NCBI RefSeq assembly: GCF_000943545.1
Contig: NZ_JTHP01000019.1
Location: 1 to 64,000 of the forward strand
DNA: 64,000 nt
Source: Paenibacillus terrae
Lineage (GTDB): Bacteria; Bacillota; Bacilli; Paenibacillales; Paenibacillaceae
Direction of reading: 5' to 3'
The notes beneath the pieces were generated by a model. It searched no databases, was not told the DNA's origin, and worked only from the letters and a program-made list of their open reading frames with translations. Position 1 is the stretch's first letter, and every line of letters starts with the position of its first letter. The position numbers and the translations under genes are program-made. Positions 1 to 64,000 of this stretch are shown here, one piece after another.

Positions 1-36
1 TTTGAATTAAAATTCTTTGATGAGGAAGATGAGTAA
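1..36 (+). CDS. C-terminal end of a gene entering from the left (partial)
   Basis: Frame 1 is open from the window edge and encodes an acidic tail, FELKFFDEEDE, ending in TAA. A good terminator follows about 70 bases later, which fits the end of a plus-strand gene. Too little is present to name a family, and an 11-codon open frame can occur by chance. Confidence 0.4.
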   Translation, partial: FELKFFDEEDE

Positions 37-104
37 TAAAAAAAGATTCTAGGGACGATGGTTAATTGCTGCATAAATATTGCAAGCTTAATAAGGAATA
101 GAAC

Positions 105-147
105 AAAAGCAGGTACCCTTAATACAGGTGCCTGCTTTTTATTTTTT
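105..147 (+). terminator. Rho-independent terminator
   Basis: Stem AGCAGGTACC / GGTGCCTGCT followed by a T-rich run. It closes the plus-strand gene entering from the left and lies just beyond the end of the opposing ycnI-like gene. Confidence 0.8.
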
Positions 148-207
148 ACCACTCATATAATTCATACATTCATATAACTAACTTCTATATATATTCGTAA
201 TTAAAGA

Positions 208-957
208 TTATTTACGACGTTTGAGCGCAATACCGACGGCTGCTGCACCAAGTACGACTGCAATGATCGACAGAACGAGTGCTGTCGTTTGTAAGGCAGA
301 GCTGGCAGGGGCAGCAGCGGCAGGTGCGGCTTCGGTAGCATTGTTCGAAGCGGGTGCCGGGCTGCTGCTATCCTTAGCCGTGTCTGTGCTTGCATGGCCT
401 GCGGCTGCACCAGCCGAATCATGCCCATGATCTGCGGAAGGTGCCGAAGCTTCGGAGGTGGCATCTGCCGTGATTTTTGTAATGGAATGCGGATTGTTGC
501 TTCCTTCATCGCCTGTCCATTCCACGATACTTCCGTCACTGTAATATTGGAAAGCGTTCCATGCGGCTTCAGTATTCCGGTCTGCATTTTGTGCTACGAA
601 GCTGAAACGCATGTATTGACCCGCTTGAATGCCATCTTCGTCGGTCGTCCAGGTAACGGTGGTTACTTTGCCGGAGCTGTCTTTCTCGGTTACTACCTTC
701 CAATCTGGTACAGGCTCGTACTGTTTGAAAACGACCTCTTTCGGGATTTTTAAAGCCACTTTGGTTGTTGGAATGTTTTTCTCTACAGGCACTTTCAACG
801 TGTACGTCTCCCAAGCGTTAGGCTGTGAAACGGAAGGCTTGACCGTCACGTGGGCACTGGCCATACCCGCAAAAAGTAAAGCACCTGCTGCAATCAGACC
901 CATGGAGGTCGCAAGCCTGGAAAATCTGGATTTTACCATTTGAATCCTTGTATTCAT
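208..957 (-). CDS. ycnI: YcnI-family (DUF1775) copper-associated surface protein
   Basis: 249 residues. Residues 1-35 form a Sec signal peptide ending ASA, so His36 becomes the first mature residue; an N-terminal histidine is the known copper ligand of YcnI proteins. The DUF1775 beta-sandwich spans about 36-160 and is followed by an Ala/Ser/Pro-rich linker and a single C-terminal membrane helix (about 222-245) ending in KRRK, so the protein is anchored outside the cell. The start is supported by AAAGGAGC upstream of the ATG. It lies 48 bases downstream of the YcnJ-like gene on the same strand, the usual ycnJ-ycnI order, and is probably co-transcribed with it. The ycnK regulator that often accompanies the pair is not in the window. 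Confidence 0.9.
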   Translation of the reverse strand: MNTRIQMVKSRFSRLATSMGLIAAGALLFAGMASAHVTVKPSVSQPNAWETYTLKVPVEKNIPTTKVALKIPKEVVFKQYEPVPDWKVVTEKDSSGKVTTVTWTTDEDGIQAGQYMRFSFVAQNADRNTEAAWNAFQYYSDGSIVEWTGDEGSNNPHSITKITADATSEASAPSADHGHDSAGAAAGHASTDTAKDSSSPAPASNNATEAAPAAAAPASSALQTTALVLSIIAVVLGAAAVGIALKRRK

Positions 958-1005
958 ATAAAAAAGCTCCTTTAGTTTGAAAGATTTGTAATTACGTGTC
1001 CTAGG

Positions 1006-2727
1006 TTATTTTACTGGGCTGACATGCAGAGTAAATTCGGCGTCAACTGCATCCAATGATGCGGTCAGAGCATGTACCTGTACAGCCCATGTTCCTTCAG
1101 CGGTCAGCAGCTCTTGAGTAAGGAATGGCTGCTGCTGCCGCGCAGGGAGAACAAATTCCTGTCGGGATTTGTCAGGGGCGTCCGGAACGAGTGTCAGTGT
1201 GACCTGCTGGATTCCCTGTACGGTGGCTCCTTTGGCATCCCGCACGGTTACCTTAAATTCATTGCTGCCCACGATATTCGGGCTAACCGCCAGCGTGACG
1301 TTATATTTGCCAGCGGTGCGAGTTTCCTCAAACGGTACCGCAGGTGCCTGACCAGGCGAAAGGTGGGTGAGCACCGCCGCCAACAGTAGCACGAGCAGGC
1401 CGATGGACAGCTCGATGCGCAAGCCCCCGGCGGCACGCTTGGCTGCCGCCGCTTGCCGTGCGCTGCGAAATTGGCTGGCCGCGAAGGCCAGCATGACCAG
1501 CAGCAGCGCTGTTTTTCCAAGCAGAACGAGTCCGTAGGACGTGTTCAGCAGCAGGGATGGAGCCGGGACGTACAGCACGGCTCCATAAATGCCGGTGGCG
1601 AGCAGCGCCGCCACCGTGGCAATGCCCCAGCCGGCAAAGCGGCGCAAGGCCGCTTGCCGCAAAGCTGCCCGCTCGGACACGGGCAGTTCTGGAACGGCAG
1701 CAGGCAGGCACAACGCCATGACGGCAAGTGAGCCGATCCAGAAGGCTGCCGCGGCCAGATGGACGAAGTCCGCTGCGATGGCTGGAGCCGGATGGGTAGC
1801 CGCCGCCGGATGGCCTATAAAGGCCTTGGACAGCATGAGGCCTAGTATCAGGACGACGGAGCCGTAGCCCCAGAGACGGCGCTGGCGGTTGGAAATGCTG
1901 TGATCCAGCGTGTAAATCAGCGCTACGCTCAGTACCAGCACGAGAATCATCTGGATAAACCAGATTTGTCCCGCCCCCGTGAACTGGAGGGCTTCTCCAA
2001 GAATCGGGAACGAAAAGCCCTGTCCGATAGAAACCCCAGCATCCCAGGATGCCTGAAGCGGCAGACTAATCAGGATGGCGACAGACGTGATGCCGTAGCC
2101 GCTCCATAGCAGTGCGGACCAGCGTGGTAACGTGATGCCGGTCTGTTGATCATGTTTCTGCCGCTCACTTGTGTCCTTGCTTTGATCCATTCCTGGCAGG
2201 ATGAGCAGCCGAAAACAGAGCGCTCCCAAAAGCAACGACAGTCCTATATACAGCAACCAGCGGGTAGCAATTAGGTCAAGCCGTGATGCTCCCGAGCCTT
2301 CGGATGTGGCGGCAGCGGGGTCCGTATACGCATTGGAACCGTTGCCGACTTGGAATGGAATCACTCCGTTGACCGGATGTCCGTCCGCCGATAAGGCTCT
2401 CCAATTGACGGTATAAATTCCATTTTTCATCCCCGGAGTCAGCTTGATTTCCATCGTGTTTTCATGTTCCGGATTGAGCTGCGCTTTTCCTGTATCGACC
2501 CGTTTTCCTGTTTCATCGGTCACTTTCATCGACATAAAAGCAGATTGCAAATTCTCATTGAAGGTGATTTTTACCTGTGAAGGCGGCTTGTCCAAAACCT
2601 GATTTTCAGTCGGACTGGATTCAACGATAAATGCATGGGCCCATGATAAGTGAGGAAACAATAAAAGTAACGGTAGACACAGCAGCAGAAGACAAGCCGC
2701 GCGGGCTGGTCTGGACAGGTGCAACAT
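1006..2727 (-). CDS. ycnJ: YcnJ-like CopC-CopD fusion copper protein
   Basis: 573 residues. A signal peptide (1-30) ends SWA before His31, which with downstream residues would form the CopC-type copper site. CopC domain about 31-127 (SADGHPVNG motif), then a CopD-type membrane region of several helices about 150-465, then an extracellular beta domain about 470-573. Fusions of this kind are known from B. subtilis YcnJ, implicated in copper acquisition. First gene of a two-gene unit with the YcnI-like gene. The start has the ribosome site GAGAAGG. A short inverted repeat (GATGTC / GACATC, 2766-2786) lies upstream; its role is unknown. Confidence 0.9.
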   Translation of the reverse strand: MLHLSRPARAACLLLLCLPLLLLFPHLSWAHAFIVESSPTENQVLDKPPSQVKITFNENLQSAFMSMKVTDETGKRVDTGKAQLNPEHENTMEIKLTPGMKNGIYTVNWRALSADGHPVNGVIPFQVGNGSNAYTDPAAATSEGSGASRLDLIATRWLLYIGLSLLLGALCFRLLILPGMDQSKDTSERQKHDQQTGITLPRWSALLWSGYGITSVAILISLPLQASWDAGVSIGQGFSFPILGEALQFTGAGQIWFIQMILVLVLSVALIYTLDHSISNRQRRLWGYGSVVLILGLMLSKAFIGHPAAATHPAPAIAADFVHLAAAAFWIGSLAVMALCLPAAVPELPVSERAALRQAALRRFAGWGIATVAALLATGIYGAVLYVPAPSLLLNTSYGLVLLGKTALLLVMLAFAASQFRSARQAAAAKRAAGGLRIELSIGLLVLLLAAVLTHLSPGQAPAVPFEETRTAGKYNVTLAVSPNIVGSNEFKVTVRDAKGATVQGIQQVTLTLVPDAPDKSRQEFVLPARQQQPFLTQELLTAEGTWAVQVHALTASLDAVDAEFTLHVSPVK

Positions 2728-2886
2728 GCCCGTGGATTCACCTTCTCTCGATTACTTGAAGCGAGGATGTCCTAAAGTACGACATCTCATTCGGTCAAGC
2801 CTAAATTCATATCTTAATCATAGTGCATGTGGCGGAAATAGATGGAGCGAATTATGACATTTATATGAAATTTGAAATAATATGAA

Positions 2887-2935
2887 CACCCCTACCGTTG
2901 TTGAAATCTGGACGATTTTAACAACGGTAGGGGTG
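2887..2935 (-). terminator. Strong inverted repeat, probable terminator of the GGDEF/HD-GYP gene
   Basis: Perfect 16-base arms (CACCCCTACCGTTGTT and its complement) flank a 17-base loop just past the stop of the minus-strand gene. There is no clear T run on either side, so termination is inferred from placement and stem strength. Confidence 0.6.
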
Positions 2936-2955
2936 ATGGGCAACCTTATGTGGAA

Positions 2956-4806
2956 TTAGTGGTCTGCTTCTATAGAATCCATGAAAGCAGGCTGCTTATG
3001 CTGGACATGGTGGATAAAAATAGCCGTTAGCTCCGGATCGAATTGGCTGCCAGAGCAGGCACGCAGTTCCTCAATCGCTTCATCAAACGTTTTGGTGGGT
3101 TGGTAGGGACGCTCAGTGGTCATGGCATCGAAGGAGTCAATAATCGTCAGCATCCGGCACAGCCGTGGAATTTGCTCGCCCTTGAAGCCGAATGGATAGC
3201 CTCCCCCGTCATAGCGTTCATGATGTAGCTCCACAAAAGGAACCAGATCTACGAATCGTTCGTTGGCCTCGATAATTCGTTTGCCCCACATGACATGTGC
3301 TTGCACCATCGTCCATTCCTCACAGGACAGCTTTTCTTTTTTATTGAGAATATTCCACGGAATTTCCAGCTTGCCAATGTCATGAATGAGAGCACCCAAT
3401 ATAAACCGCCGTTTATCCTCCGGGCCGAGCTGAAGCACCTCACTCATATCTGCTGCATATCTGAATACCCGTTTGGAATGCTTGAAGGTATTAATATCCT
3501 TGTACAAAAACAGATTAAGCTGCTGCTCAATATCACGAATATCCTGTCCCAGATCGACTTCACGTTCCAATTCATTTAAACTGCCATGTGTGTGAACGAT
3601 ATTTTTTCCCTGCTTCTTGGCGTAGTACAGTGCTTTATCTGCCAGATCGACCAGCTGTGATTTGTCGTAGATGTCGATGCGGCTTTGTGCAATGCCTGCG
3701 GAGAAGGACAAGCAGCCGTGTGGGAAAATTTCCACGCCCTCGTAGCGGGAATCATTCAGCCTTTTTCGGATGGCATTGACCGTTTCGTAGGCTTGCTCGG
3801 CGGTATGGTCAGGCATAAGCAGCGTAAATTCTTCTCCACCATAGCGGGAGACGATAATATTGGTGCCGGAAGTTTCCTTTTTGAGAATCTCTCCGAGAAA
3901 TCCCAACAGTTGATCGCCTTTCAGGTGGCCGAAGTGATCGTTGTATTTTTTGAAATCATCAATATCAATCAGGGCAAGGCTGAGGGGGGTATTCTGGGTT
4001 TTGGCTATATTCAGCTCGGTTTCGAGTGCATTTTCAAAATAACTGTGATTGTACAGCCCTGTTCTGCGGTCCATGTTGGCTTTTTCTTCAATTTCCCGAT
4101 ACATCGTAAACAACTGCTTGAACGCGTGGGATAGAAGCATACTTAGCGCAAGGAACAACAGAAGCCCCAAAATACCGTTATGATAAATCAGTGTGGTCAG
4201 TACGAGAGACAGGATGAGTGTGCATAAGTAAACAAGCAGGGATTCAGCGAGAAAAGCCTTTTTTAGCTCATTGAGAGAGCCTTTGTAAGCAATATAAAAG
4301 TAGAGACCCAGTGTAACGGTATTCACCGCAAAGTAGCAGAACAGTGCCAGCAGGTAGGCAGTAAAATGCTCATCGTTCAAGCCTCCCTGTGTTCCGCCGC
4401 TAAGCTCAAAGACGGCAGACGACAGGAAAATGGAGAGCGCATAGATGGAAAAATTGGCGGCATGCTTCCACCAGGACAGTTCTCTATACCGGATTGCGGC
4501 AATGAGTACATTGAACAATAAAATGAGAATAGCGATTTCAGTGCCATGTACAAAAATACAAGCGAGATACACGGAGGAATCCATCGACTGCTTGTTACTG
4601 GCTGGTGGCAGCTGGAAGGTAAAATGCTCCAAAATCAGAACTGCTCCCAGCAGGGAGTAAATCGTGACCCACTCTGTAGGCGAATAGTGCATAAAGGACC
4701 AATGATTCGTATACAAGAGGATGCCTAAGCCTGCCATACATATGAGAAAAACGTATAATCCCGTCGCGCTAACCCGTTCTTGCAGCTTTTTTATTATACT
4801 CATCAT
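2956..4806 (-). CDS. Membrane GGDEF / HD-GYP cyclic-di-GMP turnover protein
   Basis: 616 residues. The N-terminal 230 or so hold about seven to eight hydrophobic helices. A GGDEF domain follows (about 240-405) with an intact RYGGEEF active site, then an HD-GYP domain (about 430-605) with HDIGK and HHERYDGGGYP, the metal-binding phosphodiesterase signature. Synthase and hydrolase motifs both look intact, so the protein may make or break c-di-GMP under control of the membrane sensor. No RxxD inhibitory site is seen at its usual place before GGEEF. The start follows AGGAGA. It is monocistronic, ending at a strong hairpin. Confidence 0.9.
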   Translation of the reverse strand: MMSIIKKLQERVSATGLYVFLICMAGLGILLYTNHWSFMHYSPTEWVTIYSLLGAVLILEHFTFQLPPASNKQSMDSSVYLACIFVHGTEIAILILLFNVLIAAIRYRELSWWKHAANFSIYALSIFLSSAVFELSGGTQGGLNDEHFTAYLLALFCYFAVNTVTLGLYFYIAYKGSLNELKKAFLAESLLVYLCTLILSLVLTTLIYHNGILGLLLFLALSMLLSHAFKQLFTMYREIEEKANMDRRTGLYNHSYFENALETELNIAKTQNTPLSLALIDIDDFKKYNDHFGHLKGDQLLGFLGEILKKETSGTNIIVSRYGGEEFTLLMPDHTAEQAYETVNAIRKRLNDSRYEGVEIFPHGCLSFSAGIAQSRIDIYDKSQLVDLADKALYYAKKQGKNIVHTHGSLNELEREVDLGQDIRDIEQQLNLFLYKDINTFKHSKRVFRYAADMSEVLQLGPEDKRRFILGALIHDIGKLEIPWNILNKKEKLSCEEWTMVQAHVMWGKRIIEANERFVDLVPFVELHHERYDGGGYPFGFKGEQIPRLCRMLTIIDSFDAMTTERPYQPTKTFDEAIEELRACSGSQFDPELTAIFIHHVQHKQPAFMDSIEADH

Positions 4807-4896
4807 TTCATTCTCCTGCCTTGTCTTATCTTGATGTCAAAGCTACCAGGGGGTAAATGGGATAATTTACAATTTTGTAATCGAAAATTTCACATG

Positions 4897-4926
4897 AAAA
4901 AACAGGCCGGAATCCAGCCTGTTTTG
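4897..4926 (-). terminator. Rho-independent terminator of the DUF5317/small-protein unit
   Basis: On the minus strand ACAGGC pairs with GCCTGT across a nine-base loop and is followed by six T. It lies about 35 bases after the stop of the 31-residue gene. Confidence 0.8.
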
Positions 4927-4959
4927 TTGAGCCTGTGCTTCCCTTTTCCTTATCGGTAA

Positions 4960-5055
4960 TTAGCCTCCGATTTTGTAACCGGAAGTCAAAGCGATTACGA
5001 CAGAAGCGACGATAATAGCGTTGATAATCACACGGGAATATTTCAAATTTTTCAT
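4960..5055 (-). CDS. 31-residue single-helix membrane protein
   Basis: A short open frame with a strong ribosome site (AAGGAAGGGAG) about six bases before ATG. The product starts MKNLKYSRV, has one hydrophobic segment (roughly residues 8-24) and ends SGYKIGG. It begins 34 bases after the DUF5317 gene and is followed by a clear terminator, so the two form a transcription unit. The basic N-terminus followed by a hydrophobic helix suggests a small membrane subunit or an uncleaved signal-like peptide. Function unknown. Confidence 0.7.
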   Translation of the reverse strand: MKNLKYSRVIINAIIVASVVIALTSGYKIGG

Positions 5056-5089
5056 AGGGTTCACTCCCTTCCTTGGAATAAGGCGCACA

Positions 5090-5683
5090 CTAGGCGTGGC
5101 GGGGATGGGTTTCTTGCTGAGTGGTCTTCTTTTTGTTCACGACCATGACGCTTTGAATAAACAGGAACATCCCAAAGTTCATGATGACGTCTCCAATACT
5201 GATCACCTGCGTACGGGGATAGGGCTTGGAGAGTGGAATAATATCACCCAAAAAAGATAAACGCGTACCCACATCCATCATGTAATGCTTCGAGATAACG
5301 CTTCCAGATTTAAGCATTTCTGTATAATAAGGGCCTAGCACCTCAGAAGCGCTCAACGAGACAGGCATCCTGCCGCCATTTACCGCCATGACGACAAAAT
5401 TCAATAGGACTCCGATTAAAATAAGCTTGAATCCCTTGTGGTGCCTGTTCAGCCAGAGAAAAATCAATCCAACCGCATAGATGCCCATAAACAGATACCC
5501 GTTGATGGACGCAAGCCAGGCCCATTTTTCCTGAGCATAAAAAATAATGAACTGCACCAGCAGCAGCACAGGGAACATCCAGCCAGCTATGAGGCGAATT
5601 TGGCTAAAGCGGATTAACCCCTGCCGCCAGCCCCCTCTGAACAGACCTACAATGAGACCAAGCAGCACTCCATCATAGACCAT
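5090..5683 (-). CDS. DUF5317 family membrane protein
   Basis: 197 residues with four to five hydrophobic helices. The family pattern is visible: NGGRMPVS near the middle, then FLGDIIPLSKPYPR and SIGDVIMNFG toward the C-terminus. Proteins of this type are common in Firmicutes and have no assigned function. First gene of a unit with the 31-residue protein. Divergent from the Bcr/CflA transporter across about 190 bases that must hold both promoters. Confidence 0.8.
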   Translation of the reverse strand: MVYDGVLLGLIVGLFRGGWRQGLIRFSQIRLIAGWMFPVLLLVQFIIFYAQEKWAWLASINGYLFMGIYAVGLIFLWLNRHHKGFKLILIGVLLNFVVMAVNGGRMPVSLSASEVLGPYYTEMLKSGSVISKHYMMDVGTRLSFLGDIIPLSKPYPRTQVISIGDVIMNFGMFLFIQSVMVVNKKKTTQQETHPRHA

Positions 5684-5884
5684 AGTTATTCTCCAGCTTT
5701 CGCAAATTTTTTGTTTTGGTTAAGGTATAATTCGACCTTAAATTGGTAAATTCCTGCCTGATATGTAGCAGTTTCGAAAAAAAATTGCGGATTAGCGTGT
5801 AAATGATCGAAGCAGCGTAAAATGAATGTTATCATAATATATTGAAGTGATATTTCATATTTTCAGAAAAGGATGATTGTTATT

Positions 5885-7114
5885 ATGAATCGGTTTTCCA
5901 ACACGGTAATGGTTGCCGCAGATATGACCAAATCCCGGATTTTATGGATTGCCTTTGTTCTGGGAGCATTGAGCGCTTTCGGACCCTTGTCCATAGATAT
6001 GTATTTGCCGTCATTGCCTACATTAGCCGACAATTTGCATACGACGACTTCGCTGGCGCAACTCAGTCTGACCGCCTGTCTGTTGGGTCTGGCAGTCGGG
6101 CAGATCGTTGCGGGGCCGCTGAGTGATGTAAGAGGACGTAGAGGGCCGCTGGTCGTATCGCTTGTCCTGTACGCCGCTGCTTCGCTGTTATGCGTGTTTG
6201 CGCCGAATATCGGCGTGCTTATCGGGCTACGCTTTATTCAGGGTCTTACTGGGTCTGCGGGGATCGTTATCTCCAGAGCCGTTGCGCGTGATCTATATTC
6301 GGGCAGAGAGCTGACGCGCTTCTTTTCACTGCTCATGCTGGTGAACGGTGTGGCTCCGATTGCTGCTCCTGTGCTGGGCGGTGTTCTGTTGAATTTTGTA
6401 TCCTGGCGTGGTGTGTTCATGGTGCTTTGCGTAGTCGGGGTGGCTATGTTAATTGCCGTCGTGTTGGGGCTACCGGAAACACTGCCTGTCAGCCGCCGTT
6501 CATCGGGTGGTTTGAAGCAGACGCTTCGTACACTCGGTCATCTTTTTACGGATCGGCGCTTTATGGGATACGCCTTCTCGCAGGCGCTCATTACAGGAGC
6601 CATGTTTGCGTACATCGCTGGCTCGCCGTTCGTGCTTCAGGATATTTTCGGGGTTTCACCTCAGACATACAGTATTATTTTCGCGGTGAATGGTTTGGGG
6701 ATTGTACTGTTTTCCCAATTGACCGGGAGGCTTGTCGGCCGTTTCAGCGAACGGCAGTTGCTCTTATCGGGGTTGTTGATTGCGGCTGTAGCGGGAATTA
6801 GCCTGCTTACGGTGGCCTTTACCGGTGGTCAACTATTTGCTGTTCTAGTTCCGCTGTTCTTTGTTGTATCCTGTGTCGGGATCGTGAGTACAACCACCAC
6901 CTCACTCGCGATGCAAAGCCAGCAGCGCTCCGCAGGCAGTGCGTCCGCCATGCTCGGCTTGCTGCCTCTGTTGCTTGGCTCTATCGCTTCGCCGCTGGTG
7001 GGTCTGGGCAGTGGAACAACGCCTATACCAATGGCTATCGTCATCGCTATAGCGGAAGTTGGTGCGCTGTTAAGCTTTATGGTACTTGCCAAGGAAGCGC
7101 GCACGAAAGCTTGA
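5885..7114 (+). CDS. Bcr/CflA-type multidrug efflux transporter (MFS)
   Basis: 409 residues from the chosen ATG, with about 12 hydrophobic helices. Family marks are GPLSIDMYLPSLP in helix 1 and GPLSDVRGRRGPL between helices 2 and 3. Members export drugs, sulfonamides or amino acids by proton antiport. An in-frame ATG at 5873 directly abuts the AAAAGG ribosome site, which is too close; the ATG at 5885 has better spacing. No partner gene; the csoR promoter follows. Confidence 0.88.
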   Translation: MNRFSNTVMVAADMTKSRILWIAFVLGALSAFGPLSIDMYLPSLPTLADNLHTTTSLAQLSLTACLLGLAVGQIVAGPLSDVRGRRGPLVVSLVLYAAASLLCVFAPNIGVLIGLRFIQGLTGSAGIVISRAVARDLYSGRELTRFFSLLMLVNGVAPIAAPVLGGVLLNFVSWRGVFMVLCVVGVAMLIAVVLGLPETLPVSRRSSGGLKQTLRTLGHLFTDRRFMGYAFSQALITGAMFAYIAGSPFVLQDIFGVSPQTYSIIFAVNGLGIVLFSQLTGRLVGRFSERQLLLSGLLIAAVAGISLLTVAFTGGQLFAVLVPLFFVVSCVGIVSTTTTSLAMQSQQRSAGSASAMLGLLPLLLGSIASPLVGLGSGTTPIPMAIVIAIAEVGALLSFMVLAKEARTKA

Positions 7115-7147
7115 AATAAGGCGAACAGGTGACATTTTTCCGGAAGG

Positions 7148-7177
7148 TTGACATACCCCACGGGGGTATATTATGCT
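7148..7177 (+). promoter_or_regulatory. csoR promoter with CsoR-type operator
   Basis: The palindromic site ATACCCCACGGGGGTAT (7153-7169) has the G/C-tract layout of known CsoR operators. It overlaps the spacer of a likely promoter with -35 TTGACA at 7148-7153 and a -10-like TATGCT at 7172-7177. A bound repressor would block polymerase and copper would release it. Confidence 0.85.
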
Positions 7178-7229
7178 AGGAGTATATTAACAATGCATGA
7201 ATGCATAACACAACACAGGAGGCTGATGT

Positions 7230-7580
7230 ATGGCTGAAGAGCAACCTGTTTCCAACGCTGAAGTCCATGAGGCTCATTGCGGAGCAGAAGGGGAAAAGAC
7301 CATCAGAAAAAGCCATCACTCGGCAGAATTCAAGAACAGTCTTACATCCCGATTGAACCGTATTGAAGGTCAGGTTCGGGGAATCAAGGGCTTGATCGAG
7401 AAGGATACCTATTGTGACGATGTGCTGAACCAGATTGCGGCTGTCCAGTCCGCCCTGAATGGTGTCGGCAAGCTGCTGCTGGAAGGGCATATGAAAAGCT
7501 GTGTCATTGAGCGCATGCAGGCCGGAGAGCCGGAAGTGATCGACGAGCTGCTGGTTACGGTCAAGAAGCTGATCCGTTAA
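7230..7580 (+). CDS. csoR: CsoR copper-sensing repressor
   Basis: 116 residues in the all-helical CsoR/RcnR family. The Cu(I) ligand set is visible as Cys62 (YCDDV), His87 and Cys91 (EGHMKSC), with the helix-1 signature RLNRIEGQVRGI. The N-terminal 35 or so residues are longer than usual and His/Cys-containing, perhaps an extra metal-binding tail. AGGAGG precedes the ATG. Its own operator lies upstream (autoregulation) and it leads the csoR-copZ unit; a second operator precedes copA. Confidence 0.95.
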   Translation: MAEEQPVSNAEVHEAHCGAEGEKTIRKSHHSAEFKNSLTSRLNRIEGQVRGIKGLIEKDTYCDDVLNQIAAVQSALNGVGKLLLEGHMKSCVIERMQAGEPEVIDELLVTVKKLIR

Positions 7581-7638
7581 GAACAATACCCATACACATA
7601 AATCAGGTACATAAAGTACCTCGGAGGAGGAAACAGAA

Positions 7639-7839
7639 ATGGCACAAGTAACGTTGAACGTAGAGGGCATGAGCTGCAATCATTGCGTGAAAGCAGTAGA
7701 AGGAGCTTTGGAGAAAGTCGGCGCTTCCGGCAAGGTCAGTCTTGAAGCGAAACAAGTGGCTGTAGAATACGATGAGTCCAATCTGAACGTTGAAGCTCTG
7801 AAAACCGCAATCGAGGACCAAGGCTACGACGTCGTTTAA
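7639..7839 (+). CDS. copZ: CopZ copper chaperone
   Basis: 66 residues, a single heavy-metal-associated domain with GMSCNHC near the N-terminus (Cys-x-x-Cys binds Cu(I)). It would hand copper to CopA and to CsoR in the cytoplasm. Starts 59 bases after csoR behind GGAGGAGG and is followed by a terminator, so it is transcribed with csoR. Confidence 0.95.
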   Translation: MAQVTLNVEGMSCNHCVKAVEGALEKVGASGKVSLEAKQVAVEYDESNLNVEALKTAIEDQGYDVV

Positions 7840-7879
7840 GTTAAGGATATGTAACGCGTAAAAAAATTTGTTTTAAAGG

Positions 7880-7909
7880 AAAAGCTTCCATGAAGAGGCT
7901 TTTTCTTTT
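7880..7909 (+). terminator. Terminator after copZ
   Basis: AAAAGCTTC pairs with GAGGCTTTT (one G-T pair) across a six-base loop, followed by T-rich sequence. It separates csoR-copZ from copA. Confidence 0.75.
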
Positions 7910-7919
7910 GAACATGAAT

Positions 7920-7936
7920 ATACCCCGTGGGGGTAT
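7920..7936 (+). promoter_or_regulatory. CsoR-type operator immediately before copA
   Basis: ATACCCCGTGGGGGTAT is nearly the same palindrome as the csoR operator. It ends only 17 bases before the copA ATG at 7954 and runs up against the ribosome site. A -35-like TTGAAC lies at 7908-7913. The position suggests a very short leader or repression by a downstream roadblock. Confidence 0.85.
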
Positions 7937-7953
7937 GTAGGAGGAGAGTAACC

Positions 7954-10410
7954 ATGGAAAACCGTGTGACCGACGGTGACAAGCAGACAACGCTTCATAT
8001 TACGGGGATGTCCTGTGCTGCCTGCGCCAGCCGTATTGAAAAAGGTTTAAATCGAATAGACGGCGTGGCGCAGGCTAATGTGAATCTGGCTTTGGAACAG
8101 GCGTCGATTTCGTATGATCCGAAGCAGGCCGATATTCCGGATTTTCGTGATAAAATTGCTTCGCTTGGCTTTGGAACCGTGAGTGAGGAAGCCAATCTGA
8201 ATGTGACGGGCATGACATGCGCAGCCTGCGCGACCCGGATTGAAAAGGGTCTGAACCGGATGCCGGGTGTGACGGGCGCTACGGTGAATTTGGCGATGGA
8301 AACAGCGCATGTGGAATATGCGGCGGGAAGTATTGCGGTCAGTGATCTGGTGAGCAAGATTGAGCAGCTTGGCTATGGAGCCATCCCGCAGAGTGCCGAG
8401 GATAACATCGCAGACGTGCGCAGCAAGGATTTGAATCGTAAAAAATGGAAGTGGATCGTATCTGCTGTACTGTCACTTCCGCTGTTATGGGCGATGGTCA
8501 CTCATTTTTCATTTACCTCATGGATGTATGTACCGAGCTTGTTTTTAAACCCTTGGTTCCAGTTCGCACTCGCTACGCCAATACAGTTTGTGATCGGTTG
8601 GCAGTTCTACGTAGGAGCATACAAGGCGTTGCGCAACGGCGGCTCCAATATGGATGTACTGGTTGCTCTGGGCACGTCTTCGGCTTATTTTTACAGCTTG
8701 TATCTCACCTTGCGTCCGTCGACCGTGATGGATGGCATGGGCGGTATGGCTGTTATAAAAATGCCTGAACTGTACTATGAGACAAGCGCGGTGCTGATTA
8801 CGCTCATTCTCGTCGGCAAATGGTTCGAGGCAGTAGCCAAGGGCCGTTCGTCCGAGGCGATCAAGAGTCTCATGAGTCTTCAGGCGACAACAGCGCGTGT
8901 GGTACGTGATGGGCAAGAGCATGATATACCGATTGAGCAGGTTCGTGTGAAAGATATCTTTATTGTACGTCCCGGCGAGAAAATTCCTGTCGATGGTGTG
9001 GTCGTGGACGGACGCTCGGCGGTGGATGAATCCATGCTGAGTGGCGAAAGTCTTCCGCTGGAAAAAGAAGCGGGTTCTGTGGTCACAGGAGCTACGCTCA
9101 ATAAAAACGGTGTACTTCGTATCCAGGCCGAGCGTGTCGGTGGCGATACGGCATTGGCCCGTATTATTAAGGTCGTGGAGGATGCGCAGAACTCCAAGGC
9201 TCCTATTCAGCGGATCGCGGATCAAATCTCGGGTATTTTTGTACCCATTGTTGTTGCTGTTGCCGTGGTGACCTTTTTCGTCTGGTTTTTCCTTGTGACA
9301 CCGGCTGATTTTGCAGGTTCACTGGAGAAGATGATTGCAGTTCTCGTCATTGCTTGTCCTTGTGCGCTCGGATTGGCTACGCCAACGTCTATTATGGCGG
9401 GTTCGGGACGTGCCGCAGAGTATGGCATTCTGTTCAAGGGCGGCGAGCATCTGGAAATGACCCGCTCCATCAACGCGGTGGTACTGGATAAGACGGGTAC
9501 GGTTACGAACGGCAAGCCGGTGCTGACGGATGTTATGGTCGGAGAAGGAAGCTTGAGTGAAACGGATTTGCTGCGGTTGTTGGCTGCGGCGGAAAAAAGC
9601 TCGGAGCATCCGCTGGCGGAAGCCATTGTAAGGGGGATTGCGGATCGCGGCATTGAGCTAGTAGAGCCAACGGATTTTGAAAATATTCCGGGCTATGGCG
9701 TGAAGGCTCATGTGGAAGGAAAGCAGGTACTTGCAGGTACACGTCGATTGATGAGCAGGGAAGGCATCGCGATAGCTGACTCTGCCGAGCAGCATATGCA
9801 TGAGCTGGAGAATGCGGGCAAAACAGCAATGCTGATTGCGGTGGACGGTTCCTATGCTGGACTGGTAGCCGTGGCGGATACGATCAAGGAAACGTCACGG
9901 GAGGCGGTTGCCCGTCTGCGGGCGATGAACATTGAGGTTATCATGATTACGGGTGACAATGAACGGACCGCGCGGGCTGTTGCTGCCGAGGCTGGAATTG
10001 ATCGGGTGCTGGCTGAGGTGCTGCCAGAGGGCAAGGCGGAAGAAGTGAAACGGCTTCAGGAGCAGGGCCTGATCGTAGCTATGGTCGGAGATGGCATTAA
10101 TGACGCGCCCGCGCTGGCTACCGCTGATATCGGGATGGCCATGGGCACGGGTACGGATGTGGCGATGGAAGCTGCGGATATCACGCTTATGCGCGGCAAC
10201 CTGAACAGCATTCCCGATGCGATCGAAATGAGCCGCCGTACGATGACGAATATACGGCAAAATCTGTTTTGGGCGTTAGGTTATAACGTGATTGGCATCC
10301 CGATTGCAGCTTTGGGTTTTCTGGCCCCGTGGCTGGCGGGAGCGGCCATGGCATTTAGCTCCGTCTCGGTTGTGCTGAATGCGCTGCGTCTCCAACGGGT
10401 GAAGCTATAA
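7954..10410 (+). CDS. copA: CopA Cu(I)-exporting P1B-type ATPase
   Basis: 818 residues. Two N-terminal metal-binding domains carry CAAC at 21-24 and 89-92. Membrane helices follow, with the Cu-transport CPC motif ([11 protein letters not shown], about 468), the phosphorylation site DKTGT (Asp about 512), the SEHPLAEAI histidine-proline locus and the hinge [10 protein letters not shown] (about 712). All catalytic elements are intact. An upstream in-frame GTG at 7927 lies inside the operator; the ATG at 7954 with AGGAGGAGAG is the real start. Exports cytoplasmic Cu(I), fed by CopZ. Confidence 0.96.
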
Positions 10411-10426
10411 TCTGTGCAAAAATAGC

Positions 10427-10477
10427 AACGGCAATGACATTTACGTCCTGGACGTTTGTGCCATTGCCGTTTTTTAA
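10427..10477. terminator. Bidirectional terminator between copA and the histidine kinase
   Basis: Long stem with ACGGCAATG at one end and CATTGCCGT at the other, plus an inner ACGTCC / GGACGT pair, followed by six T on the plus strand. The opposing gene ends 20 bases further on, so it probably serves both. Confidence 0.85.
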
Positions 10478-10496
10478 TCTTCCGTCCTGTCTCTTT

Positions 10497-11756
10497 TTAG
10501 TCTGCTTGCTGTTTTTTTCGGGGAAAAAATAACTCCACCTGAGTTCCTTTATTTGTTTCTGAATGGATTCGGATGCTTCCGCCATGTACCTCTACAATCC
10601 ACTGAGCGATGGATAGTCCAAGTCCTGTTCCCCCCTCAGTACGGGATCTGACCTTGTCACCGCGATAAAATCGGTCAAAGACATAAGGCAATTCATCTTC
10701 TGCGATTCCGGAGCCGTTATCTGATACGCTGATATACACAGAATTTCCTTGATAACGTCCAATTACTTTTATCTGCCCGGTGGATGGGGTATATTTCAAA
10801 GCATTATCCAGCAGGATGGTGAAAAGCTGGTGTATTCTCCCGTCATCTCCCCATAGGAGCAGAGGCTCCTGTAATTCCGTAAGGATATTGACCCCTTTGG
10901 TATCTGCCAATAGTTTGAATTGCTCTGCTAACTCCCGTAATAATGAATCCAGTGTGATGAACGAGGGTTCAATCTGTAGCTGATTGGAATCGGATCGGGC
11001 CAGTGTCAGCAGATCCTCCAGCAGCCTGCCCATCCACTTGCTTTCTTTTAAAATTACAGCGATATGAGGGCTTTCCTGTTCTATAGAGTGTGTGGGATGC
11101 CTCAGGAGCATCTCTGTTTGGGCATGGATGATTGCCGTCGGTGTTCGCATCTCATGTGAGGCATCTGCAACAAAGCGTTGCTGCTTTTCCCAGGAGTTTC
11201 GTATAGGCACAAGCGCATGTCCCGCCAGAAATATACCCGCAAAAACAAAAATAATCCCTCCGATGACAATTCCCGCAGTAATATCCCACATCAAGGAATG
11301 GAGCGTCCGCTGCACATCCTGCAAGCTCTTGACGAGGCAAACTATGATCTGCGTGTTGGAATGCTTGGGCATATACACAAATTGAAGGGCCCGATAACTG
11401 CGATCACCGATGCTCACCGTCCGAATGGTCTGTGTGTTTGATTGATCTTTGAACAGACTAGCCATCTCCAGGGGAAATGACTGCTGGGGCGTTTGCCCAA
11501 GGAACTCGTTTTGATCAGACCAGAACAGGTATGTTATCTTCTCATCATGTTCGGGGTCCAAATCATTGGATTGGAGTAGTTCCGATGGAATGCGAGAGGC
11601 TTGAGCACGCTTTTGGGCCTGTACCATGATTTCATCCGTATCGTGATATAGCTGGTATTGCATATGAACGTACAGCCAGATGCCCAATATGGAAAAAACG
11701 AGAAGAAAAACAATAGTATTCAGGATGACCAGCCGTCTGCGAATGTTAGTGAACAT
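10497..11756 (-). CDS. Sensor histidine kinase of the flavin-module two-component system
   Basis: 419 residues from the chosen ATG. Two membrane helices (about 10-30 and 160-185) flank an extracellular domain of about 130 residues. Phosphoacceptor helix ASHEMRTPTAIIHAQ, N box DNALKYTP and G boxes SDNGSGIAEDE and GTGLGLSIAQWIV are present. It overlaps the end of the response regulator gene by 11 bases; the ATG at 11756 follows CGGGTG, and an in-frame GTG nine bases earlier is an alternative. The unit is divergent from the FMN-binding/ApbE/RnfD-like genes, which it may control (inference). Confidence 0.88.
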   Translation of the reverse strand: MFTNIRRRLVILNTIVFLLVFSILGIWLYVHMQYQLYHDTDEIMVQAQKRAQASRIPSELLQSNDLDPEHDEKITYLFWSDQNEFLGQTPQQSFPLEMASLFKDQSNTQTIRTVSIGDRSYRALQFVYMPKHSNTQIIVCLVKSLQDVQRTLHSLMWDITAGIVIGGIIFVFAGIFLAGHALVPIRNSWEKQQRFVADASHEMRTPTAIIHAQTEMLLRHPTHSIEQESPHIAVILKESKWMGRLLEDLLTLARSDSNQLQIEPSFITLDSLLRELAEQFKLLADTKGVNILTELQEPLLLWGDDGRIHQLFTILLDNALKYTPSTGQIKVIGRYQGNSVYISVSDNGSGIAEDELPYVFDRFYRGDKVRSRTEGGTGLGLSIAQWIVEVHGGSIRIHSETNKGTQVELFFPRKKQQAD

Positions 11757-12432
11757 GAGGGTCACCCGTTAACATATAACCGATTCCACGTACGGTTCGG
11801 AGAAGATTGTCTGCGTTACGGGCTGCGAGCTTTTTACGCAAAAGGTGCATATATACGTCGACTGCGGTCGTGGCCGCCCCCGAATCAAACCCCCAAACCC
11901 GGTCGAATATCTGCTCACGGGTTAATATTTGCTCTTTATTACATAGAAAATACTCCAGTAATTTATATTCTGTCGCCGTTAAGTTCAAGCCCTGTTCTCC
12001 GCTAAATGCGTCTCTCGCTGCAGGGACTAATCGGATAGGTCCATAGATCAATTCGCCTTCCTGTCCTATGGTGCCCTTTCTCCTCAAAACAGCTCTTGTT
12101 CGTGCCAATAATTCCGATACGGCGAACGGTTTCGTGATGTAGTCATCTGCTCCGATATCCAGTCCAGCGACACGATCCTCTACTGCATCTTTAGCTGTCA
12201 AAAGAATGATTGGGACGAGCATAGCGTGTGCCCTTAGCTTTTTGACGATTTCAACACCGCTCATTCCAGGCAACATGATATCGAGAATAATCAAATCATA
12301 AATATTCTGTTGGGCCAAATAATACCCTTCGTCGCCAGTTTCTGCGCCATCTGTCAGGAAAGATTCACTTTCAAAGAGGTCACGGACAATCTTGAGAAGA
12401 GAAGGATCATCTTCTACGACAAGCACTCGCAC
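11746..12432 (-). CDS. OmpR/PhoB-type response regulator
   Basis: 228 residues from the GTG at 12432, spaced eight bases after AAAGGTGG; a GTG at 12444 touches that ribosome site and is less likely. The receiver domain has the acidic pocket VVEDD, phosphoacceptor Asp in LIILDIMLPG and Lys in DYITKPF. The winged-helix domain is C-terminal (about 130-225, TATEYKLLEYF). Shares an intergenic region of about 125 bases with the divergent FMN-binding gene. Confidence 0.9.
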   Translation of the reverse strand: MRVLVVEDDPSLLKIVRDLFESESFLTDGAETGDEGYYLAQQNIYDLIILDIMLPGMSGVEIVKKLRAHAMLVPIILLTAKDAVEDRVAGLDIGADDYITKPFAVSELLARTRAVLRRKGTIGQEGELIYGPIRLVPAARDAFSGEQGLNLTATEYKLLEYFLCNKEQILTREQIFDRVWGFDSGAATTAVDVYMHLLRKKLAARNADNLLRTVRGIGYMLTGDPHVH

Positions 12433-12558
12433 ACGCTGTTCCACCTTTCAGCGATCGAACTCATTTTGTTTGTTTTTTAAGAAAATTTAAATATTCCACT
12501 ACTATACTAGCATTATCAGCAGAGGCGTATAAGGATAATCATATATGGAGGGATTTTC

Positions 12559-13041
12559 ATGGCACAGATGAATAAAAAATGGGTCGTTTTATGCTCAACA
12601 GCGATTACAGCAGTGTACGCAGCCGGATGTTTTACGACGGAAACCGAGGCAGCCATGCCGTCATTGCCGCATCACACGCAAGCCAGTATTCAAACAAATG
12701 ATATATCAAAAAACAATAATCCTTCAAATGTAAAGTCAACCTATACGAATAAACATAATATTCCACCCAAAAGTTTATATAAAGATGGTACCTATACGGG
12801 GATGGGCAATAATCGGCGTGGTTCCATTGAAGTCAGGGTAACGATCAAGAATGATAAAATAACGGACGTTGAAGTTAGCCATTTTGCCATGCATTATTCG
12901 GAAAGTGATATAGCAGGGCTCCCTTCGGAGGTTGTGCAAAACCAGAGTGCACAAGTGATGAATGTATCCGGTGCAACGTATAGCACCCGGGCATTTCAGG
13001 ACGCTGTACAAAATGCGCTCTCCAGCGCACAAAACGTGTAG
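12559..13041 (+). CDS. Extracytoplasmic FMN-binding domain protein (flavinylation substrate)
   Basis: 160 residues. The N-terminal hydrophobic segment (7-25) ends AAGC, a lipobox-like sequence, though ordinary signal cleavage or a simple anchor is possible. After a low-complexity linker, the FMN-binding domain (PF04205) runs from about 78 to 158. The motif SGATYST places Thr140 as the residue to which ApbE would attach FMN. The next gene encodes ApbE two bases after this stop, which strongly supports covalent flavinylation. The protein would shuttle electrons on the outer face of the membrane. GGAGGG precedes the ATG. Confidence 0.88.
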   Translation: MAQMNKKWVVLCSTAITAVYAAGCFTTETEAAMPSLPHHTQASIQTNDISKNNNPSNVKSTYTNKHNIPPKSLYKDGTYTGMGNNRRGSIEVRVTIKNDKITDVEVSHFAMHYSESDIAGLPSEVVQNQSAQVMNVSGATYSTRAFQDAVQNALSSAQNV

Positions 13042-13043
13042 CT

Positions 13044-13931
13044 ATGAAAAGAACTAAATTATATATGGATACTGCCGTAAGCATACAGATTGTTACAGGA
13101 AAATCCACATCCGAAGAAGCGGTAACACAGAAAATGAATCAGGCATTTGAGGCTTTTCAAAAAGTAGAGCAAGCTTGCAGTCGTTTTAGCCCTGACAGTG
13201 AATTGATGAGCGCCTGCCAACAGGTAGGAGTACCTGTAACCGTGAGCCCGTTTTTGTTTGAACCCCTCAAATTTGCTTTGGAAATAGCCAAATGGACGGA
13301 TGGGGTATTTGATCCTACGGTAGGAAAAATAATGGAATATCATGGATTTAATCGACATTATTTAACCGGGCAATCCATTGAAAGTCCTTCTGCCGCTACG
13401 GTAACTTATCGGGATATCGTTTTAAATGAACAAGATCGTACATTGTGTTTGCGGAAGCCATTGGTGATTGATTTAGGAGCTGTAGCCAAAGGATTTGCCA
13501 TTGACTTGGCAGCTCATGAGTTAAAAGAATTTGAAGGATTTGTCGTGAATGCGGGCGGCGATCTGTTTGCAGGAGGGGTGAACGATGGTGGAGAGGCATG
13601 GGAAATAGGTATTCAGCATCCTGAACGCAAAGAGGAAATGGTATCGACGGTTCTGCTTTCCAATGAGGCTATCTGTACTTCGGGAGGTTACGAGCGCAAG
13701 AGTGTGGCATCGGCTGATGTACATCATTTGATTGATCCTAAAACCAAGCGCTCGCCCAAGGAATGGGTTAGTTCCAGCGTGATTGCCCCCTTCGCTATGA
13801 TGGCGGATGCTTTTTCTACGGCATCATTTCTGTTGGGTGCAGCAGAGGGGCAACGGCTCATGGAACAAGCGGGTTTACAAGGCATCCTCATTACATCTGA
13901 TTTACAATTGGTTCGAGTAGGAGGGATATAA
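13044..13931 (+). CDS. apbE: ApbE FAD:protein FMN transferase
   Basis: 295 residues. ApbE marks include MDTAVSI at the start, DLGAVAKGFAID, NAGGDLFAGG and the late SSVIAPFAMMADAFSTA. It transfers FMN from FAD to Thr/Ser of target proteins outside the membrane. No clear signal peptide or lipobox is seen, unlike many ApbE proteins, so its location is uncertain. Two bases after the FMN-binding gene and directly abutting the next start, so translation of all three is probably coupled. Confidence 0.9.
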   Translation: MKRTKLYMDTAVSIQIVTGKSTSEEAVTQKMNQAFEAFQKVEQACSRFSPDSELMSACQQVGVPVTVSPFLFEPLKFALEIAKWTDGVFDPTVGKIMEYHGFNRHYLTGQSIESPSAATVTYRDIVLNEQDRTLCLRKPLVIDLGAVAKGFAIDLAAHELKEFEGFVVNAGGDLFAGGVNDGGEAWEIGIQHPERKEEMVSTVLLSNEAICTSGGYERKSVASADVHHLIDPKTKRSPKEWVSSSVIAPFAMMADAFSTASFLLGAAEGQRLMEQAGLQGILITSDLQLVRVGGI

Positions 13932-14759
13932 ATGACGATAAAACAATGGAGTAAATCACCAAAAGGCTATGTTGCAATGGTTATCACGGCTTATCTTCTT
14001 ATAGCCTCTATCGCAGAGCATGACATGGCAGGCATTATCAATGGAATCGTGGCCGTCGGTGCTGCTGTAGCTGTTGACATTATTTGTGGCTTGATGAGAC
14101 AAAGGAAGCGAATGCTGCCGGATGGTGCATTGATCACCGGGCTACTTATCGCCCTGGTGTTAAGCACTATGACCTCTTGGCCTGTTGTTGCGGCTACTTC
14201 AGCGATTGCCATAGTATCCAAGCACCTGTTGGTCTATAGGAAGAAGCCGATTTTTAATCCGGCGGCTTTTGGACTGCTGCTATCTATTCTCATATTTGGA
14301 TCAGGGCAGAGCTGGTGGGGGGCATTCGGGGATTTACCCACATGGATGATTGCCTTCCTGCTCATTGGTGGATATGTAATAACGGATCGGGTCAATAAAT
14401 ATCCGCAGGTGTTTTCATTTTTCGGGACATTTTTTGTATTATTGTTCCTTATAGGTCGCTTTCATCTGGGAGATGCTTCGGATGCACTTCGTCCTCCATT
14501 CATCAATGCTGCTCTTTTCTTTGGCTTTTTTATGCTCACTGATTTGCCCACGACTCCTGCCAAGGTGAAGGATCAAATCGTTTTTGGAATTCTTGTGGCG
14601 TTTGTAGGAGCGGCTGTGTATGACCTTTTTGGAGGATTAATGTACTTGTTTATAGGGCTGCTATTGGCAAACCTGTATCATGTACTCAAATCACGTTTGA
14701 GTGCAAGAGTGACCAACAGGCCTGTTTCGAATATGCAACCAGTCTCCAAGCGAGGTTAA
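13932..14759 (+). CDS. RnfD/NqrB-like membrane subunit
   Basis: 275 residues with about eight to nine hydrophobic helices. RnfD/NqrB-like features are DGALITGLLIALVLS, KKPIFNPAAFGL and LTDLPTTP. In Rnf and Nqr complexes this subunit carries flavin and takes part in electron transfer across or to the membrane. None of the other Rnf/Nqr subunits is beside it, so this is a reduced module that may pass electrons from a membrane donor to the flavinylated protein. The ATG immediately follows the apbE stop; a terminator follows. Confidence 0.82.
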   Translation: MTIKQWSKSPKGYVAMVITAYLLIASIAEHDMAGIINGIVAVGAAVAVDIICGLMRQRKRMLPDGALITGLLIALVLSTMTSWPVVAATSAIAIVSKHLLVYRKKPIFNPAAFGLLLSILIFGSGQSWWGAFGDLPTWMIAFLLIGGYVITDRVNKYPQVFSFFGTFFVLLFLIGRFHLGDASDALRPPFINAALFFGFFMLTDLPTTPAKVKDQIVFGILVAFVGAAVYDLFGGLMYLFIGLLLANLYHVLKSRLSARVTNRPVSNMQPVSKRG

Positions 14760-14772
14760 ACGGTTTAAAATA

Positions 14773-14815
14773 AGCAAGTACGTACGGGATTGACTTCCAG
14801 CGTGCTTGCTTTTTG
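14773..14815 (+). terminator. Terminator of the flavin-module operon
   Basis: AGCAAGTACG pairs with CGTGCTTGCT, followed by T-rich sequence, 14 bases after the RnfD-like stop. Confidence 0.85.
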
Positions 14816-14956
14816 CCGTGGAGTGAGGTTGCTTATCATTCCCGAAAGTTTCATAATACTTGTAGTAGTGCCATGCAAACATGCAGAAACCTCTTCGTAT
14901 ACGCACAGTTTGACACAGATAAAAAGCTTATATTATGGATTAGGAGTGAAGCAGTC

Positions 14957-15700
14957 ATGAATGATACGATTTCCTTGTTGATGAATCATCGGTCTGTACG
15001 AAGATTCAAGTCAGACGCCGTTACCGACGAGCAACTCGCAGCTATTGTGGCAGCAGGCCAGATGGCTTCCTCGTCCAGCAATGTACAGGCTTATACCGTC
15101 ATTGCCGTTACAGAGCCTTCTTTGAAAACAAAGCTGGCTGGGTTGGCTGGTGGTCAGGCTTACGTTGAGCAATGCCCGGCGTTCCTCGTGTGGTGTGCAG
15201 ATTTGTACCGCTTGAAGCAGGTCACAGTTCACCATCAGCCGGGCCAGCCCTCCTATGAAGGTTCCGTCGAAAATTATACGGTTGCGACCATTGATGCCGC
15301 GTTAGCCGCACAGAATGCAGCGGTAGCCGCCGAATCACTCGGTTTGGGCATTGTCTACATCGGAGGCATCCGTACGAAAATAGCCGAGGTATCCGAGCTG
15401 TTGAGGTTGCCTGAATTGGTATATCCGGTGTTCGGCATGTGTATTGGTGTACCGGATCAGGAAGGGAGCTTACGTCCACGTCTTCCGCTGTCCGGTGTTT
15501 TGCACATGAACGGCTACGACAAAAATCAGACGATGAAAGCTGTGGATCTGTATGATCACACATCGGCTGAATATTTGAAGGAACGCACAGGTGGCCAGCG
15601 GTCTACCCCATGGTCAGAGCAAATGGCAGCGAGACTGACCGAGCCTGCACGTTTGCAGATGAAGTCTTTTTTGGAGCAAAAGGGATTTTTGAAGCAATAA
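14957..15700 (+). CDS. NfsA/NfrA-type NADPH-dependent FMN oxidoreductase
   Basis: 247 residues from the ATG at 14957, supported by TAGGAGTG nine bases upstream; the open frame extends further upstream without a better start. Nitroreductase-fold signatures are HRSVRRFK (FMN phosphate contacts), ASSSSNVQAY and ESLGLGIVYIGGIR. The length and the C-terminal extension with YDHTSAEYLKERT fit the NfsA group, which reduces nitro compounds, quinones or FMN with NADPH. Stands alone between two terminators. Confidence 0.88.
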   Translation: MNDTISLLMNHRSVRRFKSDAVTDEQLAAIVAAGQMASSSSNVQAYTVIAVTEPSLKTKLAGLAGGQAYVEQCPAFLVWCADLYRLKQVTVHHQPGQPSYEGSVENYTVATIDAALAAQNAAVAAESLGLGIVYIGGIRTKIAEVSELLRLPELVYPVFGMCIGVPDQEGSLRPRLPLSGVLHMNGYDKNQTMKAVDLYDHTSAEYLKERTGGQRSTPWSEQMAARLTEPARLQMKSFLEQKGFLKQ

Positions 15701-15772
15701 AGGTCGGACAGGCGATAAAAATAACGCAGCAACATATAAATGGCATGAAGCCATAGGTATGTTTGAAAAATA

Positions 15773-15830
15773 CAAAGAACCTCCTTTTTGCGCATGATGA
15801 AGTCCGCGTAATAGGAGGTTCTTTGCTTTT
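15773..15830. terminator. Bidirectional terminator
   Basis: Perfect 13-base arms CAAAGAACCTCCT / AGGAGGTTCTTTG, with T-rich sequence on the plus side. Lies between the nitroreductase and the convergent TatD gene. Confidence 0.8.
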
Positions 15831-15877
15831 GTTGTAAGCTGGCTTGTATATCTTTTCAGGGAATAACTGATATGACT

Positions 15878-16732
15878 TTATAAATTAGACAGTGCGTAAA
15901 AGCGTCTCGTATTGTCATAAAATAATTGCCGAACGACAGTTTCATTTTGACCTGTCAGCTTGCTATATGCCCGAATGACTTCGGCGGTCATGCATGGATG
16001 GGTCTGTTGTTCGGAAAAAGGCCCTTCAAAGGGCCAAGGGCCGTCCGTTTCCGCCATCACCTGACCGAGAGGATACTGTGTTGCCAAACTTCGGATTTCA
16101 TCCTCATACAAGAGATCCGGTGTGAAGGAGACATAATAGCCGTTACGGGCCATGCGTTCGGTCGTGGCGGCAGAGCCTTTAAACCAATGGAAATGCGCCT
16201 GCGTGACGCCGTGGCGTTCCAGTAAATCGCAGGCAATATCCGCGTCCTCATAGACGGCATGCAGCACAATCGGTTTGTTATGTTTTCCCGCAAACCGGAC
16301 AAAACGCTCCAGCAGTTCTATGTAAGGAGCAAGGTCAAAGGAAACGCCTCTCTCCAAGGCTTCCAGCCGATTATAATAGGGCAAGCCAACCTCACCTACG
16401 GCGACCATATGCTCTGCATGCTTGTCCATCCAGTCGAACAACAGATCAAGCTCAGCTTGCGGTGGAAGAGGCTGTTCGGGATGAAAGCCAAAGGCGGGTC
16501 GTACCAGCCCGGGAAAACGCTCAGACAAGCACAAATTGGCCCGGCTGGAGGCGAGATGCATGGACACGGCTATGACGGCTTCGACGCTGCTATCTGCAAG
16601 CGAAGCGAGCAATAGCTCTTGCTGCTCAGACGGATAGCTATCCACATGAATGTGCGCGTCGATTAGAGGCGCGGGTGCTGTCGTTGTCGTTGGTGCTGTC
16701 GTGTTCAGTTTCTTATTCTTCGAGTCATTCAT
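15878..16732 (-). CDS. TatD-like metal-dependent hydrolase in the thiamine operon
   Basis: 284 residues. Amidohydrolase/TatD signatures: metal ligands in DAHIHVDSY, Glu in VGEVGLP, HAVYED and late ETDGPWPF. A Thr/Ala/Pro-rich N-terminal stretch of about 22 residues precedes the domain. The start overlaps the ATPase stop by four bases (ATGA), so it is translationally coupled into a TPP-riboswitch operon. Canonical TatD proteins are nucleases; here it could instead process an imported thiamine precursor, for example deformylating a pyrimidine as YlmB does in B. subtilis. That role is inference from context. Confidence 0.85.
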   Translation of the reverse strand: MNDSKNKKLNTTAPTTTTAPAPLIDAHIHVDSYPSEQQELLLASLADSSVEAVIAVSMHLASSRANLCLSERFPGLVRPAFGFHPEQPLPPQAELDLLFDWMDKHAEHMVAVGEVGLPYYNRLEALERGVSFDLAPYIELLERFVRFAGKHNKPIVLHAVYEDADIACDLLERHGVTQAHFHWFKGSAATTERMARNGYYVSFTPDLLYEDEIRSLATQYPLGQVMAETDGPWPFEGPFSEQQTHPCMTAEVIRAYSKLTGQNETVVRQLFYDNTRRFYALSNL

Positions 16733-17676
16733 AACGGCTTCGCCCCAATACCTGAGGTATCCTCACGGACGCTTCCAGTGATGTCCGTGTCGCCATCCAG
16801 TCTGTGCTTTTCCTCGCGCATCCAGCCTGTCATTTTTCGCTTCCATTCGATAAAGCGCGGGTCGAGGGTGATTTCTTCCCTGCGAGGGCGAGGGAAAGGA
16901 ACGTCTACGACGTGTATTACTGAAGCAGGTCGTGCCGACAGTACATAGATACGGTCGGAGAGCAGCAACGCTTCCTCAATGCTGTGGGTAATGAACAGCA
17001 CGGAGCGGCGGTTCTTCTCCCACATCCGCAGGAGCCATTGTTGCATGTCTCCGCGCGTCAGCGCATCCAGTGCGCTGAACGGCTCATCCAGCAGCATCAG
17101 CTCTTGCGGACTGAGTAGCGCGCGCAGGAAAGCCGCCCGCTGCTGCATGCCGCCAGAGAGTGTATGCGGATACGCCTTAGCGAATGGGCCAAGCCCGACC
17201 TGCTCCAGCCATTGCAGGGCTTCCTCACGGCGTTCGCGTTCGCTGGTGTGCCGGGGCTGCGCTGCTGTATCTTTCCGCGGCGCATTTTCCTGCCCGAGCA
17301 GCACGTTGTCCAGCGTGGTACGCCACGGGAAAAGCGCGGGCTGTTGAGGCATATAGCTGATATGCCCGCGTTCCCCAGTCACGTCCTGTCCGTTCATACG
17401 GATGTGCCCCAGCTGCGGCTTGAGCAGCCCACCGATGATGTGAAACAGCGTGCTTTTGCCGCTGCCGGACGGACCGATCAAGGAGACGAATTCCCCAGGT
17501 CGGACGCTCAAGGATACATCCTGCAATACAGGCAGCGAGCTTCGCTTTTCCCGGAAGGCCAGGCTAATGCCGTCCAGTTCCAAGGCTGGAGGAGTGGAAG
17601 AATGCTCCAGCGGTTCCACGGCTCGTTGTCCATCAGCCATATTTTGCGGTGATAAGTCAGTAGGATGCAGACTCAT
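16729..17676 (-). CDS. ABC transporter ATPase, thiamine-precursor uptake (ThiZ-like)
   Basis: 315 residues from the ATG at 17676, spaced about 10 bases from AAAGGA. Walker A GPSGSGKST, Q loop MPQQPALFPWR, signature LSGGMQQR, Walker B LMLLDEPF and the H loop THS are intact. It belongs to the SsuB/TauB/ThiZ group. The genes before and after and the TPP riboswitch indicate import of thiamine or its pyrimidine precursor. The C-terminal 30 or so residues are an acidic/basic tail without a recognised domain. Confidence 0.88.
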   Translation of the reverse strand: MSLHPTDLSPQNMADGQRAVEPLEHSSTPPALELDGISLAFREKRSSLPVLQDVSLSVRPGEFVSLIGPSGSGKSTLFHIIGGLLKPQLGHIRMNGQDVTGERGHISYMPQQPALFPWRTTLDNVLLGQENAPRKDTAAQPRHTSERERREEALQWLEQVGLGPFAKAYPHTLSGGMQQRAAFLRALLSPQELMLLDEPFSALDALTRGDMQQWLLRMWEKNRRSVLFITHSIEEALLLSDRIYVLSARPASVIHVVDVPFPRPRREEITLDPRFIEWKRKMTGWMREEKHRLDGDTDITGSVREDTSGIGAKPL

Positions 17677-17721
17677 ACGCGCCACGTCCTTTCTTTGGTA
17701 TCCTTCGGTTCCATTTGGAAG

Positions 17722-18498
17722 CTATTCCTGGTCGGGTTTCCAACGTACCAGCCATTTTTCCAGCAGTAGAATAGCTATGAACATTAGCAAACTAAGTGTA
17801 ACAATAATGCCAATGGCGGCAAAAATCAGATCCGTGCGGTAGGCTGATTTTTGCAAATTCATATAATATCCAATTCCTTCACTGGCTCCGATCCATTCCG
17901 CAATGATTGCGCCCATCACGCTGTAGGTGGCGGCAATCTTGATGCCCGAAAATACTTGTGGCAGGGAATGAGGCAGCTCCAGCTTCATGAAAATAGCCAT
18001 GCGGCCTGCGCCCGACATGCGCATATAGCTCATCATTGTGCGGTCCGTCCGTGTCAGCCCGTCCATGGCCGCTACAGCCACAGGAAAAAAGCAGACCAGT
18101 GTAATAACCATCAGCTTGGGCAACACGCCAAAACCAAACCACACCATCAGCAACGGGCCGAGAGCGATAGTCGGAATGTTTTGACTAAGAATGAGCAGCG
18201 GGTACAGAGCCGATTTGAGAAAAGGGATGGTATGAAGAACAATGGCGATCCATAGTCCAGTTGCTGTGCCGATAGCAAATCCCGCCAGCGTTAAGCGAAC
18301 GGTAGCCCAAGTATGGGCACCAAGCAGCGCCGACTGGGCCATTCCTTCCTGCACGATCAGGGACGGAGCTGGCAGTAGCCAGGATTCAACATGTAAATAG
18401 GAAACCGCCCCCTGCCAGGCGGCTAAAAAGAAGAGGACCGCCACAAGGGGCGGCCATACGCTTTTCCACCAGGATGCGCTTTTGCCTTTCGGATTCAT
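17722..18498 (-). CDS. ABC transporter permease, thiamine-precursor uptake (ThiX-like)
   Basis: 258 residues with six hydrophobic helices and the BPD-transport EAA-type loop around MDGLTRTDRTMMSYMRMSGAG. Belongs to the SsuC/TauC/ThiX family. The start overlaps the PF01910 gene stop by four bases. Forms the membrane channel with the ThiZ-like ATPase and the ThiY-like binding protein. Confidence 0.88.
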   Translation of the reverse strand: MNPKGKSASWWKSVWPPLVAVLFFLAAWQGAVSYLHVESWLLPAPSLIVQEGMAQSALLGAHTWATVRLTLAGFAIGTATGLWIAIVLHTIPFLKSALYPLLILSQNIPTIALGPLLMVWFGFGVLPKLMVITLVCFFPVAVAAMDGLTRTDRTMMSYMRMSGAGRMAIFMKLELPHSLPQVFSGIKIAATYSVMGAIIAEWIGASEGIGYYMNLQKSAYRTDLIFAAIGIIVTLSLLMFIAILLLEKWLVRWKPDQE

Positions 18499-18788
18499 GG
18501 GCGATATTTCTCGGTCAGCTTATCCATGCTGATGCCCTGCGGGTTATGTGCGATTTTGATTTGTGAAATGATGCTTGGACTGCCTGCTTCCGTCAGTGCC
18601 TCGTGCATTTCTTTAACCACCTTCAGCAGCTCGTCCAGCTCGCCTTCCATGGTCGTATCCAATGGGTTCACCTGATGTTTGACACCGGAGCGCTGAATAA
18701 CTTCAATCGCTTTATCTACATATGCATAAGAGTCCTCGTTATTGGGGGTTTTAGGAATCACTTGAATACTGAGCAGTGTGTTAGCCAT
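18495..18788 (-). CDS. PF01910 thiamine-binding protein (YqgV/MTH1187 type)
   Basis: 97 residues with a ferredoxin-like fold pattern: LLSIQVIPKT at the start, NPLDTTMEGELDELL in the middle. Related proteins, including the domains of YkoF, bind thiamine or its pyrimidine part. Position inside the TPP operon supports this. AGGTGA precedes the ATG. Probably cytoplasmic, as no signal peptide is present. Confidence 0.85.
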   Translation of the reverse strand: MANTLLSIQVIPKTPNNEDSYAYVDKAIEVIQRSGVKHQVNPLDTTMEGELDELLKVVKEMHEALTEAGSPSIISQIKIAHNPQGISMDKLTEKYRP

Positions 18789-18837
18789 GTGAATTCACCT
18801 GTCCTTTATTTGGAGTGTTTTTAGGGAAATATGGTGG

Positions 18838-19034
18838 TTTAAGGCGGGTGAGACCGCTCCGCGTTTCATTTGATCTTACGATCGCTGTTGCCGTGGGATT
18901 CTTTGAATAAATTTAAAAGGTAACATTCCCCCTGAGTGTATGCTTTTGAAGCTAGCTTTCCTATGGAAAGCTTTCAGGCGAACGCTACGCTTCTCCAGAT
19001 TCAAATGAAACGCTACGCTGCCAACCGCCTTAAA
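18838..19034. repeat. 200-bp imperfect palindromic element inside the thi operon
   Basis: Outer arms TTTAAGGCGG (18838-18847) and CCGCCTTAAA (19025-19034), next arms GCGTTTCATTTGA (18861-18873) and TCAAATGAAACGC (19001-19013), and an inner hairpin GCTTTCC / GGAAAGC (18955-18971). It fills the gap between the ThiY-like and PF01910 genes and would fold in the mRNA. The inner hairpin resembles one in the element at 38967-39177. Confidence 0.75.
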
Positions 19035-19077
19035 AGCACCTTATTTTTAAAGTGGTTTGTGTGGCATTTTTACAAGA

Positions 19078-20124
19078 TCAACGCTTGGGCAGGAAATCAT
19101 TGGTGAAGGCTTTATCGACTTCCAAGGGTTTGCTGAGCAGCTTGCGCTCGTACATCCAGTCGGAGTAGTTTTTCCATACCTCCGCTTTTTGTACGCCCCA
19201 TTGGGCGGCATCGTCCTGATAACGCGGGCTTAGCCATTTTTGGCTGGCGAGTACCAGTTTTTTATCCAGTTCCGGAACCGCTTTGGTCAAGATATCTGCG
19301 GCTTCTTCCGGGTGAGCGATGGTATATTCATAGCCTTGGGCGGTCGCGTCCATGAAGGCCTTGACCAGTTCGGGATCATTTTTAATCGTCTGTTCGTTGC
19401 TCACGATGACAGGTGTATAGTAATCCAGACTTTTGGAATAATCTTTTACATACAGCATATCCAGTGGTTCACCGCGTAGTTGGGCTTCAATCCCGGTCCA
19501 AGCGTAGAAGATCCAGGCAAAGTCGATATCACGCTTCACGGCTGTAAAATAATCGGCATTACCCATGTTGATTATTTTCACCTTGCTTACATCGCCCTTG
19601 TCTGCGTCCATGATGGATTTCATGACCGCTTCTTCTACGGGCGAACCCCAGCCGCCGTATTTTTTACCTTCAAAATCCTTAGGACTCTTAATGCCGCGGT
19701 CAACCGGGGCTGCGAAGCCTGATGTATTATGCTGGATGACCGCAGCGATGGATACGAGCGGTACCCCTTGCGTACGAGCTTGTGTGACGCCCTCCTGATA
19801 GCTGATACCAAAAGGTACAGCATTGGAAGCAACCATTTGATCGGCTCCGCCTGAGCCGGGTTGAACGATCTGGACATTCAAGCCTGCTTTTTCGTAAAAT
19901 CCTTTGTCCTTGGCGACATAGAGGCCCGTATGATTCGTATTTGGCGTCCAGTCGAGCACGACTTTAACGTCCTTGAGTCCCTTTGTCGGGGAGGATGTTT
20001 GGGTGTTGGCGGCAGGAGTCTCGCCTTGTGGTGCAGAGGGGGAGCTTCCGCCGCAGGCGGTCAGGGTCAGGGCCATTAGCCACAGGCTGATCAGCCCAAG
20101 GCTTAACATTTTCATGCGCTTCAT
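19078..20124 (-). CDS. ThiY-like substrate-binding lipoprotein
   Basis: 348 residues. The signal peptide ends in the lipobox LTACGG (Cys24), so it is tethered to the outer membrane face. An NMT1/THI5-like domain follows, with KVVLDWTPNTNHTGLYVAKDKGFY and PGSGGADQM. This family binds thiamine pyrimidine precursors such as formylaminopyrimidine (ThiY) or related compounds. First gene after the TPP riboswitch; the palindromic element follows it and may uncouple its level from the downstream genes. Confidence 0.88.
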   Translation of the reverse strand: MKRMKMLSLGLISLWLMALTLTACGGSSPSAPQGETPAANTQTSSPTKGLKDVKVVLDWTPNTNHTGLYVAKDKGFYEKAGLNVQIVQPGSGGADQMVASNAVPFGISYQEGVTQARTQGVPLVSIAAVIQHNTSGFAAPVDRGIKSPKDFEGKKYGGWGSPVEEAVMKSIMDADKGDVSKVKIINMGNADYFTAVKRDIDFAWIFYAWTGIEAQLRGEPLDMLYVKDYSKSLDYYTPVIVSNEQTIKNDPELVKAFMDATAQGYEYTIAHPEEAADILTKAVPELDKKLVLASQKWLSPRYQDDAAQWGVQKAEVWKNYSDWMYERKLLSKPLEVDKAFTNDFLPKR

Positions 20125-20240
20125 CGTTGTGTTCTCTCCTTTTATTACCCGTAATCCGTCGGATCAGACAGCTTATGTTTCCCATTTTACAAAAATAACT
20201 TCTGCCGGACGCTATCTGTTCCAACAACATCATCTTCAAC

Positions 20241-20270
20241 AAAAAAAGCGCCCCGATGTTCCGGGACGCT
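20241..20270 (-). terminator. Terminator of the TPP riboswitch expression platform
   Basis: On the minus strand AGCGTCCCGG and the facing CGGGGCGCT form a hairpin followed by seven T, between the aptamer and the ThiY-like start. The arm GGGGCGC (20248-20254) can instead pair with GCGCCCC transcribed from 20321-20327, a possible antiterminator. Confidence 0.85.
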
Positions 20271-20337
20271 TGCGCATGTATATACCAAAGTAAGGGATGG
20301 CCCGCCGTAATAAGAAAAAAGGGGCGCATCTTGCTTA

Positions 20338-20426
20338 AGCATTCCTACGCTGGCATTACCCAGATCAGGTTGTAAGGGTCAGTGTCTTGGGACACACTCT
20401 CAGCCGGCCGATTCCAGCACCCCTGG
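20338..20426 (-). promoter_or_regulatory. TPP (THI-box) riboswitch
   Basis: The minus strand carries the conserved THI elements in order: GGGGTGC, GGCTGAGAG, a variable P3 stem closed by a GTGTC / GACAC pairing, CCTT, ACCTGATCTGGGTAATGCC and AGCGTAGGAA. This is the complete aptamer core that binds thiamine pyrophosphate. With ligand bound, the downstream terminator should form and shut off the operon. Confidence 0.95.
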
Positions 20427-20701
20427 CATTGTATAGTCGAATGGGTTATTCAATTCGGGTTTACTACGACGATTATATGCCTAGAAGGCGGGTCTGTCCA
20501 GCATTGGGGAAGAAGTGACGGTTCATTTGCCGTACGCTAGGGTACACTTTTACTGTGAGCTTTGTTCTGAAAATGACCATGATTTAATCGCTTAAAGTTG
20601 TTTTTCAGAATAGCTACGCAGGTATGGTTTGATGAGCTGGTGTTGGAGCATGGCATGGGCCTTCAAAGGAATTCTAATTTGCGAAAAGGAGTTGTTGTAC
20701 C

Positions 20702-21136
20702 GTGGGTAAAACGGAAACATTGGATCGCAGCCAACTGGAACAAGCCATTGTAAAGGCTTTGGATAACAACAAATTTTGCTCGTTGGGTACAGTAGAAGGC
20801 GGCAAGCCGAAGGTGCGCTATATGGCTCTTTTTAACGAAGGGTTGAACATTCATCTCGCGACAGATCGCAAAACGCATAAGGTGGAAGAGCTGAAGGATA
20901 ATCCAAACGCTTATCTGCTGCTGGGTTATGAGGTTGGCGGTACGAAGGAAGTCGTGGAGGTTGAGGCGACTGTCCGGGTAACAGCTGACGAGGGACTCCG
21001 AAAACAAGTGTGGAATGATTCGTTGAAGGAATGGTTTTCCGGCCCGGATGACCCCGATTATGTCATTCTGGATGTGAATCCGACTCGAATTGAGTATGTG
21101 GGCAAGCAAACCGGACGTCAGGTGTGGGGAAAATAG
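20702..21136 (+). CDS. Pyridoxamine 5'-phosphate oxidase-like (split-barrel flavin) protein
   Basis: 144 residues starting at GTG, 10 bases after AAAAGGAG. The split-barrel pattern is visible in NNKFCSLGTVEGGKPKVRYM and ATDRKTHKVEELKDNPNAYLLLG, as in general stress protein 26-type proteins that bind FMN or F420-like cofactors. The substrate is not known. Monocistronic with a terminator. Confidence 0.82.
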   Translation: MGKTETLDRSQLEQAIVKALDNNKFCSLGTVEGGKPKVRYMALFNEGLNIHLATDRKTHKVEELKDNPNAYLLLGYEVGGTKEVVEVEATVRVTADEGLRKQVWNDSLKEWFSGPDDPDYVILDVNPTRIEYVGKQTGRQVWGK

Positions 21137-21153
21137 AAACGGATAGAGTATGA

Positions 21154-21200
21154 GAAAACCAGCAATTCTCCGAGTTTTTTGGGAGGTTTGCTGGTTTTTA
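21154..21200 (+). terminator. Terminator after the PNPOx-like gene
   Basis: AAAACCAGCAA pairs with TTGCTGGTTTT around a loop containing a smaller CTCC / GGAG pair; T run at the end. Confidence 0.85.
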
Positions 21201-21358
21201 TGTTTACGAAAAATTAATTATTTTTTCATAAATAAATGGAGTAAATGACTACTCTTTTGTCCGGCGTTGGATTAAAATAGAAATGGTGGGTTCTAAACTT
21301 ACATATATGTGCAAAAATATGTGTACGAGGCCTACACCTTAATGAGGAGGGATATATT

Positions 21359-23464
21359 TTGTTATTTCATAAAAAATGGTTTAAAGGGCTTACAGCAGCA
21401 GTCGTTGCCTGTAACATGCTGGTGTTTTCAGCCGCTCCGTCTTGGGCTGCCAGCGAATCCAAGGATAGCGGTACAGTGAATTTGCGGATCATGGAAACAA
21501 CGGATATTCATGCGGCCTTGATGAATTACGATTACTATGCGGACAAGGAAACGAACGAATATGGCTTGATTAGCACAGCTGGACTGATTCAGCAGGCGCG
21601 CAGTGAAACGAGAAACAGCCTGTTGTTCGATAACGGCGACTTGTTGCAGGGCAATCCACTGGGCGATTATATGGCCAGAAGCAAAACCTTCGAGAAAGAA
21701 GGCGGTGTCCATCCGGTCTACAAGATGATGAACTTGATGGACTATGATGCGGCTACGGTGGGGAACCATGAATTTAACTATGGTCTCGACTTTTTGGAAA
21801 GATCGCTCAAGGGAGCTGATTTCCCTTACGTAAATGCGAACGTGTATTACGATGATGGGGGCCAAGGCACTAAAAATTATTTTACCCCTTATCGCATTCT
21901 GGATAAAGAAGTGACGGATGAAAAGGGTCAAGTTCATCCACTCAGAGTGGGCGTGATTGGCTTGGTAACGCCCCAAATTACGCAGTGGGATGAAAGTAAT
22001 TTGAAGGGCAAGGTCGTTACCAAGGACATTGTGGAAACGGCGAAAAAGTTTATTCCACAAATGAAAACCGAGGGTGCTGAAATTATTATTGTGCTGGCAC
22101 ACACAGGTTATGAGGATGTACCGCAAACTCCATTGATGGAGAATGCCGTTAAATATTTGAGCAAGGTAGACGGAATTAACGCTATTTTATTCGGACACGC
22201 GCATAAATCTTTCCCCGGCCCTGATTTTAAAGGAATGAGCGGTGTAGACCTGGATAAAGGAACCATTAATGGCGTACCGGCTGTAGAAGCTTCCTCATGG
22301 GGCAAGGAGCTGGGCATTATTGACCTGAGCCTTGAAAAGAAAAACCGCGTGTGGAATGTAACTAACTCTCAGTCGGAAGTGCGCCCGGTTGTGAATACTA
22401 CCAATCCAGCGGTGCAACAGATCAAACCCGAATTCAAACTGACAGAGGCGGTCAAGGACGAACATAAAGGAACATTGGATTATGTTCGTCAACCGGTAGG
22501 AACCACAACCGCACCGATTAACAGTTATTTTGCATTAGTGCAGGATGACCCATCCATTCAGATTGTGACGAATGCACAAAAATGGTACGTACAGAACCAT
22601 CTAAAAGGGACCGAATACGAAAATCTTCCCGTATTGTCGGCTGGCGCCCCATTCAAGGCTGGTGGTCGAAACGGTGCCGAGTATTATACCAGCATTCCTG
22701 AAGGCACAATAGCCATTAAAAACGTGTCCGATCTGTACGTGTACCCGAACACGGTTCAGGCCGTAGAAGTTACCGGTGCTGAAATTCAGGAATGGCTGGA
22801 ATGGTCTGCGGGCCAGTTCAACCGTATCGATCCAAAGAAAACCGAGGAACAATTGCTGATTAACAAAGATTTCCCTACCTACAATTTTGATGTCATTGAC
22901 GGCGTGAATTACCAGGTTGATGTGACTCAGCCTGCACGATATGATGCCAAGGGAACCGTTATTGATCCTTCTGCTCATCGTATCAAGGATTTACAATACA
23001 ACGGGAAAGCAATTGATCCTGCACAGAAATTTATCGTAGCGACCAACAACTATCGTGCTTCCTCATCCAAACTGGCAAATCCGGATGGCAAACGCATTGT
23101 GATGGCAGCACCGGACGAAAACCGCCAGGTCGTTATTGATTACATCCGTACGAACGGAACAATTAATCCGGCTGCGGATGGCAACTGGTCTATTGCTCCC
23201 TTCGGTGAGGCTAAGGTTACCTTCGAATCCTCGCCTGATGCAAAAGACGTGCTTGCCGGAAACCAGCAAATTTCATTCCTCGGCAGTGCGGCTGACGGCT
23301 TTGCTAAATATAGTCTTAAAGCTGGCGCGAAGCCCAATGCAGCAACGACTACTGTAAAGGAAACCGTGGCTCCAGCGAAAGCAACGGCGAAGCCAGCCGT
23401 AAAAGCAACCAAACCTGCGGTAGCTCAACCAGCTAAAACCACTAAACCGAAGGCTTCCAAATAA
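21359..23464 (+). CDS. cpdB: Secreted 2',3'-cyclic-nucleotide phosphodiesterase / 3'-nucleotidase (CpdB type)
   Basis: 701 residues from a TTG start preceded by GAGGAGGG. Signal peptide 1-31 (ends SWA). The metallophosphatase domain holds TTDIHAALMNYDYY, DNGDLLQGNPLGDY, GNHEFNYG and GHAHKSFPG, covering the two-metal ligands. The 5'-nucleotidase C-terminal domain starts near 370. The last 45 residues are an Ala/Lys/Pro/Thr-rich tail typical of wall-associated proteins, but no LPXTG or SLH domain is seen. It would release nucleosides and phosphate from extracellular nucleotides. Confidence 0.93.
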   Translation: MLFHKKWFKGLTAAVVACNMLVFSAAPSWAASESKDSGTVNLRIMETTDIHAALMNYDYYADKETNEYGLISTAGLIQQARSETRNSLLFDNGDLLQGNPLGDYMARSKTFEKEGGVHPVYKMMNLMDYDAATVGNHEFNYGLDFLERSLKGADFPYVNANVYYDDGGQGTKNYFTPYRILDKEVTDEKGQVHPLRVGVIGLVTPQITQWDESNLKGKVVTKDIVETAKKFIPQMKTEGAEIIIVLAHTGYEDVPQTPLMENAVKYLSKVDGINAILFGHAHKSFPGPDFKGMSGVDLDKGTINGVPAVEASSWGKELGIIDLSLEKKNRVWNVTNSQSEVRPVVNTTNPAVQQIKPEFKLTEAVKDEHKGTLDYVRQPVGTTTAPINSYFALVQDDPSIQIVTNAQKWYVQNHLKGTEYENLPVLSAGAPFKAGGRNGAEYYTSIPEGTIAIKNVSDLYVYPNTVQAVEVTGAEIQEWLEWSAGQFNRIDPKKTEEQLLINKDFPTYNFDVIDGVNYQVDVTQPARYDAKGTVIDPSAHRIKDLQYNGKAIDPAQKFIVATNNYRASSSKLANPDGKRIVMAAPDENRQVVIDYIRTNGTINPAADGNWSIAPFGEAKVTFESSPDAKDVLAGNQQISFLGSAADGFAKYSLKAGAKPNAATTTVKETVAPAKATAKPAVKATKPAVAQPAKTTKPKASK

Positions 23465-23499
23465 GTCTGGGTTTCTGGGTCCATTAAAATTCAAATTGA

Positions 23500-23539
23500 A
23501 GCAGCAAGTCTCCGTGCCCGAGAGACTTGCTGCTTTTTA
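23500..23539 (+). terminator. Terminator after cpdB
   Basis: AGCAGCAAGTCTC pairs with GAGACTTGCTGCT, followed by five T. Confidence 0.9.
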
Positions 23540-23736
23540 GTTCCACGGATAACGGTACTTGAATTTATAAATGGTGCAAAAGGCTTTATTTTTTGTCGAA
23601 TATATACTTAAGTCCTAAGTTGTAGTTAAAAATAACCTTATTTTTTGTAAAAACACGTAATTATATAGTTCTTTTGTTCTAGTTATTTGTGATATAATGG
23701 TGAAAAAACCGGAAAATTGTTCCGAGGAGGACCATT

Positions 23737-24798
23737 ATGACTTGCAGCAATTGCAGCATCATATTACCTATTAAGGACCAGGGATTGCTGAAAATCAGGC
23801 ATTCCAGGGTGTCGCTTACTCAAGTGCTGGGCAACTTGGGTATGCTGTCGGAACAAATGAAACAGGAACAAGGGCGCGAGGACGGCATTGCGTTTCGCTA
23901 TGACAGTCCTGCGGAGCTGGAGCAATTGATGGACAGACTTGCTTGTCTGCCGAAGGAATGGTTGTTACATATGGAGGTTGTGGTGACCGGATCGTTTCAT
24001 GTCGAAGGGTATGAGGATTGGCTTCCATTCAGCCAACTGCAAGCACGAATCAAGCATCCAGATGTCATGAATGTTATTGTGGATCAGAGCTTTTCCAGCC
24101 ATATGCAGCCTATTATTGACCACAAGCTGGACATTATCGGGTTTGAATTTTTGTTGCGTCCGTCACATCCACAGAGACCTTTTCAGCCTTTTCGGCTGTT
24201 TGAAATTGCCCGTGAAGCTGGCTTGCATGCTCATCTGGATCGGTCAGCCCGTATTTCTGCGATTGAAAAAAGTGCAACATGCCTTCCTGCGGGAATCAAA
24301 CGTTTTATTAATTTTCTTCCTTCCACTATTTATAATCCGGCTTATTGCTTGAATCATACCTTTGAGACGATTGATCGGTTGTCCATGAATACGGAGGATT
24401 TTGTGTTTGAGGTCGTAGAGACGGAAGAAATTGATGACCTGAATGTTTTGCATCATATTTTTGAACTATATCGCAAACGTGGAGTTTCAGTGGCACTGGA
24501 CGATGTGGGGGCAGGTTATTCTACGACAGAGCTGATGAACTGTCTCCAGCCGGATTATGTCAAAATTGATCGCAGTTTAATTGATGGCTGTTATCGCAAC
24601 AGTGATCAGAAGCGACAAATTACAGGGATCGTGGAATCGGCTTCTCGTTTTGGCGGCCAGGTACTGGCTGAAGGCGTTGAGCAGATGGAGGATTTTGAAT
24701 TTTGTCGTGAAGCAGGTGTGTCCCTGGCGCAGGGTTATTTGTTTGGCAAGCCGGAACCGAGTCCGCCCCCCAATTTTATGCTTAGTAGCGTAATATAG
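23737..24798 (+). CDS. EAL-domain c-di-GMP phosphodiesterase (soluble)
   Basis: 353 residues without membrane helices. The first 95 residues, starting with a CSNC pair, are an unassigned N-terminal domain. The EAL domain (about 110-345) reads EFLLR in place of EALLR and keeps the Asn in FINFLP, Glu in VVETEE, the DD pair in LDDVGAGYS, Lys in VKIDRS, AEGVE and AQGYL, so it should be active. GAGGAGG precedes the ATG. With the GGDEF/HD-GYP gene it shows c-di-GMP signalling in this organism. Confidence 0.9.
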   Translation: MTCSNCSIILPIKDQGLLKIRHSRVSLTQVLGNLGMLSEQMKQEQGREDGIAFRYDSPAELEQLMDRLACLPKEWLLHMEVVVTGSFHVEGYEDWLPFSQLQARIKHPDVMNVIVDQSFSSHMQPIIDHKLDIIGFEFLLRPSHPQRPFQPFRLFEIAREAGLHAHLDRSARISAIEKSATCLPAGIKRFINFLPSTIYNPAYCLNHTFETIDRLSMNTEDFVFEVVETEEIDDLNVLHHIFELYRKRGVSVALDDVGAGYSTTELMNCLQPDYVKIDRSLIDGCYRNSDQKRQITGIVESASRFGGQVLAEGVEQMEDFEFCREAGVSLAQGYLFGKPEPSPPPNFMLSSVI

Positions 24799-24834
24799 TC
24801 AGGAACAAATTTAAGTAGACGTAGTTTATAAAAA

Positions 24835-24890
24835 GTGGAGCTTAAATGGGTCTGTCCCATAAGCAAATTTCAACCGTATTGGACAGTGCT
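24835..24890 (+). repeat. Left copy of an inverted flanking sequence
   Basis: TGGAGCTT, a CCCATAAG-like core and TATTGGACAGTG match, in opposite orientation, the sequence at 28421-28470. Compared with the right copy it has about 12 extra bases (AAATGGGTCTGT). The two bracket the three-gene cassette and may be insertion sequence or MITE ends; no transposase lies between them. Confidence 0.6.
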
Positions 24891-24909
24891 TATATCACCA
24901 TTAATATGA

Positions 24910-25023
24910 TAATTTTGCATAAATCCCAAGAGTGATTTCAAATCAACAATATATAGATCAAAACGTTCTAGTTTGTCTATATATTGTACTTTTAAGCGTT
25001 GGGAATCGAATTATGCAAAATGC
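24910..25023 (-). repeat. 114-bp palindromic repeat, copy A
   Basis: On the minus strand it matches copies B (55308-55422) and C (57506-57619) along the whole length. The ends are GCATTTTGCA-like and the interior arms are CGATTCCCAACGC and its partner, with AATATATAGA around the centre. Non-coding, next to a terminator. Confidence 0.85.
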
Positions 25024-25030
25024 TAATGTA

Positions 25031-25080
25031 AAAAAACGCGAGTTTCAGAGGTTTTTTCACCCCTGAAACTCGCGTTTTTT
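25031..25080. terminator. Bidirectional terminator at the left edge of the cassette
   Basis: AAAACGCGAGTTTCAG pairs with CTGAAACTCGCGTTTT, A run on one side and T run on the other. Similar in sequence to the terminator at 28353-28406. Confidence 0.85.
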
Positions 25081-25225
25081 GGTCCATGCTTGTCCACCTG
25101 AGCAAGTTATGGGCAAGCGAAAGCCACTCTGTCTCCAATTTTACTTGGTAAGGAACGTTAAAAGCCCGGAAGCAGTTACGACATATTTTATTTTTAAAGT
25201 AAAGATTGACGTTTTGAAGACAAAC

Positions 25226-25278
25226 GGATACAGTGTATTGTATAGGAAACAATGTTTCTTTTATAATACACTGTATCC
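25226..25278 (+). promoter_or_regulatory. Cassette promoter with two operator dyads
   Basis: A -35-like TTGTAT (25238-25243) and a perfect -10 TATAAT (25262-25267) are 18 bases apart. GGATACAGTGTATT (25226-25239) and its exact complement AATACACTGTATCC (25265-25278) overlap them. Each arm contains the near-palindrome ATACAGTGTAT, so each could bind a dimer of a TetR-type repressor. No such regulator is encoded in the window. Confidence 0.75.
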
Positions 25279-25321
25279 ATGGTGAGTAAAAAGTTAAAAA
25301 TTGCAGGGAGGACCAACCAAA

Positions 25322-26335
25322 ATGAAAGCAGTGCAACTGAAAAACGGTTTTGGCTTTGAAGAATTAGCCTTGACGGAACTCGACATACCGGTGCCGGGAC
25401 GGCTGGAAGTTTTGATCCGCATAAGGGCAGCGTCTCTTAATTATCGAGATTTGGTAATACTCAATGGAGTAATGCCGATCGGCATTCAATTTCCCTTCAT
25501 TCCGTTATCCGATGGAGCGGGTGAAATTGTGGCTGTGGGCGAAGGAGTGACAAAATTTCAGATTGGACAAAGGGTAGCGGGAAATTTACAACAGAAATTC
25601 ATTGGCGGGAGCACGAGAGCGGAGGTATTAAAGGACAGTCTGGGAGGCCCACTCAGCGGAGTGGCGGCTGAATATATCGTTCTGCATGAAGAAGGGGTCG
25701 TCGCCATTCCGGATCACCTTTCTTGGGAGGAGGCTTCCACCTTGCCGATTGCGGGATTAACCGCATGGAGCATGCTGATGGAATCCGGCGGGCTGCGAGC
25801 GGGGGATACGGTGCTCTTACAAGGAACAGGCGGTGTTTCCATCTTTGGGCTTCAATTCTCTCTGATGGCGGGAGCACGGGTAATTATCACATCGAGCAGC
25901 AATGACAAGCTGGAACGGGCAAAAGCTCTCGGCGCATGGCAGACAATCAACTATTCGGAAGTTCCAGAGTGGGATAAGGTGGCTCTGGAGCTGACAGGCG
26001 GCGGAGTCGACCATGTCCTGGATATAGGGGGAGCGGCAACAATGGCGCAATCCATCAATGCACTTCGTACCGGAGGGACTGTGAGCATGGTCGGATTCTT
26101 ATCGGGCTTGACCATTCCTGAGTTCGATGTCACCAGCATTTTGCAGAAGGCTGCGACGATTCGCGGCAGCCAAGTAGGTAACCGGGAACATTTTGAAAAC
26201 ATGAATCGTGCCATTTCCCGCCATCGTTTACATCCTGTCATCGACCGGGTATTCCCGCTCAGCCGAATCGGCGAAGCCTTCGCACTTTTGGCTGAAGGAA
26301 AACAGTATTTCGGTAAAATCGTCGTTCAAATATAA
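25322..26335 (+). CDS. Medium-chain dehydrogenase/reductase (quinone oxidoreductase-like)
   Basis: 337 residues from the ATG at 25322, after GGGAGGA; an in-frame TTG 21 bases earlier lies before the ribosome site. GroES-like N-terminal domain (ASLNYRDLVILNG, PLSDGAGEIVAVGEGV) and Rossmann domain (LLQGTGGVSIFGLQF). No structural zinc cysteine cluster is visible, so it is closer to quinone oxidoreductases than to classical alcohol dehydrogenases. First gene of a three-gene unit with the SMP-30-like and SDR genes. Confidence 0.88.
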   Translation: MKAVQLKNGFGFEELALTELDIPVPGRLEVLIRIRAASLNYRDLVILNGVMPIGIQFPFIPLSDGAGEIVAVGEGVTKFQIGQRVAGNLQQKFIGGSTRAEVLKDSLGGPLSGVAAEYIVLHEEGVVAIPDHLSWEEASTLPIAGLTAWSMLMESGGLRAGDTVLLQGTGGVSIFGLQFSLMAGARVIITSSSNDKLERAKALGAWQTINYSEVPEWDKVALELTGGGVDHVLDIGGAATMAQSINALRTGGTVSMVGFLSGLTIPEFDVTSILQKAATIRGSQVGNREHFENMNRAISRHRLHPVIDRVFPLSRIGEAFALLAEGKQYFGKIVVQI

Positions 26336-26366
26336 ATATTATTCACATCACATAGGAGGCACTCTA

Positions 26367-27524
26367 ATGCCCAGTAAACCTGATTTGTCTGTCAAAGATG
26401 CTCAAGGAAGAAAGAATAAGAAACCGCGTAAATGGGTACGCAGAACCGGATTATCGCTGCTGGCGGTAATCCTTCTGGGAGTGGTTATTTTTATGCTCAT
26501 CCCTTCCCCTGTCCAACCTGCAAAATGGCTTGCACCTTCGGCCCCCTCTTTTGAAGAAGCGGGGCCATGGCAACAAAACAATAAACTCAGCTCCGCAGAG
26601 CTTATTACAGATGCTCCTAAGTTTCCGGAATTTATCACTTTTGACAAGAAAGGAAATTTATATACGGGAGACTCCGACGGGAAAATTTATAAGGTTGCCT
26701 TTGATACAAAGGGCAATCCGCAAAAGGCCCAGCTATATGCAGATACCAAAGGAACGCCCAATGGACTTATGTTTGACGCAAGTGGAAATCTGATCGTTAC
26801 GGATGTTAAGAAGGGGCTGCTGTCGGTAGATCCTTCCGGAAACGTGACGGTGTTGGCCGATCAAGTCGACGGCACACCGATCTATTTGGCCAACGAGCTG
26901 GATATTGCCAAAGATGGTACCATTTATTTTTCTGACACCTCCAATTATGGCAGTGTAGTCTTCAAAGAAATCGCCGAGAACAAGCCACATGGACGTTTGC
27001 TGAAATATGATCCGGCGACCAAGCAGACGACAGTTCTGTTGGAAGGCCTTTATTTTGCGAACGGGGTTGCCTTGTCTGCGGACGAAGATTTTGTGCTTGT
27101 GGCAGAGTCGTATCACTACCAATTGACCCGATACTGGCTCAAAGGGCCGAAGAAGGGGACTTCGGATATTTTTGCGGATAATCTCGCCGGTTTTCCGGAT
27201 AACATTACGCGTGATGATCAAGGCCATTTCTGGGTCGGTCTCTTCACGACACGTATTCCCTTTGTAGATCAGATGCATGGAAGCCCGTGGCTGGCTGGAA
27301 TGATGGCCAAATTGCCTCAATCGCTGCTCAGCGGTGCAAGCGCACCTGTGAAGCATGGGCTTGCTGTGGAGCTTAATCCGCAGGGTAAACTCATCGGAAG
27401 CTGGCATGATCCTGAAGGCTCGCTTTATGGGGTAACCACGGCTGTAAACCATGACGGATATTTATATATAGGTACAGCTCCTGGAGGCAGCCAGGGTGTT
27501 CATCGCGTGCTTTTAACCAAATAA
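26367..27524 (+). CDS. Membrane-anchored SMP-30/strictosidine synthase-like beta-propeller
   Basis: 385 residues from the ATG at 26367, 10 bases after ATAGGAGG. A basic N-terminus (KNKKPRKWVRR) precedes one membrane helix (about 28-47), putting the rest outside. The propeller shows KFPEFITFDKKGNLYTGD, PNGLMFDASGNLIVTD, LANELDIAKDGTIYFSDTS and GFPDNITRDDQGHFWVG, matching SMP-30/gluconolaconase and strictosidine synthase-like proteins, which hydrolyse lactones or related esters. The substrate is unknown. Lies 31 bases after the dehydrogenase gene. Confidence 0.85.
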   Translation: MPSKPDLSVKDAQGRKNKKPRKWVRRTGLSLLAVILLGVVIFMLIPSPVQPAKWLAPSAPSFEEAGPWQQNNKLSSAELITDAPKFPEFITFDKKGNLYTGDSDGKIYKVAFDTKGNPQKAQLYADTKGTPNGLMFDASGNLIVTDVKKGLLSVDPSGNVTVLADQVDGTPIYLANELDIAKDGTIYFSDTSNYGSVVFKEIAENKPHGRLLKYDPATKQTTVLLEGLYFANGVALSADEDFVLVAESYHYQLTRYWLKGPKKGTSDIFADNLAGFPDNITRDDQGHFWVGLFTTRIPFVDQMHGSPWLAGMMAKLPQSLLSGASAPVKHGLAVELNPQGKLIGSWHDPEGSLYGVTTAVNHDGYLYIGTAPGGSQGVHRVLLTK

Positions 27525-27541
27525 GCTTGGGAGGGTTTAAC

Positions 27542-28330
27542 ATGATATTGGATGAGTTGAAATTATCCTGGAAAGCGAAGGAAAGCCTGGCCGGGAAAGT
27601 AGCTTTGGTAACAGGCGCAAGCAGTGGCATTGGGGCATCGATTGCAAAAAAACTGGCAAAGCGAGGCGCGTATGTAGCTGTATTGGCACGCCGTCAGGAG
27701 CGATTGGACGAATGGGTTCGCGACTTGCACCAAGAGGAATTGTACGAGGTCATGGCAATACCTGCCGATATCCAAAAAGCTGAAGACGTACAGCAGGCGG
27801 TCCACGCCATTCTTGAACGCTGGGGGCGGCTTGACATTATCGTTGCCAATGCCGGCTTCGGGTATCGAAGCCCACTGGCAGAAGTGGATCTGGAAAGATG
27901 GGAGGAGCTTTACAAGACGAATGTGCACGGTCTTGTCCTGACACTGAAGTACGGGCTTCAGCCAATGAGGGAACAGGCCAAGGGGGATGTTGTCATTGTC
28001 TCCTCTATTGCAGCGAAGGAAGTGGTTGCCGGAGGAGGACTATACAGCGCTACCAAGTACGGCGTTAGCGCCATAGCCTCCGCATTGCGTTTGGAGACCA
28101 GTACGCAAGGAATTCGTGTAACTGCGATTCACCCCGGGGCGGTGGCGACGGAATTTTCGCAGGTTGCCGGATATCCCGAGCAGGAAATTCGGGCGTTTGC
28201 TTCGAGCGTTTTGCCGCTGCATCCCGATGATGTTGCAGAAGCTGCCCTTTATGCACTGGAGCAGCCGGAGCATGTCAATATTCCAGAGTTGACCATTATG
28301 CCTTCGAGGCAGGTCCAGCGGTTCAAATAG
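27542..28330 (+). CDS. Short-chain dehydrogenase/reductase (SDR)
   Basis: 262 residues from the ATG at 27542, behind GGGAGGG. Cofactor motif TGASSGIG (about 24-31), NAG (IVANAGFG), catalytic Ser in VIVSSIA and the YSATKYG motif. The arginines after the second strand (ARRQER) suggest NADP(H). Last gene of the cassette, 17 bases after the SMP-30-like gene. The three products fit stepwise oxidation and hydrolysis of a carbonyl, alcohol or lactone compound; the substrate cannot be read from sequence. Confidence 0.9.
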   Translation: MILDELKLSWKAKESLAGKVALVTGASSGIGASIAKKLAKRGAYVAVLARRQERLDEWVRDLHQEELYEVMAIPADIQKAEDVQQAVHAILERWGRLDIIVANAGFGYRSPLAEVDLERWEELYKTNVHGLVLTLKYGLQPMREQAKGDVVIVSSIAAKEVVAGGGLYSATKYGVSAIASALRLETSTQGIRVTAIHPGAVATEFSQVAGYPEQEIRAFASSVLPLHPDDVAEAALYALEQPEHVNIPELTIMPSRQVQRFK

Positions 28331-28352
28331 AGCAGTATTTATTCTGCTGATC

Positions 28353-28406
28353 CAAAAAGCGCGAGTTACAGGGGGAAAATAACCCTTGCACTCGCGCTTT
28401 TTTTTT
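28353..28406 (+). terminator. Terminator of the cassette
   Basis: AAAAAGCGCGAGT pairs with ACTCGCGCTTTTT, with an inner AGGG / CCCT pair, then a long T run. Resembles the terminator at the left edge of the cassette. Confidence 0.85.
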
Positions 28407-28420
28407 ACGCTAATGACGAA

Positions 28421-28470
28421 GCGTACACTGTCCAATAAAGTTAAAACCGACTTTTGGGAAAGCTCCATTT
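28421..28470 (-). repeat. Right copy of the inverted flanking sequence
   Basis: The minus strand reads TGGAGCTT, a CCCAAAAG core and TATTGGACAGTG, matching 24835-24890 in inverted orientation. Confidence 0.6.
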
Positions 28471-28540
28471 ACTATAGCGCAGACCATATCCTGTGAAAAT
28501 TTTTGCCCTACGTTCGCTTATCCAGTCATCGTGAGCACAG

Positions 28541-29632
28541 TTATAGTGTAATGACGTACAGGCCCAACGGCGTGGTTGCGCTGCCTGCAATCATAAAACT
28601 TAGAGAATAGCTGGACTTGCCAGGGGGCACGCTGATATCAGCCAATCGGCATACCTTGGTATTATCTCGTAGCAGAGGGATACCATATACATGATCATCC
28701 ACACGCACAGACCCAGCGAACGCTCCCCCACGCGGATTGGCGTAGATGCGGACCGTACGTTCCTCGTGACTGTCGTTAACGATGGGAATCGTAGCGTTAT
28801 ATATGACACCGAATTGTCCACGATTATCAAGCGCAGGGCCTAGCTCGCTGCGAGCCCCGGTAAACAGTAGATCGGCGGGAGTCTCACCGTTCAATTTTTT
28901 GGTGGCACATGCTCGGTAGTTGGCGCTTTGCCCGACCACGTACTCTGGCATCCGCGCGTTTGTTTCGGAAAAGGACCATGTACCGCGCGGATGCGCCTGC
29001 GGCGGCGGTACGGGTGGTAGCGGCTCCGCATGAATCCCGCGCAGGTCGGTCTGTATATCCTTACTGACCACGGTGCGGATTACATAGTCCAACGTACCAT
29101 GGCCTTCGGCATATTCCACAGTGAGATCATAGGTGAATCCGGCCAGCGATCCTTCAGGCAGCTCGAATTCTTCCAGCAGCGCTGTACCTTTGCTGAATTT
29201 ATGACGGTCTACCGGCTTCACGCGCTTCATCGTACCTGCCAAACAGCTTTTGGCAATAGACTGCCCGACATCCATAATCCAGTTACCATCCTCAGGCGCA
29301 ATCTCTAAAGCCCGCTCGATATGACGTACTTCCAGCGCAGCATCGCTTTTGTTCTCTACGGTGATGCCCAGTTTGACGGGGGCGCCGATTTTGTTGTAAT
29401 GCCAGCCGAAAATGCGATGCTTGACCGTCCGGGTTGTCGTGCGCACCACGTCATGCCACAGGGTAGCTTGCCGGGCAGGTACAGTCACGGGGGTGAGCGT
29501 CTCCGGGTTATCGCTAAGCATCAGGCGGCGCTTTCCCCCCTCGGTGGCTGATTCCACATCCACATTGATATTTGGCGGGATCACAGCCGACTCCACAATC
29601 AGATCCTTTGGCTCTTTGGGACGATGGTTCAT
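28541..29632 (-). CDS. Unrecognised soluble beta-rich protein
   Basis: 363 residues, no signal peptide and no membrane helix. The start is well supported by AAAGGAGG. Two similarly sized halves seem present: an N-terminal part with KIGAPVKLGITVENKSDAAL, resembling bacterial beta-sandwich domains, and a C-terminal part with VNDSHEERTVRIYANPRGGAFAG, joined by a Pro-rich linker (LPPVPPPQAHP, about 208-218). No catalytic motif was recognised. Stands alone, convergent with the cassette and divergent from the GH13 gene. Confidence 0.7.
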   Translation of the reverse strand: MNHRPKEPKDLIVESAVIPPNINVDVESATEGGKRRLMLSDNPETLTPVTVPARQATLWHDVVRTTTRTVKHRIFGWHYNKIGAPVKLGITVENKSDAALEVRHIERALEIAPEDGNWIMDVGQSIAKSCLAGTMKRVKPVDRHKFSKGTALLEEFELPEGSLAGFTYDLTVEYAEGHGTLDYVIRTVVSKDIQTDLRGIHAEPLPPVPPPQAHPRGTWSFSETNARMPEYVVGQSANYRACATKKLNGETPADLLFTGARSELGPALDNRGQFGVIYNATIPIVNDSHEERTVRIYANPRGGAFAGSVRVDDHVYGIPLLRDNTKVCRLADISVPPGKSSYSLSFMIAGSATTPLGLYVITL

Positions 29633-29904
29633 GTGAGTTCCTCCTTTGATTTAGAGAATGGGACCGCTTCTGGTTCATGGATATGGGCCGTTCATATATA
29701 TAGGTAACGCCGGAGTAACTTTTACAACCTGTTTTTTTAAAAAAATTTCAAAAAAATTCGAATGCCTCATCATGGCTCTGCGATTACGTCGAAGCAAGCT
29801 TCAAACTTCCTTTTCCGCGTCACACCAACGATTCGCCCGCAGGTATTGCGTGTATGTTAAGAGCATATGCTATTGGATGTACAGAGAAACTACAGGAGGA
29901 AATC

Positions 29905-31605
29905 ATGCCTAAAAAGATATGGTGGAAGGAAGCCGTTGTGTATCAGATTTATCCGATTAGCTTTCAGGATTCGGATGGAGACGGAAAAGGAGATTTACAG
30001 GGTATTCTGTCCAGGCTGGACTATCTGAGTGAACTGGGCATTGATGTCATCTGGATTTGTCCGGTGTACAAATCGCCCAATCATGATAACGGCTACGATA
30101 TTAGTGACTATTATGCCATTATGGATGAATTCGGAACGATGGAGGATTTTGATAAACTCCTTCACAAGGCGCATGAACGAGGCATCAAAATTATGATGGA
30201 TCTGGTATTAAACCATACTTCGGATGAGCATCCATGGTTTACGGAATCACGCTCGTCCAAGGATAATCCGAAACGAGACTACTACATATGGCGAACAGGC
30301 AAAAATGGCGGATATCCGAACAATTGGGAATCGTATTTTTCCGGTTCTGTGTGGAAATATGACAAGCTTACAGGTGAATATTACATGCATCTGTATTCCG
30401 AGCATCAGCCGGACCTCAACTGGAACAATGAAGAAATGGTCGCTGAACTGTACCGCATGGTGGAATGGTGGCTGAAAAAGGGAGTCGATGGCTTCCGATT
30501 TGACGCCATTGCCCATATTGTCAAAACCGAAGGGCTGCCAGACGCCAATAATCCCGAGAAACGGACATGGGTACGGGCCTATCAGCTTTTTTCCAATTTG
30601 GAACAGGTGCATGTGCTTCTTCGCATGCTGAATGAAAGGGTGCTGGAGCGGTATCCCTTAATGACCGTCGGTGAGACATCAGGCTTAGGCCCTGAACAGG
30701 CTCTCGATTATGTGGGGGATCAGCGACATGAACTGAATATGGTTTTCCAGTTTGAACACATGTTTATAGATGCCGAGGGACAGGGAACAGAAAAGTGGAA
30801 ACCCAAGCCGTGGACACTGGTAGAGCTTAAAAAAATGATGAGTCGATGGCAGACGGTGCTTCATCAGGAAGGCTGGAATGCGAATTATCTGAACAACCAT
30901 GATCAGCCGCGCGCCCTCTCGCGATTCGGGAATGATGGACAGTACCGTGTGGAGTCGGGCAAAATGCTGGCAACCTTCACGCATATGCTCGAAGGTACGC
31001 CGTACATTTATCAAGGCGAGGAAATCGGCATGACGAATATCGCTTACTCGTCAATTGATGATTACCGGGACGTGGAGACATTGAATTATTATGAACAGCA
31101 ACGGAAGCTGGGCGAACCGGAAGAGCAGATTATGGCGGCAATTTGGAGAAAAAGCCGGGATAATGCGCGGACGCCCATGCAGTGGAATGGAGGCCATGCG
31201 GCCGGGTTTACCGATGGAGAGCCGTGGATGAAAATCAACGATAACTACACGCATATCCACGTTGAAGCGGAAAGACATAACCCGGATTCGATTTTTCACT
31301 ATTATCGTAAGCTGATTGCCCTGCGTAAACAACATGAGGTGATCGTTTATGGTGAATATAAGCTGCTGCTGCCGCTGGATACCGAGTTGTATGTGTTTAC
31401 CCGCACGTTGGGGAAGGAGCATCTGCTAGTCATTTTGAATTTCTTTGATCGTGAACCGATGTTCCACTGGCCTGAGGAGGAGGGCTATCCTGCCGCCAAA
31501 GCGGAGCTGCTTCTGTCCAACTACGAACCATCGCAAGGGGAGAATCTGCATGCTTTGAAGCTGCGCCCTTATGAAGCAAGGGTGTATAAGCTAACCTTAG
31601 AATAA
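29905..31605 (+). CDS. GH13 alpha-glucosidase / oligo-1,6-glucosidase
   Basis: 566 residues from the ATG at 29905, behind CAGGAGGAAA. The full GH13 set is present: MMDLVLNHTSDEH, nucleophile Asp in GFRFDAI, acid/base Glu in VGETSG and NNHDQPRA. The N-terminus KKIWWKEAVVYQIYPISFQDSDGDGKGDLQGI is typical of the oligo-1,6-glucosidase subfamily (GH13_31), which cleaves isomaltose-type or short alpha-glucosides in the cytoplasm. No signal peptide. No sugar transporter adjacent. Confidence 0.92.
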   Translation: MPKKIWWKEAVVYQIYPISFQDSDGDGKGDLQGILSRLDYLSELGIDVIWICPVYKSPNHDNGYDISDYYAIMDEFGTMEDFDKLLHKAHERGIKIMMDLVLNHTSDEHPWFTESRSSKDNPKRDYYIWRTGKNGGYPNNWESYFSGSVWKYDKLTGEYYMHLYSEHQPDLNWNNEEMVAELYRMVEWWLKKGVDGFRFDAIAHIVKTEGLPDANNPEKRTWVRAYQLFSNLEQVHVLLRMLNERVLERYPLMTVGETSGLGPEQALDYVGDQRHELNMVFQFEHMFIDAEGQGTEKWKPKPWTLVELKKMMSRWQTVLHQEGWNANYLNNHDQPRALSRFGNDGQYRVESGKMLATFTHMLEGTPYIYQGEEIGMTNIAYSSIDDYRDVETLNYYEQQRKLGEPEEQIMAAIWRKSRDNARTPMQWNGGHAAGFTDGEPWMKINDNYTHIHVEAERHNPDSIFHYYRKLIALRKQHEVIVYGEYKLLLPLDTELYVFTRTLGKEHLLVILNFFDREPMFHWPEEEGYPAAKAELLLSNYEPSQGENLHALKLRPYEARVYKLTLE

Positions 31606-31638
31606 GTATATGATCCCCTACCTTCCTTAATCGTAAAG

Positions 31639-31691
31639 CAAAAAGCCCGATTGACACTGTCTGCTGTACACAGTGTGGATCGGGCTTTTTA
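31639..31691. terminator. Terminator between the GH13 and pdaA genes
   Basis: AAAAAGCCCGAT pairs with ATCGGGCTTTTT and an inner CACTGT / ACAGTG pair extends the stem. A and T runs on both sides fit a bidirectional terminator for the convergent genes. Confidence 0.9.
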
Positions 31692-31721
31692 TATTTAGCC
31701 ATTCGTCCAATTCAGTTATTT

Positions 31722-32519
31722 TTATTGGTAATGCTTAACCTTAAGGTCGTCCAGGCTTTTGAACTCATACCCTTGCTTGCGGGCTTCGTCAATAATCGAA
31801 GCCAGCGCCTCGGTATTGTCCTTGGATACGGAATGGAGCAGAATGACTGCTCCAGGGTGGAGCTGACGTATAACTTGTTGGTAGGCATAGTCTGCTCCCT
31901 GCTGGATATTCGTGTCCCAGTCCTTGTAAGCCACAGACCAAAATACGCTCGTATATCCGGCTTCTCGGCAGGAGGCCAATGCCTTTTCGCTAAAAATGCC
32001 ACGAGGCGGACGGACGTATTTCATTTCCTTTTGTCCGGTGAGCTCTGCCGATGCATTTCGTACCCGATCCAGCTCAGACCGGATCTCTGTCGAAGAAATG
32101 GTACTCATATCAGGATGACTCCATGAATGGTTACCAATAATATGGCCCTCACTCGCCATGCGGCGCATCAAAGCTGGCTGATCCTTCACAAAATGTCCGG
32201 TTACAAAGAAGGCGGCCGGAACCTTTTTGGCCTTTAATACATCCAGCACCTTGGGCGTATATCCATTCTCATAGCCGTTGTCGAACGTGAGAAATATTTC
32301 TTTTTTGGCAGTATCTCCGAGAAAGATGCCCCCCTGTTTTTCAATCAGGTGCATAAAGCCCTCCTGTGCGATAGAAGGCAGCTCGCCCCCCTTGCTTTTT
32401 TTGAATCCAAAATGATAAGGCTGTTCGTCAACAGTTTGAGCAGCTAGCGCGGATTCACCCGTAACAACTAACATCCCCATAACCGCAACGCATAGCCACA
32501 AGGCAAATATTCTTTTCAT
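31722..32519 (-). CDS. pdaA: PdaA-like polysaccharide deacetylase (spore cortex muramic delta-lactam)
   Basis: 265 residues with a signal peptide (1-27, ends ALAAQ). The NodB domain shows LTFDNGYENG, GNHSWSHPD (metal His) and YVRPPRG. The N-terminal signature YHFGFKKSKGGELPS is characteristic of PdaA, which removes acetyl groups from muramic acid on the way to delta-lactam in the spore cortex. GGAGG precedes the ATG. Supports a spore former. Confidence 0.92.
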   Translation of the reverse strand: MKRIFALWLCVAVMGMLVVTGESALAAQTVDEQPYHFGFKKSKGGELPSIAQEGFMHLIEKQGGIFLGDTAKKEIFLTFDNGYENGYTPKVLDVLKAKKVPAAFFVTGHFVKDQPALMRRMASEGHIIGNHSWSHPDMSTISSTEIRSELDRVRNASAELTGQKEMKYVRPPRGIFSEKALASCREAGYTSVFWSVAYKDWDTNIQQGADYAYQQVIRQLHPGAVILLHSVSKDNTEALASIIDEARKQGYEFKSLDDLKVKHYQ

Positions 32520-32714
32520 TTAACTTCCTCCGCTTCCGTCCCATTTGGGCAAGGTGTGTATGCTTCGGCATATTCCATAGCGTCTGCAATACCACGCCTG
32601 TTTATGCAAAAAATGCTCTCAACTTAGGACGAACATGGCTTTTAACAATCCCTGTAGTTAGATGACGATGCCCTCAGGGCTAAAGTTTAATCGTTGGCCC
32701 TCAAAAAACACATA

Positions 32715-32743
32715 TTGACATGAATATTAAATCGAAGTAGTAT
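32715..32743 (+). promoter_or_regulatory. Probable metN promoter
   Basis: TTGACA (32715-32720), a 17-base spacer and TAGTAT (32738-32743), about 110 bases before metN. The 335-base gap between pdaA and metN holds no S-box or T-box consensus that I can see. Confidence 0.5.
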
Positions 32744-32853
32744 ACTTTATAAAACTTACTAGAATACTCGGATTTAGTGGATTAACGATAAAGGGATGCA
32801 AACAGCTCAATGACATCTTACATTCTTAAAGGAATCGGAAGGAGCTAGAAGTA

Positions 32854-33876
32854 ATGATTGAACTAAAAAATGTATCCAAAACCTATGTGAGAAAAGGCTT
32901 AAGCATTGAAGCGCTAAAAAATATAAATATCCAAGTGGATAAAGGTGATATCTTCGGTTTTATCGGATTCAGCGGCGCAGGTAAAAGTACGCTGATCCGG
33001 TTGGTTAACCGTCTGGAGAAGGTCACCAGCGGAGAGGTTCTTGTCGAAGGAGAGCGGTTGAATACCTATTCGACATCAGGGCTTCGGAAGGTAAGAAAGA
33101 AGATCGGTATGATTTTTCAGCATTTCAATCTGTTGGAGTCGAAAACGGTGTTCGACAATATTGCGATTCCGCTGGTGCTGCTCAAGCGCAACAAACGGGA
33201 GATTGAGCAACGGGTAAAAGAGTTGCTGGAGTTCACAGGCTTGTCAGACAAGGCGAACAGCTATCCGAGTGAGCTTTCTGGTGGTCAGAAGCAGCGTGTC
33301 GGTATTGCGCGGGCGCTGGCGAGCAACCCGTCTATCCTGCTCTGTGATGAGGCCACTTCGGCGCTTGATCCGCAGACCACACAGTCGATTCTGGATTTGC
33401 TTCGTAAAATCAACAAGGAATACAAGATTACCATTCTGATCATCACGCATGAGATGTCAGTCATTCAGCGGATTTGCAACAAGGTGGCTGTGATGGAAAA
33501 GGGTGAAATCATCGAGCAGGGCAATGTGCTGGAGGTATTCGGACAGCCGCAGCACCCGACGACGCAAAGCTTTGTGCGCACGGTTATTCATGATACGGTG
33601 CCGGATAGTGTGCTGCAAACGTTCGAGCAGCAAGAAGCACAGCGGATTTACAAGCTGGAATTTATCGGACAGGCTGCTTCCGAGCCAGTGGTTCATGAAT
33701 TGATTCGGCAGCATGAGGTCTATGTGAACATTTTGTTTGCCAATATGACGGAAATACAAGAGACGACCATTGGCTATATGACAATTCAGGTGCGCGGCGA
33801 GGAGCATGCCGTCCAGCAGGCTGTTGATTTTATCAAGAGTAAAGGGGTCAACATTCAGGAGGTGAAGGCCATATGA
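32854..33876 (+). CDS. metN: MetN ABC transporter ATPase
   Basis: 340 residues. Walker A GFSGAGKST, signature LSGGQKQR, Walker B LLCDEATSALD. The C-terminal NIL ligand-sensing domain (about 265-340) is the mark of MetN. It powers import of methionine or related sulfur amino acids. AAGGAG precedes the ATG. The permease gene overlaps its end by four bases. Confidence 0.93.
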   Translation: MIELKNVSKTYVRKGLSIEALKNINIQVDKGDIFGFIGFSGAGKSTLIRLVNRLEKVTSGEVLVEGERLNTYSTSGLRKVRKKIGMIFQHFNLLESKTVFDNIAIPLVLLKRNKREIEQRVKELLEFTGLSDKANSYPSELSGGQKQRVGIARALASNPSILLCDEATSALDPQTTQSILDLLRKINKEYKITILIITHEMSVIQRICNKVAVMEKGEIIEQGNVLEVFGQPQHPTTQSFVRTVIHDTVPDSVLQTFEQQEAQRIYKLEFIGQAASEPVVHELIRQHEVYVNILFANMTEIQETTIGYMTIQVRGEEHAVQQAVDFIKSKGVNIQEVKAI

Positions 33877-34538
33877 TGATTACAGGAACCTCTATAACCT
33901 GGGATCAACTGTGGGAAGCTTTATATCAATCCTTGCTCATGGTCAGCATCTCGCTGTTCATTGGCGCATTAATCGGTATACCTATCGGTATTTTGCTGGT
34001 CATTACCCGTCCGGGCGGGATTTTGGAGAGCAAATGGTTTTACGGTATTTTTAATCCCATTATTAATATTGTTCGTTCCTTACCGTTTATCATATTGCTG
34101 GTAGCGATCATTCCGTTGACGCGTCTGATTGTAAATACATCCATTGGGACGAGCGCGGCGATTGTTCCGTTGATTTTCTATATTGCGCCATATATCGGCA
34201 GACTGGTCGAAAATTCGCTGCTGGAGGTGAATCCGGGCATATTGGAGGCCGCGGACGCGATGGGAGCGACCCCTTTTCAGGTCATTCGTTACTTCTTGCT
34301 CCCCGAAGCATTCAGTTCCCTGATTCTGTCGTTAACGACAGCTGCAATCGGCTTGATTGGAGCCACTGCCATGGCAGGCGCAGTCGGAGGCGGCGGGATT
34401 GGCGACCTGGCGATATCGTACGGTTATCAGCGGTTCGATACGGTCGTTACGCTCATTACCGTCGTGATTCTTGTTGTATTTGTACAAGTTGTTCAGTCCT
34501 TGGGTAACCTATTGTCCCGTAAAGTGCGCAGGGGTTGA
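33873..34538 (+). CDS. metI: MetI ABC transporter permease
   Basis: 221 residues, five hydrophobic helices and the EAA loop ILEAADAMGATPFQVIRYF. Translationally coupled to metN. No MetQ lipoprotein gene follows; a terminator lies 33 bases later, so the binding protein must be encoded elsewhere. Confidence 0.93.
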   Translation: MMITGTSITWDQLWEALYQSLLMVSISLFIGALIGIPIGILLVITRPGGILESKWFYGIFNPIINIVRSLPFIILLVAIIPLTRLIVNTSIGTSAAIVPLIFYIAPYIGRLVENSLLEVNPGILEAADAMGATPFQVIRYFLLPEAFSSLILSLTTAAIGLIGATAMAGAVGGGGIGDLAISYGYQRFDTVVTLITVVILVVFVQVVQSLGNLLSRKVRRG

Positions 34539-34561
34539 TTTTTATAATGAATTTATGGATT

Positions 34562-34669
34562 TTAGTTGTGAACCCGCCAATATTGGCGGGTTTTTTCGTC
34601 GCGGACGACAAAGCCCGGCTTGGCGATTTCATTGCGTAAATCATGAGCATCTTCGGCGGGAAGGTCAGC
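34562..34669 (-). pseudogene. Possible remnant of a cysteinyl-tRNA synthetase C-terminus
   Basis: The minus strand encodes DAHDLRNEIAKPGFVVRDEK, followed by an aromatic/basic end and a stop. This resembles the C-terminal helix and tail of CysS (ADxLRDEL...G..VEDT...W). Nothing upstream in the frame resembles CysS. The segment overlaps the metI terminator. It may be coincidence. Confidence 0.25.
34571..34597 (+). terminator. Terminator of metNI
   Basis: AACCCGCCA pairs with TGGCGGGTT across a short loop, followed by six T. Confidence 0.85.
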
Positions 34670-34788
34670 ACTGCTCCGAAGCTTCGTCCTCTGGGGCTCA
34701 AAACCGTGGAGAGAAGCAAAGATCGTTCTTATATTTTGACTTGCGGTTGTTAGGGAAGGTCTGTAGTTACTTATATTAGTGGGGGGAA

Positions 34789-34923
34789 ATGATGCTGACA
34801 TCCAATGAATGTGGAGCCATTCCAATGTACAGCGACTCCATCGCATCTCTTCAATACCATTTTAGGGGGAAACAAATATGGAAAGAACCGCCAAAACCTA
34901 TACAGCAGCAATTGACTCTTTAA
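34789..34923 (+). CDS. Possible 44-residue leader ORF overlapping the next gene
   Basis: ATGATG preceded by GTGGGGGG, encoding MMLTSNECGAIPMYSDS and more, and ending inside the following gene in another frame. It could couple translation of the downstream gene. No homologue is recognised; low confidence. Confidence 0.25.
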   Translation: MMLTSNECGAIPMYSDSIASLQYHFRGKQIWKEPPKPIQQQLTL

Positions 34924-35312
34924 ATGTTGAATCCAATTATTTACCTAAGGGGGGTGTTACTCATTGTAACGAATTTGCACAAGATGTAATGAAGAAGATG
35001 TCGGCCGCCCTGCCTGGTGGTTTAGCTAATGAAATGGCAGATGCATTGAGTAATAAAAAAGCTCCCGGTTGGTATGCTGTCACATTCAGCGACGCTCAAA
35101 AAAGGGCCAACCTCGGTTATCCAACAATCGGTATCAAAAAAGAGACAGGTCATGGTCACGTGGTGGTGGTCAGACCTAAAGGCTCATCCATTACAGTATT
35201 GAAAGAAGTACAGGTTGCACAGGCAGGCACTTCTAATTTTAACAGTAAAACGATCAATTGGTCGTGGAAGGCGGCAGACCTGCCAGGAGTAAAATTTTAT
35301 ACGCACGATTAA
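34878..35312 (+). CDS. Small cysteine-peptidase-like (CHAP/NlpC-type) protein without signal peptide
   Basis: 144 residues. THCNEFAQDVMKKM gives a candidate nucleophile Cys (about 30) at a helix start, WYAVTFSDAQKRANLGYPTIG follows and GHGHVVVVRP gives the catalytic His. This order matches papain-like CHAP/NlpC amidases that cut peptidoglycan, such as phage lysins and secreted amidase toxins. No signal peptide or wall-binding domain is present, so it may leave by another route. No immunity-like gene is obvious next door. AGGGGG precedes the ATG. Confidence 0.65.
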   Translation: MERTAKTYTAAIDSLNVESNYLPKGGVTHCNEFAQDVMKKMSAALPGGLANEMADALSNKKAPGWYAVTFSDAQKRANLGYPTIGIKKETGHGHVVVVRPKGSSITVLKEVQVAQAGTSNFNSKTINWSWKAADLPGVKFYTHD

Positions 35313-35383
35313 TTAGGCTGAAAGCAGCATTAAACAACTCAAAGGCGCGGCTTTATGCTTTCCGTCCCTTTGGGTTATAAGAT

Positions 35384-36487
35384 TTACTTTGAAGGTAAGT
35401 ACTTGGTAAGGAGAAATGCAATACCCTGTTCTTTCGATGCCACGGCGTAGCCATTTGCAAAAGAGGAGGATATATTCAAATATTGAAGTTTGGTCAGCAG
35501 CTTGCCTTGGCGGTCAATGTAGCCGAACTTACCGTCAGAATTCGTTCCAACACCCACGAGGGCAATGCCTTCCTTGAAAGACTCGGCTCGGGTATATTTC
35601 TGATAACCAATGACCAATTTTCCTTTGGGATCAATGAAACCGACTTTGCCGTTTTGATTATAAATAGCGGCTAAACCTTCGCTAAAACAACTCGCATCCG
35701 TATACCGAAAAGGAATAACGTCCTTTCCCTGCTTATTGATAAAGCCCCACTGACCTTTGGTGTTTTGCACGGCAGCCAGCCCTTCAGAGAAATCGCCCCC
35801 GGATTTATATTGCAGAGGAATAACAACTTTCCCTGTCGTATCAATGTACCCATACATTCCTTTACTGCTTTTAACCAGAGCCAGCCCTTCGTAAAATCCA
35901 CGGGAAGTGGCATAGTGATAAGGAATAGCTAATTGTCCTTTTTTATTGATAAACCCGATTTTATCGCCTTTTGGATTGTATACCAGAGCCAAGCCATATG
36001 TGAAATGATAATCTGAACTATATTTTTGCGTCAAACGGGTAACGGTCTTTCCTGTTCGGTCGATGAGGAAATCGCTTTTGTTATCTGCTGTTATTACATG
36101 GGCCAAGCCTTCGGAGAAATTACCTGCATCTGTATATTGGCAAGGAATAGCCAGTTGTCCCTTCGTGTTAATGAAGCCGTAAAGATTCGTTTTATTGTTT
36201 TTAACCAGCGCACGTTGCTCGTTAAAATCGCTGACAGGTGAAATATAGTCGGGAAGGGTAAAGGCCTCTTTCCCTTTCGCGTTATAGTACACGAGCGAGC
36301 CGTTGGATTGTTCCGCAAATAGCAAGCCATCATGAAAGTTCCCGTCACTTTCAGGTATAACCATATTATAATCGAGAGGTGTTTGAGAAACTTCAAGATT
36401 TGGCGTGTTGCTAGATGCGAAGCCTGTGCCCGTCGTTGTGAATGCAGTACATAACAGTAGTAAAGCTAATGCTACCTTTTTTTTCAT
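35384..36487 (-). CDS. Secreted WG-repeat protein
   Basis: 367 residues. Signal peptide 1-24 (ends GFAS). The rest consists of about eight to ten repeats of roughly 35 residues of the WG type (for example GQWGFINKQGKDVIPFRYTD, DKIGFINKKGQLAIPYHYAT). Repeats of this kind form beta-structures thought to mediate binding; no enzyme motif is seen. AAGGAG precedes the ATG. It lies 92 bases downstream of the MerR gene on the same strand. Confidence 0.85.
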   Translation of the reverse strand: MKKKVALALLLLCTAFTTTGTGFASSNTPNLEVSQTPLDYNMVIPESDGNFHDGLLFAEQSNGSLVYYNAKGKEAFTLPDYISPVSDFNEQRALVKNNKTNLYGFINTKGQLAIPCQYTDAGNFSEGLAHVITADNKSDFLIDRTGKTVTRLTQKYSSDYHFTYGLALVYNPKGDKIGFINKKGQLAIPYHYATSRGFYEGLALVKSSKGMYGYIDTTGKVVIPLQYKSGGDFSEGLAAVQNTKGQWGFINKQGKDVIPFRYTDASCFSEGLAAIYNQNGKVGFIDPKGKLVIGYQKYTRAESFKEGIALVGVGTNSDGKFGYIDRQGKLLTKLQYLNISSSFANGYAVASKEQGIAFLLTKYLPSK

Positions 36488-36579
36488 TTCAATGCTCCTT
36501 CATGGGTTCCATTTTATAGAAAATAATTCCATGGATATAGACGAACAATTTGTAAATAAGTTTCTTTATACTGTGTTTT

Positions 36580-36969
36580 TTATTCAGGGATATGAAATGA
36601 TTTCAAATAGTTTTGGATATCGGTCTGAGGGGTTTTAAGCAAGCCCAACAGTAACGATTGCAGGGTGTGCAGCGTGTCTATATGGGCTTCAATCTCAACA
36701 ATCTTTTTTTGAACAATTTCCCTCAATGTGTCTTCGTCCATCTCCTGACTGAGCAGTTGGAGCGTTTCTTGTATTTCCTTAAGTGAATACCCTAATGATT
36801 TGGCATCTTTAATAAACTTGATCTTTACCAGATAGTCATCCGTATATATGCGGTATCCATTTGCAGCCCGCTTGGGAGCAGGCAAAACACCATTATTCTC
36901 GTAATAACGAATGGTTGCCATGCTCAATCCGGTACGCTGTGACAGCTCGCCCCGTGTCATTCCCTCCAT
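36580..36969 (-). CDS. MerR-family transcriptional regulator
   Basis: 129 residues. N-terminal winged HTH with LSQRTGLSMATIRYYENNGVLP, then a long dimerisation helix. No cysteine cluster in the C-terminal part, so not a typical metal sensor; closer to the small-effector group. GGAGGTT precedes the ATG. It sits 52 bases after the alpha/beta hydrolase gene, which it may regulate. Confidence 0.88.
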   Translation of the reverse strand: MEGMTRGELSQRTGLSMATIRYYENNGVLPAPKRAANGYRIYTDDYLVKIKFIKDAKSLGYSLKEIQETLQLLSQEMDEDTLREIVQKKIVEIEAHIDTLHTLQSLLLGLLKTPQTDIQNYLKSFHIPE

Positions 36970-37021
36970 GCCTGAACCTCCGATTTTCTAGTAAAATCGC
37001 TACTTTTTATATCAGAAATAG

Positions 37022-38482
37022 CTATGATCTCTTTTTAGTATACGTTGGATCGAACGACACCTCGGGATATTCAGGCGAAGCGCCTTTTAATAGCGGCTGC
37101 TGTTCACCTTTAAGATATTGGTCGAAAAAGGCTCGTACATACGATCTCGTAATATCAATATTATGCACAGGGTCTATATTTTTAGCAAAAAGAGAGGGTG
37201 AAATCAGGGCCAGATCCGTAAAGCTCTGATGGAAGAGCTTATCAACCGTCAAATAATAGGTATCATTTTGGCTTTTGGTCATGACCGACTTCAGATCGGG
37301 AGCAAATTCCGTATAAAAGACCTTATCTTTTTTCGTAACCGATGGCTTTAAGCTCTCCGCCGTGGTTCCTGTCATCATATACATGAAGGGCTGCTGCAAT
37401 CCAGTATGGGCGACGGTTCCCCAGAATCCACCCTCCAGGCTGACACCCGCTTTAAAACGCTGGTCCTGCGCCAAGGTTTCAGCTGTTGTCGCCCCGCCGT
37501 AGGAGTGTCCGAATATGCCCACATGCTCCAGATCCATCTTGCCTTCGAACAATCCGTTAGGATCTTGTGTATTCCATGTCGTAAGCGTGTCCAGCACGAA
37601 TCGGGAATCGGCTGCGCGAATGCTGACACCCTTTACATTATTTTCATATTGCTCAGCCGATGTCGGGAATTCAGGCTCCGGCGTGTAGGGAATGACCCGA
37701 CCATCAGGGAAGGAAACTTTAGCTGAAGAGTAGGGATGATCCATGCCCACTACAATATAGCCATGACTCACGAGTACCTCCACAGCCGTCATGCTCTGAA
37801 ATCGGGTAGAACGGATACCGGGTGAGAACAGCAGCACCGGATATTTTGCCTCAGCGTTGGATACCTCCACACCTTGGACGACATGCGTAGGAATCGTTGT
37901 GAGGTAACTGAATAGCTGCTTCGGTATCCCGAATACAAGACTGATGGCTTCTCCCAGCTCAGCAGGGTAAGGGTCTTTGGGCTTTTGTTTTGCCACATCG
38001 GAGTCGACAGGGTACCAGACATTGACCATCAATTCCCGCTTGTCGCCAGGTACCGCACTGAGGGTTTCGTCACGGCTTTGATCGGTCAAATGCTGCGAAA
38101 TGGTGCCAATAGCATATTTCCCAGTCGGTTCAGGGAGCGAGAAAGCAGGCAATACATGCGTCAAGTACATTGATCCGGCAGTTAAAGCCATAACGACCAT
38201 AGTTAGCAGCCCCTTTTTCATATATATTTTTTTTCGAGTTTGGAGACGTACTTTAGCTTGGGGCTTGATGATTCTAAGGATAAATCCGAGGATCAGTATC
38301 CATGCAACAAGATAGGTCGGAAGCATTTGCAAGCGAAAATGATCCATCATTCCATGCAGCAGCACGACTAATACGAGGGAAGATAATATGGCTGTATCCA
38401 GCCGCCTTTCTCTTTTTCTAAACACAATAACGCCTGCGGCGGCCAAGCTGACCAGAAGCACAGCGATCTCAAGTGTCCTCAT
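37022..38482 (-). CDS. Membrane-anchored alpha/beta hydrolase (PAF-acetylhydrolase-like)
   Basis: 486 residues. Four hydrophobic helices occupy the first 115 residues. The hydrolase domain follows, with oxyanion strand LLFSPGIRSTRFQ, GMDHPYSSAK and nucleophile GHSYGGATT (Ser about 320). The layout matches the platelet-activating-factor acetylhydrolase/chlorophyllase-like group, which acts on short-chain esters or lipids. Substrate unknown. Confidence 0.85.
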   Translation of the reverse strand: MRTLEIAVLLVSLAAAGVIVFRKRERRLDTAILSSLVLVVLLHGMMDHFRLQMLPTYLVAWILILGFILRIIKPQAKVRLQTRKKIYMKKGLLTMVVMALTAGSMYLTHVLPAFSLPEPTGKYAIGTISQHLTDQSRDETLSAVPGDKRELMVNVWYPVDSDVAKQKPKDPYPAELGEAISLVFGIPKQLFSYLTTIPTHVVQGVEVSNAEAKYPVLLFSPGIRSTRFQSMTAVEVLVSHGYIVVGMDHPYSSAKVSFPDGRVIPYTPEPEFPTSAEQYENNVKGVSIRAADSRFVLDTLTTWNTQDPNGLFEGKMDLEHVGIFGHSYGGATTAETLAQDQRFKAGVSLEGGFWGTVAHTGLQQPFMYMMTGTTAESLKPSVTKKDKVFYTEFAPDLKSVMTKSQNDTYYLTVDKLFHQSFTDLALISPSLFAKNIDPVHNIDITRSYVRAFFDQYLKGEQQPLLKGASPEYPEVSFDPTYTKKRS

Positions 38483-38743
38483 GATGTAATACCTCCATCC
38501 TTTAGATCAAGCATAAACGTTGAAGTATACTACAAGGTCAAGCACCAGGTATTTTCCAACCCACAGCCTCTTTTCTACTATGATCTGCTATTCGCCGATA
38601 CAACTTCTCTTACTCTAGCATATTCATATAACATATCTCTTCGCAGTTGAGATCGACTCAAGGATGGTTTATATCCGTCTGAACAGGGGACTCGCAAATG
38701 AGAGATTTAAAGGAAAATCACGTATTTTAAGGAGGTAATTGCT

Positions 38744-38896
38744 TTGGGAAGAAAGAAACGAAGCGGCTTTAAAAATAAAAGAATTTCGGTAGACGTCAGA
38801 CAATCTTCTTCAGCTCAGTCAGGACAAGGTGGCAACCCCATTTCTATCAATGCTTCTGATGTCGGGGTCGTAAGAACAGATATTCAAAATAAGTAA
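38744..38896 (+). CDS. 50-residue small protein, basic N-terminus
   Basis: TTG start with a strong AAGGAGG seven bases upstream and a strong terminator directly after the stop. The product begins MGRKKRSGFKNKR, has a Ser/Gln/Gly-rich middle and ends SINASDVGVVRTDIQNK. No membrane segment. Family unrecognised. Confidence 0.65.
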   Translation: MGRKKRSGFKNKRISVDVRQSSSAQSGQGGNPISINASDVGVVRTDIQNK

Positions 38897-38919
38897 TCCG
38901 TTAACAAAGTTATGTAGCC

Positions 38920-38955
38920 AACGCGCGTCGATTGGGTATCGACGCGCGTTGTTTG
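38920..38955 (+). terminator. Terminator after the 50-residue protein gene
   Basis: Perfect 13-base arms AACGCGCGTCGAT / ATCGACGCGCGTT, five-base loop, T-rich tail. Confidence 0.85.
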
Positions 38956-38966
38956 AGTTTAGGCAA

Positions 38967-39177
38967 GTTGAATTAAAAATGTACATGGAAAACGGAGTAG
39001 GCGGAATGGTGCTGTACAAGCGAAGCGGTCGCTTTAAAAGCTTTCCGTAGGAAAGCTCGCTTCGGAAGCATCACATCCCCGGATTTCTACCCTAATCAGA
39101 ATTTATTCCAGAAATCCGGGGGCGGTGGCGATGGGAAGCACCATCCGTCTGCGGAGTGGCACTATAGGTAACTTTTA
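38967..39177 (+). repeat. Dispersed intergenic element, long copy
   Basis: Ends match 61871-61970: AAAAATGTACATGGA at the left, CAAGCGAAGC in the middle and ACCATCCGTCTG to TAGGTAACTTTTA at the right. This copy has about 113 extra bases (39027-39139) holding two palindromes, GCTTTCC / GGAAAGC and CCCCGGATTTCT / AGAAATCCGGGG. Fills the 320-base gap before the HTH regulator. Confidence 0.8.
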
Positions 39178-39215
39178 GGCCCACTTATATAATCGCAAAT
39201 TTTAATGAGGTCATG

Positions 39216-40592
39216 TTATTCATCATCGTTCAAATACATTCCGTCCATTAATCTCTTATACTCTGCATCAGTTTCACGGGACGCAAATAATCGAGAATGC
39301 TCATAAAGCCCAATATATTTAATGATACAGGATTTATTATCGACCTCAAAGGCTTTCTCCATACCGTCGATTAGATACCGAAAACCAACGTCAAATGCCC
39401 CTCTGCTTAAATAATAGTGAGCCAGCTCATGCAGAAAAAGAATATATAAATCTGGCGTGATCTTGTGCGTATACGTAACAATAGCTTTTTCCCGCGCAAT
39501 AAAGGCTGCAATGTCTGTTTCGAACTTTTCAAGAAAATAATCTACCTTGATATCCTGTTGATTGGCGGCTCTAACGATTTTAAACAATCCCGGCATCAGC
39601 CCGGTTGGTGAAGCTTCAATGCATTTAACATAATCCAAAATAGCGCTTACATCTCCGGTTAGCATTTTATATAAAAATAGACTGGACTGTGCCCATTCTT
39701 TGCATTTGTTCAGCCAGTATTGTGTTTCCTCATCGGTCTCCTTCACCCAGCTTAGATCAGCATACGCGTAAGTATATTGTAGTGCTTGCTTGTAGTTTCC
39801 CTGGGCCTCACAAATGTTCGCACGAAGATAGTTAGAATAGGCCATATAAAAGAACATTGGTCTTTGTGGCTTTTTGAGTGCTTCCTGATTAACCTTATTG
39901 GGCTGGTGCATAAGAAGGTATTGAATATTAGCCTCATCGTCCATATCTTGAGCCAAGTCCTTGGCTAAATCCCATAATTTCCTTTGCATATATGCATTCG
40001 CCAGTTCTCTTAATGCGTCGAGTCGGTCTATCTCGTCAAGCTGATCCAAAAGGGTAAAAACCCGGTTAGCAGCCTCCACGTTTTGTTCTTTATCGGGCCC
40101 CAGCCCAAGAATAAACAAGCGATACTGACACAAGGCCAGTCGTTTTGAACGTCGGCCGCCCTCCCTTTTGACGATATTTTTGTAAAGAAGGGCTGCGGCG
40201 GCGTGTTTGTCATGTATGAAAAAATCCTCAGCTACTTCGAACAACAGAGGAGCGTAAGTCGCACTATTCAACTCTAAATAGCTGATTTGCTGAATGCAAT
40301 CCAGCTTGTTCAGTTCTTCACATCGGTATAAAAAAGGTTTAATATTGCGCCAATGGGGGACAGCTTCGACCAAATATTCCTCGATGTAATGCCCATAAAA
40401 ATGGCCTGGATTCAGTCGCATACCGTATGTAACCCGATCCAGTTGCTCTACCGAGAATGGCATTTTTTTGCCCAGAATAGCATGGACTGTTTCCGTTCCT
40501 ACATCCGCCATTTCGCAAAATTGCGTAATGCTTAGGTCTTCTCGTGCCATGAATTGCTCCAGCTCTGTGCGTATCGTGGTTGTATGTTCCAA
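39216..40592 (-). CDS. HTH regulator with helical-repeat (TPR-like) sensor domain
   Basis: 458 residues from a TTG at 40592, seven bases after AAAGGGGTGG; an upstream in-frame GTG at 40610 precedes that ribosome site. The N-terminal 65 residues form an HTH (LSITQFCEMADVGTETVHAIL). The remaining 390 are helix-rich with TPR-like pairs. This architecture is shared with peptide-responsive RRNPP-type regulators, but no small signal-peptide gene is evident beside it. No operator recognised. Confidence 0.75.
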   Translation of the reverse strand: MEHTTTIRTELEQFMAREDLSITQFCEMADVGTETVHAILGKKMPFSVEQLDRVTYGMRLNPGHFYGHYIEEYLVEAVPHWRNIKPFLYRCEELNKLDCIQQISYLELNSATYAPLLFEVAEDFFIHDKHAAAALLYKNIVKREGGRRSKRLALCQYRLFILGLGPDKEQNVEAANRVFTLLDQLDEIDRLDALRELANAYMQRKLWDLAKDLAQDMDDEANIQYLLMHQPNKVNQEALKKPQRPMFFYMAYSNYLRANICEAQGNYKQALQYTYAYADLSWVKETDEETQYWLNKCKEWAQSSLFLYKMLTGDVSAILDYVKCIEASPTGLMPGLFKIVRAANQQDIKVDYFLEKFETDIAAFIAREKAIVTYTHKITPDLYILFLHELAHYYLSRGAFDVGFRYLIDGMEKAFEVDNKSCIIKYIGLYEHSRLFASRETDAEYKRLMDGMYLNDDE

Positions 40593-40681
40593 ATGAACCA
40601 CCCCTTTCACAATCCGGATGCTAAATCAGCGATTATCTGAATATATTATATCATCTTATTGGGAATGTTTGTATGTATATA

Positions 40682-40710
40682 GGAGTAGCCTCAAGGGATG
40701 AGACTACTCC
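40682..40710 (-). terminator. Probable terminator of the neopullulanase gene
   Basis: GGAGTAG and CTACTCC arms with an extended CTC / GAG pair; no long T run, so moderate confidence. Confidence 0.5.
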
Positions 40711-40730
40711 GTTTATTAAAAGGAGAGCGT

Positions 40731-42494
40731 CTATTCCACCCGCTTCGCAGGCGTTGTCTTCATTACGGCGTAGCCGTAGGGTGGAAGCTCGGCGTGGAAG
40801 CCTTTCGCTCCTGCGGACCACTGGCTTTCGCCAAAAGCCAATTCCCAATCCTGCTGGGGAATGTCCAGCTCAAACACGTGGCTCTTACCGGAACGGTTAA
40901 GCAGCACGAGCAGCACCTCTTCCTCGCTGCGGCGTTCGTAGGCGAGGGATGTGCCCTCCGGCTCTGCCTCCAGAAAAGTGAGACTTCCCGCGGCACGCAG
41001 CGCCGGGTGCTCCTTACGCAGCGCAATCAGCTCGCGGTAAAAGTCGAACAACTCGCGGTCCTGCTTGTCAGGGTCCCACTCCATGCACTTGCGACAGCCT
41101 GGATCGGCATCTCCATCCAGACCAATTTCATCACCGTAATAGATGCAGGGCGCGCCCATGTACGTAAACTGGAACAGAGCGGCCAGCCGCATCAGCCGCT
41201 TGTCGTCGCCACACAGCGTCAGGAGGCGCGGCGTGTCATGGCTATCCAGCAGATTGAAGGCCACTTCAGAGGCCTGCTGCGGATAGCGGGCCAGTTGCCG
41301 ACCGATAGCAAAAGCGAAGCTTTGGGCATCGGACTCTTTTTTGACGAAAAAATCATTCACCGCATAAGTGAACGGATAATTCATCGTCGCATCGAACTGG
41401 TCACCCTGTAGCCATTCAGAGGATTCATTCCACATTTCACCCAGAATGTACGCATCCGGGTTGGCCTGCTTGACCGTGGTGCGGAACTCCCGCCAAAAGG
41501 CGTGATCCACCTCATCTGCCACATCCAGCCGCCACCCGTCGATGCCGATCTCTTCGATCCAATATTTTGCCACATCCAGCAGGTACTTCTTCACCTCAGG
41601 ATGCTCGGTGTTTAGTTTGGGCATCATCGGCTCCAGCCCGAAGGTATCGTAGGTCGGTGTATCATCCAACACTTCCAGCGGGAAGCTATGTACGTGGAAC
41701 CAGTCCTTGTAAGACGAGGCTTTGCCTTTTTCCAGCACGTCCACGAACGGCTTAAAGGTACGTCCCGAATGATTGAACACTGCATCGAACAGTACCCGGA
41801 TTCCCCGGTCGTGGCAGGCGTTCACCATTCTTTTTAGCGTCTCCTTGTCCCCAAAATGCGGGTCCACCTCCATATAATCCTCGGTATCGTATTTATGATT
41901 GGTCGTCGCCTTGAAGACAGGCGTCATATACAGGGCGTTAATCCCCAGCTCGTTCAGGTGGTCCAGATGATCTATGATCCCCTGTAGATCGCCACCAAAA
42001 AAATTGTCGGTTTGCGGCGTGTCTCCCCATGCCTCGGCACCTTCCGGGCTAATAGAGGGGTCACCGTTTGCGAAGCGTTCCGGGAAAATCTGATAAAAAA
42101 CTGCATCCTTCACCCATGCAGGTGGTTTGAGAATATCAATTGGATTCAAAAACGGGTATTGGAACAGGCCGTCTGCATTTTGAGGTTCTTGGGTGGTAAA
42201 GTCGTTCTCGTTCATCCATAGTTGTTCTTCTTCGTCTTCCAGCAAAAATCCATATTTCAGTCGGCGGTGAGTGGGCTTTACGGTACATTGGTAGTAATCA
42301 AATCTGCCGTCGGTGGCGAATTTGGACATCGGAATGAGCTGTCGGGTGCGATCCCAGTCGTATTTGTCTCCGGTTAGAGCGTGTACAGCGGTCAGGTCAT
42401 TTTTCTTCACACGAAGCCGTAAAAATAGAGTTGCATCATCATAACCAAAAGCCCAATTGCGCTTCGGATGGTGGTATATCGCTTCCAGCAGCAT
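40731..42494 (-). CDS. Neopullulanase / cyclomaltodextrinase-type GH13 enzyme
   Basis: 587 residues. An N-terminal beta domain (about 1-125, CBM34-like) is typical of the GH13_20 group, which hydrolyses cyclodextrins, pullulan and maltooligosaccharides. Catalytic set: DAVFNHSGR, nucleophile Asp in GWRLDVADE, Glu in ILGEMWN and LLDSHDTPR. No signal peptide, so intracellular. AGGAGG precedes the ATG. Divergent from the response regulator gene. Confidence 0.92.
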   Translation of the reverse strand: MLLEAIYHHPKRNWAFGYDDATLFLRLRVKKNDLTAVHALTGDKYDWDRTRQLIPMSKFATDGRFDYYQCTVKPTHRRLKYGFLLEDEEEQLWMNENDFTTQEPQNADGLFQYPFLNPIDILKPPAWVKDAVFYQIFPERFANGDPSISPEGAEAWGDTPQTDNFFGGDLQGIIDHLDHLNELGINALYMTPVFKATTNHKYDTEDYMEVDPHFGDKETLKRMVNACHDRGIRVLFDAVFNHSGRTFKPFVDVLEKGKASSYKDWFHVHSFPLEVLDDTPTYDTFGLEPMMPKLNTEHPEVKKYLLDVAKYWIEEIGIDGWRLDVADEVDHAFWREFRTTVKQANPDAYILGEMWNESSEWLQGDQFDATMNYPFTYAVNDFFVKKESDAQSFAFAIGRQLARYPQQASEVAFNLLDSHDTPRLLTLCGDDKRLMRLAALFQFTYMGAPCIYYGDEIGLDGDADPGCRKCMEWDPDKQDRELFDFYRELIALRKEHPALRAAGSLTFLEAEPEGTSLAYERRSEEEVLLVLLNRSGKSHVFELDIPQQDWELAFGESQWSAGAKGFHAELPPYGYAVMKTTPAKRVE

Positions 42495-42647
42495 ATGGTA
42501 TTCCTCCTATTTTGCAAGCAGTAGAATTTGAAATCATATAGCATATGTCGTATAAGGTAGTTATTAACCTTTTTATGCGGGTTATGTACCATCAAATGCT
42601 ATAATGCCCATTACTATAAAAGAAAAACGATAAGTAGGTGTGCGTCA

Positions 42648-43322
42648 ATGAAAACAAATGTGTTATATATCGAGGACGATCAGGATATCGGCGCTTGGAT
42701 GCATCAGTATTTGGAAGAGCGGAATTACGCTGTGGTGTGGCTGCGCAGCGGGGATGGAGCTGTGGAAGCATCCCATACATGCCAGCTTGTGATTCTGGAT
42801 GTGATGCTGCCCGGTCTGGATGGATTTACAATTGGAAAACGGCTCAAGAAGGAGCGGCCGGAGCTTCCGATTCTTATGCTGTCCGCCCGAACCTCCATTG
42901 ACGATAAGCTGCAAGGGCTGGATTTTGCCGACGATTATGTGACGAAGCCCTTTCATCCGGACGAGCTGATTGCACGTATGGAGGTTTTGCTGCGTCGTTC
43001 AGGTACGGTGCCCGAGGAATCCTTGCAGTTGGGACATCTGACAGTGTACCCTCCCGATAACCGTATTGTGAACCGTGATACCGGGGAAGAAATTGCGCTG
43101 ACAGGCAAGCAATATCATATTTTTGCTTATTTGCTGCGGCATTTGGGCCAGATTATGACGAAGGAGCAAATGTATGAAGCCGTGTGGGGAGATCCGTATA
43201 TCGACGGGGACAAAACCTTAATGGTCCATATTCGACATCTGCGCGAAAAGCTGGAGGTTGATCCTGCCACTCCCCGCATCATTGAGACGATCCGTGGCGT
43301 AGGCTATCGGGTGAAGGCATAA
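42648..43322 (+). CDS. OmpR-type response regulator of the ABC-exporter locus
   Basis: 224 residues. Receiver with IEDDQD, Asp in LVILDVMLPG and Lys in DYVTKPFHP; the loop before it reads GLDFADDY and is one residue shorter than the usual GLDxGADDY. C-terminal winged-helix domain ends TIRGVGYRVKA. The kinase start overlaps its stop (TAATG). The gene order RR-HK-ABC resembles bacitracin or lantibiotic response loci. Confidence 0.9.
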   Translation: MKTNVLYIEDDQDIGAWMHQYLEERNYAVVWLRSGDGAVEASHTCQLVILDVMLPGLDGFTIGKRLKKERPELPILMLSARTSIDDKLQGLDFADDYVTKPFHPDELIARMEVLLRRSGTVPEESLQLGHLTVYPPDNRIVNRDTGEEIALTGKQYHIFAYLLRHLGQIMTKEQMYEAVWGDPYIDGDKTLMVHIRHLREKLEVDPATPRIIETIRGVGYRVKA

Positions 43323-44752
43323 TGAGCAGGACGCGCAAGAGTTGGGCGAGGTTGCGTCGCAGCTCCAGGCCAGGTCAGGGAGGTCGGTTTCGCAGTTCAC
43401 TGTTGTTCCGCTATCTGATCATTATTGTGGTTGCCATGATGCTGTTGCCGATTATGTTACCTGCTACGTTAATTGTAAGTAGTGTCTTGTCTGCTTGGGT
43501 TACGGATATGAAGCCTGCAAATCCACATTATCTCTCCAGTTCCCGGACCGAAGATAGCTGGCATCGTGAAGCCGTAGCCTTAAAAGGAGCCACACCGGAG
43601 CAAATCTCAACCCGTTTAAAAAAAATACAGGGAAATACGTTTCCCGACTCACAGATATTTTGGGTGGATGCAGCGGGGAAAACAAGGCTAGAGCTCCCCG
43701 CACAACCTGACGTTCCAAAGCAATGGGACGCGACGCAGGCTGTTGTATTTATGAAGCAAGCCATGAATTCAGACTTATTTACTGTAGTTTCATTTATTGG
43801 TGGTGGCCAGAAGAACGCCGATCAGGGCTATATGGTATTGAAAGTTCCTCGTTCGTTTTTTGATCAGTCACGTACGGACAATAGCTTGGCACTGTACTAT
43901 CTCTTTTTTATTTTACTAATACTCGCAGCATTTATATTCGTATCTCTCCTGTTTTTTGGAGGCATTCGGCGCAGACTGGTGCGGCTTCAGGCAGCCATGT
44001 CGCAGAGGGGAGAGGATGGATTGCCCATTTTCGTCAGCACCGGACGACCGGATGAAATCGGCAAGCTGGAGGAAGCGTTCAATCAGATGGTCGAGCAACT
44101 GGCCGAGAGCCGGGGACGTGAGCGCCAAGAGGAAGAACTGCGAAAAAGGCTGGTCGCCGATCTGTCACACGATATCCGGACACCGCTTACCGTCGTGCGC
44201 AGCCATCTGTACTCATTGGACGACGAAAACCTGAGTAACAGGGGAAGGCAGTCTATTACACTGATGGAAAACAAGTTAAAAGACCTCGGAAGCCTGATCG
44301 ACAACCTGCTCGCCTATAATCTTCTTTCCAGCGGCAAATATACATTGAATAACGAACCGCGTGATATCCTGCGGCTGGTGCGGGAATGTGCGGCCAGCTG
44401 GTATCCGGTTTGGGAGAAGGAAGATTTGGAGGTGGATATCGACTTGCCTGAGCATAGTATCGTGTGGAAGGTCGACGAGCAGGGCTTCCGCCGTTTGCTG
44501 GACAATCTCTTTCAAAATGTAGTTCGCCATGCTGCCTCAGGCCGATATATTGGTATCCATGTAGAGGAACTTAACGGGAAAGAGGCATTAGTCATTGTGG
44601 ATAAAGGACCGGGAATGGAGCAGCGATCCAGTGGACAAGGAGCCGGGATTGGCTTGGCGATTACTGAATTGCTGGCCCGTGAAATGAATCTGGAGAGGGA
44701 CATTGTCAGTTCATCCGCCGGGACACAAATCCGTTTTTTAAACAAAACTTAA
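43322..44752 (+). CDS. Sensor histidine kinase of the ABC-exporter locus
   Basis: 476 residues. Two membrane helices (about 25-55 and 190-215) flank an extracellular domain of about 135 residues; a HAMP segment follows (about 215-270). Kinase motifs ADLSHDIRTPLTVVRSH, LFQNVVRHA and DKGPGMEQ with GAGIGLAI are present. The large external domain suggests direct sensing of an outside compound, unlike the short-loop BceS-type kinases. Confidence 0.9.
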   Translation: MSRTRKSWARLRRSSRPGQGGRFRSSLLFRYLIIIVVAMMLLPIMLPATLIVSSVLSAWVTDMKPANPHYLSSSRTEDSWHREAVALKGATPEQISTRLKKIQGNTFPDSQIFWVDAAGKTRLELPAQPDVPKQWDATQAVVFMKQAMNSDLFTVVSFIGGGQKNADQGYMVLKVPRSFFDQSRTDNSLALYYLFFILLILAAFIFVSLLFFGGIRRRLVRLQAAMSQRGEDGLPIFVSTGRPDEIGKLEEAFNQMVEQLAESRGRERQEEELRKRLVADLSHDIRTPLTVVRSHLYSLDDENLSNRGRQSITLMENKLKDLGSLIDNLLAYNLLSSGKYTLNNEPRDILRLVRECAASWYPVWEKEDLEVDIDLPEHSIVWKVDEQGFRRLLDNLFQNVVRHAASGRYIGIHVEELNGKEALVIVDKGPGMEQRSSGQGAGIGLAITELLAREMNLERDIVSSSAGTQIRFLNKT

Positions 44753-44779
44753 ACTAAGAGTTCCCTTAGCTTTAAACTT
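44747..44779 (+). promoter_or_regulatory. Inverted repeat between kinase and ABC genes
   Basis: Arms of the type TTAAACTAAG / CTTAGCTTTAA around AGTTCC, just before the ABC ATPase. Might be an attenuator or mRNA processing hairpin; no T run. Confidence 0.4.
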
Positions 44780-44811
44780 GGCACGTTACGATAAGTGTCG
44801 AGGTGAGGAAC

Positions 44812-45729
44812 TTGAACGAATACATTATTGAAACGAACGGTCTCAGCAAAATATACAAAGGACGCCCTGCGGTCAACCAGCTGGATCTGAAAATAGGGCG
44901 GGAAGATATTTACGGCTTTCTCGGCCCGAATGGAGCGGGGAAAACGACAACCATTCGCATGTTACTTGGACTCATTCGCCCGACTAGAGGAACGATCCGC
45001 ATATTCGGTAAGGATATTCGCAGACATAAGCTGGATATTTTGCGTAAAGTCGGCTCGCTGGTCGAATACCCTTCATATTACGGTCATTTGAACGCAGTGG
45101 AAAATCTGGAGGCCATTCGTCGCATTTTAAATGTGCCCAAGGAGAACATTACGGACGTGCTGAAAGTCGTTCGACTGACCAAGCATGCCAAACGCCCGGT
45201 CAAGGGCTACTCGCTGGGCATGAAGCAACGGCTTGGTATCGCCGCCGCGCTGCTAGGCAATCCGGAATTGCTTATTTTGGACGAGCCTACCAATGGTTTG
45301 GACCCGGAGGGCATTCAGGAAATGCGTTCATTGATTCAGGCGATGCCCAAGGAACGAGGAATCACCGTGCTGGTATCCAGCCATCTGCTGAGCGAAGTGG
45401 AGCATATGGCGAATACGGTGGGAATTATCCGCGAAGGAGAACTGGTTTTCCAGAATACGATTCACAATCTCCGTCAGGAATCCGCAGGGGGCATTCGCAT
45501 CGTCACGTCCGACCCGGAAACAGCCCAGCTCATTGCACGTGAGCAGGGTTATCATTCGGTGAGGGACGGGGCTGCTCTGGATTTTGAAAACATGAATGAT
45601 GCGGCTGTGGCGCTATTGGTCAGAAGACTGGTCGAAAATACGCATGCTATATACCGTGTAGAGGAACGCCGCAAATCCCTGGAGGATATGTTCATGCAGG
45701 TCGTCGGCAAAGGAGGGGCTTCCCTATGA
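44812..45729 (+). CDS. ABC transporter ATPase, lantibiotic/bacitracin self-protection type (LanF/BcrA)
   Basis: 305 residues from a TTG at 44812 spaced after GAGGTGAGG; an in-frame GTG at 44803 lies within that ribosome site. Walker A GPNGAGKTT, signature YSLGMKQRLG and Walker B LLILDEPTNGLDPEG. The C-terminal extension of about 80 residues matches the BcrA/LanF group, which expels peptide antibiotics from the membrane. Overlaps the permease gene by four bases. Confidence 0.9.
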   Translation: MNEYIIETNGLSKIYKGRPAVNQLDLKIGREDIYGFLGPNGAGKTTTIRMLLGLIRPTRGTIRIFGKDIRRHKLDILRKVGSLVEYPSYYGHLNAVENLEAIRRILNVPKENITDVLKVVRLTKHAKRPVKGYSLGMKQRLGIAAALLGNPELLILDEPTNGLDPEGIQEMRSLIQAMPKERGITVLVSSHLLSEVEHMANTVGIIREGELVFQNTIHNLRQESAGGIRIVTSDPETAQLIAREQGYHSVRDGAALDFENMNDAAVALLVRRLVENTHAIYRVEERRKSLEDMFMQVVGKGGASL

Positions 45730-46442
45730 TGCTGCGAGCGCTGACTGCGGATCTGCTCAAAGCGCGCAGGAAGGGGATCTGGTTTCTGGTGTTCCTTGGA
45801 CCCCTTGGGCTGGTGGCGATGCAGGCGCTGAATTTCGGGCTTCGTTATGATTATCTGATTCCGCGCAGCAAGGGTCATCTGTGGGAAGCCTTGATGGACA
45901 ACATCGCTGTTTTTGTCCCCATTGCGCTGGTGTTAGGGGCCACGATGGTCGCTTCCATGCTGGCGAATGTGGAGCATTCGTCCAACTCATGGAAGCAGCT
46001 ATTGGCCTTGCCTATCTCCAGATTCAGTGTCTATATGGCCAAGCTGACGCTGGCTATCGGGATGCTGTGTGTATCCTGCCTGCTCCTTACCGTTGGAACA
46101 TGGGGACTGGGGATGATACTTGGCTTCGGGGGAGAGCCTGCTCCAATAACAGAATTGCTGCGGCTCGGGTTTTGGCCCTTGGGAGGAACACTGCCCATGC
46201 TCGTACTGCTATTGTGGCTAACGGTCACGTTTCATAACCAGGCGTTGCCTGTAACACTGGGCATTACGCTAGGCATTGGCAGTTTGTTTGCATCACAACT
46301 GTCTGAATGGTTTCCGCTGGCTTGGCCGCAATTCGCATGGGTTGCGCCTCAAGCGTGGATGTTTGCGTCCATCGGCTGCGGAACGGGTGCGCTTCTCAGT
46401 CTGCTGACGGCGGCTCATTTTAGCAGAAAGGATGTGGCGTAA
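45726..46442 (+). CDS. ABC-2 permease, LanE-like
   Basis: 238 residues with six hydrophobic helices. The N-terminal segment and NVEHSSNSWKQLLALPISRFSVYMAKL are typical of the lantibiotic-immunity permease family (MutE/EpiE type). Shares the stop/start TAATG with the next permease. Confidence 0.88.
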   Translation: MMLRALTADLLKARRKGIWFLVFLGPLGLVAMQALNFGLRYDYLIPRSKGHLWEALMDNIAVFVPIALVLGATMVASMLANVEHSSNSWKQLLALPISRFSVYMAKLTLAIGMLCVSCLLLTVGTWGLGMILGFGGEPAPITELLRLGFWPLGGTLPMLVLLLWLTVTFHNQALPVTLGITLGIGSLFASQLSEWFPLAWPQFAWVAPQAWMFASIGCGTGALLSLLTAAHFSRKDVA

Positions 46443-47170
46443 TGTTCGGAGGATATGTACGACTGCTATCTGTCGAACGTTTGAAAATAGCCAAGTCGCC
46501 CGTCTGGTTGCTCGCGCTCGTCAGCCCGGCGATTGCCGTCCTGATCGGACTGCTGTCGAACCCCGGAGGAAATTGGCTAGCACTACTTTCTAGCATGCTC
46601 ACAGTGCATGCGCTGCTGTTCATGCCGATGCTGACCGCCGTATTTGCATCCATGGTCTGCCGATTCGAGCATGGGGGCGGCGGCTGGAAGCAACTGCTGT
46701 CGTTGCCATTATCCCGCACCAGTCTCTACGCAGCCAAGTTGACGATGATTATGGCTTTGGTGGGGCTGACTCAGCTATTGTTCGGGGGAGCGCTGCTGGG
46801 TGTCGGAGCTGTCCAGGACATGAACGGGCCGATTCCTTGGTCAGTCATCGCCCAAAGTCTGCTCGCAGGCTGGGTAGCCTGTCTGCCGCTAGCTGCGTTA
46901 CAACTGATGGTGTCTTTCCTGTGGTCCAGCTTTGCCGCGCCGCTCGCCTTGAACTTTGTTTTCACAGTGCCCAATATTCTGGTCGCCAACTCACAGACCT
47001 ACGGTCCGTACTATCCGTGGGTACAGCCTGTGCTGGCGATGATGCCTGCCGGAAGAGACAGCTTCGGGGCATTCATCGTACCAGCCGATACGCTGATTAC
47101 GGTTGTCCTGGGCAGCTTTGCTGTGTTTGGGATTGCGGGCCTGACGGTATTCCGTCGTAAAGAAATATAA
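46442..47170 (+). CDS. ABC-2 permease, LanG-like
   Basis: 242 residues with six hydrophobic helices; FEHGGGGWKQLLSLPLSRTSLYAAKLT is parallel to the preceding permease, so the pair arose by duplication. Together they form the hetero-dimeric channel of a LanFEG transporter. A terminator closes the unit. No lantibiotic precursor or LanBC/LanM gene lies near. Confidence 0.88.
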   Translation: MFGGYVRLLSVERLKIAKSPVWLLALVSPAIAVLIGLLSNPGGNWLALLSSMLTVHALLFMPMLTAVFASMVCRFEHGGGGWKQLLSLPLSRTSLYAAKLTMIMALVGLTQLLFGGALLGVGAVQDMNGPIPWSVIAQSLLAGWVACLPLAALQLMVSFLWSSFAAPLALNFVFTVPNILVANSQTYGPYYPWVQPVLAMMPAGRDSFGAFIVPADTLITVVLGSFAVFGIAGLTVFRRKEI

Positions 47171-47217
47171 GACGGAATATGAGGATTCAGCTCTATCTGT
47201 TTTTTCAAGGGCTCTAT

Positions 47218-47254
47218 TAAAACAAATGACCCTCTTATGGGTCATTTGTTTTAA
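47218..47254 (+). terminator. Terminator of the ABC-exporter operon
   Basis: TTAAAACAAATGACCC pairs with GGGTCATTTGTTTTAA across a six-base loop. No other feature is seen in 47255-47469. Confidence 0.85.
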
Positions 47255-47469
47255 AGTTATCATTCTTCCGGGTCACATTTCAGCGTTGGTACATAGAGAT
47301 CATTCAACTTCTAGCTCGGGAAGTTATTATAAATGTGGCATAGGTCATAATATCATGGTCTCTCTTCAGTTTTTAGAATGAATATTTGATAAGTGGATTT
47401 TTTTGAAGTATAAATCGCGCCGGATTGATAAAATACGATAATACATCTCAATCCGGAGTATGACACAAT

Positions 47470-48426
47470 TTAAACTAAGCCCGACATGGCACGGATATTA
47501 TCGCTGATGAAGCGGCAGGAGGCGTCGAACTTGGCTTGTTCTTCCGGGCTTAGCTCCAGCTCGATGACCTCCTGAATTCCTTTGCTGCCGATGATCGCCG
47601 GAACACCTGTGCAGACATTCGTGTGCCCGTACTCGCCATCCAATACGGCAGAAACCGCTATAATTTTACCGTCATCATTTAAAATGGAACGGGTAATGTA
47701 CGCCAGCGCATTGGCAATACCGAAATAAGTAGCCCCTTTGCGGGTGAAAATCTCCCAGCCTGCATCCTTCGTTTTGCGGGCAATATCATCCAGATCGACG
47801 TGGCTGAACCGCTCCTGATGCTGACGCAGGATGTGCAGGATTGGCTTGCCGCCAATGGTAACGTGTGACCATGCAACGAATTGGGAATCGCCGTGCTCGC
47901 CAAGAGCATACCCCTGCACACTGCGCGGATCTATGGAAAACACCTCGGAAAGCAGCGTCTTAAGCCGGGACGAGTCAATGGAGGTGCCCGTGCCGATCAC
48001 CTTGTTGCGTGGCAGACCGGATATGCTTTGTACAAGATAGGTCACAATATCGACAGGATTAGCCGCAATGACGAAAATGCCGTCAAAGCCGCTCTCCATA
48101 ATCGCCGTTACAATTTCGCGCGTAATGATCACCGCATCATCCAGTACGGACAGACGATCTTGACCTGGTTTGGGGTTAGCCCCGGCCGTGATAATGACAA
48201 CGTCCATATCCGTGCAATCTGTATATGTTCCTGCATGTACCTTGGTACGTGTGGACGTAAAATCCATACAATGGGACAGATCCAGCGCATGGGCCAAAGC
48301 CCGATCATACGTGCGGTCAATCATCATAATTTCGTCACAAATGGACTGATTGACCATTGAGTAGGCACAGCTCGAACCGACCATACCCGCGCCGACAATA
48401 GCTACTTTCCTTGCCTTCCCCTTCAT
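47470..48426 (-). CDS. ldh: L-lactate dehydrogenase-type enzyme with atypical substrate loop
   Basis: 318 residues. NAD motif [11 protein letters not shown], catalytic His in GEHGD, Arg in IDSSRL and Arg in the QDRLS loop, Thr in KGATYFG. The mobile loop reads [10 protein letters not shown] where classical LDH has GANQKPGETR, so the specificity residue (Gln102 in Bacillus LDH) is Pro and the following Glu is Gln. It may favour another 2-oxo acid. GAGGAGG precedes the ATG. Monocistronic. Confidence 0.85.
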
Positions 48427-49019
48427 TTATGTTTCCTCCTCGTTCCAGCGAACGTTAATATGCTATAAATTATGTCTGAAACCCATTTTACGTTACATAA
48501 CATAACATATTGCAGAGCTTTTGGAAATATCCATTGTTTTGCCTTCATTCCGAAAAATATAAAAACAACTATGACCAGAGGCACATATATATGCTGAAAT
48601 ATAGAGAATACGTGGAATACGCAGTGTTTTTGCAGGTGAGGATTGCAGGGTGTGAGTAGCTTCTTTTTGAGGTGACATCCGCATTGATTGTACTTCGCGA
48701 CGCATTGATGGCAGAAATAATGCCATAAGATCATGTGAAGTGTGACATTTATGTGACGTTTCTAGAAAGACGCCCTATTGAATGGGGACTAGGCGAGGTA
48801 CCATATATTTTGTCAGATTTTATGGTCGGCTGGTTTATCCGACTGTATATGGTTGATTTGAAGTCGCTTCTTGCATTTTTATAAAATATTCGCTTATGAC
48901 AAAGGTTCCTAGCAGTCCGCAATATTAGAACATTTTTGCCAAAGGGTTTCCATTTGATTCCGCGAATTGTACATATACAAGCTTATTTCTTTCCATACCA
49001 TCCAGGGAGGTAATGATTA
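48427..49019. other. 593-base intergenic region
   Basis: Holds the ldh promoter region, direct TGTGAC copies near 48740-48765 of unknown role, a half copy of the 114-bp repeat (48844-48888) and a plus-strand ribosome site (GGGAGG) for the MerR-like gene. Open frames across it lack ribosome sites and recognisable products. Confidence 0.5.
48844..48888 (+). repeat. Degenerate half copy (D) of the 114-bp palindromic repeat
   Basis: TGTATATGGTTGATTTGAAG and the following GTCGCTTCTTGCATT match the right half of copies A-C; the left half is absent or unrecognisable. Confidence 0.55.
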
Positions 49020-49841
49020 ATGGAAGAAAGCAGATCGACGACGGAAGCAGCAAAGCAGTTGGGAATCGGGGCCAGTACCCTTCGTAAATATGCGGCAGCG
49101 CTGGAGGAGCAGGGCTATGTGTTCCCGCGTTCCGCCAACCAATCGAGAATGTTCAGTCCAGAGGATGTAGAGTGCTTAAAGGTGATGCGAGGGGCATTGC
49201 GTGAGGAGCATTTGACGATGGAGCAGGCGGTTCAGGTGGTGCTTGAGAGGGTAACCGCCCCCTTCCAAATCGAGGATGCAGGCATTCGCTTGCCATCCGT
49301 ATCGGATGGTGAGTCGCTGGCTGCAACCTGGGAGGAAATATTGGCTGCGGCAGAGGGCAGAGATGAGTCTGTGATGCAGGCGCAAGCCGCCTCTACTCTT
49401 GAATCGGCAGGATTAGAGGATGAAGTGAGCGTACAGGAACAACAGACGCATACCTTGGCGCTAACGATTGAGCACAGGCTAGAGCAAACAAGGGAGAGGG
49501 AAAAAGAAGAACTGGAACAAACACCCGTACAGATACAAACGCAGGAGCCTATAGAGTCCCAAGCACTGACGGAGATGCAAATTATGGTGCAGAGCGCTCT
49601 ACTGGAGATGAGGATTCGTTTGGAAGAGCTGGAAGTGGAGCATAGCCGGTTGGTGGAGAAGAACACCAGCCTTTCCAATCAGTTGGAGGACCAAAAGCGC
49701 TGGATGAAAGAACGGGTGGAAGAGGAACGGGATCGGCAGTTAATCACCAATTTGCGTACCTATCAGGGCAGACAGCGTAAGTCACGCGGTTCGCTGCTGT
49801 CCTGGCTCGGTTTGGCACCACGCAGACGAAGAGAGGCATAG
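49020..49841 (+). CDS. MerR-like HTH protein with coiled coil
   Basis: 273 residues. N-terminal MerR-type HTH (TTEAAKQLGIGASTLRKYAAA with SRMFSPEDVECL) runs to about 75. A Glu/Gln-rich linker (130-180), a predicted coiled coil about 185-245 (EMRIRLEELEVEHSRLVEKN) and a basic C-terminus (RQRKSRG, PRRRREA) follow. The layout recalls RacA-type DNA-binding/anchoring proteins, though similarity is general. GGGAGG precedes the ATG. Confidence 0.75.
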   Translation: MEESRSTTEAAKQLGIGASTLRKYAAALEEQGYVFPRSANQSRMFSPEDVECLKVMRGALREEHLTMEQAVQVVLERVTAPFQIEDAGIRLPSVSDGESLAATWEEILAAAEGRDESVMQAQAASTLESAGLEDEVSVQEQQTHTLALTIEHRLEQTREREKEELEQTPVQIQTQEPIESQALTEMQIMVQSALLEMRIRLEELEVEHSRLVEKNTSLSNQLEDQKRWMKERVEEERDRQLITNLRTYQGRQRKSRGSLLSWLGLAPRRRREA

Positions 49842-49854
49842 GCATGATAATGAT

Positions 49855-49892
49855 AAGACCATCAGACCTACCCGGTTCTGATGGTCTTATTG
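49855..49892 (+). terminator. Terminator after the MerR/coiled-coil gene
   Basis: AAGACCATCAGA pairs with TCTGATGGTCTT across a loop of about 11 bases. Confidence 0.8.
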
Positions 49893-50016
49893 TGGATGGT
49901 ATAATAGCGGAATAGACTGGAGTGTATGGATATAGGACAGTGGGCGGGTATACAAGAAGACAAGAGCAAGTCGCATATATAACATGCCGCAGCGTGTATA
50001 GGAAAGGGATATCAGA

Positions 50017-50832
50017 ATGTTTGCTTGGTTACGGAATGTTTATGAATCTTGGATAGATTACCCGAAACAGCCCGGCGATCTGCTGGGTGGACGTTATCAT
50101 ATTCTTTCGCTGCTGGGTATGGGAAGCTATGGTCTGACCTACCTCTGTCTGGACAAGCATAATGGGCAGGAGGTGGCGGTCAAGCTACCCAGACCGAGCA
50201 AGCGGGCGAAAGGTGTTCAACTGTTGCAGCGTGAGGCTGACATTATGCGACAAATGGAACATCCCCATATCCCGAGGCTGCTCGAAAGTGTGGAGCATCG
50301 GAATGGAATGTACCTGGTCATGGAATATATCTCCGGCATGACGCTGGAGGAGCTTATATTTGAACAGGGGCGTTCTTTTACCGAACAGGAATGTATCGTC
50401 TACACCCTGGAGCTAATGGAGCGGGTTCTGCATGTGCATGAACGAGGCTACATCCATCGGGATATCCGCATTCCCAATGTGATCCACCGCGAAGGGAAAC
50501 CGTACCTGATCGACTTTGGCCTTGCACTGGCGATGGGCGAGCAGCAGGAGGATGTATTTACCGAATCTATGCTGGAAAAGCGTGCACCCGAACGACAGGA
50601 TGTTGCTATCTACAGCGATTTGTACGATGTCGGGCATTTGATGCTTTTTATGCTGTACAGCAGTTACGAGCCTCAACCGGATCAACCGCCGGGAAGCTGG
50701 CAGGAAGAATTGAAGCTGAGTCCACCTGTGCGCCATCTGCTGGAGCGGCTTTTTCAGATTGGCCCAAGGTATGAACATAGTCGTCAGTTTATGCTGGAGC
50801 TGGAGAAGGCGTTGGTGCAGCAGGAGGGCTAG
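50017..50832 (+). CDS. Soluble eukaryotic-like serine/threonine protein kinase
   Basis: 271 residues, a kinase domain only, with no membrane helix or PASTA repeats. Gly loop LGMGSYGLTYL, Lys in VAVKLPRP, catalytic loop IHRDIRIPNV (Arg in place of the usual Lys after HRDI), metal Asp in LIDFGLAL. Probably active, since Arg at that place is seen in some bacterial kinases. Target unknown; no phosphatase adjacent. Confidence 0.85.
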   Translation: MFAWLRNVYESWIDYPKQPGDLLGGRYHILSLLGMGSYGLTYLCLDKHNGQEVAVKLPRPSKRAKGVQLLQREADIMRQMEHPHIPRLLESVEHRNGMYLVMEYISGMTLEELIFEQGRSFTEQECIVYTLELMERVLHVHERGYIHRDIRIPNVIHREGKPYLIDFGLALAMGEQQEDVFTESMLEKRAPERQDVAIYSDLYDVGHLMLFMLYSSYEPQPDQPPGSWQEELKLSPPVRHLLERLFQIGPRYEHSRQFMLELEKALVQQEG

Positions 50833-50954
50833 TCCATAAAGATCGTCCATAAAAATAACGGGCATTCGCCGCAAAAATGGGGGAATGCCCCCCTTACGCA
50901 TCTGACCATATCTACATACAATGATCCTGTAAATGAGCGAAAGGAGTGTTGTAA

Positions 50955-51071
50955 ATGAGTCATATGTGTGGAATGGGCGGTATGGGGTACGGCGGAGCCT
51001 GGACCTCTGTAGGAGCGATTCTGGTACTGTTTATTTTGCTGGTAATTATCTCCAAAACTCTGTTTCTGTAA
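50955..51071 (+). CDS. YjcZ-family small sporulation-associated protein
   Basis: 38 residues: a Gly/Met-rich head (CGMGGMGYGGAW) and one hydrophobic helix (AILVLFILLVIISKTLFL). This is the usual layout of the YjcZ/YhfM-like families found in Bacillales. AAGGAG is eight bases before the ATG. Followed by a terminator. Confidence 0.8.
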   Translation: MSHMCGMGGMGYGGAWTSVGAILVLFILLVIISKTLFL

Positions 51072-51138
51072 TTTTGTTAATAGACGGTTTCCTGTAAAAT
51101 GCACAGATGTTGCCCTGCATTACGCCGGGCGTACAACA

Positions 51139-51178
51139 ATAAAGCGAAGGCCCTTGATGAGAAGGGTCTTCGCTTTAT
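51139..51178. terminator. Terminator
   Basis: ATAAAGCGAAGGCCC and the facing GGGTCTTCGCTTTAT form a near-perfect stem. Serves the YjcZ-like gene and possibly the convergent small gene. Confidence 0.8.
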
Positions 51179-51240
51179 AGGGTTTGAAGGAGCCAATGGC
51201 TTCCTTGCAATGCTTGGTTTCATTTGTCGCAGCCCTTTAC

Positions 51241-51423
51241 TTACGAACTGGAGTAATGACGGCGTTTGTCCTTGTAATATTGGTGCCCGTTATGGCTGTT
51301 CTTGTATCCTAAATCGGATGAAGAGCGGCGTTTACGTTCGTAATAACGGTCCGAGCTACTGTATTTCCGCTTATGAGAATGAGAGGTGGAATGTAGCAGG
51401 CGGTGCAGTAATTTTTTGAGCAT
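51241..51423 (-). CDS. 60-residue basic Ser/Tyr/His-rich protein
   Basis: Starts MLKKLLHRLLHS behind AGGAGG. The rest is rich in Ser, Tyr, Lys and Arg (for example SSSDRYYERKRRSSS, YKDKRRHYSSS). Composition like that of small spore coat or other DNA/wall-binding proteins; no family assigned. Confidence 0.65.
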   Translation of the reverse strand: MLKKLLHRLLHSTSHSHKRKYSSSDRYYERKRRSSSDLGYKNSHNGHQYYKDKRRHYSSS

Positions 51424-51530
51424 CGTCTAATCCTCCTTCTTATCCTGTCCGACTGATTTTTTAGATCATTTTCTGACATAGACAGGTTCTTATGAAACGG
51501 TAATACGCAGCGGTGTTGGAACGGGTTCCA

Positions 51531-53084
51531 CTAATTTAAAGGTTTTAAGGATTTGGCCTGAAACTCGGCAATATCCTTGAATTCCTCTTCAAATTTACGT
51601 GAAATGCGGATATAGATCGGCAGTAAATCACGGTAAATATCCACATGCTCTGCCACGGGCTTATGCTGGTGAGTGGTACCGATCATACCGGATACAGCGT
51701 CCAGCGAATCAATCCGTCCCAGTGCGTACAAGCCTAAAATAGCTGCGCCAAGACAGGAGCTTTCCAGACTTTCCGGGATAATGACCTCCTGATCGAAAAT
51801 ATCCGCCATGAGCTGTCGCCACAGCTCCGAGCGTGCGAATCCGCCAGTGGCGTGAATGACCGAAGGTCTGTCGATGACCTCTTCCATGGCCAGCATAACC
51901 GTGTACAGGTTGAACAGCACACCCTCCAGAGCGGCGCGGATCATATGCTCTTTTTTGTGACGCAGGGACAAGCCGAAGAAGGAGCCGCGGGCATTCGGGT
52001 CCCACAGAGGCGCACGTTCTCCCGACAGATACGGGAGAAAGAGCAGGCCGTCCGAGCCGGGGCGTACCTGTTCCGCGATTTGGGTCAGCACATGGTACGG
52101 ATCAAGCCCTAACCGTTTGGCGGTTTCCACCTCGGAGGCTGCAAATTCATCGCGAATCCAGCGGAACACAATGCCGCCATTGTTCACCGGGCCGCCGATC
52201 ACCCACAGCTTTTCGGTCAATGCGTAGCAGAAAAAGCGTCCCTTGTCATCGGTCAACGGCTTATCAACCACGGTACGGATGGCTCCGCTGGTACCGATCG
52301 TGACAGCGACAACTCCCGGTTTGATGGCATTCACACCAAGGTTGGACAAGACACCGTCACTGGCTCCGATGACAAAAGGAGTCGTCTCCAGCAAGCCCAT
52401 GTCATGCGCACAGGTCGCATCCAGTCCCTTCAGGACGTGAGTTGTCGGCACCAGCTCAGACAACTGCTCCTTTGTGACACCGGCAATACGTAGCGCTTCT
52501 TCGTCCCAATCCAACTGCTCCAAATTCATGAGACCGGTAGCGGATGCAATCGAATGATCCACGACATATTGCTGGAATAACCGGGCAAACACATATTCCT
52601 TGATAGAAATATATTTGTACGTTTGTGCCGCAATATCCGGTAAATCCCGTGTAATCCACATCAGCTTCGTCAGCGGCGACATGGGATGAACGGGCGTCCC
52701 GGTTCGTAAGTAAATGTCATGTCCATGGTATTTATGCTTGAGCGCTTCAGCCCATTTGGCGCTGCGGTTATCTGCCCATGTGATCGAGGCGGTCAGCGGC
52801 TTGCCGTTCTTGTCCACCGCCAGCACGCTGTGCATGGCCGAACTGAAGGAGACGAACAACACATGCTCGGCTGCTACTCCGCTTTTTTTCATGACCTCCT
52901 GCACCGTTGTCACGACGGCTTTGAAAATATCCTCCGGGTCCTGCTCCGCCGCATCCGGCTCAGGTGTATGCAGTGGATAGCCTACATGATGCTGGGCAGC
53001 AATATTGCCGTTTTCTTCGAAAAGTACCGCCTTGGTACTGGTCGTACCGATATCAACGCCGATCATATATTGGGTGTCTGCCAT
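51531..53084 (-). CDS. gntK: Gluconate kinase (FGGY family)
   Basis: 517 residues from the ATG at 53084, seven bases after AGGGGAG; in-frame TTG and GTG codons upstream are less well placed. FGGY features: IGVDIGTTSTKAVLF, ITWADNRS, TIGTSGAIR and GGFARSELWRQLMADI. Strong resemblance to Bacillus GntK, which phosphorylates gluconate. Downstream of GntR and palindromic GntR-type operators. The gluconate permease and 6-phosphogluconate dehydrogenase that complete the B. subtilis operon are absent here. Confidence 0.88.
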   Translation of the reverse strand: MADTQYMIGVDIGTTSTKAVLFEENGNIAAQHHVGYPLHTPEPDAAEQDPEDIFKAVVTTVQEVMKKSGVAAEHVLFVSFSSAMHSVLAVDKNGKPLTASITWADNRSAKWAEALKHKYHGHDIYLRTGTPVHPMSPLTKLMWITRDLPDIAAQTYKYISIKEYVFARLFQQYVVDHSIASATGLMNLEQLDWDEEALRIAGVTKEQLSELVPTTHVLKGLDATCAHDMGLLETTPFVIGASDGVLSNLGVNAIKPGVVAVTIGTSGAIRTVVDKPLTDDKGRFFCYALTEKLWVIGGPVNNGGIVFRWIRDEFAASEVETAKRLGLDPYHVLTQIAEQVRPGSDGLLFLPYLSGERAPLWDPNARGSFFGLSLRHKKEHMIRAALEGVLFNLYTVMLAMEEVIDRPSVIHATGGFARSELWRQLMADIFDQEVIIPESLESSCLGAAILGLYALGRIDSLDAVSGMIGTTHQHKPVAEHVDIYRDLLPIYIRISRKFEEEFKDIAEFQAKSLKPLN

Positions 53085-53125
53085 ATTCAATCTCCCCTTC
53101 ACTTACCGTTATTAGCTCATTATCG

Positions 53126-53194
53126 TTAAATTAACACACTCAGCAGCATAATCAAACCAAAGGCGACCAGGGAAGCAAACACGATTACATTCAT
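53126..53194 (-). CDS. Possible 22-residue hydrophobic peptide between gntR and gntK
   Basis: MNVIVFASLVAFGLIMLLSV plus two residues, preceded by GGGGG five bases before ATG and by a GntR-type operator 33 bases upstream. May be a single-helix membrane peptide or a relic of a lost permease. Not supported by homology. Confidence 0.4.
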   Translation of the reverse strand: MNVIVFASLVAFGLIMLLSVLI

Positions 53195-53226
53195 ATGCGC
53201 CCCCGTAGCGACCGCTGCAAGGCAAC

Positions 53227-53246
53227 GACAAGTATGTATACTTGTC
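53227..53246. promoter_or_regulatory. GntR-type operator upstream of gntK
   Basis: GACAAGTAT-GT-ATACTTGTC, perfect nine-base arms. It matches the ATACTTGTATACAAGTAT consensus of the B. subtilis gluconate repressor in half-site sequence. It lies between gntR and gntK, so gntK is probably controlled separately. Confidence 0.75.
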
Positions 53247-53261
53247 GACAACTTTAGTCTA

Positions 53262-53315
53262 AAAAGGAACTGCGCCAGCTTAGAGCACCTAAAGCGCGGT
53301 GCAGCGGCTCCTTTT
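53262..53315. terminator. Terminator of gntR
   Basis: Long imperfect stem with AAAAGGA / TCCTTTT at the base and TGCGCC / GGTGCA near the top; T runs on both strands. Confidence 0.7.
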
Positions 53316-53329
53316 ATACATTTTACAAA

Positions 53330-54025
53330 TTAGGACAGACTCTTGCGGTAGGGGGACAGAACGCTGTCGTTTACCGCGTTGCGGGTGTCCCGGTAATGAT
53401 CCTTGATAAATTCGGACAGCTCCTGAGCGCTCCCTTGGTTTAAAGCGTTTGCAAAGGTACGATGATTGTGAATCGTGACTTGGGATTCTTCAATCTTGGA
53501 CGTAAAGCGTTGTTCTGTGGCAGCCAGCATGACCGTCAGGATCAACTGCCTCATTCCGTTCCAGGTGTGGAGAATACGAGTATGGCCTGCTTCCAGCACC
53601 AGAGCCTCATGGAAATTGAAGTCCTGAAGAGAAAATTCAACGACGTCTCTGTGCTTGAGAGCGACTTCCATTTTATCAATCATCCGGTTTAAAGCGGTCA
53701 CCAACCCTGCATTGTCTCTATGTACAAATCTTTGTACAACAAAATGCTCAATCAGCATTCGCACATCGAAAAGCTCCTCCATATCAGCGGGCGTCATGCC
53801 GATGACAATCGCGCCCATGCGTTCCAAGCGAAGCAATCCTTCACTGGAAAGCACTTTTAACGCTTCACGAACAGGAGAACGGCTGGTGCCAAAATCGGCA
53901 GCAATCTGATTTTCAGATAATACCGTGCCGGGTGTCTGCATGCCACGGATAATCTGAAGTCGAAGCTCACAAGCAATCCTTTCACCAAGCGATGCACCCT
54001 GTAGCCAGACTGACGGATATTTCAT
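53330..54025 (-). CDS. gntR: GntR-family (FadR/FCD) repressor
   Basis: 231 residues from the ATG at 54025, seven bases after AGGAGT; the open frame runs further upstream into the operator. N-terminal winged HTH (LSENQIAADFGTSRSPVREALKVL), C-terminal FCD helical ligand domain. Its operator overlaps its own leader (autoregulation). Gluconate is the expected inducer, by analogy with B. subtilis. Confidence 0.9.
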   Translation of the reverse strand: MKYPSVWLQGASLGERIACELRLQIIRGMQTPGTVLSENQIAADFGTSRSPVREALKVLSSEGLLRLERMGAIVIGMTPADMEELFDVRMLIEHFVVQRFVHRDNAGLVTALNRMIDKMEVALKHRDVVEFSLQDFNFHEALVLEAGHTRILHTWNGMRQLILTVMLAATEQRFTSKIEESQVTIHNHRTFANALNQGSAQELSEFIKDHYRDTRNAVNDSVLSPYRKSLS

Positions 54026-54068
54026 GTGCATACTCCTATCCTGGAAATTTCGGTTGCCTCTTTCGGGC

Positions 54069-54087
54069 ATACTTGTATACAAGTTAT
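54069..54087. promoter_or_regulatory. GntR operator upstream of gntR
   Basis: ATACTTGTATACAAGTTAT agrees with the B. subtilis GntR operator except one inserted T. A further half-site GATACTTGTA is at 54111-54120 and a -10-like TATAAT (minus strand) lies between them. Confidence 0.85.
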
Positions 54088-54230
54088 GAAGTATTATATA
54101 CCCCGCAAAAGATACTTGTAAACGGTGTCAATGGACATCGGTTCCATTTCAGTGCTTTTAGCGTTACAATAGAAGCAGAAAAAAGCAGCAGTGAAAGTGG
54201 AACGAACACGGAAAAGAAGGAGATCGTTTA

Positions 54231-54977
54231 ATGATTATTATTAAAACCAAAGAACAAATTGAAAATATGAAGAAAGCTGGCGAAATTTTGGCTGCTTGCC
54301 ACCGGGAAATTGCCAAAATGATCAAGCCTGGAATTACAACGCTGGAAATTGACGCCTTCGCGGAATCGTTTATGAAAAAGCATGGCGCTACGCCGGAACA
54401 AAAGGGCTACAACGGCTACCAGTTTGCGACTTGCGGATCGCCTAACGATGTCATTTGCCACGGTTTCCCGAACAAGACACCGTTGAAGGACGGGGACATT
54501 GTGACGATTGACATGGTCGTAAACCTGAACGGCTGGCTGGCAGATTCCGCCTGGTCGTATGCAGTGGGTAATGTTTCCGAGCAGGCGCAAAAGCTGCTGG
54601 ACGTTACCAAGGAATCCCTGTACAGAGGGATTGAGCAGGCTGTAATCGGTAACCGGATCGGCGATATTTCCCATGCGATCCAAACCTATGCGGAAGCGGA
54701 AGGCTTCTCGGTTGTTCGCGAATTTATTGGTCACGGCATCGGGGAAGATATGCATGAGCAACCGCAGGTGCCGCATTATGGGCCACCACATCGCGGACCG
54801 CGCTTGAAGGAAGGCATGGTCATTACAATTGAGCCGATGCTGAATACAGGCACCTACCGCAGCAAAGTGGATGCGGATGGTTGGACGGCGCGTACACTGG
54901 ATGGCGGTTTGTCGGCGCAATACGAGCATACGCTGGCGATTACAGCGGACGGCCCGATTATTTTGACACAGCAATAA
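54231..54977 (+). CDS. map: Methionine aminopeptidase, type I
   Basis: 248 residues. All five metal ligands are seen in order: Asp in VTIDMVV, Asp in LADSAWSY, His in GHGIG, Glu in TIEPML and Glu in YEHTLAI. Removes the initiator methionine from nascent proteins. AAGGAGA precedes the ATG. Not in the ribosomal-protein operon context, so possibly a second copy of the gene. Confidence 0.95.
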   Translation: MIIIKTKEQIENMKKAGEILAACHREIAKMIKPGITTLEIDAFAESFMKKHGATPEQKGYNGYQFATCGSPNDVICHGFPNKTPLKDGDIVTIDMVVNLNGWLADSAWSYAVGNVSEQAQKLLDVTKESLYRGIEQAVIGNRIGDISHAIQTYAEAEGFSVVREFIGHGIGEDMHEQPQVPHYGPPHRGPRLKEGMVITIEPMLNTGTYRSKVDADGWTARTLDGGLSAQYEHTLAITADGPIILTQQ

Positions 54978-54997
54978 ACCAGGTAGGTGTATTACAG

Positions 54998-55029
54998 AAA
55001 AAGGGGCTGTCCAGAGGACAGTCTCTTTT
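54998..55029 (+). terminator. Terminator after map
   Basis: AAAAGGGGCTGTCC pairs with GGACAGTCTCTTTT across a three-base loop. Confidence 0.85.
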
Positions 55030-55138
55030 AGCATAGGCACCTCGCTGTTATGTATATTCGCCTTTTCTCGCCTTGTTTAAGGGAGATCATTTGGGCAAGG
55101 TGCTAGTCAAAGTAAGTGATGCTGATATGTAACTTCCC

Positions 55139-55243
55139 GAGCGTCAGAGTCAGCACGAAGAGCTGATCGAGCAGGCGGATCGGATGCTGTATACTGCGAA
55201 GACGGAAGGGCGCAATCGGGTAGCTTTTTCCGGGCAGTTGTGA
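55139..55243 (+). pseudogene. C-terminal fragment of a GGDEF diguanylate cyclase
   Basis: The frame reads LIEQADRMLYTAKTEGRNRV and ends SGQL-stop, the standard end of a GGDEF domain. In the same frame a stop lies just upstream, and no GGDEF core is found. A remnant of a lost gene. Confidence 0.75.
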
Positions 55244-55256
55244 TGCAGCTCTACAA

Positions 55257-55306
55257 CAAGCCCAAAAGACACGACTTCCTGTTGGAAGATCGTGTCTTTT
55301 GGGTTC
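55257..55306 (+). terminator. Terminator-like hairpin after the GGDEF fragment
   Basis: AGCCCAAAAGACACGA and TCGTGTCTTTTGGGTT arms. Followed directly by repeat copy B. Confidence 0.7.
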
Positions 55307-55307
55307 A

Positions 55308-55422
55308 GCATTTTGCGACATTCGATTCCCAACGCTCGAAAGTACAATAGATAGACGAACTAAAGCGTTTCGATCTATATATTGCTAATTTGAAATCGCT
55401 CTTGGGATTGATGCAAAAATGC
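55308..55422 (+). repeat. 114-bp palindromic repeat, copy B
   Basis: Begins GCATTTTGC and ends TGCAAAAATGC; shares CGATTCCCAACGCT, ATAGACGAACTAAAG and TGAAATCGCTCTTGGGATT with copies A and C. No open frame of note. Confidence 0.85.
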
Positions 55423-55468
55423 TCGGGTGTATGCAACAACATGCTTGCTGCACGCGAGTATCTGTTTG

Positions 55469-55966
55469 TCAGATTCGGACTTCTGCCTCATTCGGATTAA
55501 GGTGACGATATTGAAAATACATACGAAGTCGCCAGTGCAGCAATGTCCCGAAGGCGAGGATGAAAAATAGCCCCGCCGTCTGTGGAATGGTAATGTAGCG
55601 CTGGATAAACTCATGCAGCAGCAAGCGAACGATCAGCAGACTGATCAGGATAAAAAAGAAGGTGCGTGAGCGTTGTACAAAAACTTGTCCTTCTTGCATC
55701 TCAAACTTGGTGCTGCGAATCAGCGGATACGAGAATATAAACCAGCCGACCAGAAAAGCGCCCATTGCCCAAAGCCAGGGAACCCGTACCTCTGGCACGA
55801 TAAACATCATAAAGCCGGTGCTCATACCGAGCGGAGGGATGATAATCTTTTTGGCGTTAACCGGGCGATGGCCTGTCTTCATACGGATGAAAATAGCCGA
55901 AACAGCGATCAAGATCATGCCGAAGGTTGCGCCATATTGCAGAATTGGGGTGCTGATATGAATCAT
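55469..55966 (-). CDS. ccdC: CcdC-family membrane protein
   Basis: 165 residues, five hydrophobic helices. CcdC (DUF1453) hallmarks are RMKTGHRPVNAKKIIIPPLGMSTGF and the charged RSTKFE loop. B. subtilis ccdC lies with cytochrome c maturation genes but is dispensable; the role is uncertain. Monocistronic here. Confidence 0.85.
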   Translation of the reverse strand: MIHISTPILQYGATFGMILIAVSAIFIRMKTGHRPVNAKKIIIPPLGMSTGFMMFIVPEVRVPWLWAMGAFLVGWFIFSYPLIRSTKFEMQEGQVFVQRSRTFFFILISLLIVRLLLHEFIQRYITIPQTAGLFFILAFGTLLHWRLRMYFQYRHLNPNEAEVRI

Positions 55967-56135
55967 GGACTGGGCCCCCTCTATAAGGAAATGTAAGCGT
56001 TATTGGACAGACTGCAAACCTTTTTTATTATACCACATATGTAATGGATATATTTAGTTACAGTCTTTCCTCCGGCAAGCGGATTATACGCTTGATTGTG
56101 GTGACTGGCCCAACGATCTCGGGTCTCTATCATAC

Positions 56136-56612
56136 TTATGCAAGATGCTCTGCTTGTACCTCTCCTTGCGCCGATTTTTTCTCCTGACGCATGATATACC
56201 CCATGGCTGCAATAATAAGGATAAAAGCGATGAGTGCGAGAAAAGGAATGGTAATAAAATCAAACCAGTTCAGGTAATCCTGCTCACAGGATACTCTTCC
56301 ACAGGACGTTGAAGCCTGCGTAGCCGCTTTGGCGGCTGCATGGATACGCTGAATCGTAAAGTGATAGGCCGAAATGGCGCCTCCAATAATAGCCAACGGC
56401 ATGACATAACGACGTATTCCCGTATCTCCCCGAAAATAAGCGATTCCGAGCAAAAGGGTTAGGGGATACATCAGAATGCGTTGAAACCAGCACAGCTTGC
56501 AAGGCTCGTACCCCAAAATCTCGCTGAGATACAGACTGCCTAATGTGGCCACACAAGCCACAACCCAGGCGGCAAACAAAGCTATATCTGTTTTTTTAAA
56601 CGATCCAATCAT
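56136..56612 (-). CDS. bdbC: BdbC/DsbB-type disulfide bond formation protein
   Basis: 158 residues from the ATG at 56612, behind AAAGGAGCG. Four membrane helices with the quinone-reducing CKLC pair in loop 1 and a second pair in CGRVSC in loop 2. Re-oxidises a thioredoxin-like partner (BdbD/DsbA) outside the membrane. That partner is not in the window. Confidence 0.9.
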   Translation of the reverse strand: MIGSFKKTDIALFAAWVVACVATLGSLYLSEILGYEPCKLCWFQRILMYPLTLLLGIAYFRGDTGIRRYVMPLAIIGGAISAYHFTIQRIHAAAKAATQASTSCGRVSCEQDYLNWFDFITIPFLALIAFILIIAAMGYIMRQEKKSAQGEVQAEHLA

Positions 56613-56859
56613 AGTAACGCTCCTTTTTGGATTCAAATGAGAACAAAATGAACTCACCGAGTCTTGTCCGATCAGCAGACATCTGCTGATATGGATGTCT
56701 TATCCATATTGTACTGTATTTTGAGTGCAGGGTCATACTTAAACATATTGACATCATTCACTATCGTTTTTATAATTACAATAGTTTGGGAAGTTAATAA
56801 GGATTCAAGATTCAAGATTCAGATATATATACTATGAGAAATGTAGGAGTGTGTCCAGA

Positions 56860-57486
56860 ATGTCGAGTATCCAAAAAAACGAAACTCTGTCTGTCATTAG
56901 TGAAAGACATGCGGTAAAAAGTTATGTTAAGGATTTTAAATTGCCAGAGGAAGATCTGGAAGCTATTTTGATAGCTGCGATAGAAGCTCCTTCTGCCTGG
57001 AACCTTCAACACTGGAAATTCCTCGTGATTGAAACCGAAGCTGACAAGCAAAAGTTGCTGCCTATCGCTTACAATCAGGGGCAAGTAGCGGAAAGCTCTG
57101 TGACCATTGCCGTTTTGGGTGATCTGGAAGCGAACCGTAACGCTGTGATTTATGATCAAGCGGTAGACGCTGGTACAATGCCTGCGGAGATCCGTGACGC
57201 ATTGGTAGGTCAAATCAACGGTGCTTACCAAAACGCACAAGTAGCTCGCGATGCAGCGATCCTGAACTCTGCTTTTGCGGCACAAAACATTATGCTGGCT
57301 GCTAAATCGCTTGGCTATGACACTTGCGCTATAGGTGGTTTCATTCCTGCGCAATTAATTGAGCAATTCAACATTCCTGCACGTTACTTGCCAACGATGC
57401 TGATTACGGTAGGTAAAGCACAAATACCAGCACGTCCATCAGGACGTTTCCCATTGTCTGAAGTTGTTGTAAAAGGTAGCTTCTAA
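56860..57486 (+). CDS. Nitroreductase-family FMN oxidoreductase
   Basis: 208 residues from the ATG at 56860, after TAGGAGTG; an in-frame GTG nine bases earlier is inside the ribosome site. Features: SERHAVKSYV, APSAWNLQHWKFLV and AAKSLGYDTCAIGGF. Similar to NfnB/YdgI-type proteins. Product of a single-gene unit; repeat C and a terminator follow. Confidence 0.88.
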   Translation: MSSIQKNETLSVISERHAVKSYVKDFKLPEEDLEAILIAAIEAPSAWNLQHWKFLVIETEADKQKLLPIAYNQGQVAESSVTIAVLGDLEANRNAVIYDQAVDAGTMPAEIRDALVGQINGAYQNAQVARDAAILNSAFAAQNIMLAAKSLGYDTCAIGGFIPAQLIEQFNIPARYLPTMLITVGKAQIPARPSGRFPLSEVVVKGSF

Positions 57487-57505
57487 GAAGAATTTTTAAA
57501 CATCA

Positions 57506-57619
57506 GGATTTTGCAAAATTCGATTCCAACCGCTCCAAAGTGCAATATATAGACGAATAAAACCATTTCGATCTATATATTGTCGATTACAAGTCGCTTT
57601 TTGGATTTTTGCAAAATCC
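57506..57619 (+). repeat. 114-bp palindromic repeat, copy C
   Basis: Ends GGATTTTGCA / TGCAAAATCC are exact complements, and the interior matches copies A and B. Lies between the nitroreductase stop and the mprF terminator. Confidence 0.85.
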
Positions 57620-57624
57620 TCACA

Positions 57625-57673
57625 TAAAAAGGGTGTTCCTGCAACCGTCGTGGTTGGGGGAACACCCTTTTGT
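57625..57673. terminator. Terminator of mprF
   Basis: AAAAAGGGTGTTCC pairs with GGAACACCCTTTT, with an inner CAACC / GGTTG extension. A and T runs suit both directions. Confidence 0.85.
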
Positions 57674-57707
57674 TATGCCTGCCTTGCATTGCGAGAATGC
57701 TTTTACT

Positions 57708-60350
57708 CTAATCCGAACGCTTGGAGACCAGATATACCAGCTCCAGCGTCAGAATAGGCAAAAAGACAGAAGCCGGATAGGCCAGATAGCGTGGCTCCCA
57801 TTGCGGCTTGAACTTATCCTTGAAGCGGCGCAGCCCTTGAAAGCCGTAAAAATGTCCTCCGTATTGGAAAACGAGCCGAGCCAGCTTTTCCTCGCGCAAC
57901 GCTTTTTCGCTTTGTCCTACTTGGGACAGCGGAGCCATGCCGAGATTGAAGGTCGTATACCCGCTGTCTTTGGCCCACTCGATCACTCGTGTGAACAAGT
58001 AGTCCATCGTGCCATTTGGCGTATCGGGCAGATGACGCATCAGGTCTATGGAGACCGTCTGTCCACGGTCATAGGCAGGGGCCATCGTCGCGAAGGCGAT
58101 GATCTTTCCTTCAGTGTCCTTTAACAGCGCAATCGGGGCTAACTGAAGATAAGGCTCTTTGAACCAGCCGAGCGAATAGCCTTTCTCCTTCCGTCCATCC
58201 AGCCAGATATTCGAAATGTGACGAAGCTCCTCCATTAATGCTCCATCCAAAGGCGGCTGGATCATCTCGAACGTGTACCCCTCGCGGTCAAAGCGGTTTT
58301 TGGCGCTGCGCAGCACCTGATTGCTTTTACCTGTCAGTGTAAAGGACTCCAGCGACACCAGCGCTTCCTCGCCCAGCTTGAAAAACCGATAGCCGTTCTC
58401 ATGGTAGATGGACAAATACTCTGGTGATGCCTGATAAAATACAGCCGTTAACGCATATCGGTCTGCAAAGCGCTGAAATTCCTGAATCGCTTCGCTCACA
58501 CGTTCCTTCGGACCGAGCGGGTCACCTAACACAATCAGTTTGTCCCGGCTGCGGGCATAGGGAATAACCACTTGCTCGTTCTTGGTCCAGTACAGATACT
58601 TATCGCCGAGAAAGAGCATATGAGAAACCAAATTGCCGTCCTGCTTTTCCAAAAATGCTTTTAGCTTATCCAGCTCTTGCGAGTCAGGCAGATTGCCAAT
58701 TCCACGCTGGGGACGGAGGAAGAAATACACCGTCAGGAACACCCACGCCAAAATCAGACTGAACACCGCTGTAACCCCGTAATCGCTGCGGTTCATAAAA
58801 AAGTCCAGATGGACCTTGGCGTGCAGATTGCGCATAAACGCAGTATTGGAGCCTGCCCCAATCATAAAGTAAGCGCCGGTCACGAGCAGAGACAATCCGC
58901 CCCAGATTAAAATATTGTGCCGATTCAGCGGCGCACTAACCCGATAAAACCGCGAGCGCGAGATCCACAGCATCAGCGCTACGAACAACAGGAATAGAGC
59001 TTCCTCGAAATCCAGGCCTTTAATGAAGGTGAAAATGGCCCCTGCAAGCAGCAGTACCAGCGTCAGCCGCAGGGCTCTGCGAATGCGCAAGGATATTCCG
59101 TGAGACAGCACCACGAGCATAATTCCGATGATGACGGAGATTTCATGCGACAGGCGCATGACGGGCAGACTGAGCAGATGCTCGGCAAAACGCAGTCGAT
59201 ATAGCAGACCCGGCGTAGCAGCCGACAGAAGGAGCACTACGCCGGAGATGAGTACCAGCTTGCCAAGTGCCCATACCCCCAGGTCGGCCAGAAAGCGGAA
59301 TTGACCAGGCCAGCCCCATACCTTTTGCCAAGCGTTGAGTGAGGTTTCCCAACTTGTCTCTGCCAGTTGGCTCAGGCGTTCGCTGCGCGGAATCATTTCC
59401 AGCGCAGCCAACACGAGGCCGATCAACCACGGAATGATGTAATAAAAGACGCGAAAGACCAGCAGCACAGCCAATGCCCGATCCGAGTTGGCGCCTGCCA
59501 TTTGCAGCCCAAGCAGGGCAATAATATCGAAGGCGCCGACTCCTCCGGGCGCGAGACTGATCAGCCCGGCAATCGCGGCAATTACATAAATGCCAAACAC
59601 GGCATTCATCGGCAGCTCATGCAGCAAGTGCGAGCCGATCCATGCAAAGGTAAGGCCGGCCAGCAGCCATTCCAGCAGCGAAGCGCCGATGGAGGCGGAG
59701 ATGGTGGACCAGGAAAGCTGGCCAGCTCCCTTGTTGAACCATGTGGCGTACCGTTTGGATCGCTGCATAATCAGGAACAGTGGCAGGTACAGCGCCATTC
59801 CCCATAACGCCCAATGAAGCCACGGATGAGCATCCAGCACGGGCTGTACCGGATATAGATGGGCAATCCCGCCCCAGGCCAGCAAAGAAAGCCCGGTAAT
59901 GACTACAGGCGAAAGGAACACCACCGCAGAGGTGATGATCCCCAGCGGCACGCCGCTTTTTTTGTACAGCACCGTGCGCAATCCCGCTCCTGTAAAGCCA
60001 GCGAAGCCAAAGACGTTATTGAAGGTGTTCGAAATCCAGGCGTACCGGAATGTCGCTGCGGGCTTGACCTGTAGCTTGAAATGATGCCTGATCACGTAAT
60101 CGTATGCGCTCATGGCGGCCACGGCTATCAGTGAGAACAAGCCGATTTCGATGAGAAAGGTAGCATCCATTCGCCGCAGCTCATGAAGCATACGTGCCAG
60201 ATTGAAGCTTTTCAGCTCTCGTCCGGCCTCCCATATAATAAAAGCCAATACAGCCAGCGGAAGCAAAATACGTGTCAGCCGCTGCCTGTAGATGGTCATC
60301 ATGAACTGTACGATTTTAAAGGATTGGATCGGTTTGTGATTTGAATTCAT
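57708..60350 (-). CDS. mprF: MprF bifunctional lysylphosphatidylglycerol synthetase/flippase
   Basis: 880 residues. About 14 hydrophobic helices cover the first 560 residues, the flippase part (SLAPGGVGAFD). The C-terminal cytoplasmic domain (about 575-870, DUF2156) has LVVSHML-like and YRFFKLGEEALV segments and SIDLMRHLPDTPNGTMDYLF, where lysine (or alanine) is moved from tRNA to phosphatidylglycerol. Confers resistance to cationic peptides and fits the nearby LanFEG locus in theme, but not as an operon. Confidence 0.93.
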   Translation of the reverse strand: MNSNHKPIQSFKIVQFMMTIYRQRLTRILLPLAVLAFIIWEAGRELKSFNLARMLHELRRMDATFLIEIGLFSLIAVAAMSAYDYVIRHHFKLQVKPAATFRYAWISNTFNNVFGFAGFTGAGLRTVLYKKSGVPLGIITSAVVFLSPVVITGLSLLAWGGIAHLYPVQPVLDAHPWLHWALWGMALYLPLFLIMQRSKRYATWFNKGAGQLSWSTISASIGASLLEWLLAGLTFAWIGSHLLHELPMNAVFGIYVIAAIAGLISLAPGGVGAFDIIALLGLQMAGANSDRALAVLLVFRVFYYIIPWLIGLVLAALEMIPRSERLSQLAETSWETSLNAWQKVWGWPGQFRFLADLGVWALGKLVLISGVVLLLSAATPGLLYRLRFAEHLLSLPVMRLSHEISVIIGIMLVVLSHGISLRIRRALRLTLVLLLAGAIFTFIKGLDFEEALFLLFVALMLWISRSRFYRVSAPLNRHNILIWGGLSLLVTGAYFMIGAGSNTAFMRNLHAKVHLDFFMNRSDYGVTAVFSLILAWVFLTVYFFLRPQRGIGNLPDSQELDKLKAFLEKQDGNLVSHMLFLGDKYLYWTKNEQVVIPYARSRDKLIVLGDPLGPKERVSEAIQEFQRFADRYALTAVFYQASPEYLSIYHENGYRFFKLGEEALVSLESFTLTGKSNQVLRSAKNRFDREGYTFEMIQPPLDGALMEELRHISNIWLDGRKEKGYSLGWFKEPYLQLAPIALLKDTEGKIIAFATMAPAYDRGQTVSIDLMRHLPDTPNGTMDYLFTRVIEWAKDSGYTTFNLGMAPLSQVGQSEKALREEKLARLVFQYGGHFYGFQGLRRFKDKFKPQWEPRYLAYPASVFLPILTLELVYLVSKRSD

Positions 60351-60564
60351 AGATTCACCTGCCTGAAAAATAATGAAATAGATTCTGAATGATACACGGA
60401 AATATCATGCCCAATGAAAGGCTACTATATATTATACCTGTAATAAACGAACGAATAACAACAGAAGGGTTACGAAAACCGGATTTTCAGATTGATTGCC
60501 GTAAATAATTCCAATATAATGATAAAAAGCCTAGTCATTTACTTGGTAATGGAGCTGAACGGAC

Positions 60565-61326
60565 ATGAGTATGTGGGATCGTGATCTTTTTGTACGTCGA
60601 TTGGAGCTGATGTGGCCGCAGGATGCTGACAAAAGCCGGTATCCATTTAACTTAAAAGCCATGCATCAATGGAATGAGCTGAAATTTCACCCGTCTGTTA
60701 CCTATATTGTTGGAGAAAACGGTGTGGGTAAATCAACGCTTATGGAAGCGATAGCGGTCGCGTGGGGATTTAATCCGGAGGGCGGCACCAAAAATTTTAA
60801 TTTCTCTACACAGGCCACGCATTCCTCGCTGCATGAGTATGTCCGGCTGGTGAGAGGGGTTCGCAAGCCGCGGGACGGTTTCTTTTTCCGTGCAGAAAGC
60901 TATTATAATCTGGCGACTCATATCGACGAGCTGGATCGGGAAGGAGAGGGCCGGCCCATCCGAGACTCCTATGGAGGAAAATCGTTGCATGCGCAGTCGC
61001 ATGGCGAGTCTTTTTTTGCCGCATTTTTGCATCGGTTTGGAGGTCAGGGGCTGTATATTCTGGATGAGCCAGAGGCTGCGTTATCGCCCCTGCGCCAGAT
61101 GGCCATGCTTGCACGTATCCACGAGCTGGTACAGCAGGGCTCGCAGTTCATCATTTCTACGCATTCCCCGATTTTGATGGCCTATCCCGACTCCGTCCTG
61201 TACCACCTGACACATGAAGGAATAGACACCCGGACGCTGGAGGAAACCGATCATTTTATCATCATGAAACAATTTCTGAACAACAAGGAAAAGATGATGC
61301 AGGAGCTATTCGAAGATCCCCAATAA
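60565..61326 (+). CDS. AAA-family ATPase (SMC/ABC-like nucleotide-binding fold)
   Basis: 253 residues. Walker A VGENGVGKST (about 51), signature-like segment around SHGESFFAAF, Walker B LYILDEPEAALSP and THSPILMAYPD. Stand-alone ATPases of this kind often belong to DNA or defence systems but also occur alone. No transporter or nuclease partner is adjacent except the relics downstream. Confidence 0.8.
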   Translation: MSMWDRDLFVRRLELMWPQDADKSRYPFNLKAMHQWNELKFHPSVTYIVGENGVGKSTLMEAIAVAWGFNPEGGTKNFNFSTQATHSSLHEYVRLVRGVRKPRDGFFFRAESYYNLATHIDELDREGEGRPIRDSYGGKSLHAQSHGESFFAAFLHRFGGQGLYILDEPEAALSPLRQMAMLARIHELVQQGSQFIISTHSPILMAYPDSVLYHLTHEGIDTRTLEETDHFIIMKQFLNNKEKMMQELFEDPQ

Positions 61327-61329
61327 GGA

Positions 61330-61512
61330 ATGGGTGAACCTCAAGAGAGCTATCCGTACTCGTACAACTTAGACTTTAGCTACAAGAAGGCGACCTATAC
61401 GTTGGTCCAAGCAGATGAGATCGAAGTTTGTCTTTTGCCCAAATATTCACCGGATTTGCACCTTATTATTGGTTATCATGCTCATTTATGGTATATGTAT
61501 AAGGGGAAATAA
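61330..61512 (+). pseudogene. Internally deleted IS630-family transposase remnant
   Basis: 60 codons. FSYKKATYTLVQADE matches the HTH-region end of IS630 transposases (FSYKKPTYTLAKAD), followed at once by VCLLPKYSPDLHLI, which matches the C-terminal LLPxYSPDLNLIE motif. The DDE core between them is missing and the final Glu is lost. Starts three bases after the AAA ATPase stop. Confidence 0.6.
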
Positions 61513-61717
61513 AATGAGTATACTGCTCTTTTGATGAGGTGCGAATGTGAAGCTCACATAAAAACCCCGGATCCTTCGCACCTCGAAATTTGTCGAAAAA
61601 CATTAAATCAGTTTACTTCAGTAGAAGTCAATGGTTGATTCAAGCCTTTTTGGCATCGTTTTTTGCTAAAATGTATGGAATTTATATCATTAAGGTATGA
61701 ATTACTGCATTTTCGCT

Positions 61718-61817
61718 GTCGCACTCTATATGAGTGCGTGGATTGAAATATCGTCGTCAGCCTTGGCGATCAGCGCCCAACAGGAGTCGCACTCTACATG
61801 AGTCTGTGAATTGAAAT
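61718..61817 (+). CRISPR. Two-repeat type I-C-like CRISPR remnant
   Basis: Repeat 1 (61718-61749, 32 bp) starts GTCGCACTCTATATGAGTGC and ends GTGGATTGAAAT, the type I-C consensus. Repeat 2 (61786-61817) has the same length with four changes. One 36-base spacer (61750-61785) separates them. The degeneracy of the second repeat is typical of the trailer end. The AT-rich sequence before repeat 1 could be the leader. No cas gene is in the window. Confidence 0.85.
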
Positions 61818-61870
61818 ACCAAGTGGAACTAAAAAGAATGGAATGCCTGTAGTCATAGTCAAATATGTAA

Positions 61871-61970
61871 GCTGAACTAAAAAATGTACATGGATAACTT
61901 AATAGACGGAATGGGGCTGTGCAAGCGAAGCACCATCCGTCTGTGGAGTGGCACGATAGGTAACTTTTAC
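61871..61970 (+). repeat. Dispersed intergenic element, short copy
   Basis: Matches the outer parts of 38967-39177 without the 113-base internal segment. Lies 53 bases after the CRISPR. Confidence 0.8.
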
Positions 61971-62298
61971 GAATTGCATATAGCAGATTGGGATCAAGCG
62001 CCTTTGCATTAAATTTAAAATTAGGGTTCTTCCAGTATTATGCTGTTAGTTCCTTTTTTTGTGCATTGTATATAGAACGCATGTTTGTATATAATTGATG
62101 CAGAAGAGTTATCTACGTGCTCCACGATGCCAAATGCAAGCTGCTAAGACTATTTCAGATTATTGATAATATTTAAGTTTGATTTATGATTGTTATTTGC
62201 TCGTGGGTCTATTAATATAGTGAAGAGTTTTGAACTAATAGTTGCAAAATAAGATTTTCGTATGCGAAATAAATAACCTTAGGAGGACAACACGCAAC

Positions 62299-63498
62299 AT
62301 GTCAGAATCACAATTGAAAATGGGGCCGTTGGTCATTTTAATGATTAATATGTTTATTGCCATGCTGGGAATTGGCCTCATCATTCCGATCCTCCCCAAA
62401 TTCATGGGTTCCCTCGGAGGCACTGGTGAAACGGGAGGCTATCTGGTTGCCGTATTCGGCTTGACCCAGTTTCTGTTTTCACCGTTGGCTGGTGAATGGT
62501 CCGATAAATACGGACGCAAAAAAATGATCATTATCGGTTTGGTGATCATGACGATTTCTTCAGTATTATTTGCCATAGGGCATTCGTTGACGATGCTGTA
62601 TATATCCCGTTTGCTCGGAGGCGCAGGGGCTGCCTTTATGATTCCTCCGATGATGGCTTATATTGCCGACATTACGACGGTACACAATCGCGGTCGGGGA
62701 ATGGGTTTGTTGGGCGCGGCCATGTCTCTCGGGTTTGTTATCGGCCCTGGTGTGGGCGGCTTGCTGGCAGATATTTCGATACGCACGCCTTTGTACGTTT
62801 CGGCTGGAGTATCGGGTGTGGCTGCCCTGGTTTCGTTGATTTTGCTGCCCGAAACCTTGTCGATGGAGAAACAGTTGAAATTCCGGGATGTCAAAGTCAA
62901 ACGCGACAATGTCATTAAGCAGTTTGCACTTTCTTTTCGCAAGCCGTACTTCATGCTGTTGATTATGATTTTCACCCTAACCTTTGGGCTGACGCATTTT
63001 GAAACCATGTTTCCTTTCTTCGTGACAGGCAAGTTTCATTACAATGAGCGCGATATTGCGATCATTATTACGGTAGGGGCACTGGTCGGAACGATAATTC
63101 AGGCGGTTGTGATCAGTCCGTTGTTGAATCGTTTTGGCGAAAAAGGTGTTATTATCGGCTCCTTTCTGTTTTCCGCGATTTCTCTTGTGCTTATGCTGCT
63201 CTCTGGCAACTTTTATTATGTACTCGGGGTATCGCTCATCTTCTTTACTGCAACGTCGCTGCTGCGACCAGCCATTAATACGGCTTTATCCAAAATGGCC
63301 GGGGATGAACAGGGAGTTGCAGCCGGGATGAATAATGCCTATATGAGTATCGGTAACATTTTGGGACCTGCGCTGGCGGGTACGTTGTTTGAGGTGCATA
63401 TCAATCTGCCGTACATTTTCGGGGCGGTTATTCTCATCCTTAGTTTGGGACTGGCTGTAAAATGGAACAGCAAAGGTACACAAACGACAGCGGTTTAA
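62299..63498 (+). CDS. MFS multidrug efflux transporter (Bmr/NorA-type)
   Basis: 399 residues from the ATG at 62299, after AGGAGGA; the open frame extends upstream without a better start. About 12 hydrophobic helices; FGLTQFLFSPLAGEWSDKYGRKK (loop 2-3) and GLLGAAMSLGFVIGPGVGG (motif C of antiporters). Exports hydrophobic cations or fluoroquinolone-like drugs with protons. Monocistronic. Confidence 0.9.
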   Translation: MSESQLKMGPLVILMINMFIAMLGIGLIIPILPKFMGSLGGTGETGGYLVAVFGLTQFLFSPLAGEWSDKYGRKKMIIIGLVIMTISSVLFAIGHSLTMLYISRLLGGAGAAFMIPPMMAYIADITTVHNRGRGMGLLGAAMSLGFVIGPGVGGLLADISIRTPLYVSAGVSGVAALVSLILLPETLSMEKQLKFRDVKVKRDNVIKQFALSFRKPYFMLLIMIFTLTFGLTHFETMFPFFVTGKFHYNERDIAIIITVGALVGTIIQAVVISPLLNRFGEKGVIIGSFLFSAISLVLMLLSGNFYYVLGVSLIFFTATSLLRPAINTALSKMAGDEQGVAAGMNNAYMSIGNILGPALAGTLFEVHINLPYIFGAVILILSLGLAVKWNSKGTQTTAV

Positions 63499-63514
63499 TG
63501 TTATTTTTCCTGTA

Positions 63515-63586
63515 AACATAGTCTCTTTTGGTGCGATCTGTGACGTTCTTGTGAACCACAGGTCGCGCCGAAGGAGACTATTTTTG
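63515..63586 (+). terminator. Terminator after the MFS gene
   Basis: Long stem: ATAGTCTC / GAGACTAT at the base, GCGATCTGTG / CACAGGTCGC above, five T after it. Confidence 0.8.
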
Positions 63587-63718
63587 GTATACATAGAGAA
63601 ATGGTTAATGAAACGACTGCTTCGTGGGTAATAATGCATGGTAAGTTTACAAGGAAGACACAGAAATGAGATATAGCTCGAAAAAATCTGGGCAACAGCC
63701 CAAAGGAGACGAGAGCCG

Positions 63719-64000
63719 ATGAAAGAGTGGAATGAACAGCTATTTTATACAGGAACTTATGCGCCTCGCCATGAGAGAGGAATTTATGTATGCGCTTTAC
63801 GTGTTGAAAACGGAGATTTGCGTATCATTGGAGGCGTGGAAGGAATCGAGCGGCCTTCATTTCTGGCGTTGCACCCGGATGGGACCAAGCTGTATGCCGC
63901 CAGTGAGACAGAGGAAGGCGAGCTGTATGCGTATCAGGTGCATGCACAGACGGGAGAGCTGCACCCATTGGATCGAAAAGGGACCGAAGGGGCGCACACT
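63719..64000 (+). CDS. Lactonase-family (6-phosphogluconolactonase-like) protein, partial
   Basis: First 94 codons, cut by the window end. ATG at 63719, 10 bases after AAAGGAG. LFYTGTYAPRHERGIYV and PSFLALHPDGTKLYAASE are typical first blades of the seven-bladed Pgl-type lactonase. Would hydrolyse 6-phosphogluconolactone if it follows YbhE; downstream part not seen. Confidence 0.85.
   Translation, partial: MKEWNEQLFYTGTYAPRHERGIYVCALRVENGDLRIIGGVEGIERPSFLALHPDGTKLYAASETEEGELYAYQVHAQTGELHPLDRKGTEGAHT

Follow-up and report, generated by a model that had tools for sequence, protein, structure and literature searches.

A three-gene module in Paenibacillus terrae, encoding an FMN_bind protein, an ApbE and an NqrB/RnfD-like membrane protein, is a variant of the Nqr/Rnf-like flavinylation systems and is linked to a two-component system through a predicted operator. 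It lies in the window analysed here, a stretch of 64,000 nucleotides. The module is beyond chance: an intact copy occurs in 18 of 197 Paenibacillaceae genomes, and the gene order fmn_bind-apbE-rnfD-like is kept in 72 of 80 related loci, which come from Paenibacillus, Cohnella, Neobacillus, Bacillus and other genera. We consider the chances about even that, as a whole, it works as a self-contained, sensor-controlled membrane flavin relay with outward electron flow. The Nqr/Rnf lineage would then include a very small transmembrane flavin relay, made up of a single membrane subunit, a flavoprotein, the enzyme that loads it and a switch, and three genes would suffice for testing an electron route to an extracytosolic FMN that uses neither an NAD domain nor Fe-S partners.

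The locus and its conservation

The initial annotation had described a near-gapless three-gene order divergent from a histidine kinase/response regulator pair, and an FMN-binding protein with the motif SGATYST. Both descriptions hold: the ORF calls give all five genes, with gaps of 2 and 0 nt within the operon, and SGATYST begins at residue 137 of a protein with a Pfam FMN_bind domain, which makes Thr140 the predicted FMN residue. The Pfam matches for FMN_bind, ApbE and NQR2_RnfD_RnfE all exceed the curated cut-offs (Table 1). A nitroreductase was rejected as a further member because a terminator separates its gene from the operon; such a gene adjoins the module in L067 and L068, and elsewhere just a weak match appears, in L110.

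Table 1. Features of the module and its flanks, numbered by position in the window
Feature	Position	Strand	Basis
Sensor histidine kinase	10497..11765	-	Pfam HisKA, HATPase_c; orthologues with module
OmpR-type response regulator	11746..12444	-	Pfam Response_reg, Trans_reg_C
Predicted response regulator operator TTTTAAGAAAATTTAAAT	12475..12492	+	Direct repeat, 11-bp period, at -35 position; conservation, controls
-10 element TATACT	12503..12508	+	10 nt after operator; spacing control run
FMN_bind protein	12559..13041	+	Pfam FMN_bind, E 3.3e-12; anchor, variable linker, domain (residues 88-155)
Thr140 codon, predicted FMN attachment site in SGAT	12976..12978	+	Motif
ApbE (FAD:protein FMN transferase), signal-less	13044..13931	+	Pfam ApbE, E 3.4e-62
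NqrB/RnfD-like membrane protein	13932..14759	+	Pfam NQR2_RnfD_RnfE, E 4.5e-16
WWGAFGD segment (residues 128-134), RnfD-like protein	14313..14333	+	Alignments; probable outer location
Terminator-like hairpin with U run, closing operon	14772..14811	+	-20.6 kcal/mol, z -4.27

A search for the gene order across relatives, proposed earlier as a check, yielded the 72 loci given above. The three-gene form, then thought less familiar, can hardly be called rare, for it makes up a family that is conserved across Bacillales and has a few members outside. Matches were obtained in 33 Paenibacillaceae genomes. Besides the 18 with an intact module, these comprise G188, in which rnfD-like is split into two ORFs, G077, which retains a module remnant, seven genomes (L054-L061) with a distant RnfD-like group and neither ApbE nor FMN_bind nearby, and six genomes with weak matches (E 5e-5 to 3e-4). 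The surroundings of L064, L065 and L066 among these weak matches were examined; phmmer did not recover L065 or L066, and L064 presumably resembles NuoN.

The absence of full Rnf/Nqr subunits, also claimed from the first reading, is borne out within the families searched (PF02424, PF03116, PF04205 and PF02508). The 6.5-Mb genome has one locus each for PF03116, PF04205 and ApbE (PF02424), and PF02508 (RnfA/E, NqrD/E) was found in none of the 20 genomes with the module or its remains, this genome included, with 4 of 14 control genomes positive in the same search. The single PF03116 locus and the PF02508 result led us to reject the module as part of an intact Rnf or Nqr complex.

Proteins of the module

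The FMN_bind protein is predicted to be flavinylated on Thr140, and the motif [ST]GA[TS] is present in all 76 of its relatives. In an alignment of 19 of these proteins, the N terminus is a conserved hydrophobic membrane anchor with no evident cleaved signal or lipobox. Since the anchor shows a charge bias in 74 of 74 cases (L074 and L085 stand outside this count, as their ORFs did not match the anchor pattern), the FMN domain is predicted to lie outside. The protein, the presumed substrate of ApbE, appears to be exported, helix-anchored and outward-facing. A lipoprotein was rejected for the family: the window protein contains AAGC, but a Cys at that position occurs in 0 of 18 aligned relatives. 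An Asp is part of the ApbE target motif; it is present in 13 of the 76 relatives and replaced by Met in the window protein, which counts against the relay model.

ApbE has no signal sequence in the window or in any of the 68 testable relative loci, a count that omits 7 of 75 ORFs with an unrecognised core start and includes 24 ORFs with fewer than 13 residues readable before that start. This state went unremarked in the initial annotation. Judged from these sequences, ApbE appears cytosolic and its substrate exported, which would put the loading enzyme across the membrane from its target; loading of the exported protein by ApbE outside therefore has a topology problem, and this too is counted against the outward model. 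As the genome holds no other ApbE, any FMN on Thr140 would have been placed there by the enzyme of the module. It is conceivable, at somewhat below even chances, that the signal-less ApbE, encoded directly behind the exported carrier, attaches the flavin to it in the cytosol, either ahead of membrane crossing or during it. If so, the transferase would need no FAD export, and a chain with a covalent flavin nucleotide would traverse the export machinery. A signal-less ApbE in dozens of species thus raises the question of where flavinylation takes place.

The RnfD-like protein has 275 residues, with PF03116 as its sole domain and no fused NAD-binding domain PF00175, and aligned relatives are similar in length. 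Its fold is that of RnfD (Z 25.0 over 254 residues, the first unrelated fold reaching 13.2). The alignment lacks the loop around RsxD Thr187, and WWGAFGD stands where RnfD has its flavinylated loop. A flavinylation site on this protein was ruled out, as [ST]GA[TS] is found in 0 of 18 RnfD-like proteins.

The two-component system and its operator

That the two-component system is dedicated to the module, as originally proposed, is well supported by the distribution of the operator. Orthologous kinase and regulator genes lie beside the module in 44 of 80 loci, in four layouts, and TTTTAAGAAAATTTAAAT precedes the FMN_bind gene in 41 of these 44, as against none of nine loci with a different kinase/regulator pair. 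The window's genome contains one exact site, and no wider regulon of the operator was found in it. Operator and -10 element together gave 68 sites in the 80 loci, whereas the reversed sequence gave 2 and five Markov resamples gave 0-3 each; these counts lean upwards because the matrix was built from the same upstream regions, and the loci compared are related rather than independent. The upstream set comprised 66 genes, the window's included, and omitted 11 with an unrecognised start. These observations suggest that the response regulator binds the direct repeat and controls the module. A sigma-70 scan gave no match at the FMN_bind promoter, as expected if the operator replaces the -35 element.

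The association is not universal, and 22 of the 80 loci have no two-component system within 6 kb, which is a further point against the model. Twelve of the 22 keep the operator, nine have none and one has a site but no recognised FMN_bind gene. L085 was counted as weak for the two-component system because its kinase and regulator are fragmented; its operator is strong.

In an alignment of 46 kinases the extracytoplasmic sensor region is poorly conserved. A search of this alignment for a metal-binding sensor found no conserved Cys, and one His, adjoining the first membrane helix, is conserved in more than 60%. The operator itself offers a promoter handle for screening for the inducing signal. 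In some relatives it also stands ahead of genes for DUF2231, VIT1 or ferredoxin, linking the module there to metal and redox genes and hinting at metal or redox physiology. Two Cohnella loci have a ferredoxin gene after rnfD-like, in one case with its own operator. Iron-related neighbours, however, occur in a minority of relatives, and neither DUF2231 nor VIT1 has a match above cut-off in the window's genome, which also counts against the model. For DUF2231 as a haem protein, the structural model (pLDDT 76.7) gave no Foldseek match under E 0.001.

Electron flow and comparison with known systems

The best model builds on what the computation shows, namely the genes and their operon, the families they belong to, the absence of the flavinylated loop and of the partner subunits searched for, and the operator with its link to the two-component system. 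From these we infer that the regulator binds, that the carrier is flavinylated and docks, and that the RnfD-like protein has a flavin bound non-covalently, as well as the donor and acceptor of the electrons, their direction and the cue. An extracytoplasmic cue would activate the kinase, and the phosphorylated regulator, on the direct repeat at the -35 position, would switch on the three genes. ApbE would transfer FMN from FAD to Thr140 of the FMN_bind protein, which, held by its N-terminal helix with its domain outside, may dock from outside onto the RnfD-like subunit, close to WWGAFGD. The electron donor would be membrane-bound or cytosolic: menaquinol is the default, and in relatives that have the genes it may be ferredoxin or a haem b protein. 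From there electrons would travel via a flavin bound non-covalently to the RnfD-like protein to FMN-Thr140, and finally reach an acceptor outside, possibly ferric iron.

Outward flow is favoured because of the ferredoxin genes in Cohnella, and the homologous NqrC-to-NqrB step of Nqr, which runs inwards from outside to the membrane quinone, counts against it. An inward relay resembling the second half of Nqr, in which an extracytoplasmic reductant feeds menaquinone by way of FMN-Thr140 and the flavin of the RnfD-like protein, would share that direction and would fit the lack of a cytosolic electron-input domain among the Pfam matches of the module; we regard it as unlikely, given that the RnfD-like protein is missing the Thr-linked FMN of NqrB/RnfD and that the ferredoxin genes fit outward flow better. 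Outward flow could also draw on a cytosolic NAD(P)H-flavin or ferredoxin reductase acting in trans in place of the fused PF00175 that published Nqr/Rnf-like membrane subunits carry. The adjoining ferredoxin genes would suit such an arrangement, but no reductase is a conserved neighbour among the clusters in the 80 loci and the window's nitroreductase sits behind a terminator, so that we hold it to be rather improbable. Finally, a signalling role, in which the flavoprotein and the membrane subunit inform the kinase of the redox state instead of carrying bulk electron transfer, would account for the close linkage of the two gene sets and is very improbable, since the operator precedes the module, making it an output, and the module persists in loci with no two-component system nearby.

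The preferred outward relay can be set beside several known systems. In the flavin-based electron transfer of Listeria the membrane partner is a dehydrogenase, whereas here it is RnfD-like. The Listeria PplA/FmnB pathway likewise pairs a Gram-positive flavinylated surface protein with ApbE (PMC12052999; PMC9973259), but that ApbE works outside and ours is signal-less. The cytoplasmic ApbE of Klebsiella pneumoniae also has no signal peptide (PMC12052999), although its substrate is a soluble cytoplasmic fumarate reductase and the one here is predicted to be exported. With Rnf and Nqr the module shares proteins homologous to RnfD/NqrB and RnfG/NqrC, in a genome that lacks PF02508 and with a membrane subunit that lacks the loop for its own Thr-linked FMN. 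The closest known relatives are the Nqr/Rnf-like systems, which combine an extracytosolic FMN_bind protein with an NqrB/RnfD-type membrane subunit (PMC8238504; PMC11334425), are defined by a fused PF00175 on that subunit (PMC8238504) and include VIT1 in some clusters (PMC8238504; PMC11334425). Both they and the module cluster a PF03116 membrane domain with FMN_bind and ApbE, and in both the membrane subunit has no flavinylated Thr (PMC11334425); unlike them, the module described here dispenses with the fused PF00175, pairs its carrier with a signal-less ApbE and has a dedicated two-component system with a conserved operator.

Layout and distribution of the module

In the window, the genes of the histidine kinase (HK) and response regulator (RR) lie on the minus strand and are followed on the plus strand by those of the FMN_bind protein, ApbE and the NqrB/RnfD-like membrane protein (rnfD-like). 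With gaps of only 2 and 0 nt between the last three, this confirms the three-gene module divergent from an HK/RR pair described in the initial annotation, and the same description now extends to a family. The window belongs to contig C19 in a genome of 6.5 Mb, and its RnfD-like protein is 97% identical to the counterpart in Paenibacillus terrae PIC167.

Features in the window and in loci of relatives (L numbers)
Feature	Sequence	Positions	Strand	Remarks
HMA-type metal P-type ATPase	window	7954-10410	+	neighbour of module; also in L067, L068
HK	window	10497-11765	-	
RR	window	11746-12444	-	
Predicted operator	window	12475-12492	+	direct repeat at -35 position
-10 TATACT	window	12503-12508		
FMN_bind protein	window	12559-13041	+	
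ApbE	window	13044-13931	+	
NqrB/RnfD-like protein	window	13932-14759	+	
Hairpin with U run	window	14772-14811		-20.6 kcal/mol, z -4.27; ends module unit, nitroreductase gene after it
NfsA-type nitroreductase	window	14954-15700	+	neighbour of module; also in L067, L068
TPP riboswitch	window	20325-20434	-	68.9 bits; precedes solute-binding protein and ABC transporter genes
Second rnfD-like copy, fragments	L045	6910-8816		next to intact copy; sign of decay
rnfD-like in two ORFs	L052	6974-7803		sign of decay in some lineages
Insertion	L068	~4745-5580		parts operator and -10 from FMN_bind gene
Operator-like site	L109	~11037		before FAD-dependent-oxidase-like ORF (by eye)
Operator-like site	L118	~10992		as L109; without -10

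The RnfD-like protein has matches in 33 of 197 Paenibacillaceae genomes, of which 18 carry the intact module. In one, rnfD-like is split into two ORFs, another keeps a module remnant, six give weak matches and seven hold a distant RnfD-like group with no ApbE or FMN_bind nearby. This second, short group (L054-L061) is about 27-31% identical and has NPNN in place of NPAA; one member adjoins an FG-GAP/ASPIC-UnbV protein. In a phylum sample of 398 genomes, scores in the family range occur only in the window genome (462.8 bits) and one other (313.8), the next match reaching 43.5 bits. A scan of a contig collection (genome_contigs) confirmed 144 relatives, and the best 80 of the 144, with which 19 Paenibacillaceae loci overlap, were kept as loci. 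They come from Paenibacillus, Cohnella, Neobacillus, Bacillus, Gottfriedia, Peribacillus, Priestia, Ectobacillus and others, including a few metagenome bins (e.g. one named Desulfosporosinus). FMN_bind-ApbE-RnfD-like is the gene order in 72 of these 80 loci. In the exceptions, a contig end cuts the module (L095, L142), FMN_bind adjoins rnfD-like without ApbE between (L074, L081, L140), no module gene precedes rnfD-like (L088, and L097 with 560 bp of upstream sequence) or ApbE is in two pieces (L146). The module is a family, not a one-off.

The two-component system and its predicted operator

In 44 of the best 80 of 144 loci, orthologous HK and RR genes are found within 6 kb, in four layouts (upstream divergent 17, upstream co-directional 9, downstream co-directional 13, downstream convergent 5); 14 of the remaining loci have weaker two-component system (TCS) matches and 22 none within 6 kb. 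Across the 44, HK and RR distances track RnfD-like distances (r 0.69 and 0.61; permutation maxima 0.15 and 0.14), in part because the genomes share descent.

Upstream of FMN_bind lies the predicted operator TTTTAAGAAAATTTAAAT, a direct repeat with an 11-bp period ending 10 nt before the -10; several Neobacillus loci have the variant TTCTAAGAAAATTCTAAG. The operator plus -10 arrangement occurs at 68 sites in the 1.13 Mb of the 80 loci, compared with 2 when the sequence is reversed and 0-3 per run in five Markov resamples. Scored as >10 bits with a -10 by reading of the site list, it precedes FMN_bind in 41 of the 44 loci with the orthologous TCS (L133, L138 and L144 lack it) and in none of the nine loci of a clade that carries a different RR/HK pair upstream. 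The TCS is dedicated to the module, as initially proposed, and regulation is well supported by computation. Among the 22 loci lacking a nearby TCS, 12 have a site before FMN_bind, nine have none and one has a site but no recognised FMN_bind. The L068 insertion (Paenibacillus brasilensis KACC 13842) looks by eye like an insertion element with GGGCC...GGCCC ends.

In the nine loci with another pair upstream (L071, L076, L089, L093, L106, L114, L121, L123, L127), the RR is 89% identical within the clade, and RRs of the weak-TCS loci taken together average 36% identity to the main set. TTTCA-N6-TTTCA, again with an 11-bp period by eye, lies upstream of FMN_bind in all nine, where a different TCS and direct repeat appear to have replaced the main TCS and its operator.

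Allowing up to two mismatches, the window genome has 7 operator sites (reversed-pattern control 3); the one at 12475 is the only exact site and the only one then followed by a -10. A search of the 197 genomes with the spaced pattern yields 43 sites. Eight are exact, each of them ahead of FMN_bind; the other 35 have one mismatch and comprise 7 in module loci, 1 before a DUF2231 gene in a genome lacking an RnfD-like match and 27 elsewhere, compared with 19 for the reversed-pattern control. Five of the 27 were inspected, and their genes are unrelated to the module. With a spacer one base longer, 26 sites are found in the 197 genomes, 0 of them at a module.

Sites of >15 bits with a -10 in the 80 loci also precede RR (7 loci), DUF2231 (3), VIT1 (1) and ferredoxin (1) genes, and one more is in L109, ahead of a different kind of ORF. 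In L184 (genome G156), operator and -10 precede a DUF2231 gene, and that genome has no RnfD-like match. In L137, a site of 14.9 bits ahead of a cytochrome-b-like gene is doubtful; it overlaps a ribosome-binding-like sequence. Within 6 kb of rnfD-like in the best 80 of 144 loci, VIT1-type matches occur in 8 (fragments and one weak match included), rubrerythrin-like in 7, DUF2231 in 7, cytochrome-b-like in 3 and ferredoxin in 2, the cytochrome-b-like label being given by Pfam matches under curated cut-offs. Among the 19 Paenibacillaceae loci, 8 have VIT1, and in 7 rnfD-like or its fragment is followed by a cytochrome-b-like gene. Since neither DUF2231 nor VIT1 has a match above cut-off in the window genome, the hint of iron is weak for the window itself.

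Membrane protein, flavoprotein and ApbE

An 18-member profile of the RnfD-like protein picked out RnfD chains from PDB sequences (best E 5.7e-9), and its AlphaFold model (pLDDT 83.1) resembles RnfD with Z up to 25.0 over 254 residues and NqrB with Z 20.7-22.9, the next, unrelated fold reaching Z 13.2. In the alignment, the long loop of E. coli RsxD around Thr187, the FMN-carrying residue, has no counterpart; its place is taken by a short WWGAFGD-containing segment that almost all 18 members conserve. FNPA and TDP motifs are common to both proteins and presumably line a non-covalent flavin site, putative for the RnfD-like protein, in which a Pfam search found no NAD-binding domain. ApbE, FMN_bind and PF03116, the domain family of the membrane protein, each have a single locus in the window genome, and PF02508 (RnfA/E-NqrD/E) has no match in the 20 genomes with the module or its remains. 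Within the families searched, the absence of full Rnf/Nqr subunits noted initially is borne out.

Thr140 is the predicted FMN site of the FMN_bind protein, since SGAT starts at residue 137. Its N-terminal helix is conserved (C12, A15 and Y20 invariant in 19 sequences; linker length variable), and net positive charge is higher before than after the helix in all 74 anchors read (means +2.7 and -1.1), so the domain is predicted to lie outside. The ApbE sequence starts directly at its domain. The core start could be placed in 68 of 75 ApbE ORFs, and in 24 of them fewer than 13 in-frame residues precede it; the remaining 44 reach a Kyte-Doolittle mean of no more than 1.41 in the most hydrophobic 13-residue stretch, compared with 2.67 for E. 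coli ApbE and 1.6-2.4 for FMN_bind anchors. With no hydrophobic signal-like stretch, the genome's only ApbE appears to be cytosolic, yet its only evident substrate appears to be exported; this question of topology is the most novel point of the module. The initial interpretation holds in part: a dedicated TCS with a conserved predicted operator and no tested Rnf/Nqr partner fit it. The Asp of the ApbE target motif occurs in 13 of 76 FMN_bind relatives, and catalytic motifs of ApbE in 59 to 73 of 74 ORFs, depending on the motif.

Comparison with known systems

A search by title and abstract start, mostly outside subscription journals, found no description of the three-gene form, its TCS or operator. 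According to a review, most ApbEs seem secreted, and a cytoplasmic ApbE acting on a soluble substrate is cited (PMC12052999). In Meheust et al. 2021 (PMC8238504), NQR/RNF-like clusters are defined by an NqrB/RnfD domain plus a PF00175 domain, and VIT1 is noted in six of them. Huang et al. 2024 (PMC11334425) find no Thr site in the membrane subunit and propose that a non-covalent flavin site is sampled by the outer flavin. The module family shares these other features with NQR/RNF-like systems but has no PF00175 domain (PMC8238504, PMC11334425).
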